Positions 1 to 64,000 of a stretch of 64,000 nt of DNA are shown piece by piece. Every line of letters begins with the position of its first letter. Position 1 is the stretch's first letter. Below the pieces are notes generated by a model. That model searched no databases, was not told where the DNA came from, and saw only the letters and a list, made by a program, of their open reading frames with translations. This stretch comes from Pedobacter alluvionis (GTDB taxonomy: Bacteria; Bacteroidota; Bacteroidia; Sphingobacteriales; Sphingobacteriaceae), in the NCBI RefSeq assembly GCF_003664035.1, contig NZ_RCCK01000010.1:992001-1056000 (forward strand), given 5' to 3'. A program made the position numbers and the translations under genes.

Positions 1-134
1 GTCGGCGAGGGCTTTCGTAACCGATTGCTAACAGCATGCTAATTTTCTAGATGTTTTAGAAATGAACATTGCGCTACATTTTTTTTACTGCGGTATTTAT
101 GAATGCTGCGCAGATTTATCTAAGTTTGTTTCCA

Positions 135-407
135 ATGTCATTACCACTAACAAACCATACTTTAGAGAAATTAGAAGCCCTGCTTTTTGCCATGGGTTAT
201 AAGGTTCGTTATGAGAAAGGGAACTTTAAAACGGGTTCTTGTCTGCTCGAACACAATAAGGTTGTTGTAGTCAATAAGTTTTCAAATCTGGAAGGAAAAA
301 TTGCCGCATTAGTTACATTGGTAAAACAGACCAATGCCGGCGAAAACCTATTGGACGAGAAACAAAGGCAATTTTATCAATCTTTACAACAAACCGAATT
401 ATTTTAA
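135..407 (+). CDS. Small conserved hypothetical protein upstream of PhnP-like hydrolase
   Basis: A 90-residue protein of unknown function. The frame is open from position 69, but the first 22 codons are unconvincing as protein, and the methionine at 135 (MSLPLTNHTLEK) begins the soluble-looking part, so I chose that start. The protein is mixed alpha/beta with a central hydrophobic strand around residues 42-48 (KVVVVNK), no signal peptide and no membrane segment. It ends 50 bases before the metallo-hydrolase gene on the same strand, so the two may be cotranscribed. I recognise no catalytic motif and assign no function. Confidence 0.7.
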   Translation: MSLPLTNHTLEKLEALLFAMGYKVRYEKGNFKTGSCLLEHNKVVVVNKFSNLEGKIAALVTLVKQTNAGENLLDEKQRQFYQSLQQTELF

Positions 408-456
408 TGAAGATACAAAGCAAGGATTACTTATCTAGAAAGGAAAGTTTAAGCAG

Positions 457-1224
457 ATGAAAGTTACTTTTTTAGGTACCGGCACATCACAAGGCGTTCC
501 TGTAATTGCTTGTAATTGTGAAGTTTGCAGGTCTTCAGATCGGAGAGACAACCGCTTAAGAACATCTATTTTAATAGAAACAGCTGATAAAACCATTGTA
601 GTAGATAGCGGCCCTGACTTCCGTTACCAGCTTTTGCGCGAAAAGGTAAAAGACCTGGATGCCGTTCTGTTTACGCACGAACACAAAGACCATATTGCAG
701 GTTTGGATGATATCAGGCCATTTAATTACCTGCTCCATAAGGTAATTGATGTTTATGCTACCGAACGGGTGCAAACAGCATTAAAAAGAGAGTTTTATTA
801 CATCTTTGCCGAAACCAAATATCATGGTTTACCGCAGATTAATTTACACACGGTAACCAATGGCGAAGATTTTAAGATTGGCGAAACTACCATTATTCCA
901 TTTGAGGTAATGCACCATTTATTACCCATTACCGGATATCGGATAGGTGATTTTACCTATATTACCGATGCCAAAACGATATCGGAGCAAAGTTTTGAAA
1001 AAATAAAGGGTACAAAAATATTGGTGCTTAATGCTTTGCAGAAAGAACCACATATTTCGCATTTTACCTTGGGCGAGGCCATTGCCTTTGCAGAAAGGGT
1101 AGGGGCCGAAACCACCTATCTTACGCACATTAGCCATAATTTGGGTAAACACGCAGATGTAGAGCAAGAATTGCCGGCAAACATCAGGCTGGCCTATGAT
1201 GGTCTTAGTTTTGAGCGTAATTAG
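457..1224 (+). CDS. MBL-fold metallo-hydrolase, PhnP-like
   Basis: A 255-residue cytoplasmic metallo-beta-lactamase-fold hydrolase. The N-terminus MKVTFLGTGTSQGVP and the Cys-rich segment at residues 19-24 (CNCEVC) are typical of the PhnP/RNase Z-like branch. The metal-binding motif HEHKDH lies at residues 74-79, with further histidines at about 152-153 (MHHLLP) and near the C-terminus (THISHNLGKH). PhnP is a phosphodiesterase that opens ribosyl cyclic phosphates. There is no phosphonate operon here, so the substrate is unknown. The length is normal for the family and the gene appears intact. Confidence 0.9.
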   Translation: MKVTFLGTGTSQGVPVIACNCEVCRSSDRRDNRLRTSILIETADKTIVVDSGPDFRYQLLREKVKDLDAVLFTHEHKDHIAGLDDIRPFNYLLHKVIDVYATERVQTALKREFYYIFAETKYHGLPQINLHTVTNGEDFKIGETTIIPFEVMHHLLPITGYRIGDFTYITDAKTISEQSFEKIKGTKILVLNALQKEPHISHFTLGEAIAFAERVGAETTYLTHISHNLGKHADVEQELPANIRLAYDGLSFERN

Positions 1225-1262
1225 ATAAAGCCTATTTAAAATTAAGTAAAATTATTTCGTAT

Positions 1263-1333
1263 GTCAGTCTGAGCGTAGTCGAAGACAATTTTTTATAGTT
1301 AAGAAAAGCACTTCGACTTCGCTACCACTGACG
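1263..1333. repeat. REP-like imperfect inverted repeat
   Basis: The segment opens with GTCAGTCTGAGCGTAGTCGA and closes with a near-complement, CTTCGACTTCGCTACCACTG, separated by a short AT-rich spacer. This is the architecture of bacterial REP/twin-palindrome intergenic repeats and can fold into a long hairpin. It sits just downstream of the PhnP-like gene. Confidence 0.6.
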
Positions 1334-1373
1334 TTATTTTATAATTACTTATTAATGAGTGGATTAAAGCATT

Positions 1374-1532
1374 ATGCATTTCCGTATAGCTTGGCCATAG
1401 CACCGTATCACCGTTCTACTTAAAACCGGCCTAATAAATTTTTCGGTCTGCACTGTTCTAGCCATAACACTGGCATTAAAAGAAAACGGCGAAGCCCTCA
1501 TGAATGCAGCTGAAAACTATAACCACAAATGA
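1374..1532 (+). pseudogene. Possible 53-codon gene wreck with one in-frame stop
   Basis: Reading from the ATG at 1374 gives eight codons, a TAG, then 43 open codons to a TGA at 1530-1532. The second part has a hydrophobic helix (FSVCTVLAITLALKENGEAL) and ends in an Asn/His tail. It resembles a small membrane-associated protein broken by one nonsense change, but I cannot name a family. It is the only coding-like signal between the REP-like repeat and the hairpin at 1601. It may be chance. Confidence 0.25.
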
Positions 1533-1600
1533 ATAAATTTTCAGCCGGCATTTTATTAATGGTTGTCTATTGTTTTTATCTGTATTAATGAGCTCGGCAA

Positions 1601-1666
1601 TGCCTCGGTTTTGTTACTTTTTGATGCCAAAAAGTAAGAGCCCTTCGGCGGCGGCGAGCCGAGGCA
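1601..1666. repeat. Nested perfect palindromes in intergenic DNA
   Basis: An inner hairpin has 10-base perfect arms (TTACTTTTTG at 1614-1623 and CAAAAAGTAA at 1628-1637) around a four-base loop. It is enclosed by a second pair, TGCCTCGG at 1601-1608 and CCGAGGCA at 1659-1666, with a weaker extension outside (AGCTC/GAGCT). The nesting suggests one long cruciform or RNA hairpin, probably a small repeated element rather than a simple terminator, since no clean T-tract follows. Confidence 0.5.
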
Positions 1667-1805
1667 AGACTGAGCTGTATGGCATAAGAAATCAGTTACG
1701 TCATCTATATTGGTTTTTATAAAATAAATTATTTCTTAGTGTGACAAACTAGTAGAAGTAATGTAATTTAATAAAATTTGAACAGGCTCTAAATTATTAC
1801 CATTA

Positions 1806-2444
1806 TTAAAAAACGAAACTGCCACAATAGGTACTCATTGATATTTCCATTCTATCATCTGAAATAAAAGCCATCCAGGTGTGAAATGCCCTTCCTTTAT
1901 AAAAGGATGGAATTTCCAGGCTTTCCTTTTCTTTAAACCGCCTGGCTCCACCTGTTTCATAGATGGCCGTTTTGTTGTCCACATCATAAACCATTAACAT
2001 CACCTGGTCATATTTCCTGGCATAATCGCCGTTAGCATTATCCGTCCAGCTGAAATGTACACCCGCATCGTCGTGTTCCAGCTTAACACCCTCCGCACCG
2101 CTGAGGTTTCCAAAGCTTAAACGCACAGCGGCATAGTCGATTTCGCCGGCGGCATTCTGGGCATTCAGCATGTTATAGGATTTTGCAACATTATGGGTGG
2201 TCATCATGCGTTTTTTCGACTCCAGGTTAAAACCAATCCGGATAAAAGCAATAATAGGACTTAAGAAGGTCTGCATCATGGTAAAACGGGATCTGCAGAC
2301 CTTTTGATCAGCACTACCGGTTTTGTTTTTTATGGATTTTCTGCGTTTGCTCCTGATCACCCATTTCCCGTTCAGGTAATAACCGGTCACGGCGCCCACC
2401 GTCCCGGTGAAGCCTCCGTTAATTCCGTTTTCTATTTTTCCCAT
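1806..2444 (-). CDS. DUF6266 family protein
   Basis: A 212-residue protein matching the DUF6266 family, which is common in Bacteroidota and has no known function. The diagnostic part is the N-terminus, MGKIENGINGGFTGTVGAVT, followed by a basic segment at about residues 31-45. The rest is beta-rich, with SWTDN and AFISDDR stretches that look like a small fibronectin-type or Ig-like fold. There is no signal peptide or membrane segment. The gene stands alone between two intergenic repeats. Family members are often found next to mobile elements, but nothing here assigns a role. Confidence 0.8.
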   Translation of the reverse strand: MGKIENGINGGFTGTVGAVTGYYLNGKWVIRSKRRKSIKNKTGSADQKVCRSRFTMMQTFLSPIIAFIRIGFNLESKKRMMTTHNVAKSYNMLNAQNAAGEIDYAAVRLSFGNLSGAEGVKLEHDDAGVHFSWTDNANGDYARKYDQVMLMVYDVDNKTAIYETGGARRFKEKESLEIPSFYKGRAFHTWMAFISDDRMEISMSTYCGSFVF

Positions 2445-2588
2445 GATTGCATTAGCTGATGTTATGCAATATAATAAATTGCTGATTTATAAACAAATAA
2501 GTTGTATTTGCTTTTAATTTACGTCGGCTTTTATTCGGGTACAATTGTCATAAGTCCGACGAAACCCCGGCTTAAGTGCGTCGAAAGT

Positions 2589-2617
2589 CCGGCACAATGG
2601 TGTAACCGTTGTGCCGG
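2589..2617. repeat. Strong intergenic hairpin
   Basis: Nine-base perfect arms, CCGGCACAA at 2589-2597 and TTGTGCCGG at 2609-2617, can extend inward through GGT/ACC. It lies in a locally GC-rich block (about 2520-2650) within AT-rich intergenic DNA, which suggests an inserted repeat unit. No T-tract follows, so a terminator role is unlikely. Confidence 0.4.
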
Positions 2618-2764
2618 TACCCAATACTGGAACAAGTTTACAATTGCCCCGATATTGGAAAAGGTTTACCATGTTAAGATTTGCTTTCCGGAATTTCAGT
2701 TCAAAAAATATTTTATGAATGTTGCATAGCACTATGGTTAATTTATATATTTGCAATTCTTCAA

Positions 2765-2806
2765 ACCCAGGTGGCGATCCCGATAGTTATCGGGATGGTA
2801 GACGCC
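2765..2806 (+). pseudogene. tRNA-Leu 5' fragment interrupted by a palindrome
   Basis: ACCCAGGTGGCGA at 2765-2777 and GGTAGACGC at 2797-2805 reproduce the acceptor/D-arm region of the intact tRNA-Leu 70 bases downstream. Between them sits an 18-base palindrome, arms TCCCGATA and TATCGGGA (2778-2795). Similarity to the tRNA stops after the D-arm, so this is a partial duplication, not a functional tRNA. Confidence 0.6.
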
Positions 2807-2833
2807 TTCGGGAATGATTATTAAATAGTAAAT

Positions 2834-2917
2834 ACCCAGGTGGCGAAATCGGTAGACGCACCAGCTTGAGGGGCTGGCGCCCGTACGGGTGTGGGAGTTC
2901 GAATCTCCTCTTGGGTA
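2834..2917 (+). tRNA. tRNA-Leu (anticodon GAG)
   Basis: A full cloverleaf can be drawn. The acceptor stem is ACCCAGG (2834-2840) with CTTGGGT (2910-2916) and discriminator A2917. The D-arm contains the leucine-type GGTAGACGC. The anticodon stem is CCAGC/GCTGG with GAG at 2868-2870. A variable arm (CGCCCGTACGGGTG) and the T-arm GGGAGTTCGAATCTCC complete it. The long variable arm confirms a class II tRNA. No CCA is encoded. A decayed serine recombinase and an accessory island lie directly downstream. Confidence 0.95.
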
Positions 2918-2943
2918 CTTATCGGGATCTTGTCCGAAAATCG

Positions 2944-2976
2944 AAAGGATTGCTCATAATCGAGCAGTCCTTTTTT
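2944..2976 (+). terminator. Rho-independent terminator after tRNA-Leu
   Basis: The arms AAAGGATTGCTC and GAGCAGTCCTTT pair with one mismatch around a short AT loop and are followed by a run of T (2971-2976). It starts 27 bases after the tRNA and is oriented to end its transcript. Confidence 0.8.
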
Positions 2977-2982
2977 ATTCAT

Positions 2983-3370
2983 TTACAGTGCGTTAGTTAT
3001 GAAGGTCGGGTCGATGAAATTAGTTCTAAATGCACCCCCACAGTAAGCAAGATTGTTTGAACAAGGCTCTGACTATTGAATGCTTCTGATATATATTACA
3101 AAGTTCGTAGATTTCAAAAAGATTTCTAAGACTTGGCAATACTCTCAGAATAGAGCTTTCGGTCTTGTCGTTTTTCTTATCCCTTGATTGCATGGTCAAT
3201 TCAATAGCTGCCTTTTCTTTAAGTTTTTTGAACCAAGTCTTGTAAGTGATGTTTCAATTTCATTGTCCATATAGCGTTCCTCAAGTTTGAAGATTTTATC
3301 CTTAACAACCTTTATTGATTGGCTGATAAGCAAATGTCTTGTTCTCTATCGCAGTCCCGATGATATTTAA
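2983..3370 (-). pseudogene. Decayed large serine recombinase, C-terminal part
   Basis: Translating the minus strand across several frameshifts gives consecutive blocks: KVVKDKIFKLEERYMDNEIE, then TYKTWFKKLKEKAAIEL, LRVLPSLRNLFEIYELCNIY, QKHSIVRALFKQS and finally AYCGGAFRTNFIDPTFITNA with a stop at 2983-2985. This order matches the C-terminal coiled and beta regions of Bacteroidota site-specific serine recombinases, whose tails characteristically read like FRTP-x-INPxFxHNAL. The catalytic N-terminal domain is absent. At least two frameshifts separate the blocks. Its place beside a tRNA suggests the leftover integrase of an old island. Confidence 0.7.
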
Positions 3371-3583
3371 CCCTTTACACATAAGGATACTATTTTTTGG
3401 AGTAATATTAATCAGATATATGTGTATATTTCAAGTCGTGATTCATTTCACCACTATTAAAAGTGGTTAATGAAAATTCCACAATTTGCCGGAATCTTTT
3501 TGAATTGTCCCGGACATAAACCCATAATATCTTGTATTAACATCAAATGGGAAAGCTAAAACTGTAAATTTTTAGATTTTATG

Positions 3584-4528
3584 CTAGATCATTTCAAGAA
3601 TACTAGCGTCCCGATACACCTTAGTTTCGTCATTTAATTTTAAATCGAATTCTGAAGAAAATGCATTGACAAACATCTCTAAATCCGTGATAATATCATT
3701 TTCGATTAAATTCACTGAGGAAATATCTACATCAACGTAAGTCCCGAATCGCTTAGATGATAGTGATTGTGCAACTACCTGATCTATATTTATGACGAAT
3801 ACTTCACGGTAATCTTCTCCATCTTTTTTGTAAACTCCAAACTTTTCTCGGAAGGTAGTATGTTCGATAACTGGTTGTAAATTTCCCGGAAAAATAAGAT
3901 TGTTTTGCCAAAGAATGTTGAACGGACTTTTTGAGACGGTATTGTCTTCATATTCTATGAAAGCTTCATTCCAACATCGTGAGATTTCGCCTAACCAATT
4001 AAATTCCAGTCTGATAGATATCTTGCTGTTTTTGTAAATCATAAATGGCATTTCTAAATTAATTGCAAATAGTTCTGACGTGGTTGCCGACCAGGTCATG
4101 AATGGACTGGTTTTAATTCGTTGTCTTATCGTGAACATTTTCTTGGTAAACGTTAAATCATCGAAATCGAAATAATGATCTATACTTTGGAAACCAGAAG
4201 GACGTAGATAACGTCTCAATATCAAGTTATTAAGGTTAGGTTCTTTTGAAAGAATAAGATCATCTAAGACTTTTCCCTCTAATCGATAAAGCTTATTTCT
4301 TAATCTCGAAAGTCCTTTGTCGTTAGATGGCTTGAGCCTTGCTTCATGTTCGAGGGATAGTTCATTAGGCTTTTCCTGGCTATTCCAAATTGTAGCAGGC
4401 CATTGGATGAGTTGATATCCACGTCGATCGATGTCCATTTTTGCATCGGCGATATTATGTAAGACCCAGTTACGATAGAACTCTAGTTCCTTAGGTGTGA
4501 TTTCTGTCGTTATCTGTCTAGTTTTCAT
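3584..4528 (-). CDS. Hypothetical protein, possibly CYTH/triphosphate-tunnel-like
   Basis: A 314-residue cytoplasmic protein with no signal peptide. I see no exact family match. The middle (DHYFDFDDLTF then FTIRQRIK) resembles the YFDTxx-L-xxxLRIR pattern of CYTH/VTC-type tunnel enzymes. Later segments (TFREKFGVYKKD, VFVINIDQVVAQS, TYVDVDISS) are spaced like further strands of such a barrel. The classical N-terminal ExExK motif is not visible, so activity is doubtful and the fold call is tentative. Its start overlaps the end of the upstream kinase gene by 11 bases, so the two are translationally coupled and probably act together. Confidence 0.6.
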   Translation of the reverse strand: MKTRQITTEITPKELEFYRNWVLHNIADAKMDIDRRGYQLIQWPATIWNSQEKPNELSLEHEARLKPSNDKGLSRLRNKLYRLEGKVLDDLILSKEPNLNNLILRRYLRPSGFQSIDHYFDFDDLTFTKKMFTIRQRIKTSPFMTWSATTSELFAINLEMPFMIYKNSKISIRLEFNWLGEISRCWNEAFIEYEDNTVSKSPFNILWQNNLIFPGNLQPVIEHTTFREKFGVYKKDGEDYREVFVINIDQVVAQSLSSKRFGTYVDVDISSVNLIENDIITDLEMFVNAFSSEFDLKLNDETKVYRDASILEMI

Positions 4529-5789
4529 TTTTTAATTCTTGTAAACTCTTGCAAAAACGATCTAACCAAATAATTCCTTCTGCATAACATATCGCTGCAG
4601 ATTCTAATCTATTTATTTTTTGCAATCTTCCAATAGGTAACCCTAATAAGTTTGACGCCATCCCAAGCTGATATCTTATCTCCCAATTTTCGTCACCGTT
4701 TTGGTTAGCAAATTTTTCAGCCTCGCCAAGACAGACGCTGACAATTTCATTCGTCCAATGCTGGTAGTCAGTCTTATAATCAAACGAATAACCACCCTCA
4801 ATATCACTGATCAATACTTTTGGAGTATCATTTATAGGATGTTCAACAGGTCCGGTTACCGATATAAAGTGTGTCAGTTTGCATAAGTCGAAAAGATAAT
4901 CTCCCGTTAACCAGTCTTTTGGATCAATCATCTTTAGATCCAAATCTGAACTATTAAGGTTTAATAGTATATTGCCTGGATTTGGATCGCCATGAACTAT
5001 CGTGCTGAAAGGTGGATGTATCAATTGAAGTTTAGTTTGAGAAGATTCAATTAAATCTAAGTAATATCTCCATGGATTATATTCTACGTTGTTGATTATT
5101 AATCTGACCGATCTGAATCGGTTATCTTTGTTTGATGCCATAGTTAGGCGTTCCTTGATCCGCGATATGTAGTCTTGGTTTATATTAGGTATAAGTCGAT
5201 TATTGATTGAACTCCTAGCACCGATAAATGAAATGCTCAGAAACCTTTCGACGCATTTACGGATAAAGATAACATCGCCTGTTTTTCCAAATTTCTTGTC
5301 ATACATTAAATTTTCCATCGATACCCAGCCATCCGAAGGGTGGAAGTATTCCATAAGGTAAGCATAAGGTGCTTCGTACCTTATTGCATATATTTCTGGC
5401 CATGACTGCCTGTATTGAACTGGTAAATCTAAATTATTTTTTATGGTTCTGATGACTTTAGCTTCCTCAGATAATTTTTTCGTATTGGAGTCTACTTTCA
5501 ATACAAATGGAACACTTAATGTGATTTCACCAACGAATTCTGCTGTGTTTCCTCCAGTTAATGATCTGTCTTTAAATTTTAATACACTAAGCTGAAGACC
5601 AGATGCCAAGGCCTCCCTGATCAAATCTTCCGCCACTATTCGTCCGCTTGCTTCGAGATTGATTTGTTTCGATTTACCGGAACTTGTTGGTGCTATGTCG
5701 GAATTTGGTACTGATGAATTGGGGTTGAATTGTTGATCTAATAAAACTCTAGATATTTGCTCCGCTAAAATTGAGACAATGTCGGCCAT
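4518..5789 (-). CDS. APH-family kinase-like phosphotransferase
   Basis: A 423-residue protein with the aminoglycoside-phosphotransferase/choline-kinase fold in its C-terminal two thirds. A strand with a candidate ATP-binding lysine (VPFVLKVD, K98) is followed by a hinge-like YLMEYF at about 144-149. The catalytic loop HGDPNPGN is at 266-273 (Asp268, Asn273) and the metal-binding IDPKD at 288-292. All key residues are present, so it should be an active kinase. The substrate is unknown, and a resistance role should not be assumed. The first 90 residues are unlike APH proteins. It is the first gene of a two-gene unit with the overlapping 314-residue protein and is divergent from the protease pair. 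Confidence 0.8.
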   Translation of the reverse strand: MADIVSILAEQISRVLLDQQFNPNSSVPNSDIAPTSSGKSKQINLEASGRIVAEDLIREALASGLQLSVLKFKDRSLTGGNTAEFVGEITLSVPFVLKVDSNTKKLSEEAKVIRTIKNNLDLPVQYRQSWPEIYAIRYEAPYAYLMEYFHPSDGWVSMENLMYDKKFGKTGDVIFIRKCVERFLSISFIGARSSINNRLIPNINQDYISRIKERLTMASNKDNRFRSVRLIINNVEYNPWRYYLDLIESSQTKLQLIHPPFSTIVHGDPNPGNILLNLNSSDLDLKMIDPKDWLTGDYLFDLCKLTHFISVTGPVEHPINDTPKVLISDIEGGYSFDYKTDYQHWTNEIVSVCLGEAEKFANQNGDENWEIRYQLGMASNLLGLPIGRLQKINRLESAAICYAEGIIWLDRFCKSLQELKNEN

Positions 5790-6086
5790 ATGTATAATTA
5801 TTAGATAGGTTTTTTATTCATTTATTCTCATGCCATTTGTAAATGTATGAAGAATGCACACAAAAACATAGATGTTGTAATCTTATTTGATCAGTTAAAT
5901 AAATTTTTGGAAATGATTGACTGTTAGTAACTTAAATTTATCAACAATTTGATATCAACACAAAAATTGTGTTAATTTAGTTTTATCAACTAGCTCTCAT
6001 CAGTCCAATGATTTTGGACATTACATGTGTAAAAATGGGTTTTATTGTTCCAAATGCATAATTAACTATATAATACTAAAACAATA

Positions 6087-7865
6087 ATGAACAGTCTCAT
6101 TGGTAAACTAGTTTTACCCTCGCAATTAAACGAACCGGAAAAATTTATTACTGCATGGATCTTCACAGATGACGGTCACCTTATAACAGCAGGCCATTCT
6201 TTTGATGAAAACCATTCCAGACTTGGCGATATTTTCCAAATTATTTTTCAAAATGATACCCTTTTTGAAGCGGAGCTTGTCGAATTTACATATGACCTTA
6301 ACAAAGGTTTAGACTATGGTATTTTAAGGATTAAATCGGAAAATCCTTTTAAGAGATTTGATTTTATACCTATTGATAATTCTTGGTTTCATAAGGGTGA
6401 AAAATTTGAATTACGTGGGTATAGAGAAAATTTTCGTCCGGGTTTGATAACAACCGTTGTTGGAGAATTTATGGAGCCGATTGGATCGGGTAATTGGCGT
6501 TGGGCCCATCTTTCTCTTGCGGGTAGCAGGAAACTTGGTGGCATGAGCGGCGGAGTTGTTTTAAATATTAAGAGTGGAAAAGCGGTCGGTATTCAGGCAC
6601 AACAAATTACTGATGATCAACACCTTGATTCATTAGCAACAATGATAAGTTTGATTCCTTCCGCAATCACTAAACAGGCAATTTCATCTGGTTTTCTATT
6701 TAAAAGCAAAGTTGCTCTGACGAATCCGAAACTTAATAGTTTTGATACTTCTGATCTGATCAATAGAATTTCGTTTATAATTCAAGATTTAAAGTCAACT
6801 GATATTGGTTTAAAGCAAGTTGCAGAAAGCCATGCCAATAGTTCACATCACAAAGAATTTGTCGAGGGTCTAGAATTAATGCTCAGCAATTTCGCTAGAT
6901 ATTTTAACAACATATTTCCACATGTCAAGTGGGACCTTACGCGTAGATCTACTGATGACCTGCAAAGAGCAAGCAAAAAAGGAGTAAATGAGTTGCTAAA
7001 TAGCGATATAAGAATTTTAACAGATCTGTCTAATCATTTTATCCAAAAAGCAGATGCGGCACTAGTAGATATTGGTATAAATAACTCTCATATTCTGGCA
7101 ATCACAACTGAAAAGGGTGATAAAAATTCGATAAATATAACTTCTGGCAATGGATTCGATTTGTTAATTGAAATTACTTATTATAACCCAAAATATGCGA
7201 TCAATGCTTTAACGAACATTGTAACTGACGTATCTATTGATATCTCTGTTTTTTACTCGAATTATTTTCAAACAAGTCGTTTTTTATCTTTAATGCAAAA
7301 GAAAGACTTTTCATTTCAGAAAGTAACCTTTGTATTAAAATATGGTAAAGATTTAAAGTTTTACGGAAAAGATATTCCGAAGGGTATTTCATACCTGTCA
7401 TTTGCATTTTTAGCGAGACCATCGATAGACGTTGATAATGCACACTTCGACATCAAAAAATACCTCGCTATATGGGAAGAATTTTATCTTGAAGGACCAA
7501 GCCCTTTAGCAGAACCTAAATCCACGACATCTGTTGTAACAGAAGCTGATGATTTAACCTCGCTAAATGGGGAGCCGGTAACAGAAGATGAATTGTTTAG
7601 AAGGATTAAGGCACAAAGGAAGTGGGGCAAACAAATTTCAGAGGCTAAACTACGCTCTCATATCCGCGCTCTTAACCACCAGAATTATGTGTTTGCGGTT
7701 TTAGTCAAGAAACCACAAAATAGGAAACAGGAAGATATGATTAGGGCAACATTTGGCGGAAAGCATTATAAGCTTTATATGTGGGCTTTTCTTCCTGGTA
7801 CTTTAGCATTAGGTATAAAAAAATGCGTTCATTTATTTAAATTGTATAACATTAAAATTTATTAG
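6087..7865 (+). CDS. Trypsin-like serine protease with large unknown C-terminal region
   Basis: A 592-residue protein. Residues 1-200 form a chymotrypsin-fold protease with an intact triad: His37 in TAGHS, Asp76 in DYGILRI and Ser154 in GGMSGG. There is no signal peptide, so it should act in the cytoplasm, which is unusual for trypsin-like enzymes except in conflict systems. Residues 200-590 are not recognised. They contain a helical segment, then a hydrophobic beta-rich block (370-450) and a basic C-terminus that might be a small winged-helix-like domain (560-590). The next gene begins one base after its stop, so the two form a unit. The base composition is AT-rich like the rest of the island. 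Confidence 0.8.
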   Translation: MNSLIGKLVLPSQLNEPEKFITAWIFTDDGHLITAGHSFDENHSRLGDIFQIIFQNDTLFEAELVEFTYDLNKGLDYGILRIKSENPFKRFDFIPIDNSWFHKGEKFELRGYRENFRPGLITTVVGEFMEPIGSGNWRWAHLSLAGSRKLGGMSGGVVLNIKSGKAVGIQAQQITDDQHLDSLATMISLIPSAITKQAISSGFLFKSKVALTNPKLNSFDTSDLINRISFIIQDLKSTDIGLKQVAESHANSSHHKEFVEGLELMLSNFARYFNNIFPHVKWDLTRRSTDDLQRASKKGVNELLNSDIRILTDLSNHFIQKADAALVDIGINNSHILAITTEKGDKNSINITSGNGFDLLIEITYYNPKYAINALTNIVTDVSIDISVFYSNYFQTSRFLSLMQKKDFSFQKVTFVLKYGKDLKFYGKDIPKGISYLSFAFLARPSIDVDNAHFDIKKYLAIWEEFYLEGPSPLAEPKSTTSVVTEADDLTSLNGEPVTEDELFRRIKAQRKWGKQISEAKLRSHIRALNHQNYVFAVLVKKPQNRKQEDMIRATFGGKHYKLYMWAFLPGTLALGIKKCVHLFKLYNIKIY

Positions 7866-7866
7866 T

Positions 7867-8913
7867 ATGGCATTTTCAGGTATAATTGAGCTATTAGGCA
7901 TAAAAGAATTAGCAGAATACAACACTGATGCCTTCACTAAGGAAGTAACTGATTTTAAATATAAAGTTAACCAGTGCGCCCAATTATATCCACCGCAAGA
8001 AGTAGGCAATATTTTTGTTTATAACTTTAGAGATTATTGCTATATACAGTCAATATCTTTAAAGAACTTAATAACGTTCCTTCGTCAGTTACAAATTGAA
8101 ATATTAAGACTAACAGATTTTAATATCAGATGTGCATTAACTGAAGGGCAGTTGGGTTTTGAGGTAATAAAAGAAGGTGGTTTAAGTGATAGTCTTGACG
8201 ACCTCATTACCACAGAAACAGTTGAAAATATCAATCAAGAAAACATAACCTATATAAGAAACATTGAGTATAGTGACACACCTGCTAGACTTTATGGTAT
8301 TATAGAGAGGTTTAAGGGCATTGGCATATTCCTCGATCAAGACTTGATTGAATCACGAATTTCTCAAGAATTTTTAAATAAAGTAAAGAAGGAATTTTGC
8401 TTCGACAATTACTATTTGTCGGAAGCTCACAAGTTTAGGTACGAACATTTTATTGATTGCTGTATAAATTCTACTCAGTATTCAGAGGTGTTTGATTTAG
8501 AGAGTATTATGCAAAGAATACCGCAATCTGCTGCAAAACAACCGAAATTTAGCAGATATTATATTCCATTGTTGATAAATTTCGTCATCAGTTATGATCT
8601 TGAAAACTTTACACATCAAGACTATAAGAAATTTTTTGAACCGCTTCTTACAAAAATAAAGGGAATTGTTGGCCACGAATTAGTACTTGGTGCCATACTA
8701 AACAAATTTTTTGAGCCGGCATATCTCCATGAGTTTAAAATGGATACAGAACCTAAGCGCTTGGTTTTTGAAATGCAAAAGAAAATTGCTTTTTCAAAGA
8801 TAGCTTACGCTATATTGAACGATGAGTCAAAAAATATCCAGGTACCACGCGAAATTCTACCATATTCGCGCAAAAAAAATATTAAGCAAAGATTATTTGA
8901 ATTGGCTGGTTGA
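7867..8913 (+). CDS. Unknown protein, possibly nucleotidyl-cyclase-like fold
   Basis: A 348-residue cytoplasmic protein immediately after the protease. I do not recognise a named family. The stretch at residues 49-100 (IFVYNFRDYCYIQSI, then LITFLRQLQIEIL, then IRCALTEGQLGF) has the order strand, helix, R-x-A-x-x-x-G seen in class III nucleotidyl-cyclase-like domains (typically FSD...RGAI-x-G). The aspartate D57 aligns with a metal ligand, but other ligands are not evident. The C-terminal half is helical and basic at its end (PYSRKKNIKQRL). The function is unknown. Its tight pairing suggests it is regulator or partner of the protease. Confidence 0.55.
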   Translation: MAFSGIIELLGIKELAEYNTDAFTKEVTDFKYKVNQCAQLYPPQEVGNIFVYNFRDYCYIQSISLKNLITFLRQLQIEILRLTDFNIRCALTEGQLGFEVIKEGGLSDSLDDLITTETVENINQENITYIRNIEYSDTPARLYGIIERFKGIGIFLDQDLIESRISQEFLNKVKKEFCFDNYYLSEAHKFRYEHFIDCCINSTQYSEVFDLESIMQRIPQSAAKQPKFSRYYIPLLINFVISYDLENFTHQDYKKFFEPLLTKIKGIVGHELVLGAILNKFFEPAYLHEFKMDTEPKRLVFEMQKKIAFSKIAYAILNDESKNIQVPREILPYSRKKNIKQRLFELAG

Positions 8914-9565
8914 AATGTTAAAATAAGTATACTTTGCAAAATTGAGCCTGGTTTATAATGTCGTACCGCCTTTTAAAAATTCTACAGATATTTCAGTACG
9001 ATGGTTGATCTACGGCTGGTGATGTAAAAATTTTTGATTTTTGTAATTCCATTAGGAGTTTTGCAAGAACTGTTTAATTTAGGAAATTTCAATAAAGGGG
9101 GGGCATCTATCTTTCCGTATTTCAGGAAATTGAAAAACCTGTGAAAACAGTAAAGATGTCTGGTCTTTCTGCATCTAAAGTGCTTATTCTCATTCTAAAT
9201 CATTTTAGTGCCAGATTTATTCATTGTGATAAAATCTGGGAGTTTTTTAGCTCTTATTTTTAATAATTCAGCTGGTTTAATGAAAAAGATGCAGTTTGTC
9301 AACAAACTTACAGATCTTAAAAGCCGTTGAAAATTCTAGCCTGCCCGAAGGTATGACGGTTTTGAAAAATAAATCTCCAGAAGGACGCATTAAGCATTGA
9401 CTTTTTAATAGCGTGTTGGTAATGTCTGGCATTTCAGCAAAAATGTCTATCCGTTCCACATTTAAGCTGTCGCCCTGAATAGTGGTGTTATTGGTCCAAC
9501 TCAATGTCTGAGTCAGCCAAAACTCAGCCATCATATTTTATCAAAGATAATTTGGATAGTTAATA
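8914..9565. other. Gene-poor stretch between island and ars operon
   Basis: About 650 bases with no convincing gene. A hairpin, CCAGATTT (9211-9218) with AAATCTGG (9232-9239) followed by TTTTTT, could terminate plus-strand transcription, though it lies 300 bases past the cyclase-like gene. An 85-codon open frame on the minus strand (9277-9534) has a plausible N-terminus (MMAEFWLTQTLSW), but I cannot place it in a family and it may be a chance frame. Confidence 0.4.
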
Positions 9566-9585
9566 ATTAATCGTAATATTGCAAT
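9566..9585 (+). promoter_or_regulatory. Candidate ArsR operator upstream of arsR
   Basis: ATTAATCGTAATATTGCAAT lies six bases before the arsR start and is nearly repeated (17 of 20 positions) before the second gene of the operon. Its core has ArsR-operator character, with AT-rich half-sites around TAATATT. Because it overlaps an earlier in-frame ATG (9579), it supports starting arsR at 9591. Confidence 0.55.
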
Positions 9586-9590
9586 GCATT

Positions 9591-9920
9591 ATGGGACTTA
9601 CAAAATCAGAAATATTCACCGATGAGCAGAACCAGCTTTCGACTTTGCTGAAAGCGATTGCACATCCTGCGCGTATCGCTATCCTGCAACGGATCATCAT
9701 TTCCAATACGTGTATTTGCGGGGATCTGGTAGGAGAGCTGGGCTTGGCGCAGGCAACAATTTCTCAGCATTTGAAAGAACTTAAAACTGCTGGAATTATA
9801 CAGGGTACAATTGAAGGGGTTAGTGTTTGCTACTGCATCAATCCCAAGACCTGGAAATTACTGGAAGATCAGCTGGGCGCATTTTTAGGCTCCTATAAAG
9901 GCGAAACCAGCTGCTGTTAA
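9591..9920 (+). CDS. arsR: ArsR-family metalloregulator (arsenite-responsive)
   Basis: A 109-residue winged-helix repressor that should release DNA on binding As(III). The helix-turn-helix reads LVGELGLAQATISQHLKELK (about residues 43-62). The thiolate site is likely TCICGDL just before it, where ArsR proteins carry the inducer-binding CxC in helix alpha-3. The wing is IEGVSVCYCIN, and the protein ends in a Cys pair (TSCC). It heads the arsenic operon. The candidate operator overlaps its start region, indicating autoregulation. Confidence 0.93.
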   Translation: MGLTKSEIFTDEQNQLSTLLKAIAHPARIAILQRIIISNTCICGDLVGELGLAQATISQHLKELKTAGIIQGTIEGVSVCYCINPKTWKLLEDQLGAFLGSYKGETSCC

Positions 9921-9935
9921 CCTTTTTTTATTTAC

Positions 9936-9955
9936 ATTAATCGTTAAATTGCAAT
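9936..9955 (+). promoter_or_regulatory. Second candidate ArsR operator
   Basis: ATTAATCGTTAAATTGCAAT ends three bases before the DUF6428 start and closely copies the element upstream of arsR. It may provide a second control point for the resistance genes, independent of arsR transcription. Confidence 0.5.
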
Positions 9956-9958
9956 ATT

Positions 9959-10528
9959 ATGGAGACTACAGAACTAACCAATTGGCAAACGTTTAAAGCC
10001 ACATTAGAACAACATCCGGAGCTGACCCTGCAATTCCAGTATGCGGAAGGCAAATGGGTAGATGCGTCTTATCACATTACTGAGATTAAACAGGCGCCGA
10101 TTGTATCGGTTGATTGCGGAGGAAAGATGAATACCTGGACGGAGATCATCGTACAGCTTTGGGAGCCATTGGTACAGGAGAGCGAAAGAGCCATGCAGGT
10201 AAGTAAAGCGCTATCCATTGTAACGCTCGTTGAAAAATCCTTACCACTTAACCCGCTGGGTACAGTTAAAATAGAGTTTGGAAACTCTCAGTTTGATACC
10301 AGACAGATGTATCCCGGTGAATTCATCATTGAAGGCGACAATTTGATCGTTAACCTTGTGCCTGATTTTACGCAGTGTAAAGCCATCGGTCGCGGGGGAA
10401 GCTGCGGAACAACCGATACTGGTGAAGAGTGTTGCACTCCGTTAGTGAAGCAAGAAAAACCAAAGTTACAAATGCTGAACCTTGCCGATGCCGGACAGCG
10501 TTGTGAACCGGGTTCAGGCTGCTGTTAA
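9959..10528 (+). CDS. DUF6428 family protein of arsenic operon
   Basis: A 189-residue protein matching DUF6428, a Bacteroidota family recurrently located in ars operons. The N-terminal domain (TNWQTFKATLEQHPELTLQF to about residue 130) is a soluble alpha/beta unit. The C-terminal tail is rich in cysteine: SCGTTDTGEECC, then RCEPGSGCC at the very end, which suggests thiol ligation of arsenite. The role (chaperone, sensor or scavenger) is not established. It is preceded by its own copy of the putative ArsR operator, and the acetyltransferase gene starts 7 bases after it. Confidence 0.85.
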   Translation: METTELTNWQTFKATLEQHPELTLQFQYAEGKWVDASYHITEIKQAPIVSVDCGGKMNTWTEIIVQLWEPLVQESERAMQVSKALSIVTLVEKSLPLNPLGTVKIEFGNSQFDTRQMYPGEFIIEGDNLIVNLVPDFTQCKAIGRGGSCGTTDTGEECCTPLVKQEKPKLQMLNLADAGQRCEPGSGCC

Positions 10529-10535
10529 ATAGCGT

Positions 10536-11027
10536 ATGGAGATCATCGAGTTACTACAGGGCCATTGGGAATCGGTAAGGACTATTTACCTGCATGGCAT
10601 TGCGACGAAGCAGGCAACCTTTCAGACAGCAGCGCCAAGCTGGGAAGAGTGGGACAAGGGCCACTTGCCCAGCCTTCGATATGTTGCTGTCATTGAAGAT
10701 GATATTGCCGGCTGGGCGGCGCTTTCTCCGGTTTCTTCAAGATGCGTGTATGCCGGAGTAGCGGAGGTAAGTGTTTATATCCATGAAGGACACCGGGCTA
10801 AAGGGGTTGGTACAGCGCTTTTACAAAGGCTGATTAGCGAAAGTGAGCAGGATAACATCTGGACATTGCAGTCGGGCATTTTTCCGGAGAATGTGGCGAG
10901 CATAGCCTTGCATGAAAGGCTTGGCTTTAGAAAAATAGGGTACAGGGAAAAGATCGGTAAAATGGACGGGGTATGGCGGGACACGGTGCTGATGGAAAGA
11001 AGAAGTAAAATAACAGGACAAGATTAA
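10536..11027 (+). CDS. GNAT acetyltransferase, ArsN/PAT-like
   Basis: A 163-residue GNAT enzyme related to phosphinothricin acetyltransferases and the ArsN group found in ars operons. The acetyl-CoA loop is visible as HRAKGVGTAL (about 88-97). The final motif SIALHERLGFRKIGYREKIG (about 121-140) is characteristic of the PAT/ArsN branch. ArsN1 members can acetylate organoarsenicals. Whether this one does so, or acts on phosphinothricin-like amines, cannot be told from sequence. It lies between DUF6428 and arsC with gaps of 7 bases on both sides, so it belongs to the operon. Confidence 0.85.
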   Translation: MEIIELLQGHWESVRTIYLHGIATKQATFQTAAPSWEEWDKGHLPSLRYVAVIEDDIAGWAALSPVSSRCVYAGVAEVSVYIHEGHRAKGVGTALLQRLISESEQDNIWTLQSGIFPENVASIALHERLGFRKIGYREKIGKMDGVWRDTVLMERRSKITGQD

Positions 11028-11034
11028 CAATAAA

Positions 11035-11454
11035 ATGAAGAAAATATTAGTACTCTGCACAGGAAACAGTTGCAGGAGCCAGCTGGCAGAAGGTTATTTG
11101 AGGCATTTTGCCGGAGATCAGGCAGAAATTTACAGTGCCGGAATTGAAACCCATGGTGTTAACCCAAAAGCCATACAGGTGATGGCTGAAGACCATATCG
11201 ATATTTCAGGGCATACCTCTAACCATGTAGATGAATACCAGGAGATTGACTTTGATGCGGTGATCACCGTTTGTGACAATGCCAACGAAGCCTGTCCTTT
11301 CTTTCCCGGAAAAGTGGAACGTTTCCACTACAATTTCCCTGACCCGGCAAAAGCTACGGGAACACCTGAGGAAGTAATGGATGAATTCCGGCGCGTGCGC
11401 GATATGATCAAGGCCTATTCCCTGGATTTTGTCAATCAGTACTTAAACAAATAG
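11035..11454 (+). CDS. arsC: Arsenate reductase, thioredoxin-coupled LMWP type
   Basis: A 139-residue arsenate reductase of the low-molecular-weight tyrosine-phosphatase fold. The P-loop is CTGNSCRS, with nucleophile Cys8 and the conserved Arg14. The redox pair is Cys80 and Cys87 ([12 protein letters not shown]). Asp105 in FPDPAKATG is the general acid. This Cys triad is that of the thioredoxin-dependent class, so reducing power should come from thioredoxin rather than glutaredoxin. It reduces As(V) to As(III) in the cytoplasm for export by the Acr3 protein encoded 3 bases downstream. Confidence 0.95.
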
Positions 11455-11456
11455 CC

Positions 11457-12536
11457 ATGAGTGCAAACAATTGCGCTCCGGTAGCTGAACGTAAGAAACT
11501 GGGTTTTTTGGACCGTTATTTAACGCTGTGGATTTTTATAGCGATGGCGATTGGTGTAGGTATCGGGTATTTTATCCCATCCTCATCGGGCTTTATCAAT
11601 TCCTTTTCAAGCGGTACAACCAACATTCCACTAGCGATTGGCCTGATCCTGATGATGTACCCGCCGCTTGCCAAAGTGAAATACGAAAAGATGGGGGAAG
11701 TATTCAAAGACACCAGGGTGCTAAGCGTTTCTCTGGTATTAAATTGGGTCATCGGCCCGCTATTGATGTTTTTTCTGGCCATTACTTTTTTAAGGGATTA
11801 CCCGGAATACATGGTGGGGCTGATTCTGATCGGTCTTGCGCGCTGCATCGCTATGGTAGTAGTATGGAACGAACTGGCGGAAGGCAACCGGGAATATGCC
11901 GCCGGACTCATTGCGCTGAACAGTATTTTCCAGGTGCTGTTGTATAGTGTTTTCGCCTACGTTTTCATTACCGTATTGCCCCCTTATTTTGGACTTAAGA
12001 GCCTTGAAGTGAATATAACCATTGGTGAAATTGCGAAAAGCGTGGGCATTTACTTAGGACTGCCTTTTGCCATGGGTATCATCAGCAGGTATACACTGAT
12101 CAAGCTCAAGGGAGAAGATTGGTTCCAGAACAAGTTCGTGCCATTCATATCGCCCATTACTTTGATTGCTTTGCTGTTTACCATTGTCATCATGTTCAGC
12201 TTGAAAGGTAACCTGATCGTGCAGATACCAATGGATGTAGTTCGTATTGCGATACCACTGGTGATCTACTTTTCGATCATGTTTGTCATCAGCTTTTTTG
12301 CGGGCAAATACTTCGGGGCAGATTATTCCAGAAGTACTTCCATAGCTTTTACGGCAACCGGGAATAATTTCGAGCTGGCCATTCCTGTGGCCATTGGCGT
12401 ATTCGGCATCAATTCCGGTCAGGCTTTTGCCGGTGTCATCGGGCCTTTGGTTGAAGTTCCTGCACTCATCGCCCTGGTAAACCTGGCTTTTTGGTTCAGG
12501 AAAAAGTATTATACAGTTCAGGAAACTACAAACTAA
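11457..12536 (+). CDS. acr3: Acr3-family arsenite efflux transporter
   Basis: A 359-residue inner-membrane protein with about ten hydrophobic segments, of the Acr3 (BART superfamily) arsenite exporters. The signature [16 protein letters not shown] carries the essential cysteine (Cys130) in the fourth transmembrane helix. The later [20 protein letters not shown] stretch is also typical. The enzyme expels As(III) using the proton gradient. It follows arsC by 2 bases and completes a standard resistance operon. It is of normal length and appears intact. Confidence 0.95.
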
Positions 12537-12560
12537 ATTCACTCAGAGACATTTATCACG

Positions 12561-13299
12561 ATGAAAATCGCACTCTTTTCAGATATCCATGCCAACCTTC
12601 TGGCTTTTCAGGCCATGTTGCAGGATATGGACGGCCAAAAGCCAGACGCAGTCTATTGCCTTGGGGGATTTGGTTGGATACCACATTTATCCCAATGAAG
12701 TGATCGATGAGATCCGAAGACGCGGGATTGCGACTTTAAAAGGGAATCACGATGAAAAGGTCGAAAATATCATTAGCCGGCCTGATCGCTTGAACGAGTC
12801 GGGTAAGAAATATGCCTATCACCTGATTCGGGAGGATAACAGGGAATACCTGAAAACACTTCCGGCTCATATTAAGTTGGAATACGTGTTGAACGGTGAA
12901 AAATTAAACCTTGTTTTTGCGCACGGCAGTACCAGGAGTATCGACGAGTATGTGCTTATCGATACGGATGAACAATATGTGATAGACATGATGGAAGAAG
13001 CCGATGCCGATCTGCTTTTCGTTGGACATTCACATAAGCCATATCATCGTACCATACCAACTTCAGATTGAGCCTTCAGGCATGTAGTCAATCCGGGCTC
13101 TGTTGGCAAGCCTAAAGATGGCGATCCAAGAGGGTGTTATGCAATACTGAGCATAGATAAAAATTCTTCGAACTCAAATAGCGAAAGCATTAAAGTTGAG
13201 TTCAGAAGAGTTGAATACGATGTGGAGACATCTGCAAAATCTATTCAAGACAGTCCGTTGCCAGATGAGTTTGCACAGGCATTAAGAATAGCAAGATAA
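12561..13299 (+). pseudogene. Metallophosphoesterase, broken by one frameshift and one stop
   Basis: The N-terminus MKIALFSDIHANLLAFQAML carries the DxH metal motif. The frame is then lost in a G-run at about 12662-12666 (one extra G in what should read CLGDLVGY). In the shifted frame the rest follows: DLVGYHIYPN, GNHDEK, FAHGSTR and GHSHKP, all conserved metallophosphoesterase motifs. A TGA at 13069-13071 then interrupts the C-terminus, which resumes in frame as AFRHVVNPGSVGKP and runs to 13299. If both lesions are real the gene is inactive. A sequencing slip in the G-run could explain the first. It follows acr3 and was probably the last gene of that operon. Confidence 0.85.
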
Positions 13300-13499
13300 A
13301 AGCCACGCCTGGCTTATTTACCAGTAAATATAGATCAATATGCACAGGAGCTGAGCTAAGGTTAGTATCGCTCATGTGAATAAGACCAGATTATCCGGAC
13401 AACATAATCTAATCTCACAGATAGCCCCTGGGATTTGAAATAAAAATGAATCCGGTTTTTCAATAAGAAGTACGAACTTTAACCAAACCTTCGATAACC

Positions 13500-13589
13500 A
13501 TGTTTCAAAAGATCGTAAATACTGATACAGATCGCACCACAATCATCATCCGATTAATGGTGGGAGCGGTTTTTTTTATTTCCTATTGA
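13500..13589 (+). pseudogene. DoxX-family N-terminal fragment
   Basis: The 29 codons from ATG 13500 (MFQKIVNTDTDRTTIIIRLM, then VGAVFF) match the start of Bacteroidota DoxX membrane proteins, which normally run to about 130-150 residues. Similarity stops at the point where a dispersed AT-rich repeat begins (13571), and a stop follows. This looks like a gene truncated by the repeat's insertion or by deletion. Confidence 0.55.
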
Positions 13590-13622
13590 TTTGCGCTTTA
13601 TTAAGAATAATTAATTTATTGA
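13571..13622. repeat. Short copy of dispersed AT-rich repeat (family A)
   Basis: TTTTTTATTTCCTATTGATT followed by an AATTAATTTATT block is shared with longer copies at about 15475-15592 and 46247-46382. The hairpin half of the longer copies is missing here. Confidence 0.55.
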
Positions 13623-13655
13623 TTTGATTAATAGTGTTTTCTAGATTAAACAGAA

Positions 13656-13685
13656 AAGCCGTATCAATTTTTTTTGATACGGCTT
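13656..13685. terminator. Terminator of the DRGH nuclease gene
   Basis: AAGCCGTATCAA (13656-13667) and TTGATACGGCTT (13674-13685) are perfect complements around a T-rich loop. It lies 65 bases beyond the stop of the minus-strand nuclease gene. Confidence 0.75.
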
Positions 13686-13750
13686 GTTTATGGGATGCAA
13701 CTTTCGCCTTTGTAGGGATAATAGCTATATCCTTAAATTAATAATTGGTT

Positions 13751-15181
13751 TTAGTTGCCAGGATCTTTCACTTTCTCCACCACATCCTGTATGTTCTGCG
13801 GTAAATTTGAAAGTAAATTATAACCCGTTGTACTTTCTATATCGCGAACAGACACAATATAGTTCTTCCAGCTTGGATTTGTGCTGTTGATGTTGGGTGT
13901 GTTGATGGCAATAACCCTTGTCGAACTACTCACGCGGCTGATATCATGATCTCCCGTTTTTAGAAGTACTGCCACTTTCCATACGTTTGCCGGAACGGTT
14001 ACTTTGCCATTGTTGATGGTGTTCACTACCGATGCGCTTGCCGAACCGATGCCGCCTGTGCCATAACTTCCCATGATCACATAAACCTCGTATCCGTTCA
14101 ATGCCTGGGTGCGGAGATAGCTTTCAAAAGATTCCCATGTTTTCTGGTTGTTTTTCGGCGCCTGAGGGATCATGTTGGTCATCAGGAAAGTTGCTGAATT
14201 GGCAGTATTTGAGCTTGTACGGTCACCGCTTGGACAGTTATGCCCCCTGTCAAAACCGGAATCTGAATAGCTGTTGCTCTGTACCTGGTACCAATTTGCC
14301 GGCAGGCCTGTAAATGAAGCGAAATCGTTTTTTCTGCTTGCTGCACCAGTAAAGTTGTTCGGATCCAGGTGCCAGCTTACCCAGTTCGGTGTTCCGCGGG
14401 TCATGCTGTAACTCTCGGTATAATATTTTTGATCGATCAGGTAATTTTCTGCTGAAACCAGGTTGGCCGTAGCGCCTGATGGGTTGCCGAAAAGTAGGTT
14501 GGAATTATCGCCGCCTGCCGGTGGTGCGTCCGCACCTGCATCCGGTGTGCCTCTTCCGGGGCTTGCTGTGGAGCCATCGTTATCCACAGGATCCGTATCC
14601 GCTCCACCTACGGTAATGCCCGGATCACCTGTACCTTTAAAGATGATATCATCGATATTGATCCTGGTTGTACCGGCTTTTTTGATCTGAAAGCGTATTT
14701 TGCCTGTTGTGGCCACTTTGAATGAATCGGTCACCAGTGTGGTGCTGGTTTCTGTAATATCCGTACCTAACTGCGTGAAGGTTTTACCGCCATCGGTAGA
14801 AGCCAGAAGCTGCCAGGTTGAAATGGCGTCTGTTCCATATTTAGCATGCGAAACGTAAATCATTTGAGTGCCTGCGATATCAAAGTTCATGGACAGGTAA
14901 CCTGTTCTTAAGCGGACAGACTTCGCTCCGTCCCTGGCATCAGCTGCAAGATTGCCCAGCAGCGCATCGCTTAATGTCCATTTGCCGGTTAGTAGCTGAA
15001 CACTATCTAATGTATAAGAGCCTTTGCTGCCGGATTCGAAAGTCTCCGTTATGGCATAAGCCATTGGCGCTTTTGGTGTTGTTGTTGGTGTTTCATCTCC
15101 GATGCTTGTTTTTTTTGAACAGGAGGATAGGATCAGGATGCCGATAAATCCTGAATAGGTAAGGATGTTTTTTAATTTCAT
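13751..15181 (-). CDS. Secreted lipoprotein DNA/RNA non-specific endonuclease
   Basis: A 476-residue exported nuclease. It begins with a lipoprotein signal (MKLKNILTYSGFIGILILSS, cysteine next), so it should be anchored to a membrane surface. Residues 45-190 form a beta-sandwich-like domain (ETFESGSKGSYTL to RINIDDIIFKG), then a low-complexity Gly/Asp/Pro linker. From about residue 230 follows the NucA/NUC1 nuclease domain, with the catalytic motif DRGHNCPSGDRT at about 309-320. His in DRGH is the general base, and the Asn in NNQKTWESFE binds the metal. Such enzymes degrade extracellular DNA and RNA for nutrition or biofilm turnover. It is a single-gene unit ending in a strong terminator. Confidence 0.92.
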   Translation of the reverse strand: MKLKNILTYSGFIGILILSSCSKKTSIGDETPTTTPKAPMAYAITETFESGSKGSYTLDSVQLLTGKWTLSDALLGNLAADARDGAKSVRLRTGYLSMNFDIAGTQMIYVSHAKYGTDAISTWQLLASTDGGKTFTQLGTDITETSTTLVTDSFKVATTGKIRFQIKKAGTTRINIDDIIFKGTGDPGITVGGADTDPVDNDGSTASPGRGTPDAGADAPPAGGDNSNLLFGNPSGATANLVSAENYLIDQKYYTESYSMTRGTPNWVSWHLDPNNFTGAASRKNDFASFTGLPANWYQVQSNSYSDSGFDRGHNCPSGDRTSSNTANSATFLMTNMIPQAPKNNQKTWESFESYLRTQALNGYEVYVIMGSYGTGGIGSASASVVNTINNGKVTVPANVWKVAVLLKTGDHDISRVSSSTRVIAINTPNINSTNPSWKNYIVSVRDIESTTGYNLLSNLPQNIQDVVEKVKDPGN

Positions 15182-15429
15182 GCTTTGATTTTAATGTCTA
15201 GTTGTTCGCGTTAACATAGATCATTTTTCAATGCGCCGCGAATGTATGGAGAAAAGATGTCTGTTGTGTTATGTTAATGTTAACATAAGGTGGGGTAATT
15301 GCAATTGGGTAGAATTCTGGTGTTTAATGCTCGTTTCGCCACGGTAACTACCTGTTTCACTACGTTCGATGATTGGTGTTGATTTCTTTGCCTGATTTCT
15401 TTGGCTAAATTGATGGGGAAGTCTCTATT

Positions 15430-15592
15430 AATCGGTACTTCACTGGAGTCCAAGTTTTTTAATCTTGGCTCCTGTTTTTTATTCTCTATTGATTTATGCT
15501 TTGATAAAATGATTATTATGAATAATTAATTTATTAAGTTTTGGAAAGCCCAAGTCAGCCACAACAGTTCCCAAGTGGCTAAGACTTGCGCC
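15430..15592. repeat. Dispersed repeat family A with structured hairpin (copy 2)
   Basis: This copy shares ATCGGTACTT, CAAGTTTTTTAAT, CTATTGATTT and ATTAATTTATTAAGTTTT blocks in order with 46206-46382. Its right end folds on the minus strand as GGGCGCAAGTCTTAGCCAC pairing with GTGGCTGACTTG. In the 46-kb copy the same stem keeps pairing through different bases. A MITE is inserted directly at its end. Confidence 0.7.
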
Positions 15593-15723
15593 CAATGTCA
15601 TTAAGTTAAGAGTTTTTAACACAAATGAGCACAGATAAACACGGATTTTCAAATCTGTGTGCATCCTTCCTATCTGTGGTTAAATTATTTTCTTGTGCCG
15701 TATGGCTTAACTTAATGACATTG
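15593..15723. mobile_element. 131-bp MITE with 18-bp perfect terminal inverted repeats
   Basis: The ends CAATGTCATTAAGTTAAG (15593-15610) and CTTAACTTAATGACATTG (15706-15723) are exact complements. The element is flanked by direct duplications of GACTTGCGCC (15583-15592 and 15724-15733). The related repeat copy at 46.37 kb holds the uninterrupted site, AAGACTTGCGCCAGGAAAGG, so the insertion and target duplication are both visible. One base of ambiguity at each end allows a 19-bp TIR with an 8-bp duplication instead. It has no coding capacity, so it must rely on a transposase elsewhere. Confidence 0.85.
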
Positions 15724-15749
15724 GACTTGCGCCAGGAAAGGGTGGTAAA

Positions 15750-16724
15750 ATGGTTTATAAGATGCGAAAAGCATATAAATATTGCTATTTTTATAAACTT
15801 AAACGATATCAATTGAAAAAAGGGAAAGAATACGAATTATTGATAGAGCAAATATACCGTGAACTCGGCGACAGTACCATTATAAAACAAGATGATCATG
15901 TTTGGGGTGAGGAAACGAATTCTTTCAGACAAATTGATTTGAGTATAAGATATAACGTTTCGGATATTGAGCTTTTAGTAATCGTACAGGCAAAAGACTG
16001 GAAGCACCCGGCCGACATCAAAGTGGTCGGAGAATTTAAATCAGTCATAGATGATGTTAAAGCACAAAAAGGAATCTTAATCTGTCGATCAGGATTTACT
16101 AAAAAGGCAATTGAGTATGCAAAAAAACTAAGAATAGACCTTCTATCTGCGCATACATCCATTAATGACGACTGGTCGTATAAACTATCCATCCCAGTAA
16201 TAAATAAAAAACAGATTTTTGCTACAACATCTGATATAGTGTTACCTTGTGCTGGTGGAGAAAATATAACCGTAAATTCGAAAGGTGCGGTTTATAAAAT
16301 TGGTGAAAAAATTTATGATTATGGTGGATTTTTAAGTGAAAGTATTGGAGGAACGGGCAATTTGGTAAAAAGTGGAAAAGAAATAAAAATTAGAATTCCA
16401 CTACAGAACTGTTCCTCAAATTTATTCAATAATGAATGGCGAGATATGGTTGAATTGAATTTTTCTTATACTTACCTGAAAACAATATACCTAAAATCAG
16501 ATCTTAAGCCAGAGGAATATAGAATTCTAAAAAGCCATACATCAGAGAAAGTTACACATTCCTTTGTCAACTTCGATAAACTGATGCCACTTATAAAAGA
16601 AAAGGAAAAGTGGAGAAGAATAGACAAATCGGAATATGAAAATTTTAGTAATAAAACCCATATTCGAATGAATTCAATTGAAATGGATTATTTCGGAACT
16701 TTCAATTTCGAATTTTTTAAATAA
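15750..16724 (+). CDS. Mrr-like restriction endonuclease (PD-(D/E)xK fold)
   Basis: A protein of up to 324 residues with an N-terminal Mrr-type nuclease domain. KKGKEYELLIEQIYREL begins the fold. The active site reads as Asp in RQIDLSIR followed by the strand IVQAKDW, where QxK replaces the ExK of most family members, as is usual in Mrr proteins. The following VVGEFKSVIDDVKAQKGILI and GFTKKAIEYAK are also typical. The C-terminal 150 residues are unrecognised and might read modified bases. The start is uncertain: ATG 15750 or 15762 gives a basic N-terminus lying just past the MITE, while a TTG at 15813 would begin exactly at the conserved part. Insertion of the MITE 17 bases upstream may have changed its promoter. 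Confidence 0.75.
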   Translation: MVYKMRKAYKYCYFYKLKRYQLKKGKEYELLIEQIYRELGDSTIIKQDDHVWGEETNSFRQIDLSIRYNVSDIELLVIVQAKDWKHPADIKVVGEFKSVIDDVKAQKGILICRSGFTKKAIEYAKKLRIDLLSAHTSINDDWSYKLSIPVINKKQIFATTSDIVLPCAGGENITVNSKGAVYKIGEKIYDYGGFLSESIGGTGNLVKSGKEIKIRIPLQNCSSNLFNNEWRDMVELNFSYTYLKTIYLKSDLKPEEYRILKSHTSEKVTHSFVNFDKLMPLIKEKEKWRRIDKSEYENFSNKTHIRMNSIEMDYFGTFNFEFFK

Positions 16725-16892
16725 CAGTATCTTTTATAACATTATTAATCTTATTTGCAAAATCTAACCAATTAATATTTTCTTCTAGGTTTTTGTAAAT
16801 GCGATCTGCTTGAGACTAAGATTAGCCCGTTCAATAATTATATCGGAAATTAAATCCCAAAGCGTTTCTGGTGCTATAATATATTTTATCAT
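16718..16892 (-). pseudogene. Small unknown gene with one frameshift
   Basis: The minus strand from ATG at 16892 reads MIKYIIAPETLWDLISDIII, then ERANLSLKQ. After one frame change it continues ADRIYKNLEENINWLDFANK to a stop near 16718. The two halves join into a plausible 57-residue helical protein of unknown family. Its end overlaps the end of the Mrr-like gene on the other strand. Confidence 0.45.
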
Positions 16893-16992
16893 ACTAATTT
16901 TATTTGTTAAAACAAATCTGCTGCACTGATCACTTCCATTTTAAGTTTTTATGACATTAAAGACTCTTTTAAAAGCAAGTCAAAGAGTAACT

Positions 16993-17385
16993 TCAAATTA
17001 CGTTTCTATCAGTTGTCTGTACAAGCGTGGCGTACTCCATTTCGACAACCATGATTAGAACGGGATCAGCATTATCAACCAATATGGCTACCTCTCTGGC
17101 AAACTCAATCCCTTTTTACCGACCTTCAGAGCCCTTAGAAACAGAGGGGGAGTAAATGAACTCATCAGGGATATGATGATTGATAACCAAAAGGCATCCG
17201 ATAGATCCACGAAGGTTCCATACAATATCACCAAATCCACCTTCAGACTTTGTTTTGGCTCTGGCCAAGTCAATTACTTTACAGCCAGTTTTAAACAATG
17301 CCTTAGCCATATCATAAATAACTGAGTTAACATCATCCGACATCCATTTCTTTAATTCCGATTCTAAGAAGTCATTTGATAACAT
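16993..17385 (-). pseudogene. Phage-type structural gene remnant with one in-frame stop
   Basis: The frame runs from ATG 17385 (MLSNDFLESELKKWMSDDVN) through ALFKTGCKVIDLARAKTKSE to a TAA near 17116. It resumes in the same frame with KGIEFAREVAILVDNADPVL and MVVEMEYATLV to a stop at 16993. The MEYAxxVE-like ending and overall length (about 130 residues) resemble phage neck or tail-completion proteins of the gp10 type, but no other phage genes are present. I call it a prophage relic with low certainty about family. Confidence 0.45.
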
Positions 17386-17548
17386 TGATTATTGCGTATT
17401 AAATTGTATGTTAATTTATTAATCCAGTTTTTTGTACTCTTGTAAAGAGTAGTGCGTTAGAAATCTTTTTGAATTTGTTAAATCGTTAATGTCTTACTAG
17501 GTAACATGTTAAGTGTTCCGCTCAGCAGGTAATTGAATTTTGGCATAT

Positions 17549-17579
17549 TTTAAGCCCTCACCATCCGTAAGGGCTTAAA
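17549..17579. terminator. Hairpin terminator after the 212-codon gene
   Basis: TTTAAGCCCT (17549-17558) and AGGGCTTAAA (17570-17579) are perfect complements. It lies 18 bases past the stop of the minus-strand gene. The trailing T-run is weak. Confidence 0.6.
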
Positions 17580-17596
17580 TTTAGTTCAACCATTCC

Positions 17597-18235
17597 TCAC
17601 TCAAAACTTCCTTTCCCATCAACACTATAACTGTAAATCACCATATATTCGGTTCCATTCTTTTGGAAATGTCCGATAGGAATATCACCTTTTTCAAAAT
17701 AGGCCGATTTGCTTTCGAATGGAATACCGCAAAGCATTTTATTCGGTTCTGTTTGATGATAAACAACATCGTTTCTATGGTTTGCAATGGCGATTAATGC
17801 TGATAAACTTTTGCTCGATCCTTTTTGGTTACACTTTGGATGGTGCGGGTGCTGATTGGCCGATACCCAGGCACCAGGCACCATTGGTTTATAAAATTTG
17901 CCAAGTGGTATATCGAATCTGCGTGGCAAAAAACAAGAGGCTATTGTTCCATTTTTAGTAATGGTTCCGGTTTCTATAAAGAAATGGGTAATTCGAATCC
18001 AATGCCGGGTGAGTTGATACACATATTCCCTTATGGAATTTTGTCCATCTTCTAAAAATTCTGCCCAACCAGTGTAACGTGGCAAAGTCATCATGATTTC
18101 AGAAACATGGCCATCAATATGATGTAAGGTAGCCTTTACTGCACAAATTGCAGGTAATACATTCATGTTGGCTGTTTCAGCTGCAACCTGAGCAGGGAGC
18201 TGTGTGTTTTGATTTTTACTTTTGGTAGTTCGCAT
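17597..18235 (-). CDS. Unknown 212-residue protein under a structured leader
   Basis: I do not recognise this family. The N-terminus (MRTTKSKNQNTQLPAQVAAE) is basic and Gln/Asn-rich. The middle has LPRYTGWAEFLEDGQNSIRE and a basic hydrophobic helix (YVYQLTRHWIRITHFF). The C-terminus is beta-rich with GTEYMVIYSYSVDGKG. No signal peptide or catalytic motif is evident. A degraded second copy of its 5' end lies at 26740-26850, so it is a multi-copy, probably mobile or lineage-specific gene. Its start codon lies within a 14-bp stem of the upstream leader, described separately, which suggests control of translation initiation. Confidence 0.65.
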   Translation of the reverse strand: MRTTKSKNQNTQLPAQVAAETANMNVLPAICAVKATLHHIDGHVSEIMMTLPRYTGWAEFLEDGQNSIREYVYQLTRHWIRITHFFIETGTITKNGTIASCFLPRRFDIPLGKFYKPMVPGAWVSANQHPHHPKCNQKGSSKSLSALIAIANHRNDVVYHQTEPNKMLCGIPFESKSAYFEKGDIPIGHFQKNGTEYMVIYSYSVDGKGSFE

Positions 18236-18398
18236 AACCGTAAAATAAAGTATCCTGGTCGCTGCGAACTACCAAATAACTCTTCACAGAGAAATTGAAA
18301 ATGTGGGGCTACCACTCGACCAGGAATATTGTTAAAGAAATTTAATTGATTTTAGCTCTGTGTTTAAGTGAATGATGATATTAATTAGTAATTCGCAT
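18221..18398 (-). promoter_or_regulatory. Leader with alternative hairpins and leader peptide before the 212-codon gene
   Basis: In the mRNA sense, a five-codon frame ATG-CGA-ATT-ACT-AAT-TAA (MRITN, 18398-18381) comes first. The middle arm TTTGGTAGTTCGCA (18276-18263) follows, then the gene start ATGCGAACTACCAAA (18235-18221). The middle arm is the exact complement of the start region, so the ATG can be sequestered. It can also pair, through G-U wobbles, with the leader-peptide frame, which resembles the gene start. A further pair, CCTGGTCG with CGACCAGG, brackets the middle arm. The layout is that of a translational attenuator. A second copy at 26.8-27.0 kb keeps the pairing with four compensated changes. 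Confidence 0.6.
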
Positions 18399-18581
18399 AG
18401 GCAATTTAGAAAAAACATCTCAAATCACAAAGAACTTTAATTATTAATTTGGTTTCTCATTAGCGTTCAAAGTAGCTTCGGTTATCCCATACTTTTTGTC
18501 CTATTGTAATCTTGCACTTTCAGTGCATAGTGGCCTAGTTTCTAATAATGAATTGGGAAAACAAATTGCAATGAAAGTCCA

Positions 18582-18619
18582 AAAAGACAAAGGAACGAAT
18601 TCCGCTCCCTTTGTCTTTT
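18582..18619. terminator. Strong hairpin terminator after VOC gene
   Basis: AAAAGACAAAGG (18582-18593) and CCTTTGTCTTTT (18608-18619) pair perfectly. It sits just past the stop of the minus-strand VOC gene and can act in both directions. Confidence 0.75.
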
Positions 18620-18625
18620 GACTGC

Positions 18626-19180
18626 TCATCGGTTCTCGAAAAACCTTTTCTGTGCCATTAAGGCTTCATCTAAAGATTTTTGAATATATGCAATACCTTG
18701 TACGGCTTCCGGAGTAGAAGCTATTTGTCCAATTTCCTCTGGTTTGGTAAAGTCGATTTCCTCAATGCGTTGATTTATCCACCACAGGTTCCCAAATGGA
18801 TCGAGAATCCTGCAAACCTTTTCTCCAAACCAAAGGGCGGTAATGTCGGTAACTGATGTAGCTCCAAGCTTTAGAGATTTTTGATAAACATCTTCAACAT
18901 CGCTGACGTACAAATTTAGAAAACCTGGGGTCGGAGGCCAGCCTTCTCTTGAGTCAAAAAGCATAACTAATGCATCTCCAATTTTTACGACTACATGAAT
19001 GATGGCTCCTTGTTCATTTGTAATTCTGCTATGAGGAACCTCTTGCGCATCAAAAGCAGTTGTTAAAAAATCAATTAACCTGGCTGAGGATGGAGAAATA
19101 ATCCAGGGTGTTACTGTTGTGTAGTGCTCAGGCACTATATTAAGTTTTTTCACTTCCATAATACTCATTTTTTTATTCAA
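18626..19180 (-). CDS. VOC-family (PhnB/glyoxalase-like) protein
   Basis: A 184-residue vicinal-oxygen-chelate protein. It has the paired beta-alpha-beta-beta-beta pattern with STAxxLIDFL-like opening (SSARLIDFLTTAFDAQEVPH), GDALVMLFDS in the middle, LYVSDVEDVYQKSLKLGATS at the second module and the closing RILDPFGNLWWINQRIEEID. The WFGEKVCRILDPFGNLW segment is characteristic of the PhnB-like subgroup, whose members include resistance proteins and enzymes of unknown substrate. A later start at Met8 (19159) is equally possible. It is a single gene followed by a strong terminator. Confidence 0.85.
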   Translation of the reverse strand: MNKKMSIMEVKKLNIVPEHYTTVTPWIISPSSARLIDFLTTAFDAQEVPHSRITNEQGAIIHVVVKIGDALVMLFDSREGWPPTPGFLNLYVSDVEDVYQKSLKLGATSVTDITALWFGEKVCRILDPFGNLWWINQRIEEIDFTKPEEIGQIASTPEAVQGIAYIQKSLDEALMAQKRFFENR

Positions 19181-19393
19181 AGATATTTGCTCATACTGAC
19201 AACCCTATGTCAGTTGTAAATCTTAAAGTGTAATTAAAGCAATGTTATTAACGCTGTATTTTGCTTGATCAGTTGTTAGCCTGGTTCTGGGAAGAATGAA
19301 ATAAATGGAAATTAGGGTATAAATTACGATGGCTAGCCAGCTATTAACCCAGCTTAATCCAGCGCCTATCAAATAAACCACAGAAACATAAAA

Positions 19394-19942
19394 TTACGAA
19401 AAGCTTACTAACGGTTTGCTGTTAAGTGCCTGTACCAGGCAGAAAAGCGCCAAAGCTCCGTAAACTAAGCCTAAGACTATAACCCATTTAATATCTTTGA
19501 GAAAATAATAAGCCACCAGCGGTAATACCTGCAGGGCATGCATCCCTACAAAATGCGCGATACGCAGATCGCCATATTTACGGCTCCAGTTAAGCAATGG
19601 TAAACCATCGCCATCGCCTGAACCGCCAACACTATGTGAACCGTTGGCCCCCATAATAGCGCCCTCAAACGCAAATATGACAAATAAAAATATGCCTAAA
19701 CGGATAGCCCAGAGATAATAGTTGGGGAGTTTTGGAAATTCTCCCGTAAAAAATAAAATGCCGATATAGCCGTTGTACAAAGTGGCCGCAATGGCGGCAA
19801 AAGCCATGGCCGCGGTAAGCGAAGTATAAAGCGATGAACTCACATTATAGTGTGACAACTGACCACGGGCCGCCTGAAAAGTGATGTAGAACAATTCGAA
19901 CCCCAGCAGGACAATGGTTGCAACAGGAACAACCGGAACAGG
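19394..19942 (-). pseudogene. Integral membrane protein lacking its 5' end
   Basis: The frame is open from a stop at about 19943 and encodes FELFYITFQAARGQLSHYNV followed by three or four transmembrane segments (AMAFAAIAATLYNGYIGILF; LGIFLFVIFAFEGAIMGANG; MHALQVLPLVAYYFLKDIKW; VLGLVYGALALFCLVQAL). No ATG occurs in the conserved part. A TTG at 19894 is the only start-like codon. The NWSRKYGDLRIAHFVGMHAL block is conserved in Bacteroidota membrane proteins that carry additional N-terminal helices, so the 5' end appears deleted, replaced upstream by an AraC fragment on the other strand. Confidence 0.6.
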
Positions 19943-19983
19943 TTACTAGCTTGATTGTTGAATTTTTGCAAAACTCAAAATAG

Positions 19984-20143
19984 ATGGCATATGATACTAT
20001 TTCGCAGTATTTAAAGACTGATGAGACGCTAATGGCATGCAAACTTTTTCTCCAAATCGTGGACTTGGGGTTAGTGGAACCCTGTGCATGAAATCGGCTA
20101 TCAATTAGATTTTGAATATCCGCAGTTGTTCAGTAAATTATAG
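19984..20143 (+). pseudogene. AraC-family C-terminal fragment
   Basis: Frames between 19984 and 20143 give QYLKTDETLMACKLFLQIVD and, after a frame change, VHEIGYQLDFEYPQLFSKL with a stop at 20141. This matches the second helix-turn-helix of AraC regulators (EAKRLLL...SVSEIAYQLGFEYPQYFSRLF). The fragment abuts the truncated membrane-protein gene and marks a deletion or rearrangement junction. Confidence 0.6.
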
Positions 20144-20331
20144 GCTAAACCAACCTAACTCCAATGGAGTATAGGCAATCATTTAATTAAATTATTAGGG
20201 TTATGGGACTAACATCCTCCTTCTATTAACATTTGTGCTTATTATTCCCCTTCTTTGCAAGTCGCAAAACCGTTAAAGGGCATTTTATTCCCTCCGTTAA
20301 TAAATGAAAAAGAAATCGAAAAAAAACGATA

Positions 20332-21153
20332 ATGCAAAATAGCAGCCCAGCGTATACCAACTATCGCATCAATATTCCTGAAGGTTATGAAAAGGTATTT
20401 ACCCACTTTTATTATGCCAAAAATAACACAGGTGAGATAATCACCAAAAAATTGATACCATCCTATCAAACTATTTTGATATTCAGTTTTGCAGAAAGCC
20501 CATATTTCAGATCGAAACAAAATCTATATTTAGAAGTAAACAAATATCTGATGCTGGGGCCTATCAAACATATCATCGAGTATGCTCTGCCCCCAAATGC
20601 AGAAATGCTATTGGTTAATTTTAAAGATGATGCCTTCTTTCGTTTCTTCGGAAATGCGACTATTGCCGAGCATTTACCTATGGTGCCAAATGAATCGGTG
20701 AACGAAGATCCTTTTATGATTTTGTGGCATGAACTAAATAACATCAATGATATTCAGGCAAAAGTTAACCATATCCTACAGTTCAGTGCACCATATTTTG
20801 AAAGCCAAAGTAAAATTGCAGAACAGCTAATAAACTTTAATGATGAAACATTAAGTCCCATCAAATCTATTGCCGGTCAAAATAAACAAACAGAACGCAA
20901 TACCCAGCTTAACCATCAAAAACACTTTGGATATTCTGCCAAGGAATACAACCGATACACAAGATTTATAAAAGCCATAGCACTCATAGACCATATTGCT
21001 TTTACAAATGCTAAAATTGATTGGTTCGAAGTTGTTGGGCACTGTGGGTATTATGACCAAAGTCAGCTTATCAATGATTTTAAACACTTTATCGAGCTTA
21101 GTCCAACTAAATACCTTAAGTTTCAACAAGACATTTGCAATGCTAAATCCTGA
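20332..21153 (+). CDS. AraC-family transcriptional regulator
   Basis: A 273-residue regulator. Residues 1-150 form a cupin-like sensory domain (KLIPSYQTILIFSFAESPYF; NKYLMLGPIKHIIEYALPPN) of the type seen in AraC proteins that lack a classical ligand cupin. The C-terminal part (residues 185-270) is a divergent AraC DNA-binding domain: HFGYSAKEYNRYTRFIKAIA, then WFEVVGHCGYYDQSQLINDF and LSPTKYLKFQ. The dehydrogenase gene that follows by 86 bases on the same strand is its likely target. Expression controls are not visible. Confidence 0.85.
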   Translation: MQNSSPAYTNYRINIPEGYEKVFTHFYYAKNNTGEIITKKLIPSYQTILIFSFAESPYFRSKQNLYLEVNKYLMLGPIKHIIEYALPPNAEMLLVNFKDDAFFRFFGNATIAEHLPMVPNESVNEDPFMILWHELNNINDIQAKVNHILQFSAPYFESQSKIAEQLINFNDETLSPIKSIAGQNKQTERNTQLNHQKHFGYSAKEYNRYTRFIKAIALIDHIAFTNAKIDWFEVVGHCGYYDQSQLINDFKHFIELSPTKYLKFQQDICNAKS

Positions 21154-21239
21154 TTTCGTTTTCTTACAATTTTAACGAATAGCACTAAACTACCTTTGGT
21201 TCATCAATTAATAATAAAAACAATTTAAAAAATAAACTC

Positions 21240-22196
21240 ATGAAACAGACAATTTTAGGCGCAGGTGGTGCAATAGGCATTGAACTTGCAAAAGCATTGG
21301 CCCAATATACCTCAGACATCCGCTTGGTTAGTAGAAATCCTGAAAAAGTAAATCAGACAGACAACCTGTTTCCGGCTGACCTTAGCAAAAGGGAGGAAGT
21401 GTTTAAAGCCGTGCAAGACTCAAAAATAACTTACGTGGCCATCGGATTTCCCTATAAAGCAAGTGTATGGAAAGAAAATTGGCCATCATTTATACAAAAT
21501 GTGGTAGATGCCTGCCTTGAATATAATTCAAAGCTTGTATTTTTCGACAATGTGTATGCCATCGGTGGTAACAATGTTAACCATATTACAGAAAGCTCTC
21601 CAATAAGCCCAACAAGCAAGAAAGGTGAAGTTAGAGCAGAAGTTGACAGGATTATTTTGGAAAATATGGAGAAGAATAAATTGCAGGCACTTATTGCAAG
21701 ATCACCCGATTTTTTTGGAGGTACGGCAAGACAAACCAGTGTAATGATGAACCTTGTTTATGACAATCTTATCAAAGATAAAAAAGCACAATGGTTTTGT
21801 AACGCCAAACATTGTCACAGTATGGGCTATGTACCAGAACTTGCCAAAGGAACGGCTATGTTAGGGAATACAGATGAAGCCTACAATCAAATCTGGAATT
21901 TACCCACTAGCCCAAAGCGGATAACTGGTGAAGAATGGATCAACCTTTTTGCCAAAGAACTGGGAAAAGAAAATAAATTTTCGGTTCTGCCAAATTGGTT
22001 AGTAAAAGGATTGGGATTGTTTGTGCCTGTTATGAAAGAATTGGCCGAGATGAATTATCAATATGACAGAGATTATTTTTTCGATAGTTCGAAGTTCAAC
22101 AATTACTTCAATTTTACTCCGATAACCCATGCTGTTGCTGTTAAACAGGCAATAGCACAAATGAACGACATTAACAATAAAACAACGACAAGATAA
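21240..22196 (+). CDS. NAD(P)-binding epimerase/dehydratase-like SDR protein
   Basis: A 318-residue extended short-chain dehydrogenase-like protein. The dinucleotide motif is GAGGAIG at residues 7-13, near the very start (MKQTILGAGGAIGIELAKAL). FFDNVYAIGG (about 100-109) and RSPDFFGG (about 154-161) are typical of the NmrA/epimerase branch. The YxxxK catalytic pair is not obvious, so it may act as a nucleotide-sensing or atypical enzyme. It pairs with the AraC regulator just upstream. Confidence 0.82.
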   Translation: MKQTILGAGGAIGIELAKALAQYTSDIRLVSRNPEKVNQTDNLFPADLSKREEVFKAVQDSKITYVAIGFPYKASVWKENWPSFIQNVVDACLEYNSKLVFFDNVYAIGGNNVNHITESSPISPTSKKGEVRAEVDRIILENMEKNKLQALIARSPDFFGGTARQTSVMMNLVYDNLIKDKKAQWFCNAKHCHSMGYVPELAKGTAMLGNTDEAYNQIWNLPTSPKRITGEEWINLFAKELGKENKFSVLPNWLVKGLGLFVPVMKELAEMNYQYDRDYFFDSSKFNNYFNFTPITHAVAVKQAIAQMNDINNKTTTR

Positions 22197-22392
22197 CAGC
22201 AACCTGGTGATATGGTAGCAACCTTTTCTAAAACCCTGCTCATCTTTTGGTAATTTATCAAACCACCACCATTCGCAAATATTTAAGCCATTTTTACCTG
22301 CAACCCTAAAAAGACCAGGATCTAACAGGTAAAATTTAAATTATTTGCCATTTGACAACTTCTAACAATAAGACACTAGCTATCTTGAGACA

Positions 22393-22962
22393 ATGGAAAA
22401 TCTGATAAATTATTTACTTCAATTTGGACAACTTAATCAGCAACAAATTGAACTAATTAAAAGCAAGGCGAAAGTAATTGAACTTAAAAAAGAAGATTAT
22501 TTTTCAGAAGCAGGGAAAATCTCCCGACAGGTTGCATTCGTTGACGGTGGAATTTTACGGGTTTGCTATTACAATAATAAAGGCGAAGAAATTACAAGGT
22601 ATTTTATAGACGAAAACAATTTTGCTGTTGACTTAAATAGTTTTTCTTATCAAATTCCATCTTCTGAATATGTGCAGGCGGTTACAGACTGCAAACTTTT
22701 AGTTTTTTCGGCAGAAGCTTTAAAAGACTTATCACTTACAATCATTGCTTGGAACAGCATTATTAGCGCAATAACGGCAAAGTCATTAATTGAGAAAGTA
22801 AATCGGATTAGTCCGATGCTTGCTGAAGATGCTAAGGCTCGATATATAAGTTTTCTTGACAAATTTCCCCAGCTTGCAAACCGAATACCACTTTCATTAT
22901 TGGCTTCGTATTTAGGAATAACACAATCATCCTTGAGTAGAATAAGAAAAAATATTCGTTAG
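22393..22962 (+). CDS. Crp/Fnr-family transcriptional regulator
   Basis: A 189-residue cyclic-nucleotide-binding-fold regulator of the Bacteroidota type. The cNMP-binding-like barrel spans residues 15-115 (DYFSEAGKISRQVAFVDGGI; ITRYFIDENNFAVDLNSFSY), but the residues that bind cAMP are not conserved. The C-terminal helix-turn-helix is PLSLLASYLGITQSSLSRIRKN (about 167-188). Proteins of this type commonly control a small neighbouring gene. Here an SRPBCC protein follows after 75 bases. Confidence 0.88.
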   Translation: MENLINYLLQFGQLNQQQIELIKSKAKVIELKKEDYFSEAGKISRQVAFVDGGILRVCYYNNKGEEITRYFIDENNFAVDLNSFSYQIPSSEYVQAVTDCKLLVFSAEALKDLSLTIIAWNSIISAITAKSLIEKVNRISPMLAEDAKARYISFLDKFPQLANRIPLSLLASYLGITQSSLSRIRKNIR

Positions 22963-23037
22963 TTCAGTTTTTGCCATTTGGCAAATGTTGTTAAAAATTA
23001 TGTTGTGAATTTTGCATTATAATTAAACTTAAATACA

Positions 23038-23583
23038 ATGGCAACATTCTTAATGACAATCGGCATCGCAGGAATTGCTTTTGCTCAAAGCAAAAAGTTT
23101 CCACAGGCAAAAATCGTAGTGACGATTAACACACCTATTGACAGTGCTTTTAATTATATTGTTCCTGTTGAGTTATCACACATTTTTAAAAAACATAAAA
23201 ATCTGCCGGCAATAATAAAGACAGATGAAAAAGAAAAGTGGTTTAAAGCAGGGTTGACAAGAACGGTTTACTTTGAAGATGGTTCTACCTCGAAAGAAAC
23301 ACTTTTGACAGTTGTTCCTCATACTTCATTCTCATACAGAATTGAAGATTTCACTTCTCAACTTCGCTTTTTAGCTAAAAGAATTGAAGGGGATTGGATA
23401 TTTACAGACCTTGGTAATGGACAAACTAAAATTGAGTGGACTTATAAAATAGTCCCAAAAAATTTTTTTGCTCGTGGTATTATAAACTTAGTCTTGCTAA
23501 AAAATATAAAGGAACTTTTGAGAAACGCAATGACAATTTTAAAAACAGACCTGGAAGAAGACGAAAAAAAAGGTAGCAGGTAA
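23038..23583 (+). CDS. SRPBCC-family protein (START-like lipid/ligand binding)
   Basis: A 181-residue protein of the START/Bet v1-like SRPBCC fold. After a short hydrophobic N-terminus (MATFLMTIGIAGIAFAQS, possibly a signal peptide ending at AFAQ), the pattern IVVTINTPIDSAFNYIVPVE, followed by RTVYFEDGSTSKETL and TKIEWTYKIVPK, is typical. The C-terminal amphipathic helix (NAMTILKTDLEED) closes the pocket. The ligand is unknown. It follows a Crp-type regulator that may control it. Confidence 0.82.
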   Translation: MATFLMTIGIAGIAFAQSKKFPQAKIVVTINTPIDSAFNYIVPVELSHIFKKHKNLPAIIKTDEKEKWFKAGLTRTVYFEDGSTSKETLLTVVPHTSFSYRIEDFTSQLRFLAKRIEGDWIFTDLGNGQTKIEWTYKIVPKNFFARGIINLVLLKNIKELLRNAMTILKTDLEEDEKKGSR

Positions 23584-24150
23584 CAGCCGTTTTGCAAAAG
23601 CGGTGGTTTGGGATTTATGACAATGATTGCTAAATTTAATTTTTGTGCATCTAAGAAGTTTAGTGCTAAAAATCCCCACATTTAATATTAATTATAAGAA
23701 ATGATTAGTTCTGTATGGCCGTATAATGGTCGGATAGTTGGGCATGGATGCAAAAGTATTTTGCCAAATTTTTTGTTCCGTTATAATCTGGTCAAGGTGA
23801 TCTAAGTTAAAATCACCTTGATTTTTGATGCCAGACTAAATGAATTTTTTTCTCTCTAAATCTTCAATTATTGGTTCAATAAGTTATAAAAAGCGATTTA
23901 AATGTTCAAAATATTCTTTCTAAGGGCTGTTGCAATTAAGGGAGGATTAGCAGATTGTTTGAACGCTTTTGACCAGAAGATATATTGCGGAGACTATAGT
24001 ATTTCGCTCGATATAGATTAATATATTCAACATTAGTGTTAAACCTTCATTTCAATATCTAAATCAGCCAAAGTCTGCCTCTTTTATATTTTGTTAAAAA
24101 TAATTGGATAGTTAATCATTACAACATTGCCCGATAATAGCATAGTGAAA
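23584..24150. other. Gene-free stretch with dispersed repeat family B
   Basis: No intact gene is seen. It contains a hairpin terminator and repeat copy (23792-23925), given separately, and otherwise AT-rich DNA with no coding signal I can support. Confidence 0.5.
23792..23925. repeat. Dispersed repeat family B, terminator plus gene 3' remnant (copy 1)
   Basis: The left end is a perfect hairpin, TCAAGGTGAT and ATCACCTTGA, followed by TTTTT. The right part, read on the minus strand, encodes EYFEHLNRFL and, past a stop, LIEPIIEDLERKKF. Copies at 52070-52195 and 46123-46210 encode related endings (IEHLNRFLLLIKPVIEDLER; REYFQYLKAFLLLIEPTVDD). All three look like 3' ends of one multi-copy gene. 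Confidence 0.55.
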
Positions 24151-24182
24151 GAAAACCGCCTATCTTAGATGCGGCGGTTTTC
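24151..24182. terminator. Terminator after NTF2-like gene
   Basis: GAAAACCGCC (24151-24160) and GGCGGTTTTC (24173-24182) are perfect complements. It lies 40 bases beyond the stop of the minus-strand NTF2-like gene. Confidence 0.75.
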
Positions 24183-24221
24183 TGATGTTGTGTGTCATCG
24201 TGCCATATATAGCCCAAAATA

Positions 24222-24545
24222 TTATTCGGTCACATTTAGGGAATCGATAAGGTTGTCCTTAAAGCCAAAATTGAAATTCAGCTTTACCGGACTTCCCGGA
24301 AAGGTGCCCGAAACATTTGCTGTCAGTACACCGCTTAAGCCAGTCTGCTTATAGCTGAGTGGTTCCAGCTCAGATTTGTACGCATCCATTGCATGCTGGA
24401 TCCATTGATGAATTTCTTGTTTGCCATTATGGGTTTTCCCCTCGTCATGAACGGTGGCAGATTCGGTGAAACAATCCGCAAAAGCCTTGCTATCGCAATT
24501 GTGCTGCGTTTCTATGAAACGCGATACTACTTGTGGTAATTCCAT
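24222..24545 (-). CDS. SnoaL/NTF2-like protein
   Basis: A 107-residue single-domain NTF2/SnoaL-like protein. The opening MELPQVVSRFIETQHNCDSK, then FADCFTESATVHDEGKTHNG and IHQWIQHAMDAYK, is the standard helix-helix-strand start of this cone-shaped fold. The strand-rich second half (GVLTANVSGTFPGSPVKLNF) completes it. Such proteins are isomerases, hydrolases or ligand carriers, and no catalytic pair is evident. It follows the SDR gene by 18 bases on the same strand, a combination often seen in Bacteroidota. Confidence 0.85.
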   Translation of the reverse strand: MELPQVVSRFIETQHNCDSKAFADCFTESATVHDEGKTHNGKQEIHQWIQHAMDAYKSELEPLSYKQTGLSGVLTANVSGTFPGSPVKLNFNFGFKDNLIDSLNVTE

Positions 24546-24563
24546 GATGATATGTTTAAGTGG

Positions 24564-25358
24564 TTAAATAGTTGGTACGGTTCCGCCATCGATGACGAAG
24601 TTTGTTCCTGTTAGGTAATTGGCTCTTGGCGAGACCAGAAAGCCGACCAATTCGGCCACTTCCTCTGGTTGGGCCGGCCTGCCGAAAGGTATTCCTCCCA
24701 ATGCATCCATAACACTTTGCTGAGCCTGCTCTATAGTGCTATTGGAATTTCTGGCAATCTCACCCAGCCAGGCTTCCGATGCAGTAGTATTTATCCATCC
24801 CGGCGAAACGGTTAGCACACGTACACCTTTTGGCGTAACCTCATTTGATAAACTTTTACTGTAATTGATCAGGGCTGCTTTTGAAGCTGCATAGGGCAAT
24901 GTGGAATCGTATAGCGGCAATTTGCCCTGGATGGAAGCGATGTGAATGATAACACCATCTTTACGATCGATCATCTGTGGTAAAAATCCCTTGTCAAGTC
25001 TCACTGGCGCAAGTAGGTTAGCTTGCAGGGTCGATATCCAATCTTCATTACTCAATGCTGAAAACCCACCGGCTGGTGTTGTTGAACTGCCAAGGTTGTT
25101 TACCAGGATATCCAGCCTGCCATAGGTTGACAGTACCTCGCTGATTACTTTTTCCGCATCTTCTGATCTGCTCAGGTCAGCAGAAACAAAATAAAGTTCC
25201 GGATCTGGTTGTTCGGCTTTGTTCCTCGCCGTAATGATTACTGTGGCACCAGCGGCCTTTAAACGTTCTGCAATTGCTTTGCCGGCACCTTTGGTGCCCC
25301 CTGTTACAAGGGCGATCTTTCCGGAAAGTTCATTGCTGTAATTGATTTGCTGTGTCAT
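24564..25358 (-). CDS. Short-chain dehydrogenase/reductase
   Basis: A 264-residue classical SDR. The cofactor motif TGGTKGAGKAIAERL lies at about residues 19-33. NNLGSSTTP is the NNxG structural motif, and the catalytic Ser is in IIHIASIQG. YAASKAAL gives the YxxxK pair (about 156-160). PGWIN follows as expected. The C-terminus YLTGTNFVIDGG is the usual SDR ending. It forms an operon with the NTF2-like gene and is divergent from an AraC regulator (25578), which probably controls both. The substrate is unknown. Confidence 0.92.
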   Translation of the reverse strand: MTQQINYSNELSGKIALVTGGTKGAGKAIAERLKAAGATVIITARNKAEQPDPELYFVSADLSRSEDAEKVISEVLSTYGRLDILVNNLGSSTTPAGGFSALSNEDWISTLQANLLAPVRLDKGFLPQMIDRKDGVIIHIASIQGKLPLYDSTLPYAASKAALINYSKSLSNEVTPKGVRVLTVSPGWINTTASEAWLGEIARNSNSTIEQAQQSVMDALGGIPFGRPAQPEEVAELVGFLVSPRANYLTGTNFVIDGGTVPTI

Positions 25359-25577
25359 AATTTTAATGTTATTTTTGACTAAATGGCTTTTGTTTTTGTT
25401 TACAATACAAATCTAGGAACTGTGAATGCTTAGAAACATGGCCAGATACGGCCGAAATATGTTCAGATTTCCTTGCCATATTGATATCTTATTTCAGATG
25501 ATATGATAAATTATTGTTATCTATGTCAACCTGCAGCAAATAGGAAAAACGCCTGGGATCTAGGCATATTGGTAATC

Positions 25578-26480
25578 ATGAAAAATAAGAAAAAACGTAT
25601 TGAGGAACTGACGCTTGATTTTCTAAAGTCCCGGCTGGATATCAATACCAAATTTAGGGGCCTGTACGTTTTTGATACCGATTCTCAGGAAATGGATACA
25701 TCCTTTATCTCGCCATATCGTGCCGATCATAATTCGATTCACCTGATTACTGATGGAGAGGTGAATGTAAAGATCAATCTGCTGGACTACACGCTAAGAA
25801 AAAATGATCTTGTATTGTTTACGACCAATACTATCCGTCACTTTGGTACGGTTACCCCAGATTGTAAAGCGACCAATCTACTATTCTCAAATGACTACTT
25901 ATTAAACTCAGCGATCCCGTCGAAGACCGCAGAGGCTTATGATTACCTGACAGGTATCATTAGCCCGGTGTCCAGGCTCAGCGAAGATCAGGTCGACTTG
26001 TTTAAGGCTCAACTCTCCGTACTAGCGCTAAAGATGAAGGACACGCGAGCGAATAGGTTTTATGCGGAGGATATCTTGCGGCACCTTTTTTCAGCGCTTA
26101 TTTTCGAGGTTGGTGCATTGTATCAATCAGAAGTCCAGCCATACGTAGTACCTGGCAGCCGGAAGGAATATGTGGTTCATCAATTCCTTAAGCTTGTTAT
26201 GAAGAAATTTAAAGAGGAAAGAAGTGTACAGGCTTATGCTGACATGCTAAATATCACCCCAAAATACCTGACTACTGCTACACGGGGGCTTACGGGTAAA
26301 ACCGCGGGAGAACTAATCGATGAAATGCTCATTGTCGAGGCAAAGGTATTATTAAATGAGTCAGGGTTGCCGATCGCACATATCGCTGAATCATTGAACT
26401 TCAGTGACCAGTTCGTATTCAGTAAATTTTTCAAGAAACATTGTGGCCAAAATCCAAGCAGCTATCGTCGTAATGCCTGA
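25578..26480 (+). CDS. AraC-family transcriptional regulator
   Basis: A 300-residue regulator with an N-terminal cupin (HLITDGEVNVKINLLDYTLR and NDLVLFTTNTIRHFGTVTPD) and a C-terminal AraC DNA-binding domain. The two helix-turn-helices are SVQAYADMLNITPKYLTTAT and LPIAHIAESLNFSDQFVFSK, ending KKHCGQNPSSYR. I chose the ATG at 25578 because the 25 codons upstream are not protein-like. It is divergent from the SDR/NTF2 operon and likely regulates it. Confidence 0.9.
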   Translation: MKNKKKRIEELTLDFLKSRLDINTKFRGLYVFDTDSQEMDTSFISPYRADHNSIHLITDGEVNVKINLLDYTLRKNDLVLFTTNTIRHFGTVTPDCKATNLLFSNDYLLNSAIPSKTAEAYDYLTGIISPVSRLSEDQVDLFKAQLSVLALKMKDTRANRFYAEDILRHLFSALIFEVGALYQSEVQPYVVPGSRKEYVVHQFLKLVMKKFKEERSVQAYADMLNITPKYLTTATRGLTGKTAGELIDEMLIVEAKVLLNESGLPIAHIAESLNFSDQFVFSKFFKKHCGQNPSSYRRNA

Positions 26481-26505
26481 GCGCATTCAATCGATTTCTA
26501 ATTTA

Positions 26506-26635
26506 CGTCGTCATTTCGACCGCAGTGGAGAACCCCAAGGCGCTGCGAAGCAAAATCTTTTAAGTAGAATCTAAATCAAAGATTTCTCCATTTCGCTACG
26601 CTACATCCGACAGCTATCGGATCGAAAGGACGATT
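26506..26635. repeat. REP-like element (family C) with a nested palindrome
   Basis: GTCATTTCGACCGCAGTGGA begins the element, and the second half, AAAGATTTCTCCATTTCGCT, is its imperfect complement. The same element, shorter, occurs at 57050-57133. In this copy the end is interrupted by TCCGACAGCTATCGGA, a palindrome of the same type as the one inside the tRNA fragment at 2778-2795. Confidence 0.7.
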
Positions 26636-26739
26636 TGACTAACGCCTCGCTTCCTGCCCATGAATTGAAAAATGTAGACGTAATGGTTCGTGACACCCTT
26701 TCCGTAGTCTTGTGTGATTACATTGTGTGTGGGCTGACT

Positions 26740-26850
26740 ACGGATAGCTTTCACTGCACAAATGGCAGGTAATACATTCATGTTGGCTTATTCAGCTGCA
26801 ACCTGAACAGGGAGCTGTGTGTTTTGGTTCTTAAAATTGTTGTTTCGCAT
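26740..26850 (-). pseudogene. Degraded 5' copy of the 212-codon gene
   Basis: From ATG 26850 the frame reads MRNNNFKNQNTQLPVQVAAE, then a TAA, then ANMNVLPAICAVKA in the same frame. The intact gene at 18235 reads MRTTKSKNQNTQLPAQVAAE-TANMNVLPAICAVKA. Similarity then ends, so this is a 3'-truncated copy with a nonsense mutation. Confidence 0.75.
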
Positions 26851-27018
26851 AATAATGTTAAAAAGATCCTGGGGGCTGCGAAACAACAATAAACTCTTTT
26901 TAGGGAAAATTCAGATACGGTGCCAAACCTATAACCCAGGAATATTGTTAAAAATTGATTTACTTACTTAATTGCTTCTCTGTCTAAGTTGAAAATTCTG
27001 TTTATTATTATTTCGCAT
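26836..27018 (-). promoter_or_regulatory. Second copy of the attenuator-like leader
   Basis: A leader frame starts at ATG 27018 (MRNNNKQNFQLRQRSN, ending 26968). It is followed by the middle arm ATTGTTGTTTCGCA (26890-26877) and the start-codon arm ATGCGAAACAACAAT (26850-26836), again exactly complementary over 14 bases. Four stem positions differ from the 18-kb copy and all four are compensated. CCTGGG/CCCAGG repeats the second pairing of that copy in changed form. Confidence 0.6.
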
Positions 27019-27216
27019 AGGCGATTTAGAAACAAAATCTCAAAACACAAAGAAAAATCTTAATTATTAAATTAATTCCCGGTTGCTGCAAACTGCCAGT
27101 TAAATTATTGAAAAATTAATTGGTGCGTCATCCCGAGGGTTAGTTTATTGCTTAAAATCAATGACAGAATATTTGACTTAAGCCGTATTTTATAATTAAA
27201 ATAGCGGTTTAAGAAA

Positions 27217-27246
27217 AAAAGTTGCTTTTTTAGGAGCAACCTTTTC
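27217..27246 (-). terminator. Terminator of the small gene downstream of gws operon
   Basis: On the minus strand GGTTGCT and AGCAACTT pair around an A-rich loop and are followed by a long T-run (TTTTTTTC). It lies about 50 bases past the stop of the 53-residue gene. Confidence 0.65.
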
Positions 27247-27293
27247 TTATTGGCTAGCCATTTAATGTATCTTTAGGATACAGGGGGCACGTA

Positions 27294-27455
27294 TTATTTT
27301 TCAGATTTTGCAACTTCCTGGGCTTTATAGTATTGTTCGATAACAGCCTGGAAATTAGGCACCATTTCTGCCAGTATTTTTGCAAAATCTCCGGCCTCTT
27401 TCCTTCTCCAGTCTTTCATCAATTCAGGAAGCAACTCCACAATTCCAACTAACAT
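27294..27455 (-). CDS. Small 53-residue hypothetical protein
   Basis: The frame reads MLVGIVELLPELMKDWRRKE, then AGDFAKILAEMVPNFQAVIE, then QYYKAQEVAKSEK and a stop. It is an amphipathic, soluble-looking helical protein with good codon-like composition and is followed by a proper terminator, so I consider it real. It starts 36 bases past the end of the SPASM gene on the same strand and may be the last cistron of the peptide-modification operon. I do not recognise the family. Confidence 0.5.
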   Translation of the reverse strand: MLVGIVELLPELMKDWRRKEAGDFAKILAEMVPNFQAVIEQYYKAQEVAKSEK

Positions 27456-27491
27456 CTAAATCATTTTTCTTCGATACTTAGGTCAAGGAAT

Positions 27492-28532
27492 TTATTTATT
27501 AAAAAAATCCTCAGACCATGTCATACTATAAGGATCATATGAGCATTTTAGCGGCTTAAAAAATTCATCACCATCATCTTCTTGGAATGCCCTACAATCT
27601 GTACAAATGTACCTGAACTCACAGTCCTTACACGTTCGAATGTCATCTTTCTTTATCGACCATTTATTTATAAATCTATCATCTTGTAATACATCTGACA
27701 GATTAACCTGCTTGAAATGACCAAAACTTTGTTTGAGTGCTGGACAATTTTTAATGTTGCCTTTTACATCAATTGAAATTTTCCTGTTTAAACAACTATT
27801 ATAGCTTTGAGACTCTAGAAACGTGCTCTTATTAATTGTGAAATATCCTGGGCTTATATATCCACAGTGAGTCTCATTGGAAACTTTTTGTTTAATGTAG
27901 TTAATTCTCTTAGTTTCCTCTTGAAAGGGATGAGATTCGTTAATGGGAGACGAATGAATTGTAATGCTTGTTAATCGGGACACTTTATTTAATAAATCTG
28001 CATACTTACTCTCTTGCACAGTCCTATCATAGCAAATCAATAACTGCACATTTCTAACAACACCTAGTCCGTTCTGAATTAAAAAGATTAAGTTACTTAT
28101 AATAGATATAGGCAAAATTTGGAAGCATCTGATTTCTATCGTTTGGCATCCCATATTTTCAAGTTGTAGAATTACATTGGCTACTTCATAGTCAGAATCC
28201 GCGTCAAAGTCCAAAATTGCGTTGGTAATTAGATTGTGAACCTTAAATTCTTTTGAGATTTCAGGAAATAATTCAGGCTCCATTGTATAAAATGCATATT
28301 CTTGATCAATGAGGTGTTGAAAAAAAATTATTATCTCAGATTGATCTTCCGTACTATACGGAATCAAAAGATCATTTATGCTAGATTTATTTTCACTTGA
28401 AAGTAAAGATGCGATTTCAAGAGGTATAAAAATATAACTTCCTCTTTGTATATCGACTATAGTGGCTCGACTTGCGCCTTTCACAATTAAACAACATGCG
28501 AATAGGGATATGTAGTGATCATTCTTGTCCAT
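27492..28532 (-). CDS. gwsS: Grasp-with-spasm system SPASM-domain peptide maturase
   Basis: A 346-residue protein whose C-terminus carries a SPASM-type cysteine cluster: CLNRKISIDVKGNIKNCPAL and then CKDCEFRYICTDCRAFQ, which should bind an auxiliary iron-sulfur cluster. The central region has the length of a radical-SAM barrel (IEIRCFQILPISIISNLIFL) but lacks the CxxxCxxC motif, as expected for the SPASM partner in grasp-with-spasm systems. With the ATP-grasp protein it should modify the small precursor encoded upstream. Its start overlaps the preceding 63-codon gene by 14 bases. Confidence 0.85.
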   Translation of the reverse strand: MDKNDHYISLFACCLIVKGASRATIVDIQRGSYIFIPLEIASLLSSENKSSINDLLIPYSTEDQSEIIIFFQHLIDQEYAFYTMEPELFPEISKEFKVHNLITNAILDFDADSDYEVANVILQLENMGCQTIEIRCFQILPISIISNLIFLIQNGLGVVRNVQLLICYDRTVQESKYADLLNKVSRLTSITIHSSPINESHPFQEETKRINYIKQKVSNETHCGYISPGYFTINKSTFLESQSYNSCLNRKISIDVKGNIKNCPALKQSFGHFKQVNLSDVLQDDRFINKWSIKKDDIRTCKDCEFRYICTDCRAFQEDDGDEFFKPLKCSYDPYSMTWSEDFFNK

Positions 28533-28710
28533 AATCTACATATTTTGAAACAGGCCTATGAAACTTTATTACAGCAGACCCTTTATTGTGATAGAAATTA
28601 CTCTTAAAAGTATGGGGATACTTTGATTTTCTAATATCTTTAGGAGTGATAGACAATATATTTATTGGCAAAAACCGGCGGAAAATTTTTGTAAGGTTAT
28701 TCAACATCAA
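28519..28710 (-). CDS. 63-residue protein between gwsG and gwsS
   Basis: A small basic protein (MMLNNLTKIFRRFLPINILS, then NKGSAVIKFHRPVSKYVDYG) overlapping the ends of both neighbours by 14 bases, which argues for translation in the operon. It is rich in Lys, Arg and aromatic residues with no GG leader motif, so it is not an obvious second substrate. I do not recognise a family. It may be an accessory protein or a split N-terminal piece of the SPASM protein. Confidence 0.5.
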   Translation of the reverse strand: MMLNNLTKIFRRFLPINILSITPKDIRKSKYPHTFKSNFYHNKGSAVIKFHRPVSKYVDYGQE

Positions 28711-29689
28711 TTTTTAATTTTTGAATAAGTGAAAGAGCAATTTTTTCTTCTAAATAATAATTGCAAGGCAATGAAACCATTCCAAACTGTCCTTTTGGAT
28801 TAACCTCTAAAAAAACATACCTATTATCTATTGTTTTAATCATGTCAATCGAACCTGTATTTAAACCTACGGCATTCATAAATTTTATAACTTTATTTTC
28901 AATACTTTTCGGTAACTTAAACGGAACTACTCGATTTGGTTTTTCCTTATTATAATGTCTAAAATCAATCTTTGTCTTTTCATCTAATTGTGAAAAAATT
29001 GCCATTGTGTAGCAAATATCATCAAGGAAGAAAATTCTTAATTCAACATCTTTGTCCAAATACTCTTGTAAGAGCGAAGGAAAAAATCTTTTAGAAAAAA
29101 TTTTTTTAAAAACATTCTTGTCTAGCAGTTTTGGTGTGATTTGGTATTGTTTTCGTTCATGCTTAATTATTTCGCTTTCTCCAATAGGTTTAGTTAGACA
29201 TGACTTATACTTATTAAAAAACGTTTTAGCTATTTGCTTGTCATTTGTAACTAAAGTCGCTGGTATATCTAATTCTACTTCTCTTGCAATTAATAGTTGT
29301 TTGATTTTCGTTAGCCCTTTAATATGATTTGGGTCACAAAGCCATTTAACGTTATTGTGAAAATTCATATCAAAATAGCTCATAAATGCATTAAATTCAA
29401 GATTAAAAAAATCATGTAGCTTTCCTCCTAACTCATTCTTCGACAGTTTATCAACCGTAGATTCAACCATTAGTCCAAATTTCCTGTACCATACAGCTTT
29501 TGTATCTAGTAAATTAATCTTGTCCGGGAATTCAATTATTGTTCTTTCGTTATTTAAAAGGAAGTTTAATTTTTCATCCAGGATAATGTCATTATCATTT
29601 AATCTGACATGCTTTGCGCCGTAAAAATTTAACCAATCTATAACCACGTCACTGGAGTGGTCATGATGACCTGTTAAAATTAAAATCAT
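28697..29689 (-). CDS. gwsG: Grasp-with-spasm system ATP-grasp peptide maturase
   Basis: A 330-residue ATP-grasp ligase of the microviridin/graspetide type. The N-terminus MILILTGHHDHSSDVVIDWL and NERTIIEFPDKINLLDTKAV, WYRKFG are typical of graspetide ligases (WxRxxG-like). The ATP-grasp core shows CLTKPIGESEI, LLQEYLDKDVELRIFFLDD, YTMAIFSQLDE and DMIKTIDNRYVFLEVNPKGQ, where the E-x-N of FLEVNPKGQ binds magnesium. It is expected to form omega-ester or amide crosslinks in the precursor. Its start overlaps the stop of the TraB-like gene by one base. Confidence 0.88.
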   Translation of the reverse strand: MILILTGHHDHSSDVVIDWLNFYGAKHVRLNDNDIILDEKLNFLLNNERTIIEFPDKINLLDTKAVWYRKFGLMVESTVDKLSKNELGGKLHDFFNLEFNAFMSYFDMNFHNNVKWLCDPNHIKGLTKIKQLLIAREVELDIPATLVTNDKQIAKTFFNKYKSCLTKPIGESEIIKHERKQYQITPKLLDKNVFKKIFSKRFFPSLLQEYLDKDVELRIFFLDDICYTMAIFSQLDEKTKIDFRHYNKEKPNRVVPFKLPKSIENKVIKFMNAVGLNTGSIDMIKTIDNRYVFLEVNPKGQFGMVSLPCNYYLEEKIALSLIQKLKIDVE

Positions 29690-30939
29690 TATAGGATACT
29701 TATCTTATGTTTTCTTATAATACGACCATTATTATCGACAACATGAACATTATATTCTCCAGCTTGCAAGGCGACTCCATATTTATAGATTTCATGTTTA
29801 ACGATAAATTGATCTAAAGGGATATTATCATTTGGATTCAATGCCATAATCTGCACTAACTTTCCTTCGTCTCTTTTAGTAACTGTTATGATGGAAAATT
29901 TAGTTCCTTCTTTGGAAAGGAGATAATCTTTTCTGCCATATTTTTCCTGAGGTGTTGGCCACGTCACTAACATATCATAAGCTCCTTTAGCATCACCTCC
30001 AGAAACTCTAGGATTTTTATCCTTATCTAAAACGATATAAGGAACATCAGTATGCTTTAAGTTTATTGTAGAATCAAGTTTTTCCTTAAATTCATACATA
30101 CTATTAATAGCCTGATTTATAGTGACTGGATCAATTCCGGATATAATCCTAAAATATTCAGCCATAAATATAATATTTCCACCTTTTTCCCAGATGTGAC
30201 CATGGCCAGCATGCACGAGGATTTTTGCTTTAGGATCTTTTAGTAAAATATCATTCAAATTTTTAGCCTGATTAACTTCCCGGATATTATCCAAATATGA
30301 TTCACTGTCACCCGTATATTCAGTTCTATCTTTACTTTCATATCGAATGAGCTTAAAACCTAATTTTATTGCTTTTTTCATTAAGTTACCCATATTTGGC
30401 TCTGCAGTATACATACCTGAATTAATTTGAGGGAAACCGAAATTTCTATATGCCAGGTCACTTTCTAAAGCTTCAACAGCCAGATATCTAAACCCCATCT
30501 TATAAAACTTATCTAAAAGATTATAAGTTAAAATTCTATGCTTTGGAGTGTTATGATCTTCGTTTATCATAACAACTTGTTTATTTGCACAATAATTAAT
30601 TATATATGGAATTGCAGGAGTGAAATTGACTTGTTCACCTTTCGTAGCCCTTAACTTGCTTTTTTTCCAATTTAAATCTAATGTTTCGCCTAAAAAAGAT
30701 TCGAATAAAGCTAATGATTGATCAACCAGGGTTGGTGGACTAATGCCTTCTATAAGATGATTCTCCTTATAGTAATTTTGCTTCATTTTTAAAACGGTAT
30801 CTCTCGCGCCCAAATAGTTTCCCGAATCTATTAATTTGAATCCGATTTGAAATGGGTCTGCCACTTGTTGCGCAACAGTTTTAAAAGAGATAAGAGTTGT
30901 TAAAATAATTGATAAATTTTTTATATTTAATCTAATCAT
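29689..30939 (-). CDS. Exported TraB/ChaN/EreA-like fold protein of the gws operon
   Basis: A 416-residue protein with an N-terminal signal peptide (LSIILTTLISFKTVAQQ). The core motif VMINEDHNTPKHRILTYNLL, with FRYLAVEALE next and KAKILVHAGHGHIWEKGG later, matches the paired Glu/His catalytic features of the EreA/ChaN/TraB superfamily. The C-terminal 90 residues are beta-rich, resembling a small secreted sandwich domain. It lies between the precursor peptide gene and the ligase, all on one strand, so it probably processes, carries or detoxifies the product outside the cytoplasm. The precise activity is unknown. Confidence 0.7.
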   Translation of the reverse strand: MIRLNIKNLSIILTTLISFKTVAQQVADPFQIGFKLIDSGNYLGARDTVLKMKQNYYKENHLIEGISPPTLVDQSLALFESFLGETLDLNWKKSKLRATKGEQVNFTPAIPYIINYCANKQVVMINEDHNTPKHRILTYNLLDKFYKMGFRYLAVEALESDLAYRNFGFPQINSGMYTAEPNMGNLMKKAIKLGFKLIRYESKDRTEYTGDSESYLDNIREVNQAKNLNDILLKDPKAKILVHAGHGHIWEKGGNIIFMAEYFRIISGIDPVTINQAINSMYEFKEKLDSTINLKHTDVPYIVLDKDKNPRVSGGDAKGAYDMLVTWPTPQEKYGRKDYLLSKEGTKFSIITVTKRDEGKLVQIMALNPNDNIPLDQFIVKHEIYKYGVALQAGEYNVHVVDNNGRIIRKHKISIL

Positions 30940-31193
30940 ATCAAAATAATCCTAATTATTAACTATAAAATTAATATACCTTATAATTAATATAGTAACG
31001 TTTGTAACTGACAAAAAAGTTGTTTAACATATTGACTATGTAGTACCTTAATAAGACAATGTTTTGATAATTAATTGTTATTAAATAAAAGTTAATAAAC
31101 ACATTTAATTGCCAAAGAATCAGGTGGAGGGTTTAACTAAATAATAACAAAAGCAAAGTTTAGTTAAGAGCTGTTTATTATTTTTTTTAACAC

Positions 31194-31231
31194 AAAGGGT
31201 CGTAAAATTAAAAGAAAAATTACGACCCTTT
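31194..31231 (-). terminator. Hairpin just after the precursor peptide gene
   Basis: AAAGGGTCGTAA (31194-31205) and TTACGACCCTTT (31220-31231) are perfect complements with T-rich DNA beyond on the minus strand. It lies five bases past the precursor stop and before the maturation genes. Partial termination here would make more peptide than enzyme, the usual RiPP arrangement. Confidence 0.8.
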
Positions 31232-31235
31232 AGCA

Positions 31236-31409
31236 TCAATGATCTACAGTGTTTGGCGAACCATCTCTGTGACCTGTTACTGATAGCTCAGTTTCAGCGG
31301 GCGGATCTACTACTGCATTGCCGCCTAAAATGTTCTTCATCTTATTCGCGTCTAGTGGCGAAAGATTTTCCAAATCGAATTTTTCGATTTTTTTCGTTGA
31401 GTTTTTCAT
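31236..31409 (-). CDS. gwsA: Grasp-with-spasm precursor peptide
   Basis: A 57-residue peptide. The leader is MKNSTKKIEKFDLENLSPLD followed by ANKMKNILGG, with a double-glycine cleavage motif at residues 29-30. The core, NAVVDPPAETELSVTGHRDG then SPNTVDH, is rich in Thr, Ser, Asp and Glu, the residues joined by ATP-grasp graspetide ligases. The leader resembles other Bacteroidota RiPP leaders in this class. It is the first gene of the operon and is followed at once by a strong hairpin. No dedicated peptidase/ABC exporter lies within the window. Confidence 0.82.
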   Translation of the reverse strand: MKNSTKKIEKFDLENLSPLDANKMKNILGGNAVVDPPAETELSVTGHRDGSPNTVDH

Positions 31410-31461
31410 ATAGATTATTTTGAACTAAAATATGGTTTATATATTTAAAGGGTTTTAAAAA

Positions 31462-31485
31462 AAAAGTAACATAAGTGTTACTTTT
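31462..31485. terminator. Terminator or attenuator upstream of the precursor gene
   Basis: AAAAGTAAC (31462-31470) and GTTACTTTT (31477-31485) pair perfectly and on the minus strand are followed by a long T-run. It lies about 50 bases before the precursor start and may insulate the operon from upstream transcription or attenuate it. Confidence 0.6.
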
Positions 31486-31619
31486 CAATTTTTGCTTTTT
31501 CTCTTTAACCTTATCCATCGACCTAAATTCTTCTAAAAATCACTTGCAATTTATATTGTTTTAAATATCTACAGATGATAGCGTATCTCGTTGAGTTTAA
31601 ATTAAACAATCCTGTTTGT

Positions 31620-31996
31620 CTACCGACTGAAAGGAATAAGCTTGCAGAACCTTTTTTTGATATATTTAAAACTTATTTCCCCGGACGAAACCACCTCGCC
31701 CTCTAACTTATCAGTAGATATTGTATTTGAGACGGATCCAGTGTGGCCATTGGCATTAATTTTGGACTCATTGATAGTAATTTTACTGGGAAAGCTGGTG
31801 CCATTCTTATATTGTATGTTTTAGTCCGAAGATCCAGATTGTTGGTTTTAAACAGGTTGGTGCCGATTTGCACTTTGAAAGTGCCTTTCTCAAGGTAGAC
31901 TTGTGCCACACTTTTTGTATTATAAAAGCTGGCCTTCGCCAGTATTGTAATTAATACGACATATTGTGCTTTCTTAAGAGCTGTTGATGTATGCAA
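31620..31996 (-). pseudogene. Frameshifted exported protein remnant
   Basis: From 31996 the frame reads a signal-like start (MHTSTALKKAQYVVLITILA) and VYLEKGTFKVQIGTNLFKTN. Near 31810 a frame change is needed to continue KNGTSFPSKITINESKINAN, GHTGSVSNTISTDKLEGEVV and SFKYIKKRFCKLIPFSR to the stop at 31620. The second block is repetitive, beta-rich and Asn/Ser/Thr-rich, like small secreted Bacteroidota proteins. One frameshift separates the halves. I cannot name the family. Confidence 0.5.
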
Positions 31997-32095
31997 ATAT
32001 TGTGAAATATTTTAAAAGAAACGGGGAATGAACAATGCCCAATTCCCCGCTATCTAAATTAGCGCTCTCTAAGGCTAAAGTAGTATTACTAATTC

Positions 32096-32455
32096 TCAAA
32101 AAAGAACTTTATACATCACATCTCGAATGGGAGGCGATCGATTTTCCCATTTTACTGAAGGATCTAAAGATCGACGATCTCTCTCTTCAAGTGGAGGATG
32201 ATGCGCCCAGAAAAGAACACTATCACTCTTTATACCTAATCTGCGCATCAGCCTGGCCACCCTGGGCCTTGAGATAATGATCCCTCTGGAACATAATTCG
32301 GCAGTAATACGCGGACTCCCGTAACACCCTTTACTCTCTGCGTAAATCTTGCTTATCTCTATCATAAGATGATTATCATCGATAAGCCGCTTACCCTGAG
32401 GGTTTTTTAACCAGTAATAAAAGCTACTGTTGCTTACCCTAAATACCCTACACAT
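32096..32455 (-). pseudogene. IS3-family transposase OrfB, N-terminal part only
   Basis: The 119-codon frame carries the OrfB helix-turn-helix region: MCRVFRVSNSSFYYWLKNPQ, then LMIEISKIYAESKGCYGSPR and RPRVARLMRRLGIKS. IS3 OrfB proteins are normally about 280 residues with a DDE integrase core, and here the match ends at GIKS. The last 40 codons are unrelated sequence past a junction at about 32210. Expression by frameshifting with orfA would give no active transposase. Confidence 0.85.
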
Positions 32456-32487
32456 CCTTTCAACAGAAAATATCCTTCGGTGATCTT

Positions 32488-32778
32488 TTATAAATCCGAA
32501 TATCTCCCGTCTCCCTTGGAAAAGATGCCTACAGCCTTTTTTAATATATCACGTTCTAGCTGGGCTTCTTTAAGCTCCTTTTGAAGCTTCCGGATCAATT
32601 GCTGGTCTTCGCTAAGGCTTGTAGCATCAGTTTTTGCAATGCCTTCGCGATCTTTCCATTTACTTAAAAGGTTCGAACTTATACCTAATTCTATTGCAAC
32701 ATCCTTTATCGAACCCCGAGCATGGGCCAGATCCAAAGCCATTCTTTTAAAAGGCTCATCAAATATTCGTCTGCTCAT
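32488..32778 (-). CDS. IS3-family transposase OrfA
   Basis: A 96-residue OrfA. MSRRIFDEPFKRMALDLAHA and IELGISSNLLSKWKDREG form the helix-turn-helix, and the leucine zipper is QLIRKLQKELKEAQLERDIL followed by KKAVGIFSKG, the standard end at the orfA/orfB overlap. It is full length, but it belongs to a truncated element. Confidence 0.88.
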   Translation of the reverse strand: MSRRIFDEPFKRMALDLAHARGSIKDVAIELGISSNLLSKWKDREGIAKTDATSLSEDQQLIRKLQKELKEAQLERDILKKAVGIFSKGDGRYSDL

Positions 32779-32819
32779 ATTTTCAAATTTAAAGTTTAAT
32801 ATTTAAATCTGACAAATAA

Positions 32820-33274
32820 AACCCTCCAGTCAAATGTAGCAACTCCAGTACCTGCTGTGGTGATTGATGCAATTGTAATGGTAGTGGTATTCCGCAGGAC
32901 ACACCGGAGGAGGGGAAATAATTTACTTCATGTTGCCTTTAAAGATAGGGTTATCTGGAGGTGACAAATGCCAATGGCCTTACAGGTATCGAATATCAGA
33001 ACTGTAGTATTCAATCTGGTATTAAAATATTTACACCAGATCGAAATAATAGCTAGCCGCTAAAAGAAAACTTTAAAAAGGATGAATCGTTTATAGAAAT
33101 TTTTTAATCAATGAGTTGGCTATCTGTTAATGAAGTGGGCAAGAACAGCAAAGCTATAAATGTGAATATCTTAATGATTAATAATACATTTTTGTGTTAT
33201 AATAATTACCGAGTATTAAGTATTTGAAAGTCAATAGTTAATGTTTATTTTTAATGGATTAATCACTCTACGTT
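32820..33274. other. Gene wreckage next to the IS3 remnant
   Basis: No intact gene. A plus-strand stretch near 32969-33050 reads NANGLTGIEYQNCSIQSGIK and IFTPDRNNS to a stop. Earlier frames give fragments such as CNCNGSGIPQDTPEEGK. These look like pieces of a secreted or adhesin-type gene, too short to classify. The rest is AT-rich and featureless. Confidence 0.35.
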
Positions 33275-33625
33275 ATGGATAGCCTTGCCCTGGATGTAAT
33301 CATCGGAGCCGTATCTGTTTGTTTCTTCTGCACTGTGCCTGAAATAGCCATTCAGGAATTTGTTGCAGGATTATTTGGTTTGCGGGCCAAAATACTCGAG
33401 AGAGGTATGGTACGCATACCTGGAGATCCATCAGGTAATAGAATTTTACCCAATAAATTCCATCGACATCGATCAACAACGTATCTCCTCCAAAATGATA
33501 CTTTTTTAAGAAACACTCCCTTATATGATACGATGTTTGGTCAAACCTTCATTTATCTTTTCAGGGAGAATGAACGTAGTAGGTTTTTAGACCAGAGTGT
33601 TGTGATTGATGAAAGAAAAAAATAA
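33275..33625 (+). CDS. Small membrane protein, probably a truncated family member
   Basis: A 116-residue frame beginning MDSLALDVIIGAVSVCFFCT with one membrane segment and continuing PEIAIQEFVAGLFGLRAKIL, ERGM. This opening resembles larger Bacteroidota membrane proteins with VIGLVFIYLL...I-E-x-A...RxxxLExA starts that run to several hundred residues. After residue 45 the resemblance fades. It may be a 5' fragment fused to other sequence, or a diverged small protein. It is about 140 bases before the first gene of the conflict operon and on the same strand. Confidence 0.4.
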   Translation: MDSLALDVIIGAVSVCFFCTVPEIAIQEFVAGLFGLRAKILERGMVRIPGDPSGNRILPNKFHRHRSTTYLLQNDTFLRNTPLYDTMFGQTFIYLFRENERSRFLDQSVVIDERKK

Positions 33626-33768
33626 CAGAGCTCTGTACAAAACACAGTTCTGGGAAAGGCACGGGGGGGATGAATGAAGATATCTGTCACAATATTGGTA
33701 TGATGAGACCATGTTTCAGCAGAGCAGAGCGTAAAAGTGGAATTAATATCCTCTAAATTTTAATAGCT

Positions 33769-34740
33769 ATGAATTGGAAATACAGTGAACTTGCGAAAAC
33801 ACTTTCAGGATTATATTATAACCAATTAAAGATTGTACAGTTGTTGATCCGGGCAAGTTTGGCTCCGGGTGACTATGACCTAAACGAATCCGCATATATT
33901 TCTATTGTCCTGCTTTTAAAAAAATTGGATGATCAGGGCCTTATCAAGACTTTATTAACTGAAGTCATTAAAGACTATCCCAAGAATGACATTATACTGG
34001 ATGTATTAGAAGATAAACCGATCCAGAACTGGCATGCAAGTGTTTATGCGGGAGTCGAACCACAGATAAATGCAGAAGAGCGGGACTTCAATTATGAGGC
34101 TCTAACCCAGAACCTAAGCACGCTCCTTCCCATTAGTTTTCTGGCTAAAGGATTAATTATGGCCAAATCTGTTGTAAGGATAGTCACAGCCGATAAAATG
34201 GGAACCGGGTTCTTGATAACAGCATCAAATATTCTACTTACCAATAATCATGTCATCCCTTCAGCCAAATCCCTTTCTGAAATTGATATCTACTTCAATT
34301 ATCAGAAAGATATAAACGAAAGAACAGAACCGGTAGAAAAAATGAAACTCGATCATAATTTTTTCCATACCTCCGTTGCTGATGATTGGACTATCGTAAA
34401 GCTTTCGGGAAATCCGATCGGCTCTTATGGCTATATTGATCTATTGTCGGTTGACATCAGGAAAAATGATTTTGTTAATATTATCCAGCATCCGGGTGGA
34501 GAATACAAACAAATTAGTTTATACCATAACATGGTTTCATATACTGATGACAGTAGGATAAGATATCTAACAGATACGCTTCCAGGTTCTTCCGGGTCGC
34601 CCGTATTTAATTCAAAATGGGAGGTAGTTGCACTCCATAATAGCGGTGGATATTTCCCGATCAGGGATGGATCAAAGATTTTGTGTAACCAGGGTATAAA
34701 TATCAATAGGGTTATTGATGGAATTAAGGATTTAATATGA
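33769..34740 (+). CDS. Effector-associated-domain-like plus trypsin-like protease
   Basis: A 323-residue cytoplasmic protein, first of the coupled conflict operon. Residues 1-85 are an all-helical adaptor (YYNQLKIVQLLIRASLAPGD; LLKKLDDQGLIKTLLTEVIK) that is clearly related to the N-terminus of the next gene's product and matches the effector-associated-domain (EAD) type of homotypic-interaction module. Residues 132-300 are a chymotrypsin-fold protease with an intact triad: His161 (TNNHVI), Asp206 (DDWTIV) and Ser275 (PGSSGSPVF). Its stop overlaps the next start as ATGA. The likely role is activation by oligomeric signalling and cleavage of a partner or host protein. Confidence 0.85.
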   Translation: MNWKYSELAKTLSGLYYNQLKIVQLLIRASLAPGDYDLNESAYISIVLLLKKLDDQGLIKTLLTEVIKDYPKNDIILDVLEDKPIQNWHASVYAGVEPQINAEERDFNYEALTQNLSTLLPISFLAKGLIMAKSVVRIVTADKMGTGFLITASNILLTNNHVIPSAKSLSEIDIYFNYQKDINERTEPVEKMKLDHNFFHTSVADDWTIVKLSGNPIGSYGYIDLLSVDIRKNDFVNIIQHPGGEYKQISLYHNMVSYTDDSRIRYLTDTLPGSSGSPVFNSKWEVVALHNSGGYFPIRDGSKILCNQGININRVIDGIKDLI

Positions 34741-35522
34741 TGAGGAAACATCTTAAACCTGTTTTTTACAGCAGGCTTGTAGTTAAGCTGGCCGCATTTT
34801 ATCCGACCCAGTTGACTGTTAGGCAGGTTCTAATCAATAGTGAGATACCTGAAGGGGCGATCAATCTCCAGGGAAGCGCAGTCAACATGTGGGATTCAGT
34901 TATTGGCTATGTTGAAAGCTGGGAAATGCTTACAGTTTTACTTTTTAATAGCTTGAGCAAATATGAAAATGACCAGGAGGTTTTTGAACTGCTGGATGCT
35001 GTCAAAACTGGCTGGGCCTTCCTGCCTGAACTGGATGAGTGGCAGTTTCTTCCCGGTAAGGTATCTAAAGATACCGTGAAAATTGCTATCATCAATTCCG
35101 CAGAAGATATTTTAGATTGCTCCGGATTGGTAAAACAGTTAAAAGTTTTGCAGTTGGAGGGGTTAGTGGAAGTAAATCAGGTTATTGTAGATTTTGAACC
35201 AGGTTCAGACGAAGTGGGTAGCTATCAAAAGCATATAGCTGACTCCTGCATCGTCCTGCTAATGTTATCACCTGCTTTTTTTAGTGCCGAGGATTGTCTC
35301 AAGCAGTGTTTCTTTGCTTATAAAGTTAAAAAACTGGTGGTTCCGATATTGCTAAAGGAATGTTTATATGGGAGGGTCAGGTTTTTGAAAAACATTATCC
35401 CGTTGCCCAAAGACCGCACCTTTATTCAATCATCTCCAAATAAAAACAAAGTTGAAATGGAAATATGTCAGGAGCTCGCTCTGCTGAGCGAAAAATTTAT
35501 AAGGGAGGGCCTATGTCTTTAA
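34737..35522 (+). CDS. Effector-associated-domain-like plus TIR-like protein
   Basis: A 261-residue protein. Residues 1-88 repeat the adaptor of the upstream protease (FYPTQLTVRQVLINSEIPEG; MLTVLLFNSLSKYENDQEVF). Residues 112-255 have a TIR-like alpha/beta order: VKIAIINSAEDILDCSGLVK, a second strand EVNQVIVDFEPGS, then SCIVLLMLSPAFFSAEDC and LVVPILLKECLYG. Bacterial TIR domains either hydrolyse NAD+ or mediate interaction. The catalytic glutamate cannot be placed with confidence. The shared N-terminus implies that the protease and TIR protein join one assembly. The next start lies inside its last codons. Confidence 0.78.
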   Translation: MMRKHLKPVFYSRLVVKLAAFYPTQLTVRQVLINSEIPEGAINLQGSAVNMWDSVIGYVESWEMLTVLLFNSLSKYENDQEVFELLDAVKTGWAFLPELDEWQFLPGKVSKDTVKIAIINSAEDILDCSGLVKQLKVLQLEGLVEVNQVIVDFEPGSDEVGSYQKHIADSCIVLLMLSPAFFSAEDCLKQCFFAYKVKKLVVPILLKECLYGRVRFLKNIIPLPKDRTFIQSSPNKNKVEMEICQELALLSEKFIREGLCL

Positions 35523-36796
35523 ATGCAGTTCAATGGGATTATTTTTTAAGGGAATTAAGCTTAGGGAATTGTTGTCTTATCATTGGTCCGGAGATAAAAT
35601 GCCTGTTGGATTCCAAGGGCGAACTGACAACTGTTCTAAAAGAGTTCTCGATACACTTAAAGGGGAAAATGAACGAAAATGAAATCCTTAATGGCGATGA
35701 AGATGATTTTCATTTCCGTGCCAATCAGTTCCGGTCATTACGGTATACCAACAATCCCAATAGATTTGATGATGATATAAATGAATTTGTAAAACACCGC
35801 CTTAATTCTGTGCCGGATCTTTATAAATTATTGGCAAAATTACCTTTCAAAACAATCTGCAACTTGGTTCCCGATTTTTTTTTAGAAACCGCATTGTACA
35901 ATACCGGACGTTTTTTTGAAAAAGAACATTACGATTTCAAGGTTCAGACAGAAAGGACAGTTTCACTCGAGAATGAAACCCAGTTTATCTACAATATTTA
36001 TGGCACTTACAAGCATCCCGAATCGATAGCTGTAACCCATAAGGAACACCTGGAACAAGTTCGTAACATCGTTTCTGACGTTCCTAAAATCCCCAACGCA
36101 GTTATTAACAGGTTCACTGGTACAGGTAAAACATTCCTCTTTATCGGTTTTGATTTCAACGCATGGCATCATAGGCTTATCATGGAAAGTTTAAAGATCA
36201 AGAAACCGGAAATTGCCTATTTTCCCGAAAGCGGTCATTATCAGGTTGCGGTAGTGGCTAAAGATTTTTATGCCGGAAACTACGGTATGACTTTCCTGCC
36301 CATAGATACCGATGCTTTTATAAAAGAGATCGTGGATAAGTATGAAGATTTATTCGGAAAAGCCGATAGGAACCTCAATATATTCATTGATTATAGTGAT
36401 CAGGAAGAAAAGCAATATTTAGCCTTAATACGCAATATGAAAATTGCCTGTAATGGACGGAATTTTACTTATTTCTCAAAGAATGATGGCTTTGGGGGAT
36501 CGGTATTCAATATTGATGACATCTTTGCCATGACTGATGTTTATATACCTCTTTTAAGTGTTGATTTCTTGAGTGAGGAGTCCAATAACAACCGTGTTAA
36601 GCAAGCTGTTGGCAACACTAAGATTAAGACCATTTTGATTAACGCGAAGTTTGTGGCCTTAGAACGTTTATTGAATAATTTCACTAAAATGCCTAGTATT
36701 CTCCCCAGCCTCAAGACCCCACTATCCACATACAGTGAATCGGATAACAAAGTCTATGATCAGATATCAAATAAAATAAACTCTATTTTAATATAA
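35513..36796 (+). CDS. SIR2-like plus TIR-like protein
   Basis: A 427-residue protein starting at the ATG (35513) that overlaps the previous stop by 10 bases and follows GGGAGGG. Residues 5-280 resemble the SIR2-like domain of bacterial defence proteins: FLRELSLGNCCLIIGPEIKC, LAKLPFKTICNLVPDFFLET, FIYNIYGTYKHPESIAVTHK and TFLFIGFDFNAWHHRLIMES. Residues 290-425 form a TIR-like domain (RNLNIFIDYSDQEEKQYLAL; DIFAMTDVYIPLLSVDFLSE; KIKTILINAKFVALERLL). SIR2 and TIR domains in phage defence deplete NAD+, so this is a candidate effector. The stop overlaps the next start by one base (TAATG). Confidence 0.8.
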   Translation: MSLNAVQWDYFLRELSLGNCCLIIGPEIKCLLDSKGELTTVLKEFSIHLKGKMNENEILNGDEDDFHFRANQFRSLRYTNNPNRFDDDINEFVKHRLNSVPDLYKLLAKLPFKTICNLVPDFFLETALYNTGRFFEKEHYDFKVQTERTVSLENETQFIYNIYGTYKHPESIAVTHKEHLEQVRNIVSDVPKIPNAVINRFTGTGKTFLFIGFDFNAWHHRLIMESLKIKKPEIAYFPESGHYQVAVVAKDFYAGNYGMTFLPIDTDAFIKEIVDKYEDLFGKADRNLNIFIDYSDQEEKQYLALIRNMKIACNGRNFTYFSKNDGFGGSVFNIDDIFAMTDVYIPLLSVDFLSEESNNNRVKQAVGNTKIKTILINAKFVALERLLNNFTKMPSILPSLKTPLSTYSESDNKVYDQISNKINSILI

Positions 36797-39753
36797 TGGA
36801 AGGTATAAAAGAAAAGGTCGTACAAACAGATCATGAAATTGACCGTTATCCAGGCCCTAAGCCATTTGACGAAAATTCAAACGCACTTTTTTTTGGCCGT
36901 TCTGCAGAGATTAAGGAGCTGTTCGAAGCAATAAATGTTCATCAGGTTTATCTTATACATGGAGAATCCGGATTGGGAAAATCATCACTGATCAATGCCG
37001 GTCTGATTCCTAAACTTAAAGAGGAAGGTTACCTTCCACTGCTCTTTAGGTTTAAACAGCGGGATAAAACGCTGATAGAAAATATTTTAAGCGAGTTGCA
37101 TATAAGCTTTAACGGTGTTGAAGCCATAAATTCAGAACCGCTTCCAGCATTTCACATGTTGTGGTACTATATCAAACAGTACAATTTTGAAGGGAAAATA
37201 CCTGTTTTTATATTTGATCAGTTTGAAGAGTTTTCGATATTTTCAAAGGATGAGCAACAGGAGTTTTACTCAGAGGTGGCCTCTATATTTTCCCCAGATA
37301 ATAAACAGCTTATTGCAAAATTGTCAGATGGGGAAGATAAAGATCAGGATTGGTTCCTTCCGGCAAATGTAAAACTGGTATTCAGTCTGCGTTCAGATAA
37401 TCTGATGGTGGTTGAAGATCTTTATAAATACTTGCCAGCCCTTCAGCGTAACCGCTTTAAACTGAAACCTATCCTTTGGGAATTTGCAAGACAATTGATT
37501 GTGCAGCCAGCCTTAATTGAATCAACTGAAAATCTTAAGTTTTATTCGCCACCTTTTATCATTGATCAGGAGGTTACCGAGAACATCCTTAAAGTTACAC
37601 GGGATGGGAAAGCAGACTGTATTGAAACCACGCAGATGCAAATGATCTGCCAGGAAATTGAGTTGTTTGTTAAAGATAAACCAAATAAGAACCAAGGTAA
37701 CAGCATTACCAATGATGATTTTTCTCTGGAAAAACTGTATGAAATTACCAGTCGCTTTTATCAGCGACAACTAGGTAAAATAAAGGATCTGCCGGAAGTA
37801 TCTGAAATCGAGTTTAAGGCGATCAGGTTGATCATAGAAAGTAAGTTATTGGTTCGTGGTAAACGTACCCCCTTAACAAAAGATACCTTAACCGATTGCT
37901 TTATCGCTTATTTCAAGGAGAGAAAAAAAAGAACACCAGAATCAGGTGAACCTGATGAGTTGATCCTGATATATTCTCAGGATGAGAATAGGAGCATAGA
38001 TAATATTATACTCAAACTATTAGAATTCCGGATTATAAGGGATCAGCCCTATGGAAACCAGGTATTTTATGAAATCAGCCACGATACGTTAATACCAGGG
38101 ATATTAAATGAATTAGATGCACGGTTAAAGGAGGAGCACTTGGATCTGTTAAGGCAAGAAAAAGAAAAGATAAGTGAAGAAAATAGAGCCAAACAGGCAT
38201 TTACCGACTTAAATAACAAAAAAATATTTTTAAGACGATGCCTTATTGCTTTTGCCGTATTAACAATTTTTTCTTTTGCTTTCTTTATTATTCGTAGCAT
38301 AATAACCAGAAAAGAAAATGATCTGGTATTGACAGAGAAGAAAATTCTGCTTGGAGATGGTCTGATCAGAGAGGGTAAGCAGCATTATGAAAATAAGGTG
38401 CTTTCTCAGGCATTTAATTCCTTTCGAGATGCCGGACAAACCTACAATTCATTGCACGCTTATAAAATTATAGATTCCCTTCCATTTGCAGAACTCACCG
38501 CCAGGACCTTTTTTCCAAGTAGTGACAATAAGATCGTTGTTTCTTTTCTGCCGGGAAAAGCTTTCACCGTTTATGACATCATTAAGGCCATACCGAAGAA
38601 GATATTCTCTTCAAAAGGTATTGGTTATAGCCAGCCCAGTATTTCTCCCAAAGGCAAGTATCTTTATGTAACAGACCCAAGAAATACATCTTATCTGATC
38701 AGCCTCAAAAATGCCCATGTTTATGATGTTAATACAAAGAAAATTTCCGATTGGGGATATTTCAAAAATGAGTCGTGCTTTTACTATAAGACCGACCTTG
38801 GATATAGTTTTTATACTCTGCCTGGCTTTAATAAATCTTGGATAGCTGGTTTAGAGTTTTTAGGCAAACTTAATCCAATAGATAATCTGAATTTCTCATC
38901 TAACGGAAAGTATGTTTATGTGAAAAAGGGAAATCAGAATATCATTTATAATGTCGGTACATCCCAAAAAATAGCCACATTGCCAAAGAATATTTATGGC
39001 TTCAACTTTCACGATAAGCAGCCAGTATATTATTATTTCGAAAGCAATAATACATTGGTGGTCCATAATTTTGATACCAATTATGAAATGAAACTCCCAA
39101 CGGCCAAGCATAGTTATGTTGGGGTTATTGGCGACCGTTTAATTGTAAAAAACAATAAAACCAGCCGAATATTCGGAATTGAACATGCATTCCAATTTTC
39201 TTACGCAATCAACCTTGCAACAAACAAGATATTTAAAGTACCCGACAACATATACAGGTCAAACATCATTGGCTTTTCGGGCGAAAAATATTTAGTCTAT
39301 AAGAGGTTAAAGTCCAGGGTCTTATATAATGTAAGGAGCGGTAAAAATATTGAAATTGATTTAGCATCCAGCATCTATACAGATAACGAATCAAATTTGG
39401 TTTACTATTTAGATAGTGAAGGTTATTTAAATCAGTATAATCTAAATAACGATAGCATTCATGTATTCTCAGGGCACAAAATGGAAAAGTTCACTATAAA
39501 TAATCTACGGACAAAAGTAGCTTTTCAGGATAAAGTAGGTGAAATCAAAGTCCTAGACCTTAAAAGTGGAGCAGTGAAATTAAGTGATTTTAAAGGTGAG
39601 GTCATAAGTTTTCTGGGGCCACTGGTCGAGATTCAGCCGGCCGTGGAACCATTTTCGGAATATCATGTTCTTGTAAATCCTGAAGGCTTTCAGCTTAAAG
39701 GTAAGGCGAAAGTAGATTTTTGGAGCAATGTATATAAAAAGAGGAATGACTAG
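36796..39753 (+). CDS. STAND NTPase with transmembrane segment and propeller-like C-terminus
   Basis: A 985-residue signalling NTPase of the nSTAND1 type. The opening RYPGPKPFDENSNALFFGR is diagnostic. Walker A is GESGLGKSS at 56-64 and Walker B is FIFDQFEEF with Asp141. A winged-helix-like region follows to about residue 445 (FYEISHDTLIPGILNEL). A coiled segment then leads to one transmembrane helix at about 478-503 (AFAVLTIFSFAFFIIRSII), so the protein is membrane-anchored. Residues 570-985 are beta-strand repeats like a degenerate WD40/propeller sensor (SISPKGKYLYVTD; FSSNGKYVYVKKGN). In this class, ligand sensing by the propeller drives NTPase-dependent oligomerisation that triggers effectors. 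Confidence 0.88.
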   Translation: MEGIKEKVVQTDHEIDRYPGPKPFDENSNALFFGRSAEIKELFEAINVHQVYLIHGESGLGKSSLINAGLIPKLKEEGYLPLLFRFKQRDKTLIENILSELHISFNGVEAINSEPLPAFHMLWYYIKQYNFEGKIPVFIFDQFEEFSIFSKDEQQEFYSEVASIFSPDNKQLIAKLSDGEDKDQDWFLPANVKLVFSLRSDNLMVVEDLYKYLPALQRNRFKLKPILWEFARQLIVQPALIESTENLKFYSPPFIIDQEVTENILKVTRDGKADCIETTQMQMICQEIELFVKDKPNKNQGNSITNDDFSLEKLYEITSRFYQRQLGKIKDLPEVSEIEFKAIRLIIESKLLVRGKRTPLTKDTLTDCFIAYFKERKKRTPESGEPDELILIYSQDENRSIDNIILKLLEFRIIRDQPYGNQVFYEISHDTLIPGILNELDARLKEEHLDLLRQEKEKISEENRAKQAFTDLNNKKIFLRRCLIAFAVLTIFSFAFFIIRSIITRKENDLVLTEKKILLGDGLIREGKQHYENKVLSQAFNSFRDAGQTYNSLHAYKIIDSLPFAELTARTFFPSSDNKIVVSFLPGKAFTVYDIIKAIPKKIFSSKGIGYSQPSISPKGKYLYVTDPRNTSYLISLKNAHVYDVNTKKISDWGYFKNESCFYYKTDLGYSFYTLPGFNKSWIAGLEFLGKLNPIDNLNFSSNGKYVYVKKGNQNIIYNVGTSQKIATLPKNIYGFNFHDKQPVYYYFESNNTLVVHNFDTNYEMKLPTAKHSYVGVIGDRLIVKNNKTSRIFGIEHAFQFSYAINLATNKIFKVPDNIYRSNIIGFSGEKYLVYKRLKSRVLYNVRSGKNIEIDLASSIYTDNESNLVYYLDSEGYLNQYNLNNDSIHVFSGHKMEKFTINNLRTKVAFQDKVGEIKVLDLKSGAVKLSDFKGEVISFLGPLVEIQPAVEPFSEYHVLVNPEGFQLKGKAKVDFWSNVYKKRND

Positions 39754-39974
39754 TACAGTGTCGATTTCGTTTACACCTTACTGTCGGGTATATCAGTATT
39801 ACAGACAAAAGTATCCTTGGCGGTGTATTTAAAATTCTCCAAACCATTCCCCAGCGCTGTCAACTATAAAACACGGGCGGCTGGACTGTTTGAAAGTAAT
39901 TTGATACCATTTGTAAAAGGCTATTTTTTTAAAGCCTGATATTGCATTTTTACATAACCGTAAATAACATTTAT

Positions 39975-41432
39975 ATGGCATCTATCAACGAAAAAGATTT
40001 TATTATCAATGTAGGGCCTGGGGGCACCTTCCAAAAGTCAGGTAAGTACCAAACTGTCCCTGAAGATATTGATCGCATGTTCGAAAAATTTCAGCGCGAA
40101 GATGCAGGCAAAATTGCTGTTTTTTTTCACGGAGGACTGGTTGACGAAGCCAATGGTGTAAAAGCTGCTCGGAATATGTACCCGGTAATTTCGGAAGCCG
40201 GTTGTTCACCCGTCTGCTTTGCCTGGGAGACAGGGCTTGTGGAAACAATCGGTAACAATCTCACCAAGATCTCCGAGACTACTTTATATAATAAGTTGAT
40301 AAAACTTATCCTCAAACGGGTGACAAAGAAATTGGGAATCATATCGGTTGTGGGCCGGGGCGGGCAAAATGGATTCACTGAAGAGCAGATACAGGTGGAG
40401 CTCATGAAACAGGAACCTTTTGCTGATTATAATCAGCCAGGCACTGCCGGGCGCTCTGGTAATATAAGTACCCCAGAGGAGCTTGCGGGCAGAGAGCCTT
40501 TCCTGGAAGCTGAGCTTGCACAGGAATTTGAAGCAGATGTAGCGGGTGACCTCGAATTACAACTCGCGATCCAGAAAACACAGGTTACCACGATGGAAAC
40601 AGAATTGGTTACAGGGGGCAGGGGAGTAATTAGTTTTGTCGGTTTCGTTGCTCACGCCGTCAAGATTGCTTATCGGATCATCAACCGCTTTATCCAAAAA
40701 CGTGATCACGGTCTGTTTCCTACCTGTGTGGAAGAAATTTTGCGCGAATTTTATATTGCCGAAATTGGGGCATGGGTATGGAAAGGCATGAAAGATAAAG
40801 CTGATGGGATGTGGGAATCTAATGAAGGGCGTACAGGTCTCAACCAGTTAGCAGGGCGCTATTTTCTGGATAAACTTGCCGCGTATAAAAAAGCTAAGCC
40901 CTTAACAAAAATTCATCTCATTGGCCACAGCGCCGGATCAATTGCCATCTGTCATCTGCTCCGTCATACCAGTACGATCAATGATAGTTTTAGATACAAT
41001 CAGTTATTGTTCTTAGCACCGGCGTGCCGGGCTGATTTGTTTAAGAAAGAAGCAATTGATCATTTGGGACGTTATGATGATCTGCGAATTTTTACAATGA
41101 CTGACGATAATGAATGTAGAGATAAGATGGTCCCATATTTTTATACCCATTCTTTATTATATCTGATTTCAGGGGTACTGGAAGATGAGGGCAAATCATT
41201 TGATGCCCACATCCTGGGCTTACAACGGAATATCGGGTTTGCTGATCCATATAATGTTCCAGAATTAAGTGCAATCCATGATTATTTGTATGAAGATGGG
41301 GCTTATCGTGTGTCATTTTCTGAAAACTTGGCAACTACACCTGCAGGCATGGGTACTTCAGCCCTGAAGCATGGGGATTTTGACGATGATGCGGCTACAA
41401 AGAACAGTATCACCACGATTTTGAGTTTATAA
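39975..41432 (+). CDS. Alpha/beta-hydrolase-like protein of the conflict operon
   Basis: A 485-residue cytoplasmic protein. The nucleophile elbow GHSAG is at residues 317-321 (Ser319) in TKIHLIGHSAGSIAICHLLR, and an N-terminal oxyanion-type FFHGGLVDE lies at 51-59. A long charged insertion (about 130-215) separates these. LLFLAPACRADLF and the late THSLLYLISGVL and FDAHILGL supply candidate acid and histidine positions. It may be an esterase or lipase effector acting on membranes. I chose the ATG at 39975 because the upstream codons are hydrophobic and unlike the fold. It is followed 5 bases later by the caspase gene. Confidence 0.75.
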   Translation: MASINEKDFIINVGPGGTFQKSGKYQTVPEDIDRMFEKFQREDAGKIAVFFHGGLVDEANGVKAARNMYPVISEAGCSPVCFAWETGLVETIGNNLTKISETTLYNKLIKLILKRVTKKLGIISVVGRGGQNGFTEEQIQVELMKQEPFADYNQPGTAGRSGNISTPEELAGREPFLEAELAQEFEADVAGDLELQLAIQKTQVTTMETELVTGGRGVISFVGFVAHAVKIAYRIINRFIQKRDHGLFPTCVEEILREFYIAEIGAWVWKGMKDKADGMWESNEGRTGLNQLAGRYFLDKLAAYKKAKPLTKIHLIGHSAGSIAICHLLRHTSTINDSFRYNQLLFLAPACRADLFKKEAIDHLGRYDDLRIFTMTDDNECRDKMVPYFYTHSLLYLISGVLEDEGKSFDAHILGLQRNIGFADPYNVPELSAIHDYLYEDGAYRVSFSENLATTPAGMGTSALKHGDFDDDAATKNSITTILSL

Positions 41433-41437
41433 TAGCT

Positions 41438-42226
41438 ATGGCAAATTACGCGATTATTATTGGGATTAACCACTACACCGCGCCTGATAAGCAGGGGCTG
41501 AAAGCGTTGAAAGGTGCGGTAAACGATGCGCAAAAAATTTATGAATGGATTATCGGCCCTGGAGGTGTACCACCTGAGAACTGTCGGCTCATCCAGTCAG
41601 TTGCAGACCCGCTTAATCCAATAAAGAACCAGGTTGACCACGCGATCGCCGATATCGTCCGGATGGTTGTGACAAAGGATAATAAAAATGCAGACCGTTT
41701 GTATTTTTATTTTGCCGGACATGGGATGGGCGTGCAGATCGACCGTGAAAATAATGGGCTGTGTATGGCTGATTGGGATGAATACATGCGTGATTCCGCA
41801 ACTTTGTCTTCCAGTGAATACAAAAAAAAGTTCATCAACGAAGGACTCTTTAAGGAAGTTGTTATATGGCTGGATTGCTGTCGTACGACTAAACTTTTCC
41901 TCTCTCCACAGCCTGGACCGGGCATTGTACCTCTCGGTCAAAATAATAATCCGCGTATGATGCTTGCTTTCGGTACCGAGTTCAAAAATGAAGCTTTTGA
42001 GGCAGAGTTTTCCATAGGCAATGATCTGGAAACCAGGGGGGTATTTACCAGGGTGCTTTTGGATGGTTTGATAGATCTTGCCCGCAATGAGAGGGGTAAA
42101 GTAGACGCAAATGATCTTATGGATTATCTGGATTTTTTTGTTCCCAGAGCAGCGCAGCAGGCAGGCTTCAGTCAGGAACCTGAGTTTTACACCAATTTAA
42201 CAAAGGTCAAAACAATTATGTTTTAA
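41438..42226 (+). CDS. Caspase-like (peptidase C14) protease
   Basis: A 262-residue caspase-fold cysteine protease. MANYAIIIGINHYTAPDKQG begins the p20-like subunit. The catalytic His is His95 in FYFAGHGMG, and the Cys is Cys148 in VIWLDCCRT. A following region LAFGTEFKNEAFE and GVFTRVLLDGLIDLA matches the p10-like part. All elements are present and the size is normal, so it should be active. Bacterial caspases in such operons are switched on by STAND or adaptor partners and kill or disable the cell. The next gene starts 11 bases later. Confidence 0.92.
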   Translation: MANYAIIIGINHYTAPDKQGLKALKGAVNDAQKIYEWIIGPGGVPPENCRLIQSVADPLNPIKNQVDHAIADIVRMVVTKDNKNADRLYFYFAGHGMGVQIDRENNGLCMADWDEYMRDSATLSSSEYKKKFINEGLFKEVVIWLDCCRTTKLFLSPQPGPGIVPLGQNNNPRMMLAFGTEFKNEAFEAEFSIGNDLETRGVFTRVLLDGLIDLARNERGKVDANDLMDYLDFFVPRAAQQAGFSQEPEFYTNLTKVKTIMF

Positions 42227-42237
42227 AAGTTGAAATT

Positions 42238-43878
42238 ATGTTACAGCCAACTAGTCCATTAAGACAAAGTAACCAAAGCACCTGTATTTCTTCAGAGAAT
42301 AAGGAACTAACCGGAGAAGTCAACATCAGGATTTATCTTTCTGAAACATTTGCATATGTTACCCAGGTTACCCTCTTTACGGCGGGATTGAAAAAGATCG
42401 ATGAACGTAATAATCATTATGGTTTTGATGATATCTTTGTCGACTATCGCGGTAAGCCAGGTCATTATGTTATCAGGCTCCAGGTCAACGGTAGGATAAC
42501 AGACACAGATCTCTTGGTAGATGGGGACACAATATGTGCGGTCGGCACAATCAGGTATAAAGCTGATGTTATACTTCGGACCCCGGAACTTTATTCTGCA
42601 GCACTCTTAAATGGGGAAATGAGTTATGCCTCCTCACATGAATACTTCATGCAGCCTGCTGTCTCAATGAGCGACAGCGACACATTTACGAATTTCGACG
42701 ACCCAAAACCTAATTGCGGACTTTTTATATTCTTGCGTTATCCAAATAGCGAGAGGTACAGTCAGGTGCCTTTAGCAGATGAGATCTGGTCCAAGTTTGA
42801 ACTATTGGATTACAGGGGACTGCCACTGATCAGATTCCCTAACCACACCACGCAGCATGATGGACTAGGTGATTCACCTAACCAGGGCTGGCTGGCTTTT
42901 TCTGCTTTGCTGAGACCTGGTATGTATTTTTTGAAATATTCGGGAAGTGATCCACGGACAGTTCCCATCTATATTTACGAAAATTGGTATACACAGTTTT
43001 TTATGACCGTTAACGAAGCACCGCTCTATGGCTCTATCCGGATCTTTCTTGCTAAAAAACGCAAATTTAATCCCAATGATAAATTGCATTTTTACATTGA
43101 TGTTTGCCTAGATAAGATTAGTAATGGTGACTTTAGCCTGAATCCGCATTTGCTAGATAAGATTGCTTATGGGAAATGGGAATCGCCTATGCTCGGAATG
43201 CTTGGTGCCTACCTTTATTTAAGCGGTAATGAAACCAAAAACGATAATTTATTTCAAAAGATCGTTTACAATCTTGAAAATGCCATCTTAAAAAATAGTA
43301 GCAATAGCCCTGATATCTGGGCGCTTAATCTTCTTAGTTACCAGCATTTCAATAAAACGTTACCCGGAGATCAGCCTGTGGCCTGTCCTGGCCTTCCCAT
43401 GCTTCGTGTAGCTTTTGACACAACCCGACGCGCAGCAGCAATCTATCCCAGTCTAATTAAACAAGGTGATGTCAAGGATTTTGTAACAGAAAACCAGGTA
43501 TTTGATTCACCTTATAACACATTTACCAGTCTGCCACAGCAACAGTTTAGCACGTTATTGGCGGATGAGAATTCGCTGGACATTTCTTTTGAAAATCTTA
43601 AATTAAATGCCTTTCCAGTCGTCAATAACTTAAAAGATTATCTTGATCAGCGGAATGACTCCGTTATTACATTAGAATCTATTTCACCACCTTCCAATTC
43701 AGATATTAATGAAAAGTTGCCTCAACTGTTAAAAAACCGTTCGAAGATTGGAAGATTTGGCGGCGCTGTTATCAATGCCTTGGTAAAGGATCCGTCTTTG
43801 AGCACTGAACAGATCGCTGAGCAATTGATGTTGCCTGTCAATACTGTGGCAAGGGTCCGTGAAAAATTAGGTATATAA
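42238..43878 (+). CDS. Beta-sandwich protein with C-terminal HTH-like motif
   Basis: A 546-residue protein without a family I can name. Residues 20-130 look like one or two Ig/transthyretin-type beta-sandwiches (VNIRIYLSETFAYVTQVTLF; PGHYVIRLQVNGRITDTDLL). A second sandwich-like region covers 150-270, and residues 275-380 are helical (LLDKIAYGKWESPMLGMLGA). The C-terminus SLSTEQIAEQLMLPVNTVAR VREKLGI forms a short helix-turn-helix-like motif. No signal peptide is present. Similar proteins accompany caspase genes in bacterial conflict operons and may present substrates or sense a ligand. That role is inferred from position only. Confidence 0.6.
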   Translation: MLQPTSPLRQSNQSTCISSENKELTGEVNIRIYLSETFAYVTQVTLFTAGLKKIDERNNHYGFDDIFVDYRGKPGHYVIRLQVNGRITDTDLLVDGDTICAVGTIRYKADVILRTPELYSAALLNGEMSYASSHEYFMQPAVSMSDSDTFTNFDDPKPNCGLFIFLRYPNSERYSQVPLADEIWSKFELLDYRGLPLIRFPNHTTQHDGLGDSPNQGWLAFSALLRPGMYFLKYSGSDPRTVPIYIYENWYTQFFMTVNEAPLYGSIRIFLAKKRKFNPNDKLHFYIDVCLDKISNGDFSLNPHLLDKIAYGKWESPMLGMLGAYLYLSGNETKNDNLFQKIVYNLENAILKNSSNSPDIWALNLLSYQHFNKTLPGDQPVACPGLPMLRVAFDTTRRAAAIYPSLIKQGDVKDFVTENQVFDSPYNTFTSLPQQQFSTLLADENSLDISFENLKLNAFPVVNNLKDYLDQRNDSVITLESISPPSNSDINEKLPQLLKNRSKIGRFGGAVINALVKDPSLSTEQIAEQLMLPVNTVARVREKLGI

Positions 43879-44088
43879 GACTTGAACATCGTTATAGCTA
43901 GATAAACCATTGTTGTCGTGAAAAGGATTCCAAGCAAAAGCCCAACTATCAAATTGCTAGTTACTTATTCAAATACCGCCTAAAAATTTAAAGACTTATG
44001 TTCAAAGGTACCATCGCTCGAATAAAACGTTGGTATTTCGAGACAGTGAAAATAGATCTCAAAAAAATCTAATCATCCTGAATATTAA

Positions 44089-44345
44089 TCAACTATTTCT
44101 TGAATTGAAATTTTTCTCGATTTTCTTTTTTGCGCTAACCTTTTTCTTTTTATCGACTATTTTTGGAATCGAAGCTTCATTTTCTTTTCTCAATTTCATC
44201 AATTTTCCAAGGTCATCATACTCTGTTATTTTAGTGTCTAATTCCGCAGTTCGCTTCAAATCAGCAAAAAATTTATTGCTGATTTTTAGTGTTGTTGATG
44301 CTTTATTGGGTAAAGACTTTTTAAGAAGTTTTTGACTGTTTTTTA
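44089..44345 (-). pseudogene. Lysine-rich gene 3' remnant
   Basis: The minus-strand frame reads LKNSQKLLKKSLPNKASTTL, KISNKFFADLKRTAELDTKI, TEYDDLGKLMKLRKENEASI and PKIVDKKKKVSAKKKIEKNF to a stop at 44089. It has no usable start except an internal ATG. It looks like the C-terminal half of a basic, helical protein. A run of 11 A/T at 44347-44357 separates it from the recombinase remnant upstream. Confidence 0.4.
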
Positions 44346-44356
44346 AAAAAAAAAAT

Positions 44357-44545
44357 ATTTGTTTTTCAGATAGATATGTTCGGTGATTTCGTTTGCTAAA
44401 AATGCTCGATATCGACCTCCATCGTATTCCATTTTTTCTGGAAAGAGGCAGCTAACCAGGTATCTTTTGCATTCAAGGCTGGAATTTTTATAAAATAAAT
44501 CAAGATTCGTTAATTTTTTATTGCCCTCCCTGCAATTGGCTTTAT
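44357..44545 (-). pseudogene. Serine recombinase C-terminal remnant
   Basis: The frame reads EGNKKLTNLDLFYKNSSLEC, KRYLVSCLFPEKMEYDGGRY and RAFLANEITEHIYLKNKYFF to a stop in the homopolymer. The L-x-N...LYK-x-(x)-LE-x-K-R-x-L-x-x-x-x-FPEK-x-x-(Y/F)-D-G pattern is characteristic of the far C-terminus of Bacteroidota large serine recombinases. The catalytic and DNA-binding domains are absent. It may be the relic of the element that delivered the conflict operon. Confidence 0.6.
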
Positions 44546-44581
44546 GTTCAAGATTGCCTTATTGTTGGTGTTAATCTCTGC

Positions 44582-46008
44582 GTGCGAAAATCTACCGTGT
44601 CAATTCAACTTCTTTTACTTTTTTTGGTCATGCCTTCGGCGAGGAAGAAGGAGATAAGGTCACCGTCCTTGAGTATCACAAATTTAATATCGGTAAAGAC
44701 AATAAACTTCTGAAAGCTAAAATAAAAGAAGCGGTCGAAGAGCTGGTAATTAATGAAGTTTTAAGCAATCTCCGTGTTTCAGAAGTTCTTAGCAATATCG
44801 AGGCTCTGGAAAGCAATATCACTTCATCCAAGCGCTCGGAAGATTATAAGCAATATCTGGCTGCCGCAGGAAAAATGCTTTCAAAACTTTCACTCACCAG
44901 TTTTGCCGATGAAGTAAATGCCAGGTATTCATTTACCCAGCATGAGCACGCAGTAGAATCCAGATTTGAAACCCTGGAAACAAAATTTGCCGCATCCCCC
45001 GATAATGTATCTCCCAGTGAGGAATCGGTAGATTTTACGGGGAATAACGCAGGTTTTGAGGCTCAGATGGATGATGCGAAGAATTATTCAAAAGCTTCAA
45101 CTGACTGTGCAGAGGAGATTTTTAGCGCAGTTAAAAACAGCAATGGCAGCAGATACTCATCTTTTTATGCAAAATACAAAGATGTAGTCGACAAGATTAT
45201 TAAAAAAGGTTACAAGGAAACCGCAGGAAAGCTTGTGACAGAATTTTTCGATATGATTGGTGTCGATTTTCCTTTTCTCGATAAATTCATTGATCCGATT
45301 ATCAATGAACCGATTGTGGCTTATATACAGGCTAAGACAGAAAAAATTTTTAAATATGCAGCAACCGACCAGGGTGAAAAGGCAGATGCTGAAATGAAGA
45401 ATGTGGCGCCAGAATTCACCGAGCAATTCTCTCAGACGATAAACAACAGTTCAAAGTTCTCAGAGCTCGAAAGTGCAGTTTCTGCTGACCTCAGCCGGTC
45501 TGCGCGATTAAGTGAAATCACAAAAGCCCAGCTAAGAACAGAAGTAGCACGCGCAGATGCTCATCTTAAAATCATTTGTACTGAGAGCAGATGGGAGGGG
45601 CTTCGTCGCCAGTTTTCCCAGTTGCTAAAGGATGGGGAAGATTTTGGTTCCTTTACAAATGAACAGCTTAATCACTTTAACGATAACCTGAAAGCTTGGG
45701 AGGATTTTAAAAACAACCACAAAGTTGAGTGGTATCTATCAAGAGAAAATAACATTGAAGATCTCTTCTACACCTATTCAAGAGATAAAGCCACGATGAA
45801 AGCATGCTGGGGGGTCATTCTGCAGCAGCTTGACTTTGATAAAGCCGGATATTATTTTAGTATTATCAGTCCGGAAAAAGGAGTCATAGCCAAACCTTAT
45901 AATCTTCTACGATACTACTATGGGAGTACCGGAAAAATTTCCCAGATGAATACCCTTTATGATGATGCGACCGATAATGCAGTAGGGATTGTCTGTCCTC
46001 CACACTAG
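44582..46008 (+). pseudogene. Helical protein gene, apparently lacking its 5' end
   Basis: The frame is open from about 44578 to 46008 (about 475 codons), but no ATG occurs until 44875. The intervening codons read convincingly as protein (YRVNSTSFTFFGHAFGEEEG; IKEAVEELVINEVLSNLRVS), so the true start seems lost at the junction with the recombinase remnant. Alternatively translation starts at 44875 (MLSKLSLTSFADEVNARYSF, 377 residues). The protein is long-helical with coiled segments (RSARLSEITKAQLRTEVARA) and ends YDDATDNAVGIVCPPH. No family is recognised. It could have been an effector or cargo protein. Confidence 0.55.
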
Positions 46009-46122
46009 ACAAACGTTTTTTTCGCGATAAACTACTATCAGTTAGAATGTCAACTTTTTTGGTTCAAAGTTTTACGGTGATGGTTTCATTGAAGAGGTTA
46101 TTTTCTAAAATTTTAGTTCAAA

Positions 46123-46382
46123 TCATATAAATCCTTTCAACTTTAAATCGTCCACTGTGGGCTCAATAAGCAATAAAAAGGCTTTTAAATATTGAAAGTA
46201 TTCCCGATTATCGGTACTTAACGGGAAATCAAGTTTTTTAATCCTGGCTCCGGTTTTTTTATTTCCTATTGATTTGTGCTTTAGTAAATATGATTACTAA
46301 AAATCATTAATTTATTAAGTTTTGAAAGCACAAGTCAGCCATAGCAGTTCCCCAACGACTAAGACTTGCGCCAGGAAAGGAT
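46123..46382. repeat. Combined repeat families B and A, empty-site copy
   Basis: Read on the minus strand, it starts with the hairpin GGCGCAAGTCTTAGTCGTT... pairing with ATGGCTGACTTG, then an AT-rich spacer, then an open stretch ending KKTGARIKKLDFPLSTDNRE, YFQYLKAFLLLIEPTVDD and a stop at 46123. The first part matches 15430-15592 and contains the uninterrupted MITE target. The coding end matches family B at 23.8 and 52.1 kb. The whole unit was therefore probably one repeated small gene. Confidence 0.6.
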
Positions 46383-46562
46383 AGATTTGCCTGCCTTAGC
46401 AGCAATCAACCAGATCTATGGGCTAAACCCGCAGTACCTATTCAAGATAAGCTAAATGTTTATGAAGAAAACAAAGCAGACTTTTTATTAGTTTAGCGTT
46501 ATTAAAATCAAATCTCCGCAGATATCTTAACAACTGCTATTTATCTGATGGGCACAGACTTT

Positions 46563-47144
46563 ATGAAAGAGCTTCTCAAACAAAATATCTCCAGTCACAT
46601 ATCCATTTCAGAAGATGAAAGAGATCTGTTCTGCGACCTCTTTGAGCATAAACTGATCAAAAAAAAGAGTTTTCTACTGGCAGCGGGTGAAATCTGCAAA
46701 TTTGAAGGATTTGTGGTGAAAGGACTTTTTCGTGTATATCACTTAGATAAAAATGGTTTTGAAAATGTACTGTATTTTGCAATGGAGAATTGGTGGATCA
46801 CCGATATTGATAGTTTTACCAATGAGAAACCTTCCCAGCTTTATATAGAAGCACTTGAAGATAGCGAAGTACAGCTCATTTATAAAAAGGATAAGGAATT
46901 TGCCTATACCAATCTTCCTAAAATAGAAAAACTATTCAGGATCATGACCCAAAAAACCCATGTTGCCCTGCAAAGGAGGATGATTGATAATTTAAGTAAA
47001 ACTGCCGACCAACGCTACCTGGATTTTATTGAGAAATATCCGCAGTTATTGCAACGACTGACCAATCTTCAGATTGCTGCATATTTGGGCATCAGCCATG
47101 AATTTTTGAGCAAAATCAGAAAGAAAATAGTCAATGCCGGTTAG
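46563..47144 (+). CDS. Crp/Fnr-family transcriptional regulator
   Basis: A 193-residue regulator with the cyclic-nucleotide-binding-like barrel (EICKFEGFVVKGLFRVYHLD; NVLYFAMENWWITDIDSFTN) and a C-terminal helix-turn-helix at about 168-190 (LTNLQIAAYLGISHEFLSKI RKK). cAMP-binding residues are not conserved. I prefer the start at 46563 (MKELLKQNISS), five codons inside the longest frame, because the alignment with family members begins there. It precedes a secreted MBL protein and an NTF2-like lipoprotein on the same strand and probably controls them. Confidence 0.88.
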   Translation: MKELLKQNISSHISISEDERDLFCDLFEHKLIKKKSFLLAAGEICKFEGFVVKGLFRVYHLDKNGFENVLYFAMENWWITDIDSFTNEKPSQLYIEALEDSEVQLIYKKDKEFAYTNLPKIEKLFRIMTQKTHVALQRRMIDNLSKTADQRYLDFIEKYPQLLQRLTNLQIAAYLGISHEFLSKIRKKIVNAG

Positions 47145-47156
47145 GTGCCGGTACAT

Positions 47157-47330
47157 ACCTTGAGGCTTGCCTCGGGGATAAAAGCGGAAAGTTTGAAAAC
47201 GAAGAGTTTTCATAAAACAAAAAATTAAACGCTGTTCCACCGATACCTCAGGACTCAATGCCGTTATTTAAGCCATTGGCACAGGTAAAAAACCTTAAAT
47301 AATAACATTGCCCCGGGGCTTGCCCGGGGT
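47157..47330. repeat. Two GC-rich hairpins with GGCTTGCC loops
   Basis: CCTTGAGG-CTTG-CCTCGGGG (47157-47178) and CCCCGGGG-CTTG-CCCGGGG (about 47311-47329) have the same tetraloop and opposite GC-rich arms. They stand out from the AT-rich surroundings and probably belong to one palindromic repeat type. The second is followed by TTATTTATT and may end transcription of the regulator gene. Confidence 0.55.
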
Positions 47331-47402
47331 TATTTATTGAACTTGTTCAATCTTTTTGACCTGGGAAGGAGCGCATCTTTGTATTGTCAATTAAACAAAG
47401 GT

Positions 47403-48293
47403 ATGAAATCAATTATCACAACATTATTCTTAACAATTTTAATCTCATCTACAATGGAAGCAAATGCACAAAGTTTCAAAACTGTTGAAACCCCTAATTT
47501 AAAACTGGAAGTTTATAACGCATCAGAAAATGCTTTTGGTGTAGCATCGGTAATCGTTTCGGGCAAAACAGATGCCGTATTGATCGACGCACAGTTTACC
47601 CTGGCAGATGCCGAAAAAGTAGCTTCGGAAATCAAAAAATCTGGAAAGAAATTAACCGTTATTTATGTTTCCCACGCCGATCCGGATTACTATTTCGGAC
47701 TGGAAGTATTTAAAAAATATTTCCCGGAAGTTACTGCTTATGCATCACCTGCAACAGTAGAGGCGATCAAAGCCACTTCACAAAAAAAACTGGACGTTTG
47801 GGGTGAGCGGTTGGGTAAAGCCATTACTTCTAATGTGATACTGCCTCAGGTTTTAAAAGGAAATAACATTGACTTAGAGGGGCAGAAACTTGAAATATTA
47901 GGATTGGATGAATTTCCAGCCAAAACTTTCGTTTGGGTTCCTTCCATCAAGGCTGTAATAGGTGGTATTAATGTTTTTGGAACTACTTTTAACCTTTGGA
48001 TGGCCGATGCGCAGACAGCAGATGCCCGCAAAAACTGGATTACTGTTTTAGATAAAATCGAAGCTTTACATCCTTCAATCGTTATTCCTGCACATGCCAA
48101 CAATGCAAGCCCATTTGACGTTAGCGCAGTAAAACATACCAAAAGCTATATCCAGTTCTACGAAGAAGCATTAAAAACCAACAAAACTTCTGAAGAATTG
48201 ATCAAAGCGATTAAGGCGAAATATCCGGCGCTTACTTTTGAAACTGCATTGCAAATTGGCGCCAAAGTAAATACTGGCGAAATGAAATGGTAA
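47403..48293 (+). CDS. Exported MBL-fold protein with altered metal site
   Basis: A 296-residue protein starting with a signal peptide (MKSIITTLFLTILISSTMEA, cleavage after NAQ). The mature part is a metallo-beta-lactamase fold (VSGKTDAVLIDAQFTLADAE), but the usual HxHxDH metal motif reads HADPDYYFG, with the second His replaced by Asp and the last by Tyr. VIPAHANNASPFD gives the later histidine. It may bind one metal or none, or have a different chemistry. The longest frame adds 22 implausible codons before this start. The lipoprotein gene that follows overlaps its end by 7 bases. Confidence 0.85.
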   Translation: MKSIITTLFLTILISSTMEANAQSFKTVETPNLKLEVYNASENAFGVASVIVSGKTDAVLIDAQFTLADAEKVASEIKKSGKKLTVIYVSHADPDYYFGLEVFKKYFPEVTAYASPATVEAIKATSQKKLDVWGERLGKAITSNVILPQVLKGNNIDLEGQKLEILGLDEFPAKTFVWVPSIKAVIGGINVFGTTFNLWMADAQTADARKNWITVLDKIEALHPSIVIPAHANNASPFDVSAVKHTKSYIQFYEEALKTNKTSEELIKAIKAKYPALTFETALQIGAKVNTGEMKW

Positions 48294-48751
48294 AACTTAA
48301 AATCATATTCAGCCTGATGGTGCTTTTTGCAGCGTCAGGCTGTTTATCAAATCAAAAGAAAATGACAAATCTTGAAATTGTAAAAAGCACTTATGAAGGT
48401 AAAACTTCGGAAGAAAATGGCAACAATCTTGCTAAATATGTAGCGGATGATATCTCTTGGACCGAAGCTAAGGGTTTTCCCTATGCAGGCACCTACATCG
48501 GACTGGCAGAAGTAACCAAAAACGTTTTCAGCAGATTAGGAAGTGAATGGATCGATTATAAATTCACACCTGAAGAATATGTAGCCAGCGCAGACAATGT
48601 AGTGGCCTATGGAACCTATACCGGAACCTATAAAATTACTGGTAAACCATTTAAAGCAAGAGTGGCCCACGTTTGGAAACTGAAGGACGGAAAAATAATC
48701 AGTTTCGAGCAGTTTGTAGATAGCCAGCTGGTAAATGATGCAATGAAATAA
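48287..48751 (+). CDS. NTF2/SnoaL-like lipoprotein
   Basis: A 154-residue protein with a lipoprotein signal (MVKLKIIFSLMVLFAASGC, lipobox at AASGC). The mature NTF2-like domain shows NLEIVKSTYEGKTSEENGNN, VADDISWTEAKGFPYAGTYI and RVAHVWKLKDGKIISFEQFV, a standard SnoaL-like order with a hydrophobic pocket. It overlaps the MBL gene by 7 bases, so the two are co-translated and both exported. The substrate is unknown. Confidence 0.86.
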   Translation: MVKLKIIFSLMVLFAASGCLSNQKKMTNLEIVKSTYEGKTSEENGNNLAKYVADDISWTEAKGFPYAGTYIGLAEVTKNVFSRLGSEWIDYKFTPEEYVASADNVVAYGTYTGTYKITGKPFKARVAHVWKLKDGKIISFEQFVDSQLVNDAMK

Positions 48752-48940
48752 GCTCAAAATAATGGGCATTGTTCAATTATTCCTACTCATGCTTAGTTGG
48801 TAAGGGCGAATAGCAAATTAGTTTAGAACAACTTAGTTATTGTTGTAAATGAAGCTTATAGTTCAGCTATACGAAGCCTGTAAAATTGGAATTAATATTA
48901 ATTACGGATAGCAATTAACCTTTGGGGTAGGGCTGTTAAT

Positions 48941-49393
48941 TTAATGTTGGCTGGTGTCTTTAAACTGCCATAACACATTGATTATTTTCCAGCTTCCATT
49001 TAGTTTGACGATGTGCAGGTAGTCTATCCATTGATCAGCAATTAATTTTACGGATGCAGTCCGTTCTGAAACATCCAGCAATTTTACTTCTTTTTTTGGG
49101 GAGGGCGGAAACTTATCATTGTTTTTATTATAGCTTTCGGCCAGTAGAACCATAGATTCTGTGGTTGTTTCCCGAATATAGTCTTTTCCTGTTGCCTTAT
49201 CTTTCCAAAATGTTCTCTTTACCATTCTTGGATGCAAGGCACCTTCCATTTGTGCTGGGTTTGGTTTGTGCTGTGATTCGATATAATCGAGGGCTGTTTG
49301 CCTTATTTCGATGCTGTCTTGTTTCGTTTGCGAAAAGATAGCGTTGCTTATGAAAATAAGTGTAATGGTAAATAAGAGGGATTTTACAGTCAT
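48941..49393 (-). CDS. Exported lumazine-binding/NTF2-like protein
   Basis: A 150-residue protein with a signal peptide (MTVKSLLFTITLIFISNAIF, ending SQT). The mature part, IRQTALDYIESQHKPNPAQM, EGALHPRMVKRTF and VSERTASVKLIADQWIDYLH, ending LNGSWKIINVLWQF, matches the putative lumazine-binding NTF2 subgroup (Lumazine_bd_2) common in Bacteroidota. No catalytic residues are evident. It is about 70 bases downstream of the serine hydrolase gene on the same strand and may share its transcript. Confidence 0.82.
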   Translation of the reverse strand: MTVKSLLFTITLIFISNAIFSQTKQDSIEIRQTALDYIESQHKPNPAQMEGALHPRMVKRTFWKDKATGKDYIRETTTESMVLLAESYNKNNDKFPPSPKKEVKLLDVSERTASVKLIADQWIDYLHIVKLNGSWKIINVLWQFKDTSQH

Positions 49394-49465
49394 TTATTTT
49401 GGATTTTTTGTTTAACAAACGGTTTTCATCAGTTCTGGCTTATTGGTCAGCATTCATCTTTAAAT

Positions 49466-51088
49466 TTAATTTGTTGCAACTGGATGCAATACTGCCGGAA
49501 GAATATATTTTTCCAAAATCTGATCTGCCTGTTGATGGGCAAAAGAAGTTCCATACGCCGATGCATTAACCACTACCACCAGGTCAATTTGCTTAAAGAT
49601 GTAAATTTTATTTCCACCATTTCCGGAGCTGTACCAGACTTCCAGATTTTTGCCGTCGATTTTAATGGTCTTATTCCAGAAAAGAAACCCATAAAAGCCC
49701 GGCCTATCCGCAGGGAGGGTTTGCAAATGGCGGAAGGACTTGTTTACCCACGATTTGGGAACAATTTGCCTGCCTTTCCAGAGGCCCTCATTGCAGTAAA
49801 GTTGCCCGAACTTCGCAAAATCTAATGCTTTTAGGCGTAGTCCTCCACCGGTGAATGGTTTACCCATAGGCGTACGTGCCCATTCGAGCGAGTCGATCCC
49901 CAGTGGGTCAAATAATTTCTTTTTCGCATAAGGCTCCAAACCGCCTGGTATCACTTTATCCATGATATCTCCGAGAAGCATTGTGCCAACAGTGAAATAA
50001 GACCATTGTTTCCCATTCTGCTTGTTTACTGCCATTGGCAGATCAAGCGCAAATTTGACGTAATCGGCAGTAGGATACATATTTTCTTCATTGCCGGGAG
50101 ATTCCATCACTTCGTCATTTCCATCAAAAGCAGCGCTCATTGTTAACAGATCAACAAGTTTTACACTATCCTTTTTCGCAGATGGGTGGTCGTATTGCTT
50201 TAAATTGTAAAATTCACCCAATTTCTGCTGTTCTGATTTAAGGTACCCGTCTCTAATGGCCAAACCAAGTAAAGTACTTGTAAAGGATTTGCTAACTGAA
50301 CGCGGATCGTGAAGGCTTGATCTGGAAGAACCGTTAAAATACTCTTCCAATAATAGGGAACCATTTTTTATCACAACAATTGAATTGATTTTTTTGTAAG
50401 ACTGATCGAGTATTCTGGTATTGAGCTGTACAATTAGCTCCTGATTATACTTTCCTTTATACAACGGCCAACCGCTGTCTAGTTTAATCGGTTGGGGTTT
50501 TATTAATTCTGCATCAATGGGAGGAAGGATTCTGGTCATGTTAATATCTGCTGCAAGCAAAATCGGCGAATAGATTCTATGGCCTGCATCGATATAGACC
50601 CTGATTTGGATGCTCAGTTTTTTTGGTGTCTGTCCGAATAAACTTATGCCCGAATTAATCATAAAACGGTCCCACATATTCAGGCTCCACAGCCCGGATC
50701 TGCTCCCGCTAATTAAGACTACCGGGAGTGGTTTTCTAACGATTTTATCCTGTAAAAGAATGGCGCCGGGATGTAAATCTTCCTTATAAACGGGTTTGCC
50801 CTCTATCAAAAAGGAAAACTGAAAATTTCCGATTTTTAAGGCCGAATCGGCGGGTAGGCCGGGCGCCAGCTTTTCGAGTTCCTCAGCAAGTGATTTTCCG
50901 GTATTAAGCTTGAGGTAAAGGTCTTTATTACTTCCAATATTATAACTGGTAATAGCGGATTCTTTTGATATAGAATCAGTTAGGTTAGGCCGATGATCGA
51001 GAAACTCCAGGTTTTTTAATTGAGCGCTTGCGGTAAAGCAAAGGCCAATGGATGCGGCAAATACGGTTAAAAATAAAAATTGCTTCAT
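49466..51088 (-). CDS. Exported serine hydrolase, class C beta-lactamase-like
   Basis: A 540-residue exported protein (signal MKQFLFLTVFAASIGLCFTA SAQ). Residues 30-190 form an N-terminal beta domain of unknown role. The penicillin-binding/class C domain follows: Ser-x-x-Lys in DPRSVSKSFTSTLLGLAI (about residue 265), a Tyr motif in GKQWSYFTVGTMLLG, and YSSGNGGNKIYIF in place of the KTG/HxG triad near the end. PMGKPFTGGGLRLKALDFAK is also typical. Such enzymes are esterases or peptidases and rarely hydrolyse antibiotics. The gene heads a possible two-gene unit with the NTF2-like protein. Confidence 0.88.
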   Translation of the reverse strand: MKQFLFLTVFAASIGLCFTASAQLKNLEFLDHRPNLTDSISKESAITSYNIGSNKDLYLKLNTGKSLAEELEKLAPGLPADSALKIGNFQFSFLIEGKPVYKEDLHPGAILLQDKIVRKPLPVVLISGSRSGLWSLNMWDRFMINSGISLFGQTPKKLSIQIRVYIDAGHRIYSPILLAADINMTRILPPIDAELIKPQPIKLDSGWPLYKGKYNQELIVQLNTRILDQSYKKINSIVVIKNGSLLLEEYFNGSSRSSLHDPRSVSKSFTSTLLGLAIRDGYLKSEQQKLGEFYNLKQYDHPSAKKDSVKLVDLLTMSAAFDGNDEVMESPGNEENMYPTADYVKFALDLPMAVNKQNGKQWSYFTVGTMLLGDIMDKVIPGGLEPYAKKKLFDPLGIDSLEWARTPMGKPFTGGGLRLKALDFAKFGQLYCNEGLWKGRQIVPKSWVNKSFRHLQTLPADRPGFYGFLFWNKTIKIDGKNLEVWYSSGNGGNKIYIFKQIDLVVVVNASAYGTSFAHQQADQILEKYILPAVLHPVATN

Positions 51089-51170
51089 AAGAAAATATTA
51101 CCCGGCAAGGTTAGCTTTTTTGGATTCTAAAAAATAGTACAGAATTAACATGCAAAAACTTATTCTATTT

Positions 51171-51977
51171 TCATTTTAAGTAACGCTGATATTGATGTGG
51201 GGTAAACTGAAACTCTTCTTTGAAACACCGTATAAGATGAGCCTGGTCGTAAAAGCCACATTCAAAAGCAATCTGGATAGCAGATTTTTTTCCGGCATTG
51301 AGTTCGGCAGCTGCCCGGCAAAGCCTGATGCTTCGGATATATGCTCCAAGGTTACATCCAAAATACTTTGGAAAGTATCTGGATAGATGGACTGGGTGTA
51401 TGCCTATGGTGCCGGACAAAGATTCGAGAGAATGACTTTGATTAGAAGTATCATGAAGGATTTGGTTAATTTTATCAACCCATTCCGGAGGTTGTTTATA
51501 TCTGTGGTAATTCGTATTGCTGGAAAGCCTGTCTACCACATTAAGGGCGAGCGCATGAAGCGATAGTGGTGTGGTATCATCGGGGTTTTTAGTAGAAATT
51601 AAGATTTGATGGAAGAGTGATTTTATCAGGGGATTGATTACTTCAAGGCTGCCTTCGGCCATATTTTTGCCAGCAAATTCCAAAAGCCATTTAGCAGACA
51701 ATTCCAGGTGCATTCCCCTGGTGTAGCCCTTAGGCTTTACATTGTAATGCGGTTCCTGGCAATTATGGAAAAGTAAAGTGCCCGGAACACATTTATGGTG
51801 ATCTTTTTTATTTATTTCAGAAACCTTGCCAGCGATTAGGAAAGTAAAGTAAGCATTGTCATGATAGTGCCAATCAACGAATTCGTGAGTGTATTCCGTG
51901 TTGGTGATGATGAGCCCATCCAATTCGATGGTTTGATCAGTATTACCAAAAAAAATTCCCGATGTGAGCTGTTTCAT
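51171..51977 (-). CDS. AraC-family transcriptional regulator
   Basis: A 268-residue regulator with a sugar-sensor-type cupin (NTEYTHEFVDWHYHDNAYFT; CVPGTLLFHNCQEPHYNVKP) and a C-terminal AraC domain: SLESLSGTIGIHPVHLSRYF, then GAYIRSIRLCRAAAEL and SAIQIAFECGFYDQAHLIRC ending FTPHQYQRYL. Both helix-turn-helices are intact. It precedes the serine hydrolase gene on the same strand and may regulate it. Confidence 0.9.
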   Translation of the reverse strand: MKQLTSGIFFGNTDQTIELDGLIITNTEYTHEFVDWHYHDNAYFTFLIAGKVSEINKKDHHKCVPGTLLFHNCQEPHYNVKPKGYTRGMHLELSAKWLLEFAGKNMAEGSLEVINPLIKSLFHQILISTKNPDDTTPLSLHALALNVVDRLSSNTNYHRYKQPPEWVDKINQILHDTSNQSHSLESLSGTIGIHPVHLSRYFPKYFGCNLGAYIRSIRLCRAAAELNAGKKSAIQIAFECGFYDQAHLIRCFKEEFQFTPHQYQRYLK

Positions 51978-52069
51978 TAATGATTTTAGCTTTAAGACAC
52001 AAAAAACAGGTTGGAGTTACAAGTGATTTCTGTCTGTCAATTCCTACTGCCCTGGAGCTATGCCGTTCG

Positions 52070-52195
52070 AGAGTGATCTAAACGAAGATCACCTTGACAA
52101 GTCGTCGTTTTTTTAATGAACCTGCTCCTCTCCAAATCTTCAATCACAGGCTTTATAAGCAATAAAAAGCGATTTAAATGTTCAATTATTCCTGC
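52070..52195. repeat. Dispersed repeat family B (copy 2)
   Basis: GTGATCTAAACGAAGATCACCTTGAC repeats the hairpin of 23792-23821 in modified form. The rest, on the minus strand, encodes IEHLNRFLLLIKPVIEDLER, the same 3' gene end as the other copies. Confidence 0.55.
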
Positions 52196-52215
52196 TGACC
52201 GGTATAATCTTATTG

Positions 52216-52698
52216 GGTAAATCAGCTCCCCTCCTTATTTACAAGGAGGGGCTGGGGGTGGTTTTTTGAAATATGTTCTAATCGTCTCGCATATCAATTC
52301 TTCAGATTCAAAAACTTCAGCATTCTCAAATCTGATTACACTAATTCCCTTACTGTTTAAAAAATCAGTTCGTTCTTTATCGTATATTTCTGCTGAATAA
52401 TCATCATGACTACTGCCATCAACTTCAATAGCTAATTTTTCTGATGGACAGTAAAAATCTAAAATATAATTTCCGACACTGTGCTGGCGCCTGAATTTTT
52501 TGCCATCAAGTTTTGAATTTTGCAGATACATCCACATGGTAGCCTCAGCAGGAGTGAGGTTGTTTCTCAGCTCCTTTCTTTTCTCTTTTAGCTGTTTAAG
52601 ATTATGGATTGCCACATCACAATATAATCATTTTTAAATTAATTTTGCTCATTTACCACCCCCTTGCCCCTCCTAAACTAGGAGGGGAGTAGGAACTG
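52216..52698. mobile_element. DUF559 nuclease cassette with inverted-repeat ends, copy 1
   Basis: About 483 bp, bounded by related inverted repeats. The left end has CTCCCCTCCTT...AAGGAGGGG followed by GGGGGTGGT. The right end has ACCACCCCC followed by GCCCCTCCT...AGGAGGGGAG. Each end is itself a palindrome. The interior is one nuclease gene. A second copy begins 651 bases later, 168 bases past the end of this one. Confidence 0.75.
52235..52615 (-). CDS. DUF559 (Vsr-like) endonuclease, copy 1
   Basis: A 126-residue nuclease-fold protein. RKELRNNLTPAEATMWMYLQ and KKFRRQHSVGNYILDFYCPS open the DUF559 domain. The catalytic Asp and the E-x-D pair lie in YILDFYCPSEKLAIEVDGS, followed by YDKERTDFLNSKGISVIRFE. 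The fold is shared with Vsr mismatch endonucleases. The C-terminal KKPPPAPPCK is encoded by the palindromic end of the cassette, so the gene and repeat have evolved together. It is the only gene of the cassette. Confidence 0.9.
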   Translation of the reverse strand: MAIHNLKQLKEKRKELRNNLTPAEATMWMYLQNSKLDGKKFRRQHSVGNYILDFYCPSEKLAIEVDGSSHDDYSAEIYDKERTDFLNSKGISVIRFENAEVFESEELICETIRTYFKKPPPAPPCK

Positions 52699-52866
52699 CC
52701 GGGGCATGATTAGTTCCTGTTAATTGCGTTTGTATTTTGAACCCTTTAGGCTATACATTTTACAAGATAAAATAGCGTTACTCTTTATTATAAGGATGTG
52801 CTGAATAAAGGTTGGTTTCTGGTAATAAGATTTGTAGTTCGAATCTTTTGCTGTATTATCTTACTA

Positions 52867-53349
52867 GGTAAATCAGCTCCCCTCCTTATTTACAAGGAGG
52901 GGCTGGGGGTGGTTTTTTGAAATATGTTCTAATCGTCTCGCATATCAATTCTTCAGATTCAAAAACTTCAGCATTCTCAAATCTGATTACACTAATTCCC
53001 TTACTGTTTAAAAAATCAGTTCGTTCTTTATCGTATATTTCTGCTGAATAATCATCATGACTACTGCCATCAACTTCAATAGCTAATTTTTCTGATGGAC
53101 AGTAAAAATCTAAAATATAATTTCCGACACTGTGCTGGCGCCTGAATTTTTTGCCATCAAGTTTTGAATTTTGCAGATACATCCACATGGTAGCCTCAGC
53201 AGGAGTGAGGTTGTTTCTCAGCTCCTTTCTTTTCTCTTTTAGCTGTTTAAGATTATGGATTGCCACATCACAATATAATCATTTTTAAATTAATTTTGAT
53301 CAGTTACCACCCCCTTGCCCCTCCTAAAACAGGAGGGGAGTAGGAACTA
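52867..53349. mobile_element. DUF559 nuclease cassette with inverted-repeat ends, copy 2
   Basis: Nearly identical to 52216-52698 over its full length. The differences are a few bases near the right end (GCTCATTT versus GATCAGTT, AAACTAGG versus AAAACAGG). The DNA outside both ends differs between the copies, so the duplicated unit is the cassette. Confidence 0.75.
52886..53266 (-). CDS. DUF559 (Vsr-like) endonuclease, copy 2
   Basis: The encoded 126 residues are identical to those of the copy at 52235-52615, including LDFYCPSEKLAIEVDG and the repeat-encoded tail PPPAPPCK. The two genes lie in the same orientation. The absence of any substitution indicates a very recent duplication or gene conversion. 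Confidence 0.9.
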   Translation of the reverse strand: MAIHNLKQLKEKRKELRNNLTPAEATMWMYLQNSKLDGKKFRRQHSVGNYILDFYCPSEKLAIEVDGSSHDDYSAEIYDKERTDFLNSKGISVIRFENAEVFESEELICETIRTYFKKPPPAPPCK

Positions 53350-53480
53350 CAGGGGGTTGATATGCTAAATTGACCTTTTTTTGTGCTTCTATCGAAATTT
53401 GTATATTTACTGAACTAAGGTATCAAATCCCGCCCTTTGGCGATAACTGGCCCATTACCGGCAATTTTAAAGAACATGTT

Positions 53481-54581
53481 ATGAGAAGAACATTTTTTCT
53501 GATTTCAATTGGACTGTTATTGTTTAATCTCACATTTGGTCAATCTGCGCAATATAAGCAACTTGACAGCTTATTTGGCGCGCTCTATAAACAGCAAATG
53601 TTCAATGGGAATGTGCTGATTGCAGACAAAGGGAAAATCGTATTTGAAAAAAGTTATGGCCTTGCCAATGAGCAAACCGGGCAAAAAATTAATAACCAAA
53701 CCATATTTGAGTTGGCATCTGTTTCCAAACAATTTACTGCTATGGGAATTGTTTTGTTAGAAAAACAAGGAAAACTGAACTATGACGACAAAATTTCAAA
53801 ATATATTCCCGAACTAGCTTTCTACGGAAATATTAGCATCAGAAATTTACTTAATCACACTGGCGGGCTTCCCGACTATATAGAATTTTTTGAACAAAAG
53901 TGGGATAAAACAAAAATTGCTACCAATCAGGATATTGTAAATGTCTTCGCGAAATACAAACCGGAAGTTATTTTTCAACCCGGCGAAAAATACGAGTACA
54001 GTGATACAGGTTATACTTTATTAGCGTTGATCATAGAAAGAGTATCAGGCAGGACATTTGGACAATTTTTGAGTGAAAACATCTTTCAACCATTAAAAAT
54101 GAAAAATACGTTGATCTACAGAAGTAGATTTGAACCAAAAAAAATAGATAACTATGCTCTTGGTTATGTTACAGATAGCTTAGGACACAAAGTGCTTCCC
54201 AATAGTTTTGGGAAAGAATTTTACACTTATTATCTGGATGGAATCGTGGGCGACGGAACAGTAAACGCTACAACAGCAGACCTGTTAAAATGGGACAGAG
54301 CACTTTATACCGATAAATTGATAGATTCAAAAGATAAAGAACTCCTATTTAATTCTGTAAAAACCAACGATGGAAAAGAGACCAATTATGGATTTGGGTG
54401 GTTCGTAGGGAATTCGAAAAAATATGGCAAAATCGTCTATCATTCCGGAGGTTGGCCAGGGTATTCCACTTATATAGAAAGGCATTTAGATAATGATAAA
54501 ACGATAATAATCCTGCAAAATCATTCGGAAGCAAAAATAAATTCATTTTTGCAAAAAGTAAGAACGATCTTGTATAATTAA
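53481..54581 (+). CDS. Exported serine hydrolase, class C beta-lactamase-like
   Basis: A 366-residue exported enzyme (signal MRRTFFLISIGLLLFNLTFG). The catalytic Ser-x-x-Lys is SVSK at residues 80-83, the Tyr motif is YSDTGYTLLALI and the HxG motif is VYHSGGWPGYS, all as in class C/AmpH-like serine hydrolases. RNLLNHTGGLPDYIEF and FQPGEKYEYSDTGY are family hallmarks. I chose the ATG at 53481 because it begins the signal peptide; the longer frame adds 37 unlikely codons. It stands alone after the nuclease cassettes. Confidence 0.9.
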   Translation: MRRTFFLISIGLLLFNLTFGQSAQYKQLDSLFGALYKQQMFNGNVLIADKGKIVFEKSYGLANEQTGQKINNQTIFELASVSKQFTAMGIVLLEKQGKLNYDDKISKYIPELAFYGNISIRNLLNHTGGLPDYIEFFEQKWDKTKIATNQDIVNVFAKYKPEVIFQPGEKYEYSDTGYTLLALIIERVSGRTFGQFLSENIFQPLKMKNTLIYRSRFEPKKIDNYALGYVTDSLGHKVLPNSFGKEFYTYYLDGIVGDGTVNATTADLLKWDRALYTDKLIDSKDKELLFNSVKTNDGKETNYGFGWFVGNSKKYGKIVYHSGGWPGYSTYIERHLDNDKTIIILQNHSEAKINSFLQKVRTILYN

Positions 54582-55321
54582 TCTTAAAACAAGAAAATGT
54601 ATGCTTTTTAAGAGACGACCAGGATCGTTGATTCATCCAAATTTTAGTTTTTAGCACTTTCAAATACGCAACTCCTTTTTTTTGTTCGATATTCATCATC
54701 CATAATCTTTTACCCTGGTTGTATCCTGTAAGATACCTGAGCTTTTTCATCATTATCTTATCAATTCCGATGTCATATTTCTGCGTTATATGGTGGTATA
54801 AGGACTATTTTACCAGATCTTCCATAAACTAAAGGTTCGATCTGATCTTCTTTACATCATCGGGTGCCTCTGTCATTATCGTGCCTATATTGGCCATCAC
54901 AATGACTGGTAGCTGTCTGCGCCAATTTCATCCTTTGTTGCCTCGGTGCTACTTCCCCCGTGCCGTGTTTTTCTCTGGCAATGGTAAACAGCGGGGAAGC
55001 TTAACTAGCAATATATCAATATTTTGCCGCTTTTAGTTAATATACGATCAGAATGGCCGCCTTTTGTGTTGTATATTTAAATATTACATATTTTTTATAC
55101 AGCACTGTAATAAAATCCGGAATGAAGTGGGCCCACGCCTTACCAATTTATTCTGAATGCGGACGTGTATTGTAAAATCTTTTATTTAAGTATTAACACA
55201 TCATAAAAATATTTTTCACGAACAGCCTGTCGATCTTCTGAGGGAATCAACCCCATAAAGATGAGTACGCTGTGTGATGAAATTTAATTAATCTATAAAC
55301 CTAATCAACTAAAAAACCAAA
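54582..55321. other. Gene-free stretch with weak coding traces
   Basis: About 740 bases without a supported gene. On the minus strand near 54600-54790 a frame reads KYDIGIDKIMMKKLRYLTGY, NQGKRLWMMNIEQKKGVAYL and KVLKTKIWMNQRSW, which could be the remnant of a small basic protein, but it overlaps the hydrolase gene end and I cannot name it. The remainder shows nothing recognisable. Confidence 0.35.
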
Positions 55322-56689
55322 ATGAAAAAACAAATTTTATTCTTCCTGATCATTGTATCGTTATCAGGCTGTAAAAATGAATTCAACGCCATTCAGCCCA
55401 CTAAGCTGCAAAATCAGGCCAGAATGGCAGCAGTTGCGCCCCAAGTTTATATTCCGCAGGCACTGAGCTCGAATGATTTTAATAATTCGGCCAGCACATG
55501 GAGTTGGTCAAGATCCCGCACTTCGGATCACTTTATTGTTTTCTGGGCCAAAGGCTATGGCAGTAACGACCCAAATTCAACTGCCGTGCCGGCAGCATAT
55601 CGGGTGAACATTACTGATCTGCTGACCAAAGCGGAAGGCTTTTTTCAATTAAATGTAACTGAATTAGGTTTTGCTAATTTAGCTACATCCAATCTGAATA
55701 CATATAAGATGATGATCTTTATCAATTATCAAACGGAATGGCTGGCTACTGGTTCTGGCTATGATAACGTAATTGGCGCCCTGTGGGTTAGCCCAGCTAC
55801 CATGCAGCCGGTTGGTCATGTAATCGGTCATGAGATTGGACATAGTTTCCAATACCAGGTTTTTGCTGATCAGGGTGTTGGCGGGTTCCGCTATGGGTTT
55901 GGTGGCAATGGCGGTAATGGCTTTTGGGAGCAAACAGCTAATTTCCAGGGATTCCAGAGTTATCCGTCGACGGTTTTTACCGCTTATGATTTCACCGTTT
56001 ATAAGGATAATTACCACCGCCATGTTCACCATGAATTTTACCGTTATGCCAGTTACTTTATCCTCTATTATTGGGAATTTAAAAGAGGGCGCAATTTTAT
56101 CGGAAGATTATGGCGCGAGTCTCTCCAACCGGAAGATCCTATCCAGGCATATATGAGGCTCAATGGTATTAATATGGCTACTTTTAATGGAGAAATATAT
56201 GATCAGGCTGTAAGATTTGTGACCTGGGATATTCCTTCACTCCGGACTTACGGTACCAATTACCATGGTGCTCAAACGTGGAATTATACCACGCTAAGTG
56301 ACGGAAGCTACAAGGTAGCCTATAATCGTGCCCCGGGTACTACAGGTTACAATGTTATCCCTTTAACCGTTCCTGCCGCAGGTACGGTTGTATCAACCTT
56401 GTTTACCGGTATGGTTAATGCGGCCGGGTATAATCAGGTGGCAAATCCGGCAAGAGCAGGTTGGCGCCATGGATATGTTGCACTTTTAAATACCGGAGAA
56501 CGCAGGTATAGCGGCATGTGGACCAACAACGCCACCAGTAGCTTTACTGTGCCGGCTGGTACTGTAAAATTATGGTATGTAGTAACCGGAGCGCCGACTA
56601 CCTACGCACCACATCCATGGGATGAAAACGAAGCCAATGATGACCAATGGCCTTACAGGGTAAAATTTACGAACAGTTCCGTGTTGTAA
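55322..56689 (+). CDS. DUF6055 lipoprotein, putative zinc metallopeptidase
   Basis: A 455-residue lipoprotein (MKKQILFFLIIVSLSGCKNE, lipobox LSGC). The DUF6055 domain follows: SSTWSWSRSRTSDHFIVFWA-like opening, then VGHVIGHEIGHSFQYQ carrying a HExxH zinc motif at about 169-173, NGFWEQTANFQGFQSYP and HVHHEFYRYASYFILYYWEF, conserved in this family and related avirulence-type peptidases. The C-terminal 130 residues are beta-rich (GTTGYNVIPLTVPAAGTVVS). It should act on the cell surface as a protease, but the substrate is unknown. It is a single gene followed by a strong terminator. Confidence 0.85.
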   Translation: MKKQILFFLIIVSLSGCKNEFNAIQPTKLQNQARMAAVAPQVYIPQALSSNDFNNSASTWSWSRSRTSDHFIVFWAKGYGSNDPNSTAVPAAYRVNITDLLTKAEGFFQLNVTELGFANLATSNLNTYKMMIFINYQTEWLATGSGYDNVIGALWVSPATMQPVGHVIGHEIGHSFQYQVFADQGVGGFRYGFGGNGGNGFWEQTANFQGFQSYPSTVFTAYDFTVYKDNYHRHVHHEFYRYASYFILYYWEFKRGRNFIGRLWRESLQPEDPIQAYMRLNGINMATFNGEIYDQAVRFVTWDIPSLRTYGTNYHGAQTWNYTTLSDGSYKVAYNRAPGTTGYNVIPLTVPAAGTVVSTLFTGMVNAAGYNQVANPARAGWRHGYVALLNTGERRYSGMWTNNATSSFTVPAGTVKLWYVVTGAPTTYAPHPWDENEANDDQWPYRVKFTNSSVL

Positions 56690-56729
56690 GGCATCGCTAA
56701 ATAATACGTTTTATGTAAATTAAGATTAG

Positions 56730-56761
56730 GCCGTCTCAAATTCGTTGAGGCGGCTTTTTTT
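56730..56761 (+). terminator. Terminator of the DUF6055 gene
   Basis: GCCGTCTCAA and TTGAGGCGGC pair with one mismatch around a short loop and are followed by TTTTTTT. It lies 41 bases past the stop. Confidence 0.85.
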
Positions 56762-56809
56762 ATGTTAGCCTGGTAAATCTTTAAGAATGCTCAACCGAAC
56801 ACATATACA

Positions 56810-57178
56810 CTAACTTGAGTTCGATTAATATTTGACTGTTTTTTTGATTTCTCTGGCCCTTGGGATTGACTGCGTTCTTCGGTAAAACCTGTAATTTATT
56901 AAAGCAAGCTAGCAAAACGTATAAAAAACCAAAAGATGTGTCCACAGGATAGGCCTGCGCGGGAATGACGACCATGCTAATGGATTCTGTCAATGAAGAG
57001 ATTAGAATTTTTCAAATACATCGGAGGATTGATGACCGATATACAAGGGGCGTAATTTCGACCGCAGTGGAGAACCCGAAGGCTCTGCGAAGCAAAATCT
57101 TTTACATAGTTCAAAGATTTCTCCATTTCGTCCTAATAAGGTACATTAATTTTTAAACATTAATCGAACTCAGGTTAG
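56810..57178. mobile_element. 369-bp segment bounded by 24-bp inverted repeats
   Basis: CTAACTTGAGTTCGATTAAT at 56810 and its complement, ATTAATCGAACTCAGGTTAG ending at 57178, match at 22 of 24 bases. The interior has no convincing gene but contains a REP-like element. The structure is that of a non-autonomous element, but flanking target duplication is not obvious, so I grade it as possible. Confidence 0.45.
57050..57133. repeat. REP-like element (family C), uninterrupted copy
   Basis: TTTCGACCGCAGTGGAGAAC and AAAGATTTCTCCATTTCGTC are imperfect complements and match 26512-26600. This copy lacks the inserted palindrome seen at 26.6 kb. Confidence 0.65.
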
Positions 57179-57203
57179 TATGATTGTATTTAAATCCGGA
57201 ACA

Positions 57204-57244
57204 AAAAAGGGGCAAAATTCTTTTAAAGATTTTTGCCCCTTTTT
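57204..57244. terminator. Terminator of the SusC-SusD-metalloprotease operon
   Basis: AAAAAGGGGCAAAA (57204-57217) and TTTTGCCCCTTTTT (57231-57244) are perfect complements with A/T tracts on both sides. It lies 18 bases past the stop of the metalloprotease gene. Confidence 0.9.
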
Positions 57245-57261
57245 ACTTTTCAAATCGCTGT

Positions 57262-59784
57262 TTATTTTTCTGGATCCAGCACCTGGTTTATTGTCCGTAC
57301 AATATCCTGCAGGTGGTATTTCTCTAAACCCTCGCGTTTTGGAAGCACGGCTTCAATATCACCTTTGAGCGCTGTAAAATGCATTTTTACGAGTGTAGAA
57401 ATGTCATTTGCCTGCACATCAACGATATTGTATTGCTGCATTTGTTGTGCGGTGTAGCCTCCTGCAGCTGTTGCTGTCAGCATTTTTTTCAGGTTATCTA
57501 CATAAGCTTTCTGGAGGTTACGCCGGTAAAGGTCAATTTGCTGACCATCATAAAGCTCAGACCACACGCCTTTTTTCATATCAGAAAAAAGTTCGTCTAT
57601 GGTATAAGTTGGGGTTTTGCTTAGCGTGGCATTGAGCAATTTATTTAATGAGCTTACTCCCATAACACTGCCGAGCATATCTTTTTGATAATTTAATATC
57701 AGCCGGGTCGGATCGGCAGCGATTTTGCCCGATAACGAACCCTCAATTAACCAGGTTGGGGTGCGGAACAACTGCTGGTTCAAAAAGGAAACGGCCTGCT
57801 TTTGAATCTGGGCCGGTACATTTTTATACACCAAACCTGGCTCATCAACAGTCTTTATATCCGTATAAACGCCGGCGATGTTTTTTGCCACGTGTCCCAG
57901 GTAGCGTCTGTACTGACTGGCGACTTCGGCATACATTTCTTTTGCATTTCCATAACCTTCATTTTCCTCTTTTGTCCATTCTATCAAATTGGGCAAAATG
58001 CGTTTCAGGTTTCTGATGCCGTACTCACTGGCCAGCATGGCATTGTCGCCCAAATCTTCGTTCTGGCTACGCGGATCATTTGCATCCATCTCATTTCCGA
58101 ACCATAATCTCGGATTTGCAGCCACACGTTTACTGATCAGCTTGCTTAAAGGCCCGTGTTCATCCGCAGCTTTGGTGTACTGGGGCATCCATTTGTAGCC
58201 CCATTCAATTGCCCACTTGTCGTAATCTCCAATCCTCGGATAAATCCCTGCTTTCCCAATGTGATCTTCTGGCTGTGCCACGTAGTTAAAACGTGCATAA
58301 TCCATAATCGAGGGGGTATGTCCATTGGCTTCTACCCATTGCTTGTTGCGCAATAGCTCAACAGGAACAGTAGAGGAAGAACCGTAGTTGTGCATCAAGC
58401 CCAAAGTATGGCCAACTTCATGCGAGGAAACAAAACGAATAAGATCACCCATCAGTTTATCGTCAAACTTCTTTCTAGCCCTTGGATCTACTGCTGCGGC
58501 CTGGATAAAATACCATTTACTAAGAATGCTCATGACGTTATGGTACCAGTTCACATGGGTTTCCAGGATCTCGCCACTACGCGGATCGTGCACATTAGGT
58601 CCGCTGGCATTTGCAATTACCGAAGGTTTATAAACGATGGCACTATGGCGCGCATCATCAATGCTCCAGGTAGAATCTTTCGGCGCTTCCTTTGCGATGA
58701 TGGCATTTTTGAAACCTGCCTTTTCAAAGGCAACCTGCCAATCGTTCACACCTGCAATCAAATAAGGAACCCACTTTTTAGGGGTGGCAGGATCAATGTA
58801 GAAAATAATCTGTTTTTTAGGTTCTACCAGTTCTCCTCTTTTGTATTTTTCTACATCTGCAGCTTTGGGCTCCAGGCGCCAGCGTGTGATCATCACCTCA
58901 CGTTTGATCCCTATCGGATTGGCATCAAAATCGACATAGTCGGCCGTAAAATAGCCAACCCTGGAATCTGAAAATCTTGGCTTCATAGGTATTTTAGGCA
59001 ACAGCATGATAGAACTGTTCAGTTCCAGTGTAGCTGCTGAAGCACCGATTACTGCATCGCCGATAAGCGGGGATTTAGTATAGGTCTTTACGGCACGTAC
59101 CTCAACATTAAGCGGGAAGGCTTTTACGCTTTCCAGGTACGACCTATCGGCGATGAGTGCACCTAGTGATAAACCTCTTTTCGTAATGGTGTTAAAGTAA
59201 AAGAGCTCATTGTCACTGTTAAGGATGTCTGTCATCTCTATTACAGTGCCTTTCATTCCTGAAATTGAATCCTTTGCATAAGCTTTGATGTCAAATGAAC
59301 TCAGTATAGGTTGGATATTAGAATTCATGACAGACCGGTACATGCCGATACTGTCATTTGATCTTTCTGCAAAGGAGATGCTCCTGATAAATAATTTATG
59401 GTTTGGGCCCTTTTCAAATCTGATCACATTTTCATTAATCTGATCGCCTGCATATCCCATCATTAAGCCCCGTACGCCAGCGCCTGATTTACTGATGCGG
59501 CTAACAATCAAAATATCTCTCCCCAATAGGGAATCAGCAATTTCAAAAAAATACTTTTGCTCAATTTTGTGGACCTTAATCATGCCAGCGCTTGTGATCG
59601 CCTTATCTGTAATGATTTCTTTATAAGGTTTAGGTTCACTTACGGGTTTTGCCGCCTCTATGGTCTTCTTCGCCGGAATAGTGTTCTTCAGGGAGTCTTT
59701 GGTTGTTTTCGGAATCTTTTCCTGCCCTTTTACCAGGCTTGCAACCATCAGTAATGTTAAGCAGAGTATTGAAAATTTTTGCAT
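57262..59784 (-). CDS. Exported zinc metalloprotease (metzincin, DUF5117/DUF4953 type)
   Basis: An 840-residue exported protein (signal MQKFSILCLTLLMVASLVKG). Residues 60-260 correspond to the DUF5118/DUF5117 regions (YKEIITDKAITSAGMIKVHK; RDILIVSRISKSGAGVRGLM). The protease core carries HEVGHTLGLMH at about residues 452-462, the complete HExxHxxGxxH zinc motif of metzincins. PSIMDYARFNYVAQPED further on may be the Met-turn region. The C-terminal DUF4953-like part is helical. It is the last gene of the operon after SusC, SusD and a DUF4397 lipoprotein, so the system probably digests and imports peptides or proteins. Confidence 0.92.
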   Translation of the reverse strand: MQKFSILCLTLLMVASLVKGQEKIPKTTKDSLKNTIPAKKTIEAAKPVSEPKPYKEIITDKAITSAGMIKVHKIEQKYFFEIADSLLGRDILIVSRISKSGAGVRGLMMGYAGDQINENVIRFEKGPNHKLFIRSISFAERSNDSIGMYRSVMNSNIQPILSSFDIKAYAKDSISGMKGTVIEMTDILNSDNELFYFNTITKRGLSLGALIADRSYLESVKAFPLNVEVRAVKTYTKSPLIGDAVIGASAATLELNSSIMLLPKIPMKPRFSDSRVGYFTADYVDFDANPIGIKREVMITRWRLEPKAADVEKYKRGELVEPKKQIIFYIDPATPKKWVPYLIAGVNDWQVAFEKAGFKNAIIAKEAPKDSTWSIDDARHSAIVYKPSVIANASGPNVHDPRSGEILETHVNWYHNVMSILSKWYFIQAAAVDPRARKKFDDKLMGDLIRFVSSHEVGHTLGLMHNYGSSSTVPVELLRNKQWVEANGHTPSIMDYARFNYVAQPEDHIGKAGIYPRIGDYDKWAIEWGYKWMPQYTKAADEHGPLSKLISKRVAANPRLWFGNEMDANDPRSQNEDLGDNAMLASEYGIRNLKRILPNLIEWTKEENEGYGNAKEMYAEVASQYRRYLGHVAKNIAGVYTDIKTVDEPGLVYKNVPAQIQKQAVSFLNQQLFRTPTWLIEGSLSGKIAADPTRLILNYQKDMLGSVMGVSSLNKLLNATLSKTPTYTIDELFSDMKKGVWSELYDGQQIDLYRRNLQKAYVDNLKKMLTATAAGGYTAQQMQQYNIVDVQANDISTLVKMHFTALKGDIEAVLPKREGLEKYHLQDIVRTINQVLDPEK

Positions 59785-59813
59785 CTAAATATAAGTAATT
59801 GGTCTATTGGAAT

Positions 59814-60551
59814 TTAAAAGTAATTGCTCTGAAATATACTGAAGGCATTTCTCCCTGTTCCGCCAGGTACTCCCTTAACCACCAGCGAAATGTTCTTGAA
59901 ATAGCCGGAAGTTGGCGTAAGTGTTAAGCTAAAATTTGCAATCAGCAATTCACCGGTTGCTGCATTTCGCACTTCAAAATTGTATACCGTTCTGGTGGCA
60001 GCTTTGGTTGGGTATTTACTCCATGGGGAAATTTCCCGGTAACCCAATGCTACAGGTGCTGTAACCGACGGAACATTTGCCCGGATAGGGGAGTCTGGCA
60101 CATTTAACGCATCTTTTAAAATGACTTTCAGCACCGTGCTTTCCGACGACAGGTTCACAAACCGGATGTGCGAAACGCTGTCAGCAGCTACAGGTGTTCT
60201 ATCCGTCTGGATATAAGGAATATCCACTTCCGCCCGCAATATTGTGTCAGGTTTTAAGGCCGTACCACAAAGATACATGGAGTAATTCATCGGTTTGAGG
60301 GTATAAGTCCCGGATAAAAGCACATCCTTACCATCTTTAGAGGAAACTGTTATCATTGCAGGAGATTCTGCCTTAGGGTAAATTAAAACACTGTTTGCAA
60401 AATTTAGCGGAGCGTTCAATTTTACGGCATCTTGCCCGGTCCATGCATTTACCACCCTTACTGTTGCAAACCTTTCTTTGCTTTCCTCCTTTTTGCAGGC
60501 TCCGATTGCCAGTACAAAAAGAAACATTAAGCTTAAATATCTTATATTCAT
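59814..60551 (-). CDS. DUF4397-like surface lipoprotein
   Basis: A 245-residue lipoprotein (MNIRYLSLMFLFVLAIGACK, lipobox AIGAC). The mature protein has two Ig-like beta domains with ATVRVVNAWTGQDAVKLNAP, SGTYTLKPMNYSMYLCG and IRFVNLSSESTVLKVILKDA, consistent with DUF4397. Its position just after susD suggests it is the surface glycan- or peptide-binding accessory protein of the SusC/D complex. The exact ligand cannot be predicted. Confidence 0.8.
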   Translation of the reverse strand: MNIRYLSLMFLFVLAIGACKKEESKERFATVRVVNAWTGQDAVKLNAPLNFANSVLIYPKAESPAMITVSSKDGKDVLLSGTYTLKPMNYSMYLCGTALKPDTILRAEVDIPYIQTDRTPVAADSVSHIRFVNLSSESTVLKVILKDALNVPDSPIRANVPSVTAPVALGYREISPWSKYPTKAATRTVYNFEVRNAATGELLIANFSLTLTPTSGYFKNISLVVKGVPGGTGRNAFSIFQSNYF

Positions 60552-60578
60552 TTTCTATCTCTTAATTTGACTTCGTGA

Positions 60579-61994
60579 TTAATTTTGTGAAATGCCGGAT
60601 TTCGTAATTTCATCTAATGGAATCGGCATAGCGTAACGCTTATCATTTGGTGGAAGCGTATAAACCACACCATCTATTTCTCTTGACAGGGTGATATTAG
60701 CGCCCTCTACATTCAGGCGCCGCACATCAAACCACCTTGCGCCGCGGTACAACAATTCCCTTCTACGCTCGAGTAAAACGAGGTCAAGTGCTGCTTCCGG
60801 AGTTGAGGCGCTGAGTACGGGAGCCAATCCTGCAGGAAAACGCTTTGTAGCCATCATATTCAAAATTTCAAGTGCCGGTTCTACTTCTCTCTTCCGTGCC
60901 AGGCACTCTGCCAAAATCAGGTAAACCTCGTCAGTTGCCAAACCGTTAAAGGGCACATAGCGTAAGGCTATATTCTGGTACAAAGCTTTGATATACTTAG
61001 CCGGATCGTTAGCACTCCTGATGAAAAAACACAGTTTTAATCTGAGGTCATCTTTATCGTAAAGGGCCATTTGCTTCGCACTCACCTTCGACTTGAAGGT
61101 ATAACCGTAATCGGAGTAGTTTAAGGCATAAAAATCGTAGCCAACAGAAGCGTCGCCATGAAAAGTAGTATAAATCACTTCCGGATTCCCGCCCTCAAAT
61201 GGCGTATTGGAATTTACGTCAAGGTTATTGTAGTCAAGCAGTGTTCCCTTGATCTTTAAAGCCTCCCGCGCGCTTTCCATCGCCTTATCGTAGTTCATCA
61301 TGCCCAAATGAACCCTTGCCAGCAAAGCCAGGGCAGCCACTTTAGAGCCTAATGTCGGTTTTGTAGTGGACTCAGAACTAAAACTCATTTTTGCGGTTTC
61401 CAGATCAGACAAGATCTGAGCATAAGTAACCGCTAAGGATGAACGCTGCAAGGGATTATTGGCATTTACCTCCAAAGGCAAAGGGATGCCCGGTGTAACT
61501 GCTGCATTTTTCGGATCATAAGGCATTGCAAAAGCCTGTGCAATCTGAAAAAAAGTATGGGCGCGCAGAAAGTAGGCCTGCCCTTTAACATCCCCATATT
61601 TTGCCGCATTAGCAGGTGTTTTTGCCAATTCATTTAATCCTGTAATGATGGTGTTGGCGTATAGGAGCGTTTTGTAGGAATTGTTCCAGTCTAAAGAGGT
61701 TTGATAAACAGTCGGATTCCAGTTGTAACTGTTGCGAATGGGTTCATCTTTCGACTGCCAGATACTGGTAGATAAATATTCGTATTCATCGCCACAGAAC
61801 ATGGAAAAGCTCTGGGTATTGTTGATTACCGTGAAGTTGTTTAATAGGCCTTCAAAATCGGCCAGGCTTTCCGGGATCAGGTTGGCCATTACCGGCTTTT
61901 TATCCAGAAATTCCTTTTTACAGCTTCCTAACAAAACAGATGCGACCAGTACAATAACAAAAAGTGATTTATTATAAAAAAAAGGCTTTTTCAT
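60579..61994 (-). CDS. SusD/RagB-family nutrient-binding lipoprotein
   Basis: A 471-residue outer-membrane lipoprotein (FFYNKSLFVIVLVASVLLGS then C). The SusD fold is shown by CKKEFLDKKPVMANLIPESL at the N-terminus, AYFLRAHTFFQIAQAFAMPY, VAALALLARVHLGMMNYDKA (TPR-like helices) and the ending ERRRELLYRGARWFDVRRLN with YAMPIPLDEI. SusD proteins cap the SusC channel and capture ligands. It follows the SusC gene on the minus strand with a 163-base gap. Confidence 0.95.
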   Translation of the reverse strand: MKKPFFYNKSLFVIVLVASVLLGSCKKEFLDKKPVMANLIPESLADFEGLLNNFTVINNTQSFSMFCGDEYEYLSTSIWQSKDEPIRNSYNWNPTVYQTSLDWNNSYKTLLYANTIITGLNELAKTPANAAKYGDVKGQAYFLRAHTFFQIAQAFAMPYDPKNAAVTPGIPLPLEVNANNPLQRSSLAVTYAQILSDLETAKMSFSSESTTKPTLGSKVAALALLARVHLGMMNYDKAMESAREALKIKGTLLDYNNLDVNSNTPFEGGNPEVIYTTFHGDASVGYDFYALNYSDYGYTFKSKVSAKQMALYDKDDLRLKLCFFIRSANDPAKYIKALYQNIALRYVPFNGLATDEVYLILAECLARKREVEPALEILNMMATKRFPAGLAPVLSASTPEAALDLVLLERRRELLYRGARWFDVRRLNVEGANITLSREIDGVVYTLPPNDKRYAMPIPLDEITKSGISQN

Positions 61995-62157
61995 ATGTGT
62001 AAATTTGTTTTTAATGGTTATGAAGCTATCATGATTTTTTCACAAGTTTCTATCGTGCTTTAGTGTTCAAGAACTCGCAAGCTCGGTTTACTAATTAGTG
62101 TTTGTGATTGGCAAAATCATGATGGTTTCATATCTAATTTTTTAATGGAGTAATTGA

Positions 62158-63999
62158 TTACAATGTGGTTCTTAAGCCAAACGAATATTGTCTTGGTGAT
62201 CTTGCTGAAGTCGGGAAATCCGGATCAATGGGAAGCTTTGTCGACTTCCACAACAGACCAATATTATTGGCATAGGCGTACACCTGGAGACTTTTGAAAG
62301 GCAGTCTTTTAAACTTTGTTTTGCTGATATTGTACGAAAGCTGGATATCCTGTAGCCTGAAACTGTCTCCTTTTTCTACCAGTGCATCCGACGAATCATA
62401 AGTGAGTTGTGCGTAGTTATTATAAGGATAATTCGTCATTGCCGGAACATTAGTGATCAATTCATCACCGGGTTTTTGCCATCTGTTCGCAAAATCAGAG
62501 AAGAAATAATTGCCAAAGAAAAGGCTGTTGTAGTCCAGCGCCTGACGTTTAAAATAATGACCCAGGCGGTAGGCAATTAAAAATGATAAGGATAGATTCT
62601 TGTAGTTAAAATCATTTCGGATACCGCCCGAAAATTTTGGAATATTATTTCCGATATATACAATATCCTGCTCATTGGCCGCATTAATTACTGAAGCGAG
62701 GTCAGTCGTGGCCACGCCATTGGAATAAATCATAGGTTGACCAAGTCCGTTTAAACCTGCGTAACGGTAAGTGAACAATGCGGAATAGGCATAACCCAAC
62801 CTTGGAATAGTAGAATTGTTCAATACTGAATTTCTCGGGTTTTGTTTGAGGTCGAGTTTAGTGATCTTATCTATTGCAGAACTGAGATTCAAACTTGTTG
62901 ACCATGAAAAATCTTTACCGGATATTTGTCTTGAATTGAGGGAGAGGTCGAAACCTTGTGTCTTTACGTCAGCAAAATTCCCGGTAAAATTTATTACACC
63001 AACCTGAGGGGCAACGCTCTGTCCGGATATCAAATCGCGGGCATTCTTCCTGAAAAACTCAATACTACCGCTAATCAGGTTGTTCTTGAATCCGAAATCT
63101 AATCCCAGGTTCGTTTGTTGTACTTTTTCCCATCTCAATTCTGCATTGGGTGGATTGTTGATCTGATAAAACGATCCCAAACCTGAATTATTTCCTGCTG
63201 ATAGGCTGGCAATTGTTTTTGCTGAAGCACTAGGACTGGTATTTCCGCTGTAGCCATTAGTGAGGCGTAGCTTTAACATCGGAAGCCAGTCTATATGGTA
63301 AAATGATTCGCGGTTAATTATCCAGGCCACACCAGCGGACCAAAGCGGTACCCCTTTTTTATTTGACGCTACACCAAAAAGATTGGATTCGTCTTTACGG
63401 GCACTCGCTGAAATAATGTATTTATCGCGATAGGAGTAAGATGCGTTCGCAAATAGTGAAACAAACCGATTGGTGGTATTGTTATTTGCAAATTGTATAG
63501 GTATAGTGCTGTTTGCACCACTAAATATAGTTTGATAAATCATATTTTGGTTCACACGCTGATAGGTATCAAACTCTTTAATATAACCAAGCTCTTGCCT
63601 TATAGAGCCTACAGTGTTGGTGTTTCGGACTTCCGCTCCCGCCAGCGCCGAAATCTGATGATCAGCCCCCAATGTCTCATTATAAACCAAATTCGCCCTT
63701 ACGTTGTTGTTATTGTATTTACTGTTTCTAATCAAATTGGTTCCACCATAGGGAAAATTCTGCGTAATTACTCCGGTGGCTGAATTGTAGGTGGTAAACA
63801 TGTTGATCATTTCGCGTGTTTGAAACGATTCAACATCAAAAATGCTATTAGAGTTGGAAATTCCACTTCCATATTGATAAATGGCACTAAACTGTAAGGT
63901 CGGTGTAAAACTATAATTTACATCTGTTTTAATGCTATAATCCTGAATATGATTGGCATTCCTGCCATAATTATATTCATCAAGCGGGATAAAAGTCAT
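62158..63999 (-). CDS. SusC/RagA-family TonB-dependent receptor, 3' part
   Basis: The window contains the last 613 or so codons of a SusC-type outer-membrane receptor; the plug and signal lie beyond the right edge. Typical barrel segments include YSYRDKYIISASARKDESNL, GVPLWSAGVAWIINRESFYH, LKLRLTNGYSGNTSPSASAK, GLDFGFKNNLISGSIEFFRK and PKFSGGIRNDFNYKNLSLSF. The C-terminal strand FPTSARSPRQYSFGLRTTL ends in the family manner. With the SusD and DUF4397 lipoproteins and the metalloprotease it forms an uptake operon, probably for peptides. Confidence 0.95.
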   Translation of the reverse strand: MTFIPLDEYNYGRNANHIQDYSIKTDVNYSFTPTLQFSAIYQYGSGISNSNSIFDVESFQTREMINMFTTYNSATGVITQNFPYGGTNLIRNSKYNNNNVRANLVYNETLGADHQISALAGAEVRNTNTVGSIRQELGYIKEFDTYQRVNQNMIYQTIFSGANSTIPIQFANNNTTNRFVSLFANASYSYRDKYIISASARKDESNLFGVASNKKGVPLWSAGVAWIINRESFYHIDWLPMLKLRLTNGYSGNTSPSASAKTIASLSAGNNSGLGSFYQINNPPNAELRWEKVQQTNLGLDFGFKNNLISGSIEFFRKNARDLISGQSVAPQVGVINFTGNFADVKTQGFDLSLNSRQISGKDFSWSTSLNLSSAIDKITKLDLKQNPRNSVLNNSTIPRLGYAYSALFTYRYAGLNGLGQPMIYSNGVATTDLASVINAANEQDIVYIGNNIPKFSGGIRNDFNYKNLSLSFLIAYRLGHYFKRQALDYNSLFFGNYFFSDFANRWQKPGDELITNVPAMTNYPYNNYAQLTYDSSDALVEKGDSFRLQDIQLSYNISKTKFKRLPFKSLQVYAYANNIGLLWKSTKLPIDPDFPTSARSPRQYSFGLRTTL

Positions 64000-64000
64000 A

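Follow-up and report, generated by a model that had tools for sequence, protein, structure and literature searches.

A probable phage-derived 5′ leader RNA family in Pedobacter with a predicted translation switch at the start codon of the following gene

A 5′ leader RNA was recognised upstream of a 212-aa protein gene in a 64 000-nt stretch of Pedobacter alluvionis DNA (NZ_RCCK01000010.1, positions 992 001 to 1 056 000; the whole stretch is referred to as the window). The leaders are considered a real RNA family, for which no description was found; in the reading judged probable, they derive most likely from temperate phages and switch the translation of the gene that follows. Their structure is well supported; the direction of the switch and an action in trans are inferred. 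An RNA family that is structured, covaries strongly in three ways and is linked to prophages and to SymE toxins is thereby added to Bacteroidota, a phylum in which RNA regulation is poorly known.

The features of the leader and of its surroundings are listed in Table 1. The first-pass annotation had pointed out a five-codon frame that resembles the gene start (MRITN versus MRTTK); both are present on the minus strand: ATGCGAATTACTAATTAA (MRITN*), the leader frame, from 18398, and ATGCGAACTACCAAAAG (MRTTK...), the gene start, at 18235. The perfect complementarity over 14 bases that it had claimed between a middle arm and the gene start was recovered at 18263-18276 and 18221-18234, an inverted repeat of 14 nt with 100% complementarity, and the G.U-tolerant pairing of the middle arm with the leader was found to span 13 positions, including two G.U pairs. 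As judged from the sequence, A:A′ and A′:start are mutually exclusive helices, and A′:start together with P1 is a predicted H-type pseudoknot over the start codon; the idea of a conserved leader with mutually exclusive helices, the start codon being buried in one of them, was supported.

Table 1. Positions of the leader, the gene and associated elements in the window.
Feature	Position	Strand	Remarks
212-aa protein gene	17597..18235	-	leader extends to ~18450
Promoter -33-like TTTG	18428..18431	-	spaced 19 nt from the -7 box; element and spacing recur in many leaders
Promoter -7 box TAAATTGC, Bacteroidota TANNTTTG type	18401..18408	-	4/6 here, 6/6 in several relatives
Arm A, predicted transcript 5′ end	18385..18397	-	pairs with A′ at 13 positions, 2 as G.U; covaries with A′ and start
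P1 5′ strand CCUGGUCG	18317..18324	-	covariation with 18254-18261
P2 hairpin GUGG-UAGCC-CCAC	18303..18315	-	compensatory changes
P3 hairpin CUCU-GUGA-AGAG	18280..18291	-	GNRA loop in nearly all intact copies; U-A/U-G closing pair conserved
Arm A′ (anti-start arm) UUUGGUAGUUCGCA	18263..18276	-	fully complementary to the gene start; pairs with arm A if wobbles are allowed
P1 3′ strand CGACCAGG	18254..18261	-	covaries with 18317-18324; crosses A′:start
Start arm: most of start codon (ATG 18235-18233) and codons 2-5	18221..18234	-	complementary to A′
Nucleotide-conserved block, codons 12-19 (CAGCU...AGCUG)	18178..18202	-	conserved beyond the protein's need
Terminator-like hairpin ending the conserved unit (~900 bp)	17551..17579	-	inter-copy homology ends here
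Second leader copy, decayed, with truncated ORF	26745..27073	-	sequence type unlike the first

The pairing was unambiguously supported in the covariation test that the first-pass annotation had proposed: covariation as strong as that observed was obtained in 0/500 shuffles. In all 23 aligned leaders of the window gene family, A′:start is Watson-Crick paired at 14/14 positions, and A, A′ and start vary jointly over six sequence types, including one leader (L053) whose protein is only 36% identical. In this comparison 99% of cells were paired, versus 36-47% with the partner slid by 1-3 columns. P1 (8-9 bp) and P2 covary as well, and P3 is CUCU with a GNRA loop. Joint change of A, A′ and start was followed through about 80 leaders and at least 15 sequence types (15 within Pedobacter, further ones outside); all three arms were present in 80/81 leaders. 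Two leaders from one genome, L008 and L016, are 92% identical over 1.4 kb and differ in type in all three segments, and whole leader modules therefore appear to have been exchanged. Among the mismatches between arm A and the gene start (counted over distinct triples), 50/77 are C to T and give G.U pairs with A′, a sequence bias that points to pairing as RNA. A predicted cis switch at the start codon is strongly supported by this comparison.

For the proposed switch, transcription would begin at arm A, and a compact core, in which P1 encloses P2 and P3, would expose arm A′. In the nascent RNA, A′ would pair with A first; after transcription of the gene start it would re-pair with the latter over 14 bp, the order of both steps being derived from computed folding. 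The pseudoknot of A′:start and P1 would then bury the start codon and turn translation off, and this OFF state would be the resting state. When folding was computed with pseudoknots excluded, P(A:A′) before transcription of the gene start was 0.80-0.98 in 13/13 leaders; once the start had been transcribed, P(A′:start) was 1.0 for the window leader, and A′:start was dominant in most others. Some leaders (G200 and G304_L088) remained A:A′ at equilibrium in these computations, the energies of which ignore pseudoknots. The mean difference between A:A′ and A′:start was -0.7 kcal/mol, the helices being near-balanced because arm A keeps G.U pairs with A′ at most differences. These computed values would fit a switch of translation in which the early state is metastable. 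P1 with its U-rich tail was not recognised as an intrinsic terminator in a consensus scan, so that the release of a short leader RNA is hypothetical.

Homologous leaders, a search for which had also been proposed in the annotation, were sought with two covariance models, R1 (whole leader) and R2 (core without arm A). R1 matched 71 leaders in 34/145 Pedobacter genomes, most of which do not precede the window gene family; R2 also matched leaders in 8 further genera of the family and, beyond it, in a second family. An A′-matching arm A was located upstream of all R2 matches but one (G290, spurious), which constitutes independent confirmation, since arm A lies outside R2. In G020 the start arm was found to be decayed. 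The leaders gave no match in Rfam 15 at gathering and permissive thresholds, in agreement with the suggestion that the regulatory arrangement might be new.

The ORFs behind the Pedobacter leaders belong to about nine families without detectable mutual relation (178, 141, 158, 201, 106 and 100 aa, and others), and the downstream products include a RadC-like protein, SymE toxins and many unknowns. SymE toxins follow at least nine leaders, several of which were among the R2 matches: Pfam PF08845 (SymE) scored behind leaders in G115, G015, G052 and G492, and close sequence relatives of SymE follow leaders in G348, G298 and G268. G115 contains four SymE copies with four distinct leader types. The window gene itself is not SymE according to the Pfam search. 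In the SymE-class leaders L173, L174, L176, L177, L179, L183 and L193, the P2 loop is approximately UGNAAGU and T-loop-like, without a match in Rfam; we take this loop to resemble that of cobalamin riboswitches. A Flavo-1 RNA (RF01705) was noted at L112 1358-1456, downstream of one leader-bearing gene.

Conservation at the nucleotide level continues into the coding region. In the Pedobacter families Leu13 is encoded by CTC in 45/45 cases, CTC accounting for 7% of Leu codons elsewhere, and Ala19 is encoded by GCT in 48/48. Codons 7-20 (window 18178-18220 and equivalents) specify a tag, KN.NTQLP.QVAAV, the synonymous sites of which are conserved across unrelated proteins, so the element reaches about 60 nt into the coding sequence. 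Candidates for this extension are an RNA hairpin, an operator and an antisense promoter. An antisense TANNTTTG-like -7 box was found at +11 in 56/78 leaders; as this motif coincides in part with the start arm and the Pedobacter families have it by common descent, it is at most suggestive of an antisense promoter.

A rival reading is that of a purely cis type I toxin mRNA resembling hok, in which arm A and the start arm would compete for A′ in the manner of the hok elements tac, dcb and ucb, respectively. Control would be exerted by an antisense RNA or by processing, and the downstream genes would be toxins. This reading is unlikely, while retaining some weight: besides the antisense box, it draws on the SymE toxins behind the leaders and on the coupled covariations attributed to the hok family as well (Gultyaev 1997, in the form in which it is cited in PMC6733600). 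A 3′ element complementary to arm A was not found, however, the best match scoring 9.7 as observed versus 9.9 in shuffled sequences; the antisense box is subject to the overlap and shared descent noted above, and on inspection by eye it is apparently not conserved in the SymE starts. Moreover, most downstream proteins are without recognisable toxin identity, and the differing types within a genome would not be needed by a purely cis device.

The leader might also respond to a ligand, a protein or temperature, with the P1-P3 core as sensor and A/A′/start as expression platform. The three-way core, with its invariant unpaired ACAATAT before P1 and GAG before P2 and its GNRA loop, would suit a sensor, the helix-swapping platform would suit a riboswitch, and the 14-bp helix at the start codon could melt. 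The unrelated, partly phage-borne downstream genes, however, do not suggest a single ligand, the platform switches type while the core stays, and no relation to Rfam was found; a role of this kind is considered quite improbable.

The position of the promoter bears on the claim of the first-pass annotation that the leader encodes a translated peptide. In 64/80 leaders, exactly 3 nt separate arm A from the end of a preceding TANNTTTG-like -7 box (Bacteroidota consensus from PMC7366714), and TGC in arm A is preceded by A in 46, G in 29, T in 3 and C in 2 leaders, a purine in 75/80. This purine and the spacing of the box are as expected of a transcription start at arm A; arm A would thus most likely be the 5′ end of the transcript, not a peptide gene, and a ribosome-binding region could not fit upstream of it. 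In most copies a frame with ATG or GTG, often of five codons, does occur at arm A, but CCG, TCG or ATT takes the place of the start codon in some leaders and the frame ranges from 4 to 100 codons, so that neither frame nor start codon is conserved. The translated peptide was accordingly abandoned, and with it falls translational attenuation of the erm type by ribosome stalling, which is now deemed highly improbable. A DNA element (a recombinase or transposase site), in which the repeats would act as DNA, would account for a unit of ~900 bp with sharp ends, varied contexts and direct and inverted repeats, but is equally improbable in view of the C to T bias by which arm A keeps its wobble pairs, the GNRA loop, the placement of the promoter and the attachment of the repeats to the start codon.

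The protein encoded behind the window leader had been called unknown in the first-pass annotation, and its 212-aa sequence indeed gave no match in Pfam, NCBIfam or PHROG. An AlphaFold model was of moderate confidence, with residues 1-27 disordered, and a credible fold match to it was absent from the PDB; for the 178-aa downstream family the model quality was too low for use. The window protein is present in 21/145 Pedobacter genomes, in some as fragments or distant relatives, and outside Pedobacter a single weak protein match (E 5e-4) was found among 400 genomes of the order. The window genome contains 3 copies of the gene, one of which is a fragment inside the window. Homology between copies runs from ~220 nt upstream of the gene to the hairpin ~690 nt downstream, and their flanks are mostly unrelated to each other; leader and gene together are, as far as the sequence indicates, a self-contained transcription unit of ~900 bp, which in the window genome occurs as a solitary gene. 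Where one genome has several copies of the 212-aa gene, as in G000 (1.010-1.063 Mb) and G287 (1.006-1.081 Mb), these lie within 35-80 kb and share one orientation, an arrangement unlike that of a freely moving transposon. Decayed leaders without a gene (L097 367-552, L116 289-460, L117 1293-1477, L111 2865-3056, L052 478-579) lie ~200-600 nt from another leader, and the left flank of many units bears remnants of the A′-P1 tail, which together suggest repeated insertion or replacement at the site. Elsewhere in the window, genes for trypsin-like protease, TIR-like, SIR2-like, nSTAND NTPase, DUF900 hydrolase and caspase-domain proteins are clustered at 33769-42226 (+), apparently a locus for conflict or for defence against phages, and a DUF6266 gene at 1806-2917 adjoins a tRNA.

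Searches for relatives of the protein or the leader in plasmid and phage record collections gave none; two phage contigs (IMG/VR) bearing the leader were found by pattern. On L209 the leader heads a three-ORF operon, the third ORF of which (3206-3811) encodes a prophage protein homologous to the window protein, and is surrounded by a tyrosine integrase, an excisionase-like gene and terminase small subunits. On L210 and in its chromosomal counterpart in G203, a tape-measure gene stands beside the leader, and tape-measure or integrase genes are located near leaders of G251, G058, G347, G011, G056 and G086. From these gene neighbourhoods, a phage origin appears well supported for part of the family, and the copy in the window resembles a solitary descendant. 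The types of the two phage contigs, GCGAAACAAC and GCAGAACAAC, are also common among chromosomal copies.

Within Pedobacter genomes, 1/52 leader pairs shared a type, versus 4.8 expected (P=0.02, for copies related by descent), and the sole same-type pair involves a 3.9-kb contig; the test of distinctness is modest, with P 0.01-0.04 and copies related by descent. The mean energy of A′ with its own start was -20.0 kcal/mol, and with the starts of paralogues -8.8. A purely cis switch needs no difference of type within a genome and a trans-acting RNA would, which is a hint at action in trans. The leader RNA carrying A′ probably acts in this manner on transcripts of the same type, as an immunity factor would, and the leaders may thus serve in immunity. 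It is a further, rather doubtful possibility that the solitary chromosomal units are domesticated phage immunity modules that silence incoming phages of the same type in trans, an idea prompted by the recurrence of phage contig types on chromosomes and by the nearly constant difference of types within a genome.

Several known systems can be compared with the leaders. Pedo-repair RNA (RF01715) was likewise described from Pedobacter and is of similar length, but its model, run without a positive control, matched neither the leaders nor anything in 7 leader-bearing genomes. The timP toxin mRNA also adopts mutually exclusive folds including a pseudoknot, which there activates translation (PMC11228461), whereas the pseudoknot of the leaders would bury the start codon. 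In hok mRNA, with its coupled covariations and metastable folding (PMC6733600), an arm at the 5′ end and an arm at the start region similarly compete for a single middle arm; unlike in hok, no 3′ fold-back element was found in the leaders, and the proteins are unrelated. For Escherichia coli SymE, control is exerted by an antisense RNA that covers the start (PMC4147584); proteins of the SymE family (PF08845) follow at least nine leaders, but nothing resembling these leaders is described there.

The CI RNA of phage P4 has two pairing partners within its own transcript, seqA on its upstream side and seqC on its downstream side (PMC4825925). The leaders resemble this system in being partly phage-borne and in possessing a middle arm that can pair with one sequence before it and another after it. 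Heteroimmune relatives of P4 carry matched changes in all three segments, and changes matched across all three segments were found between the leader types here. As to location in a control region, prophage genes surround several leaders, while the window copy is a solitary gene. P4 differs in that transcription is terminated, whereas the downstream arm of the leaders is exactly the start codon region; the host phylum is another one, no sequence relation is known, and a processed RNA is here putative. If the types correspond to immunity groups, RNA immunity of the P4 kind would extend to Bacteroidota, and phage RNA control would have been reused by the hosts.
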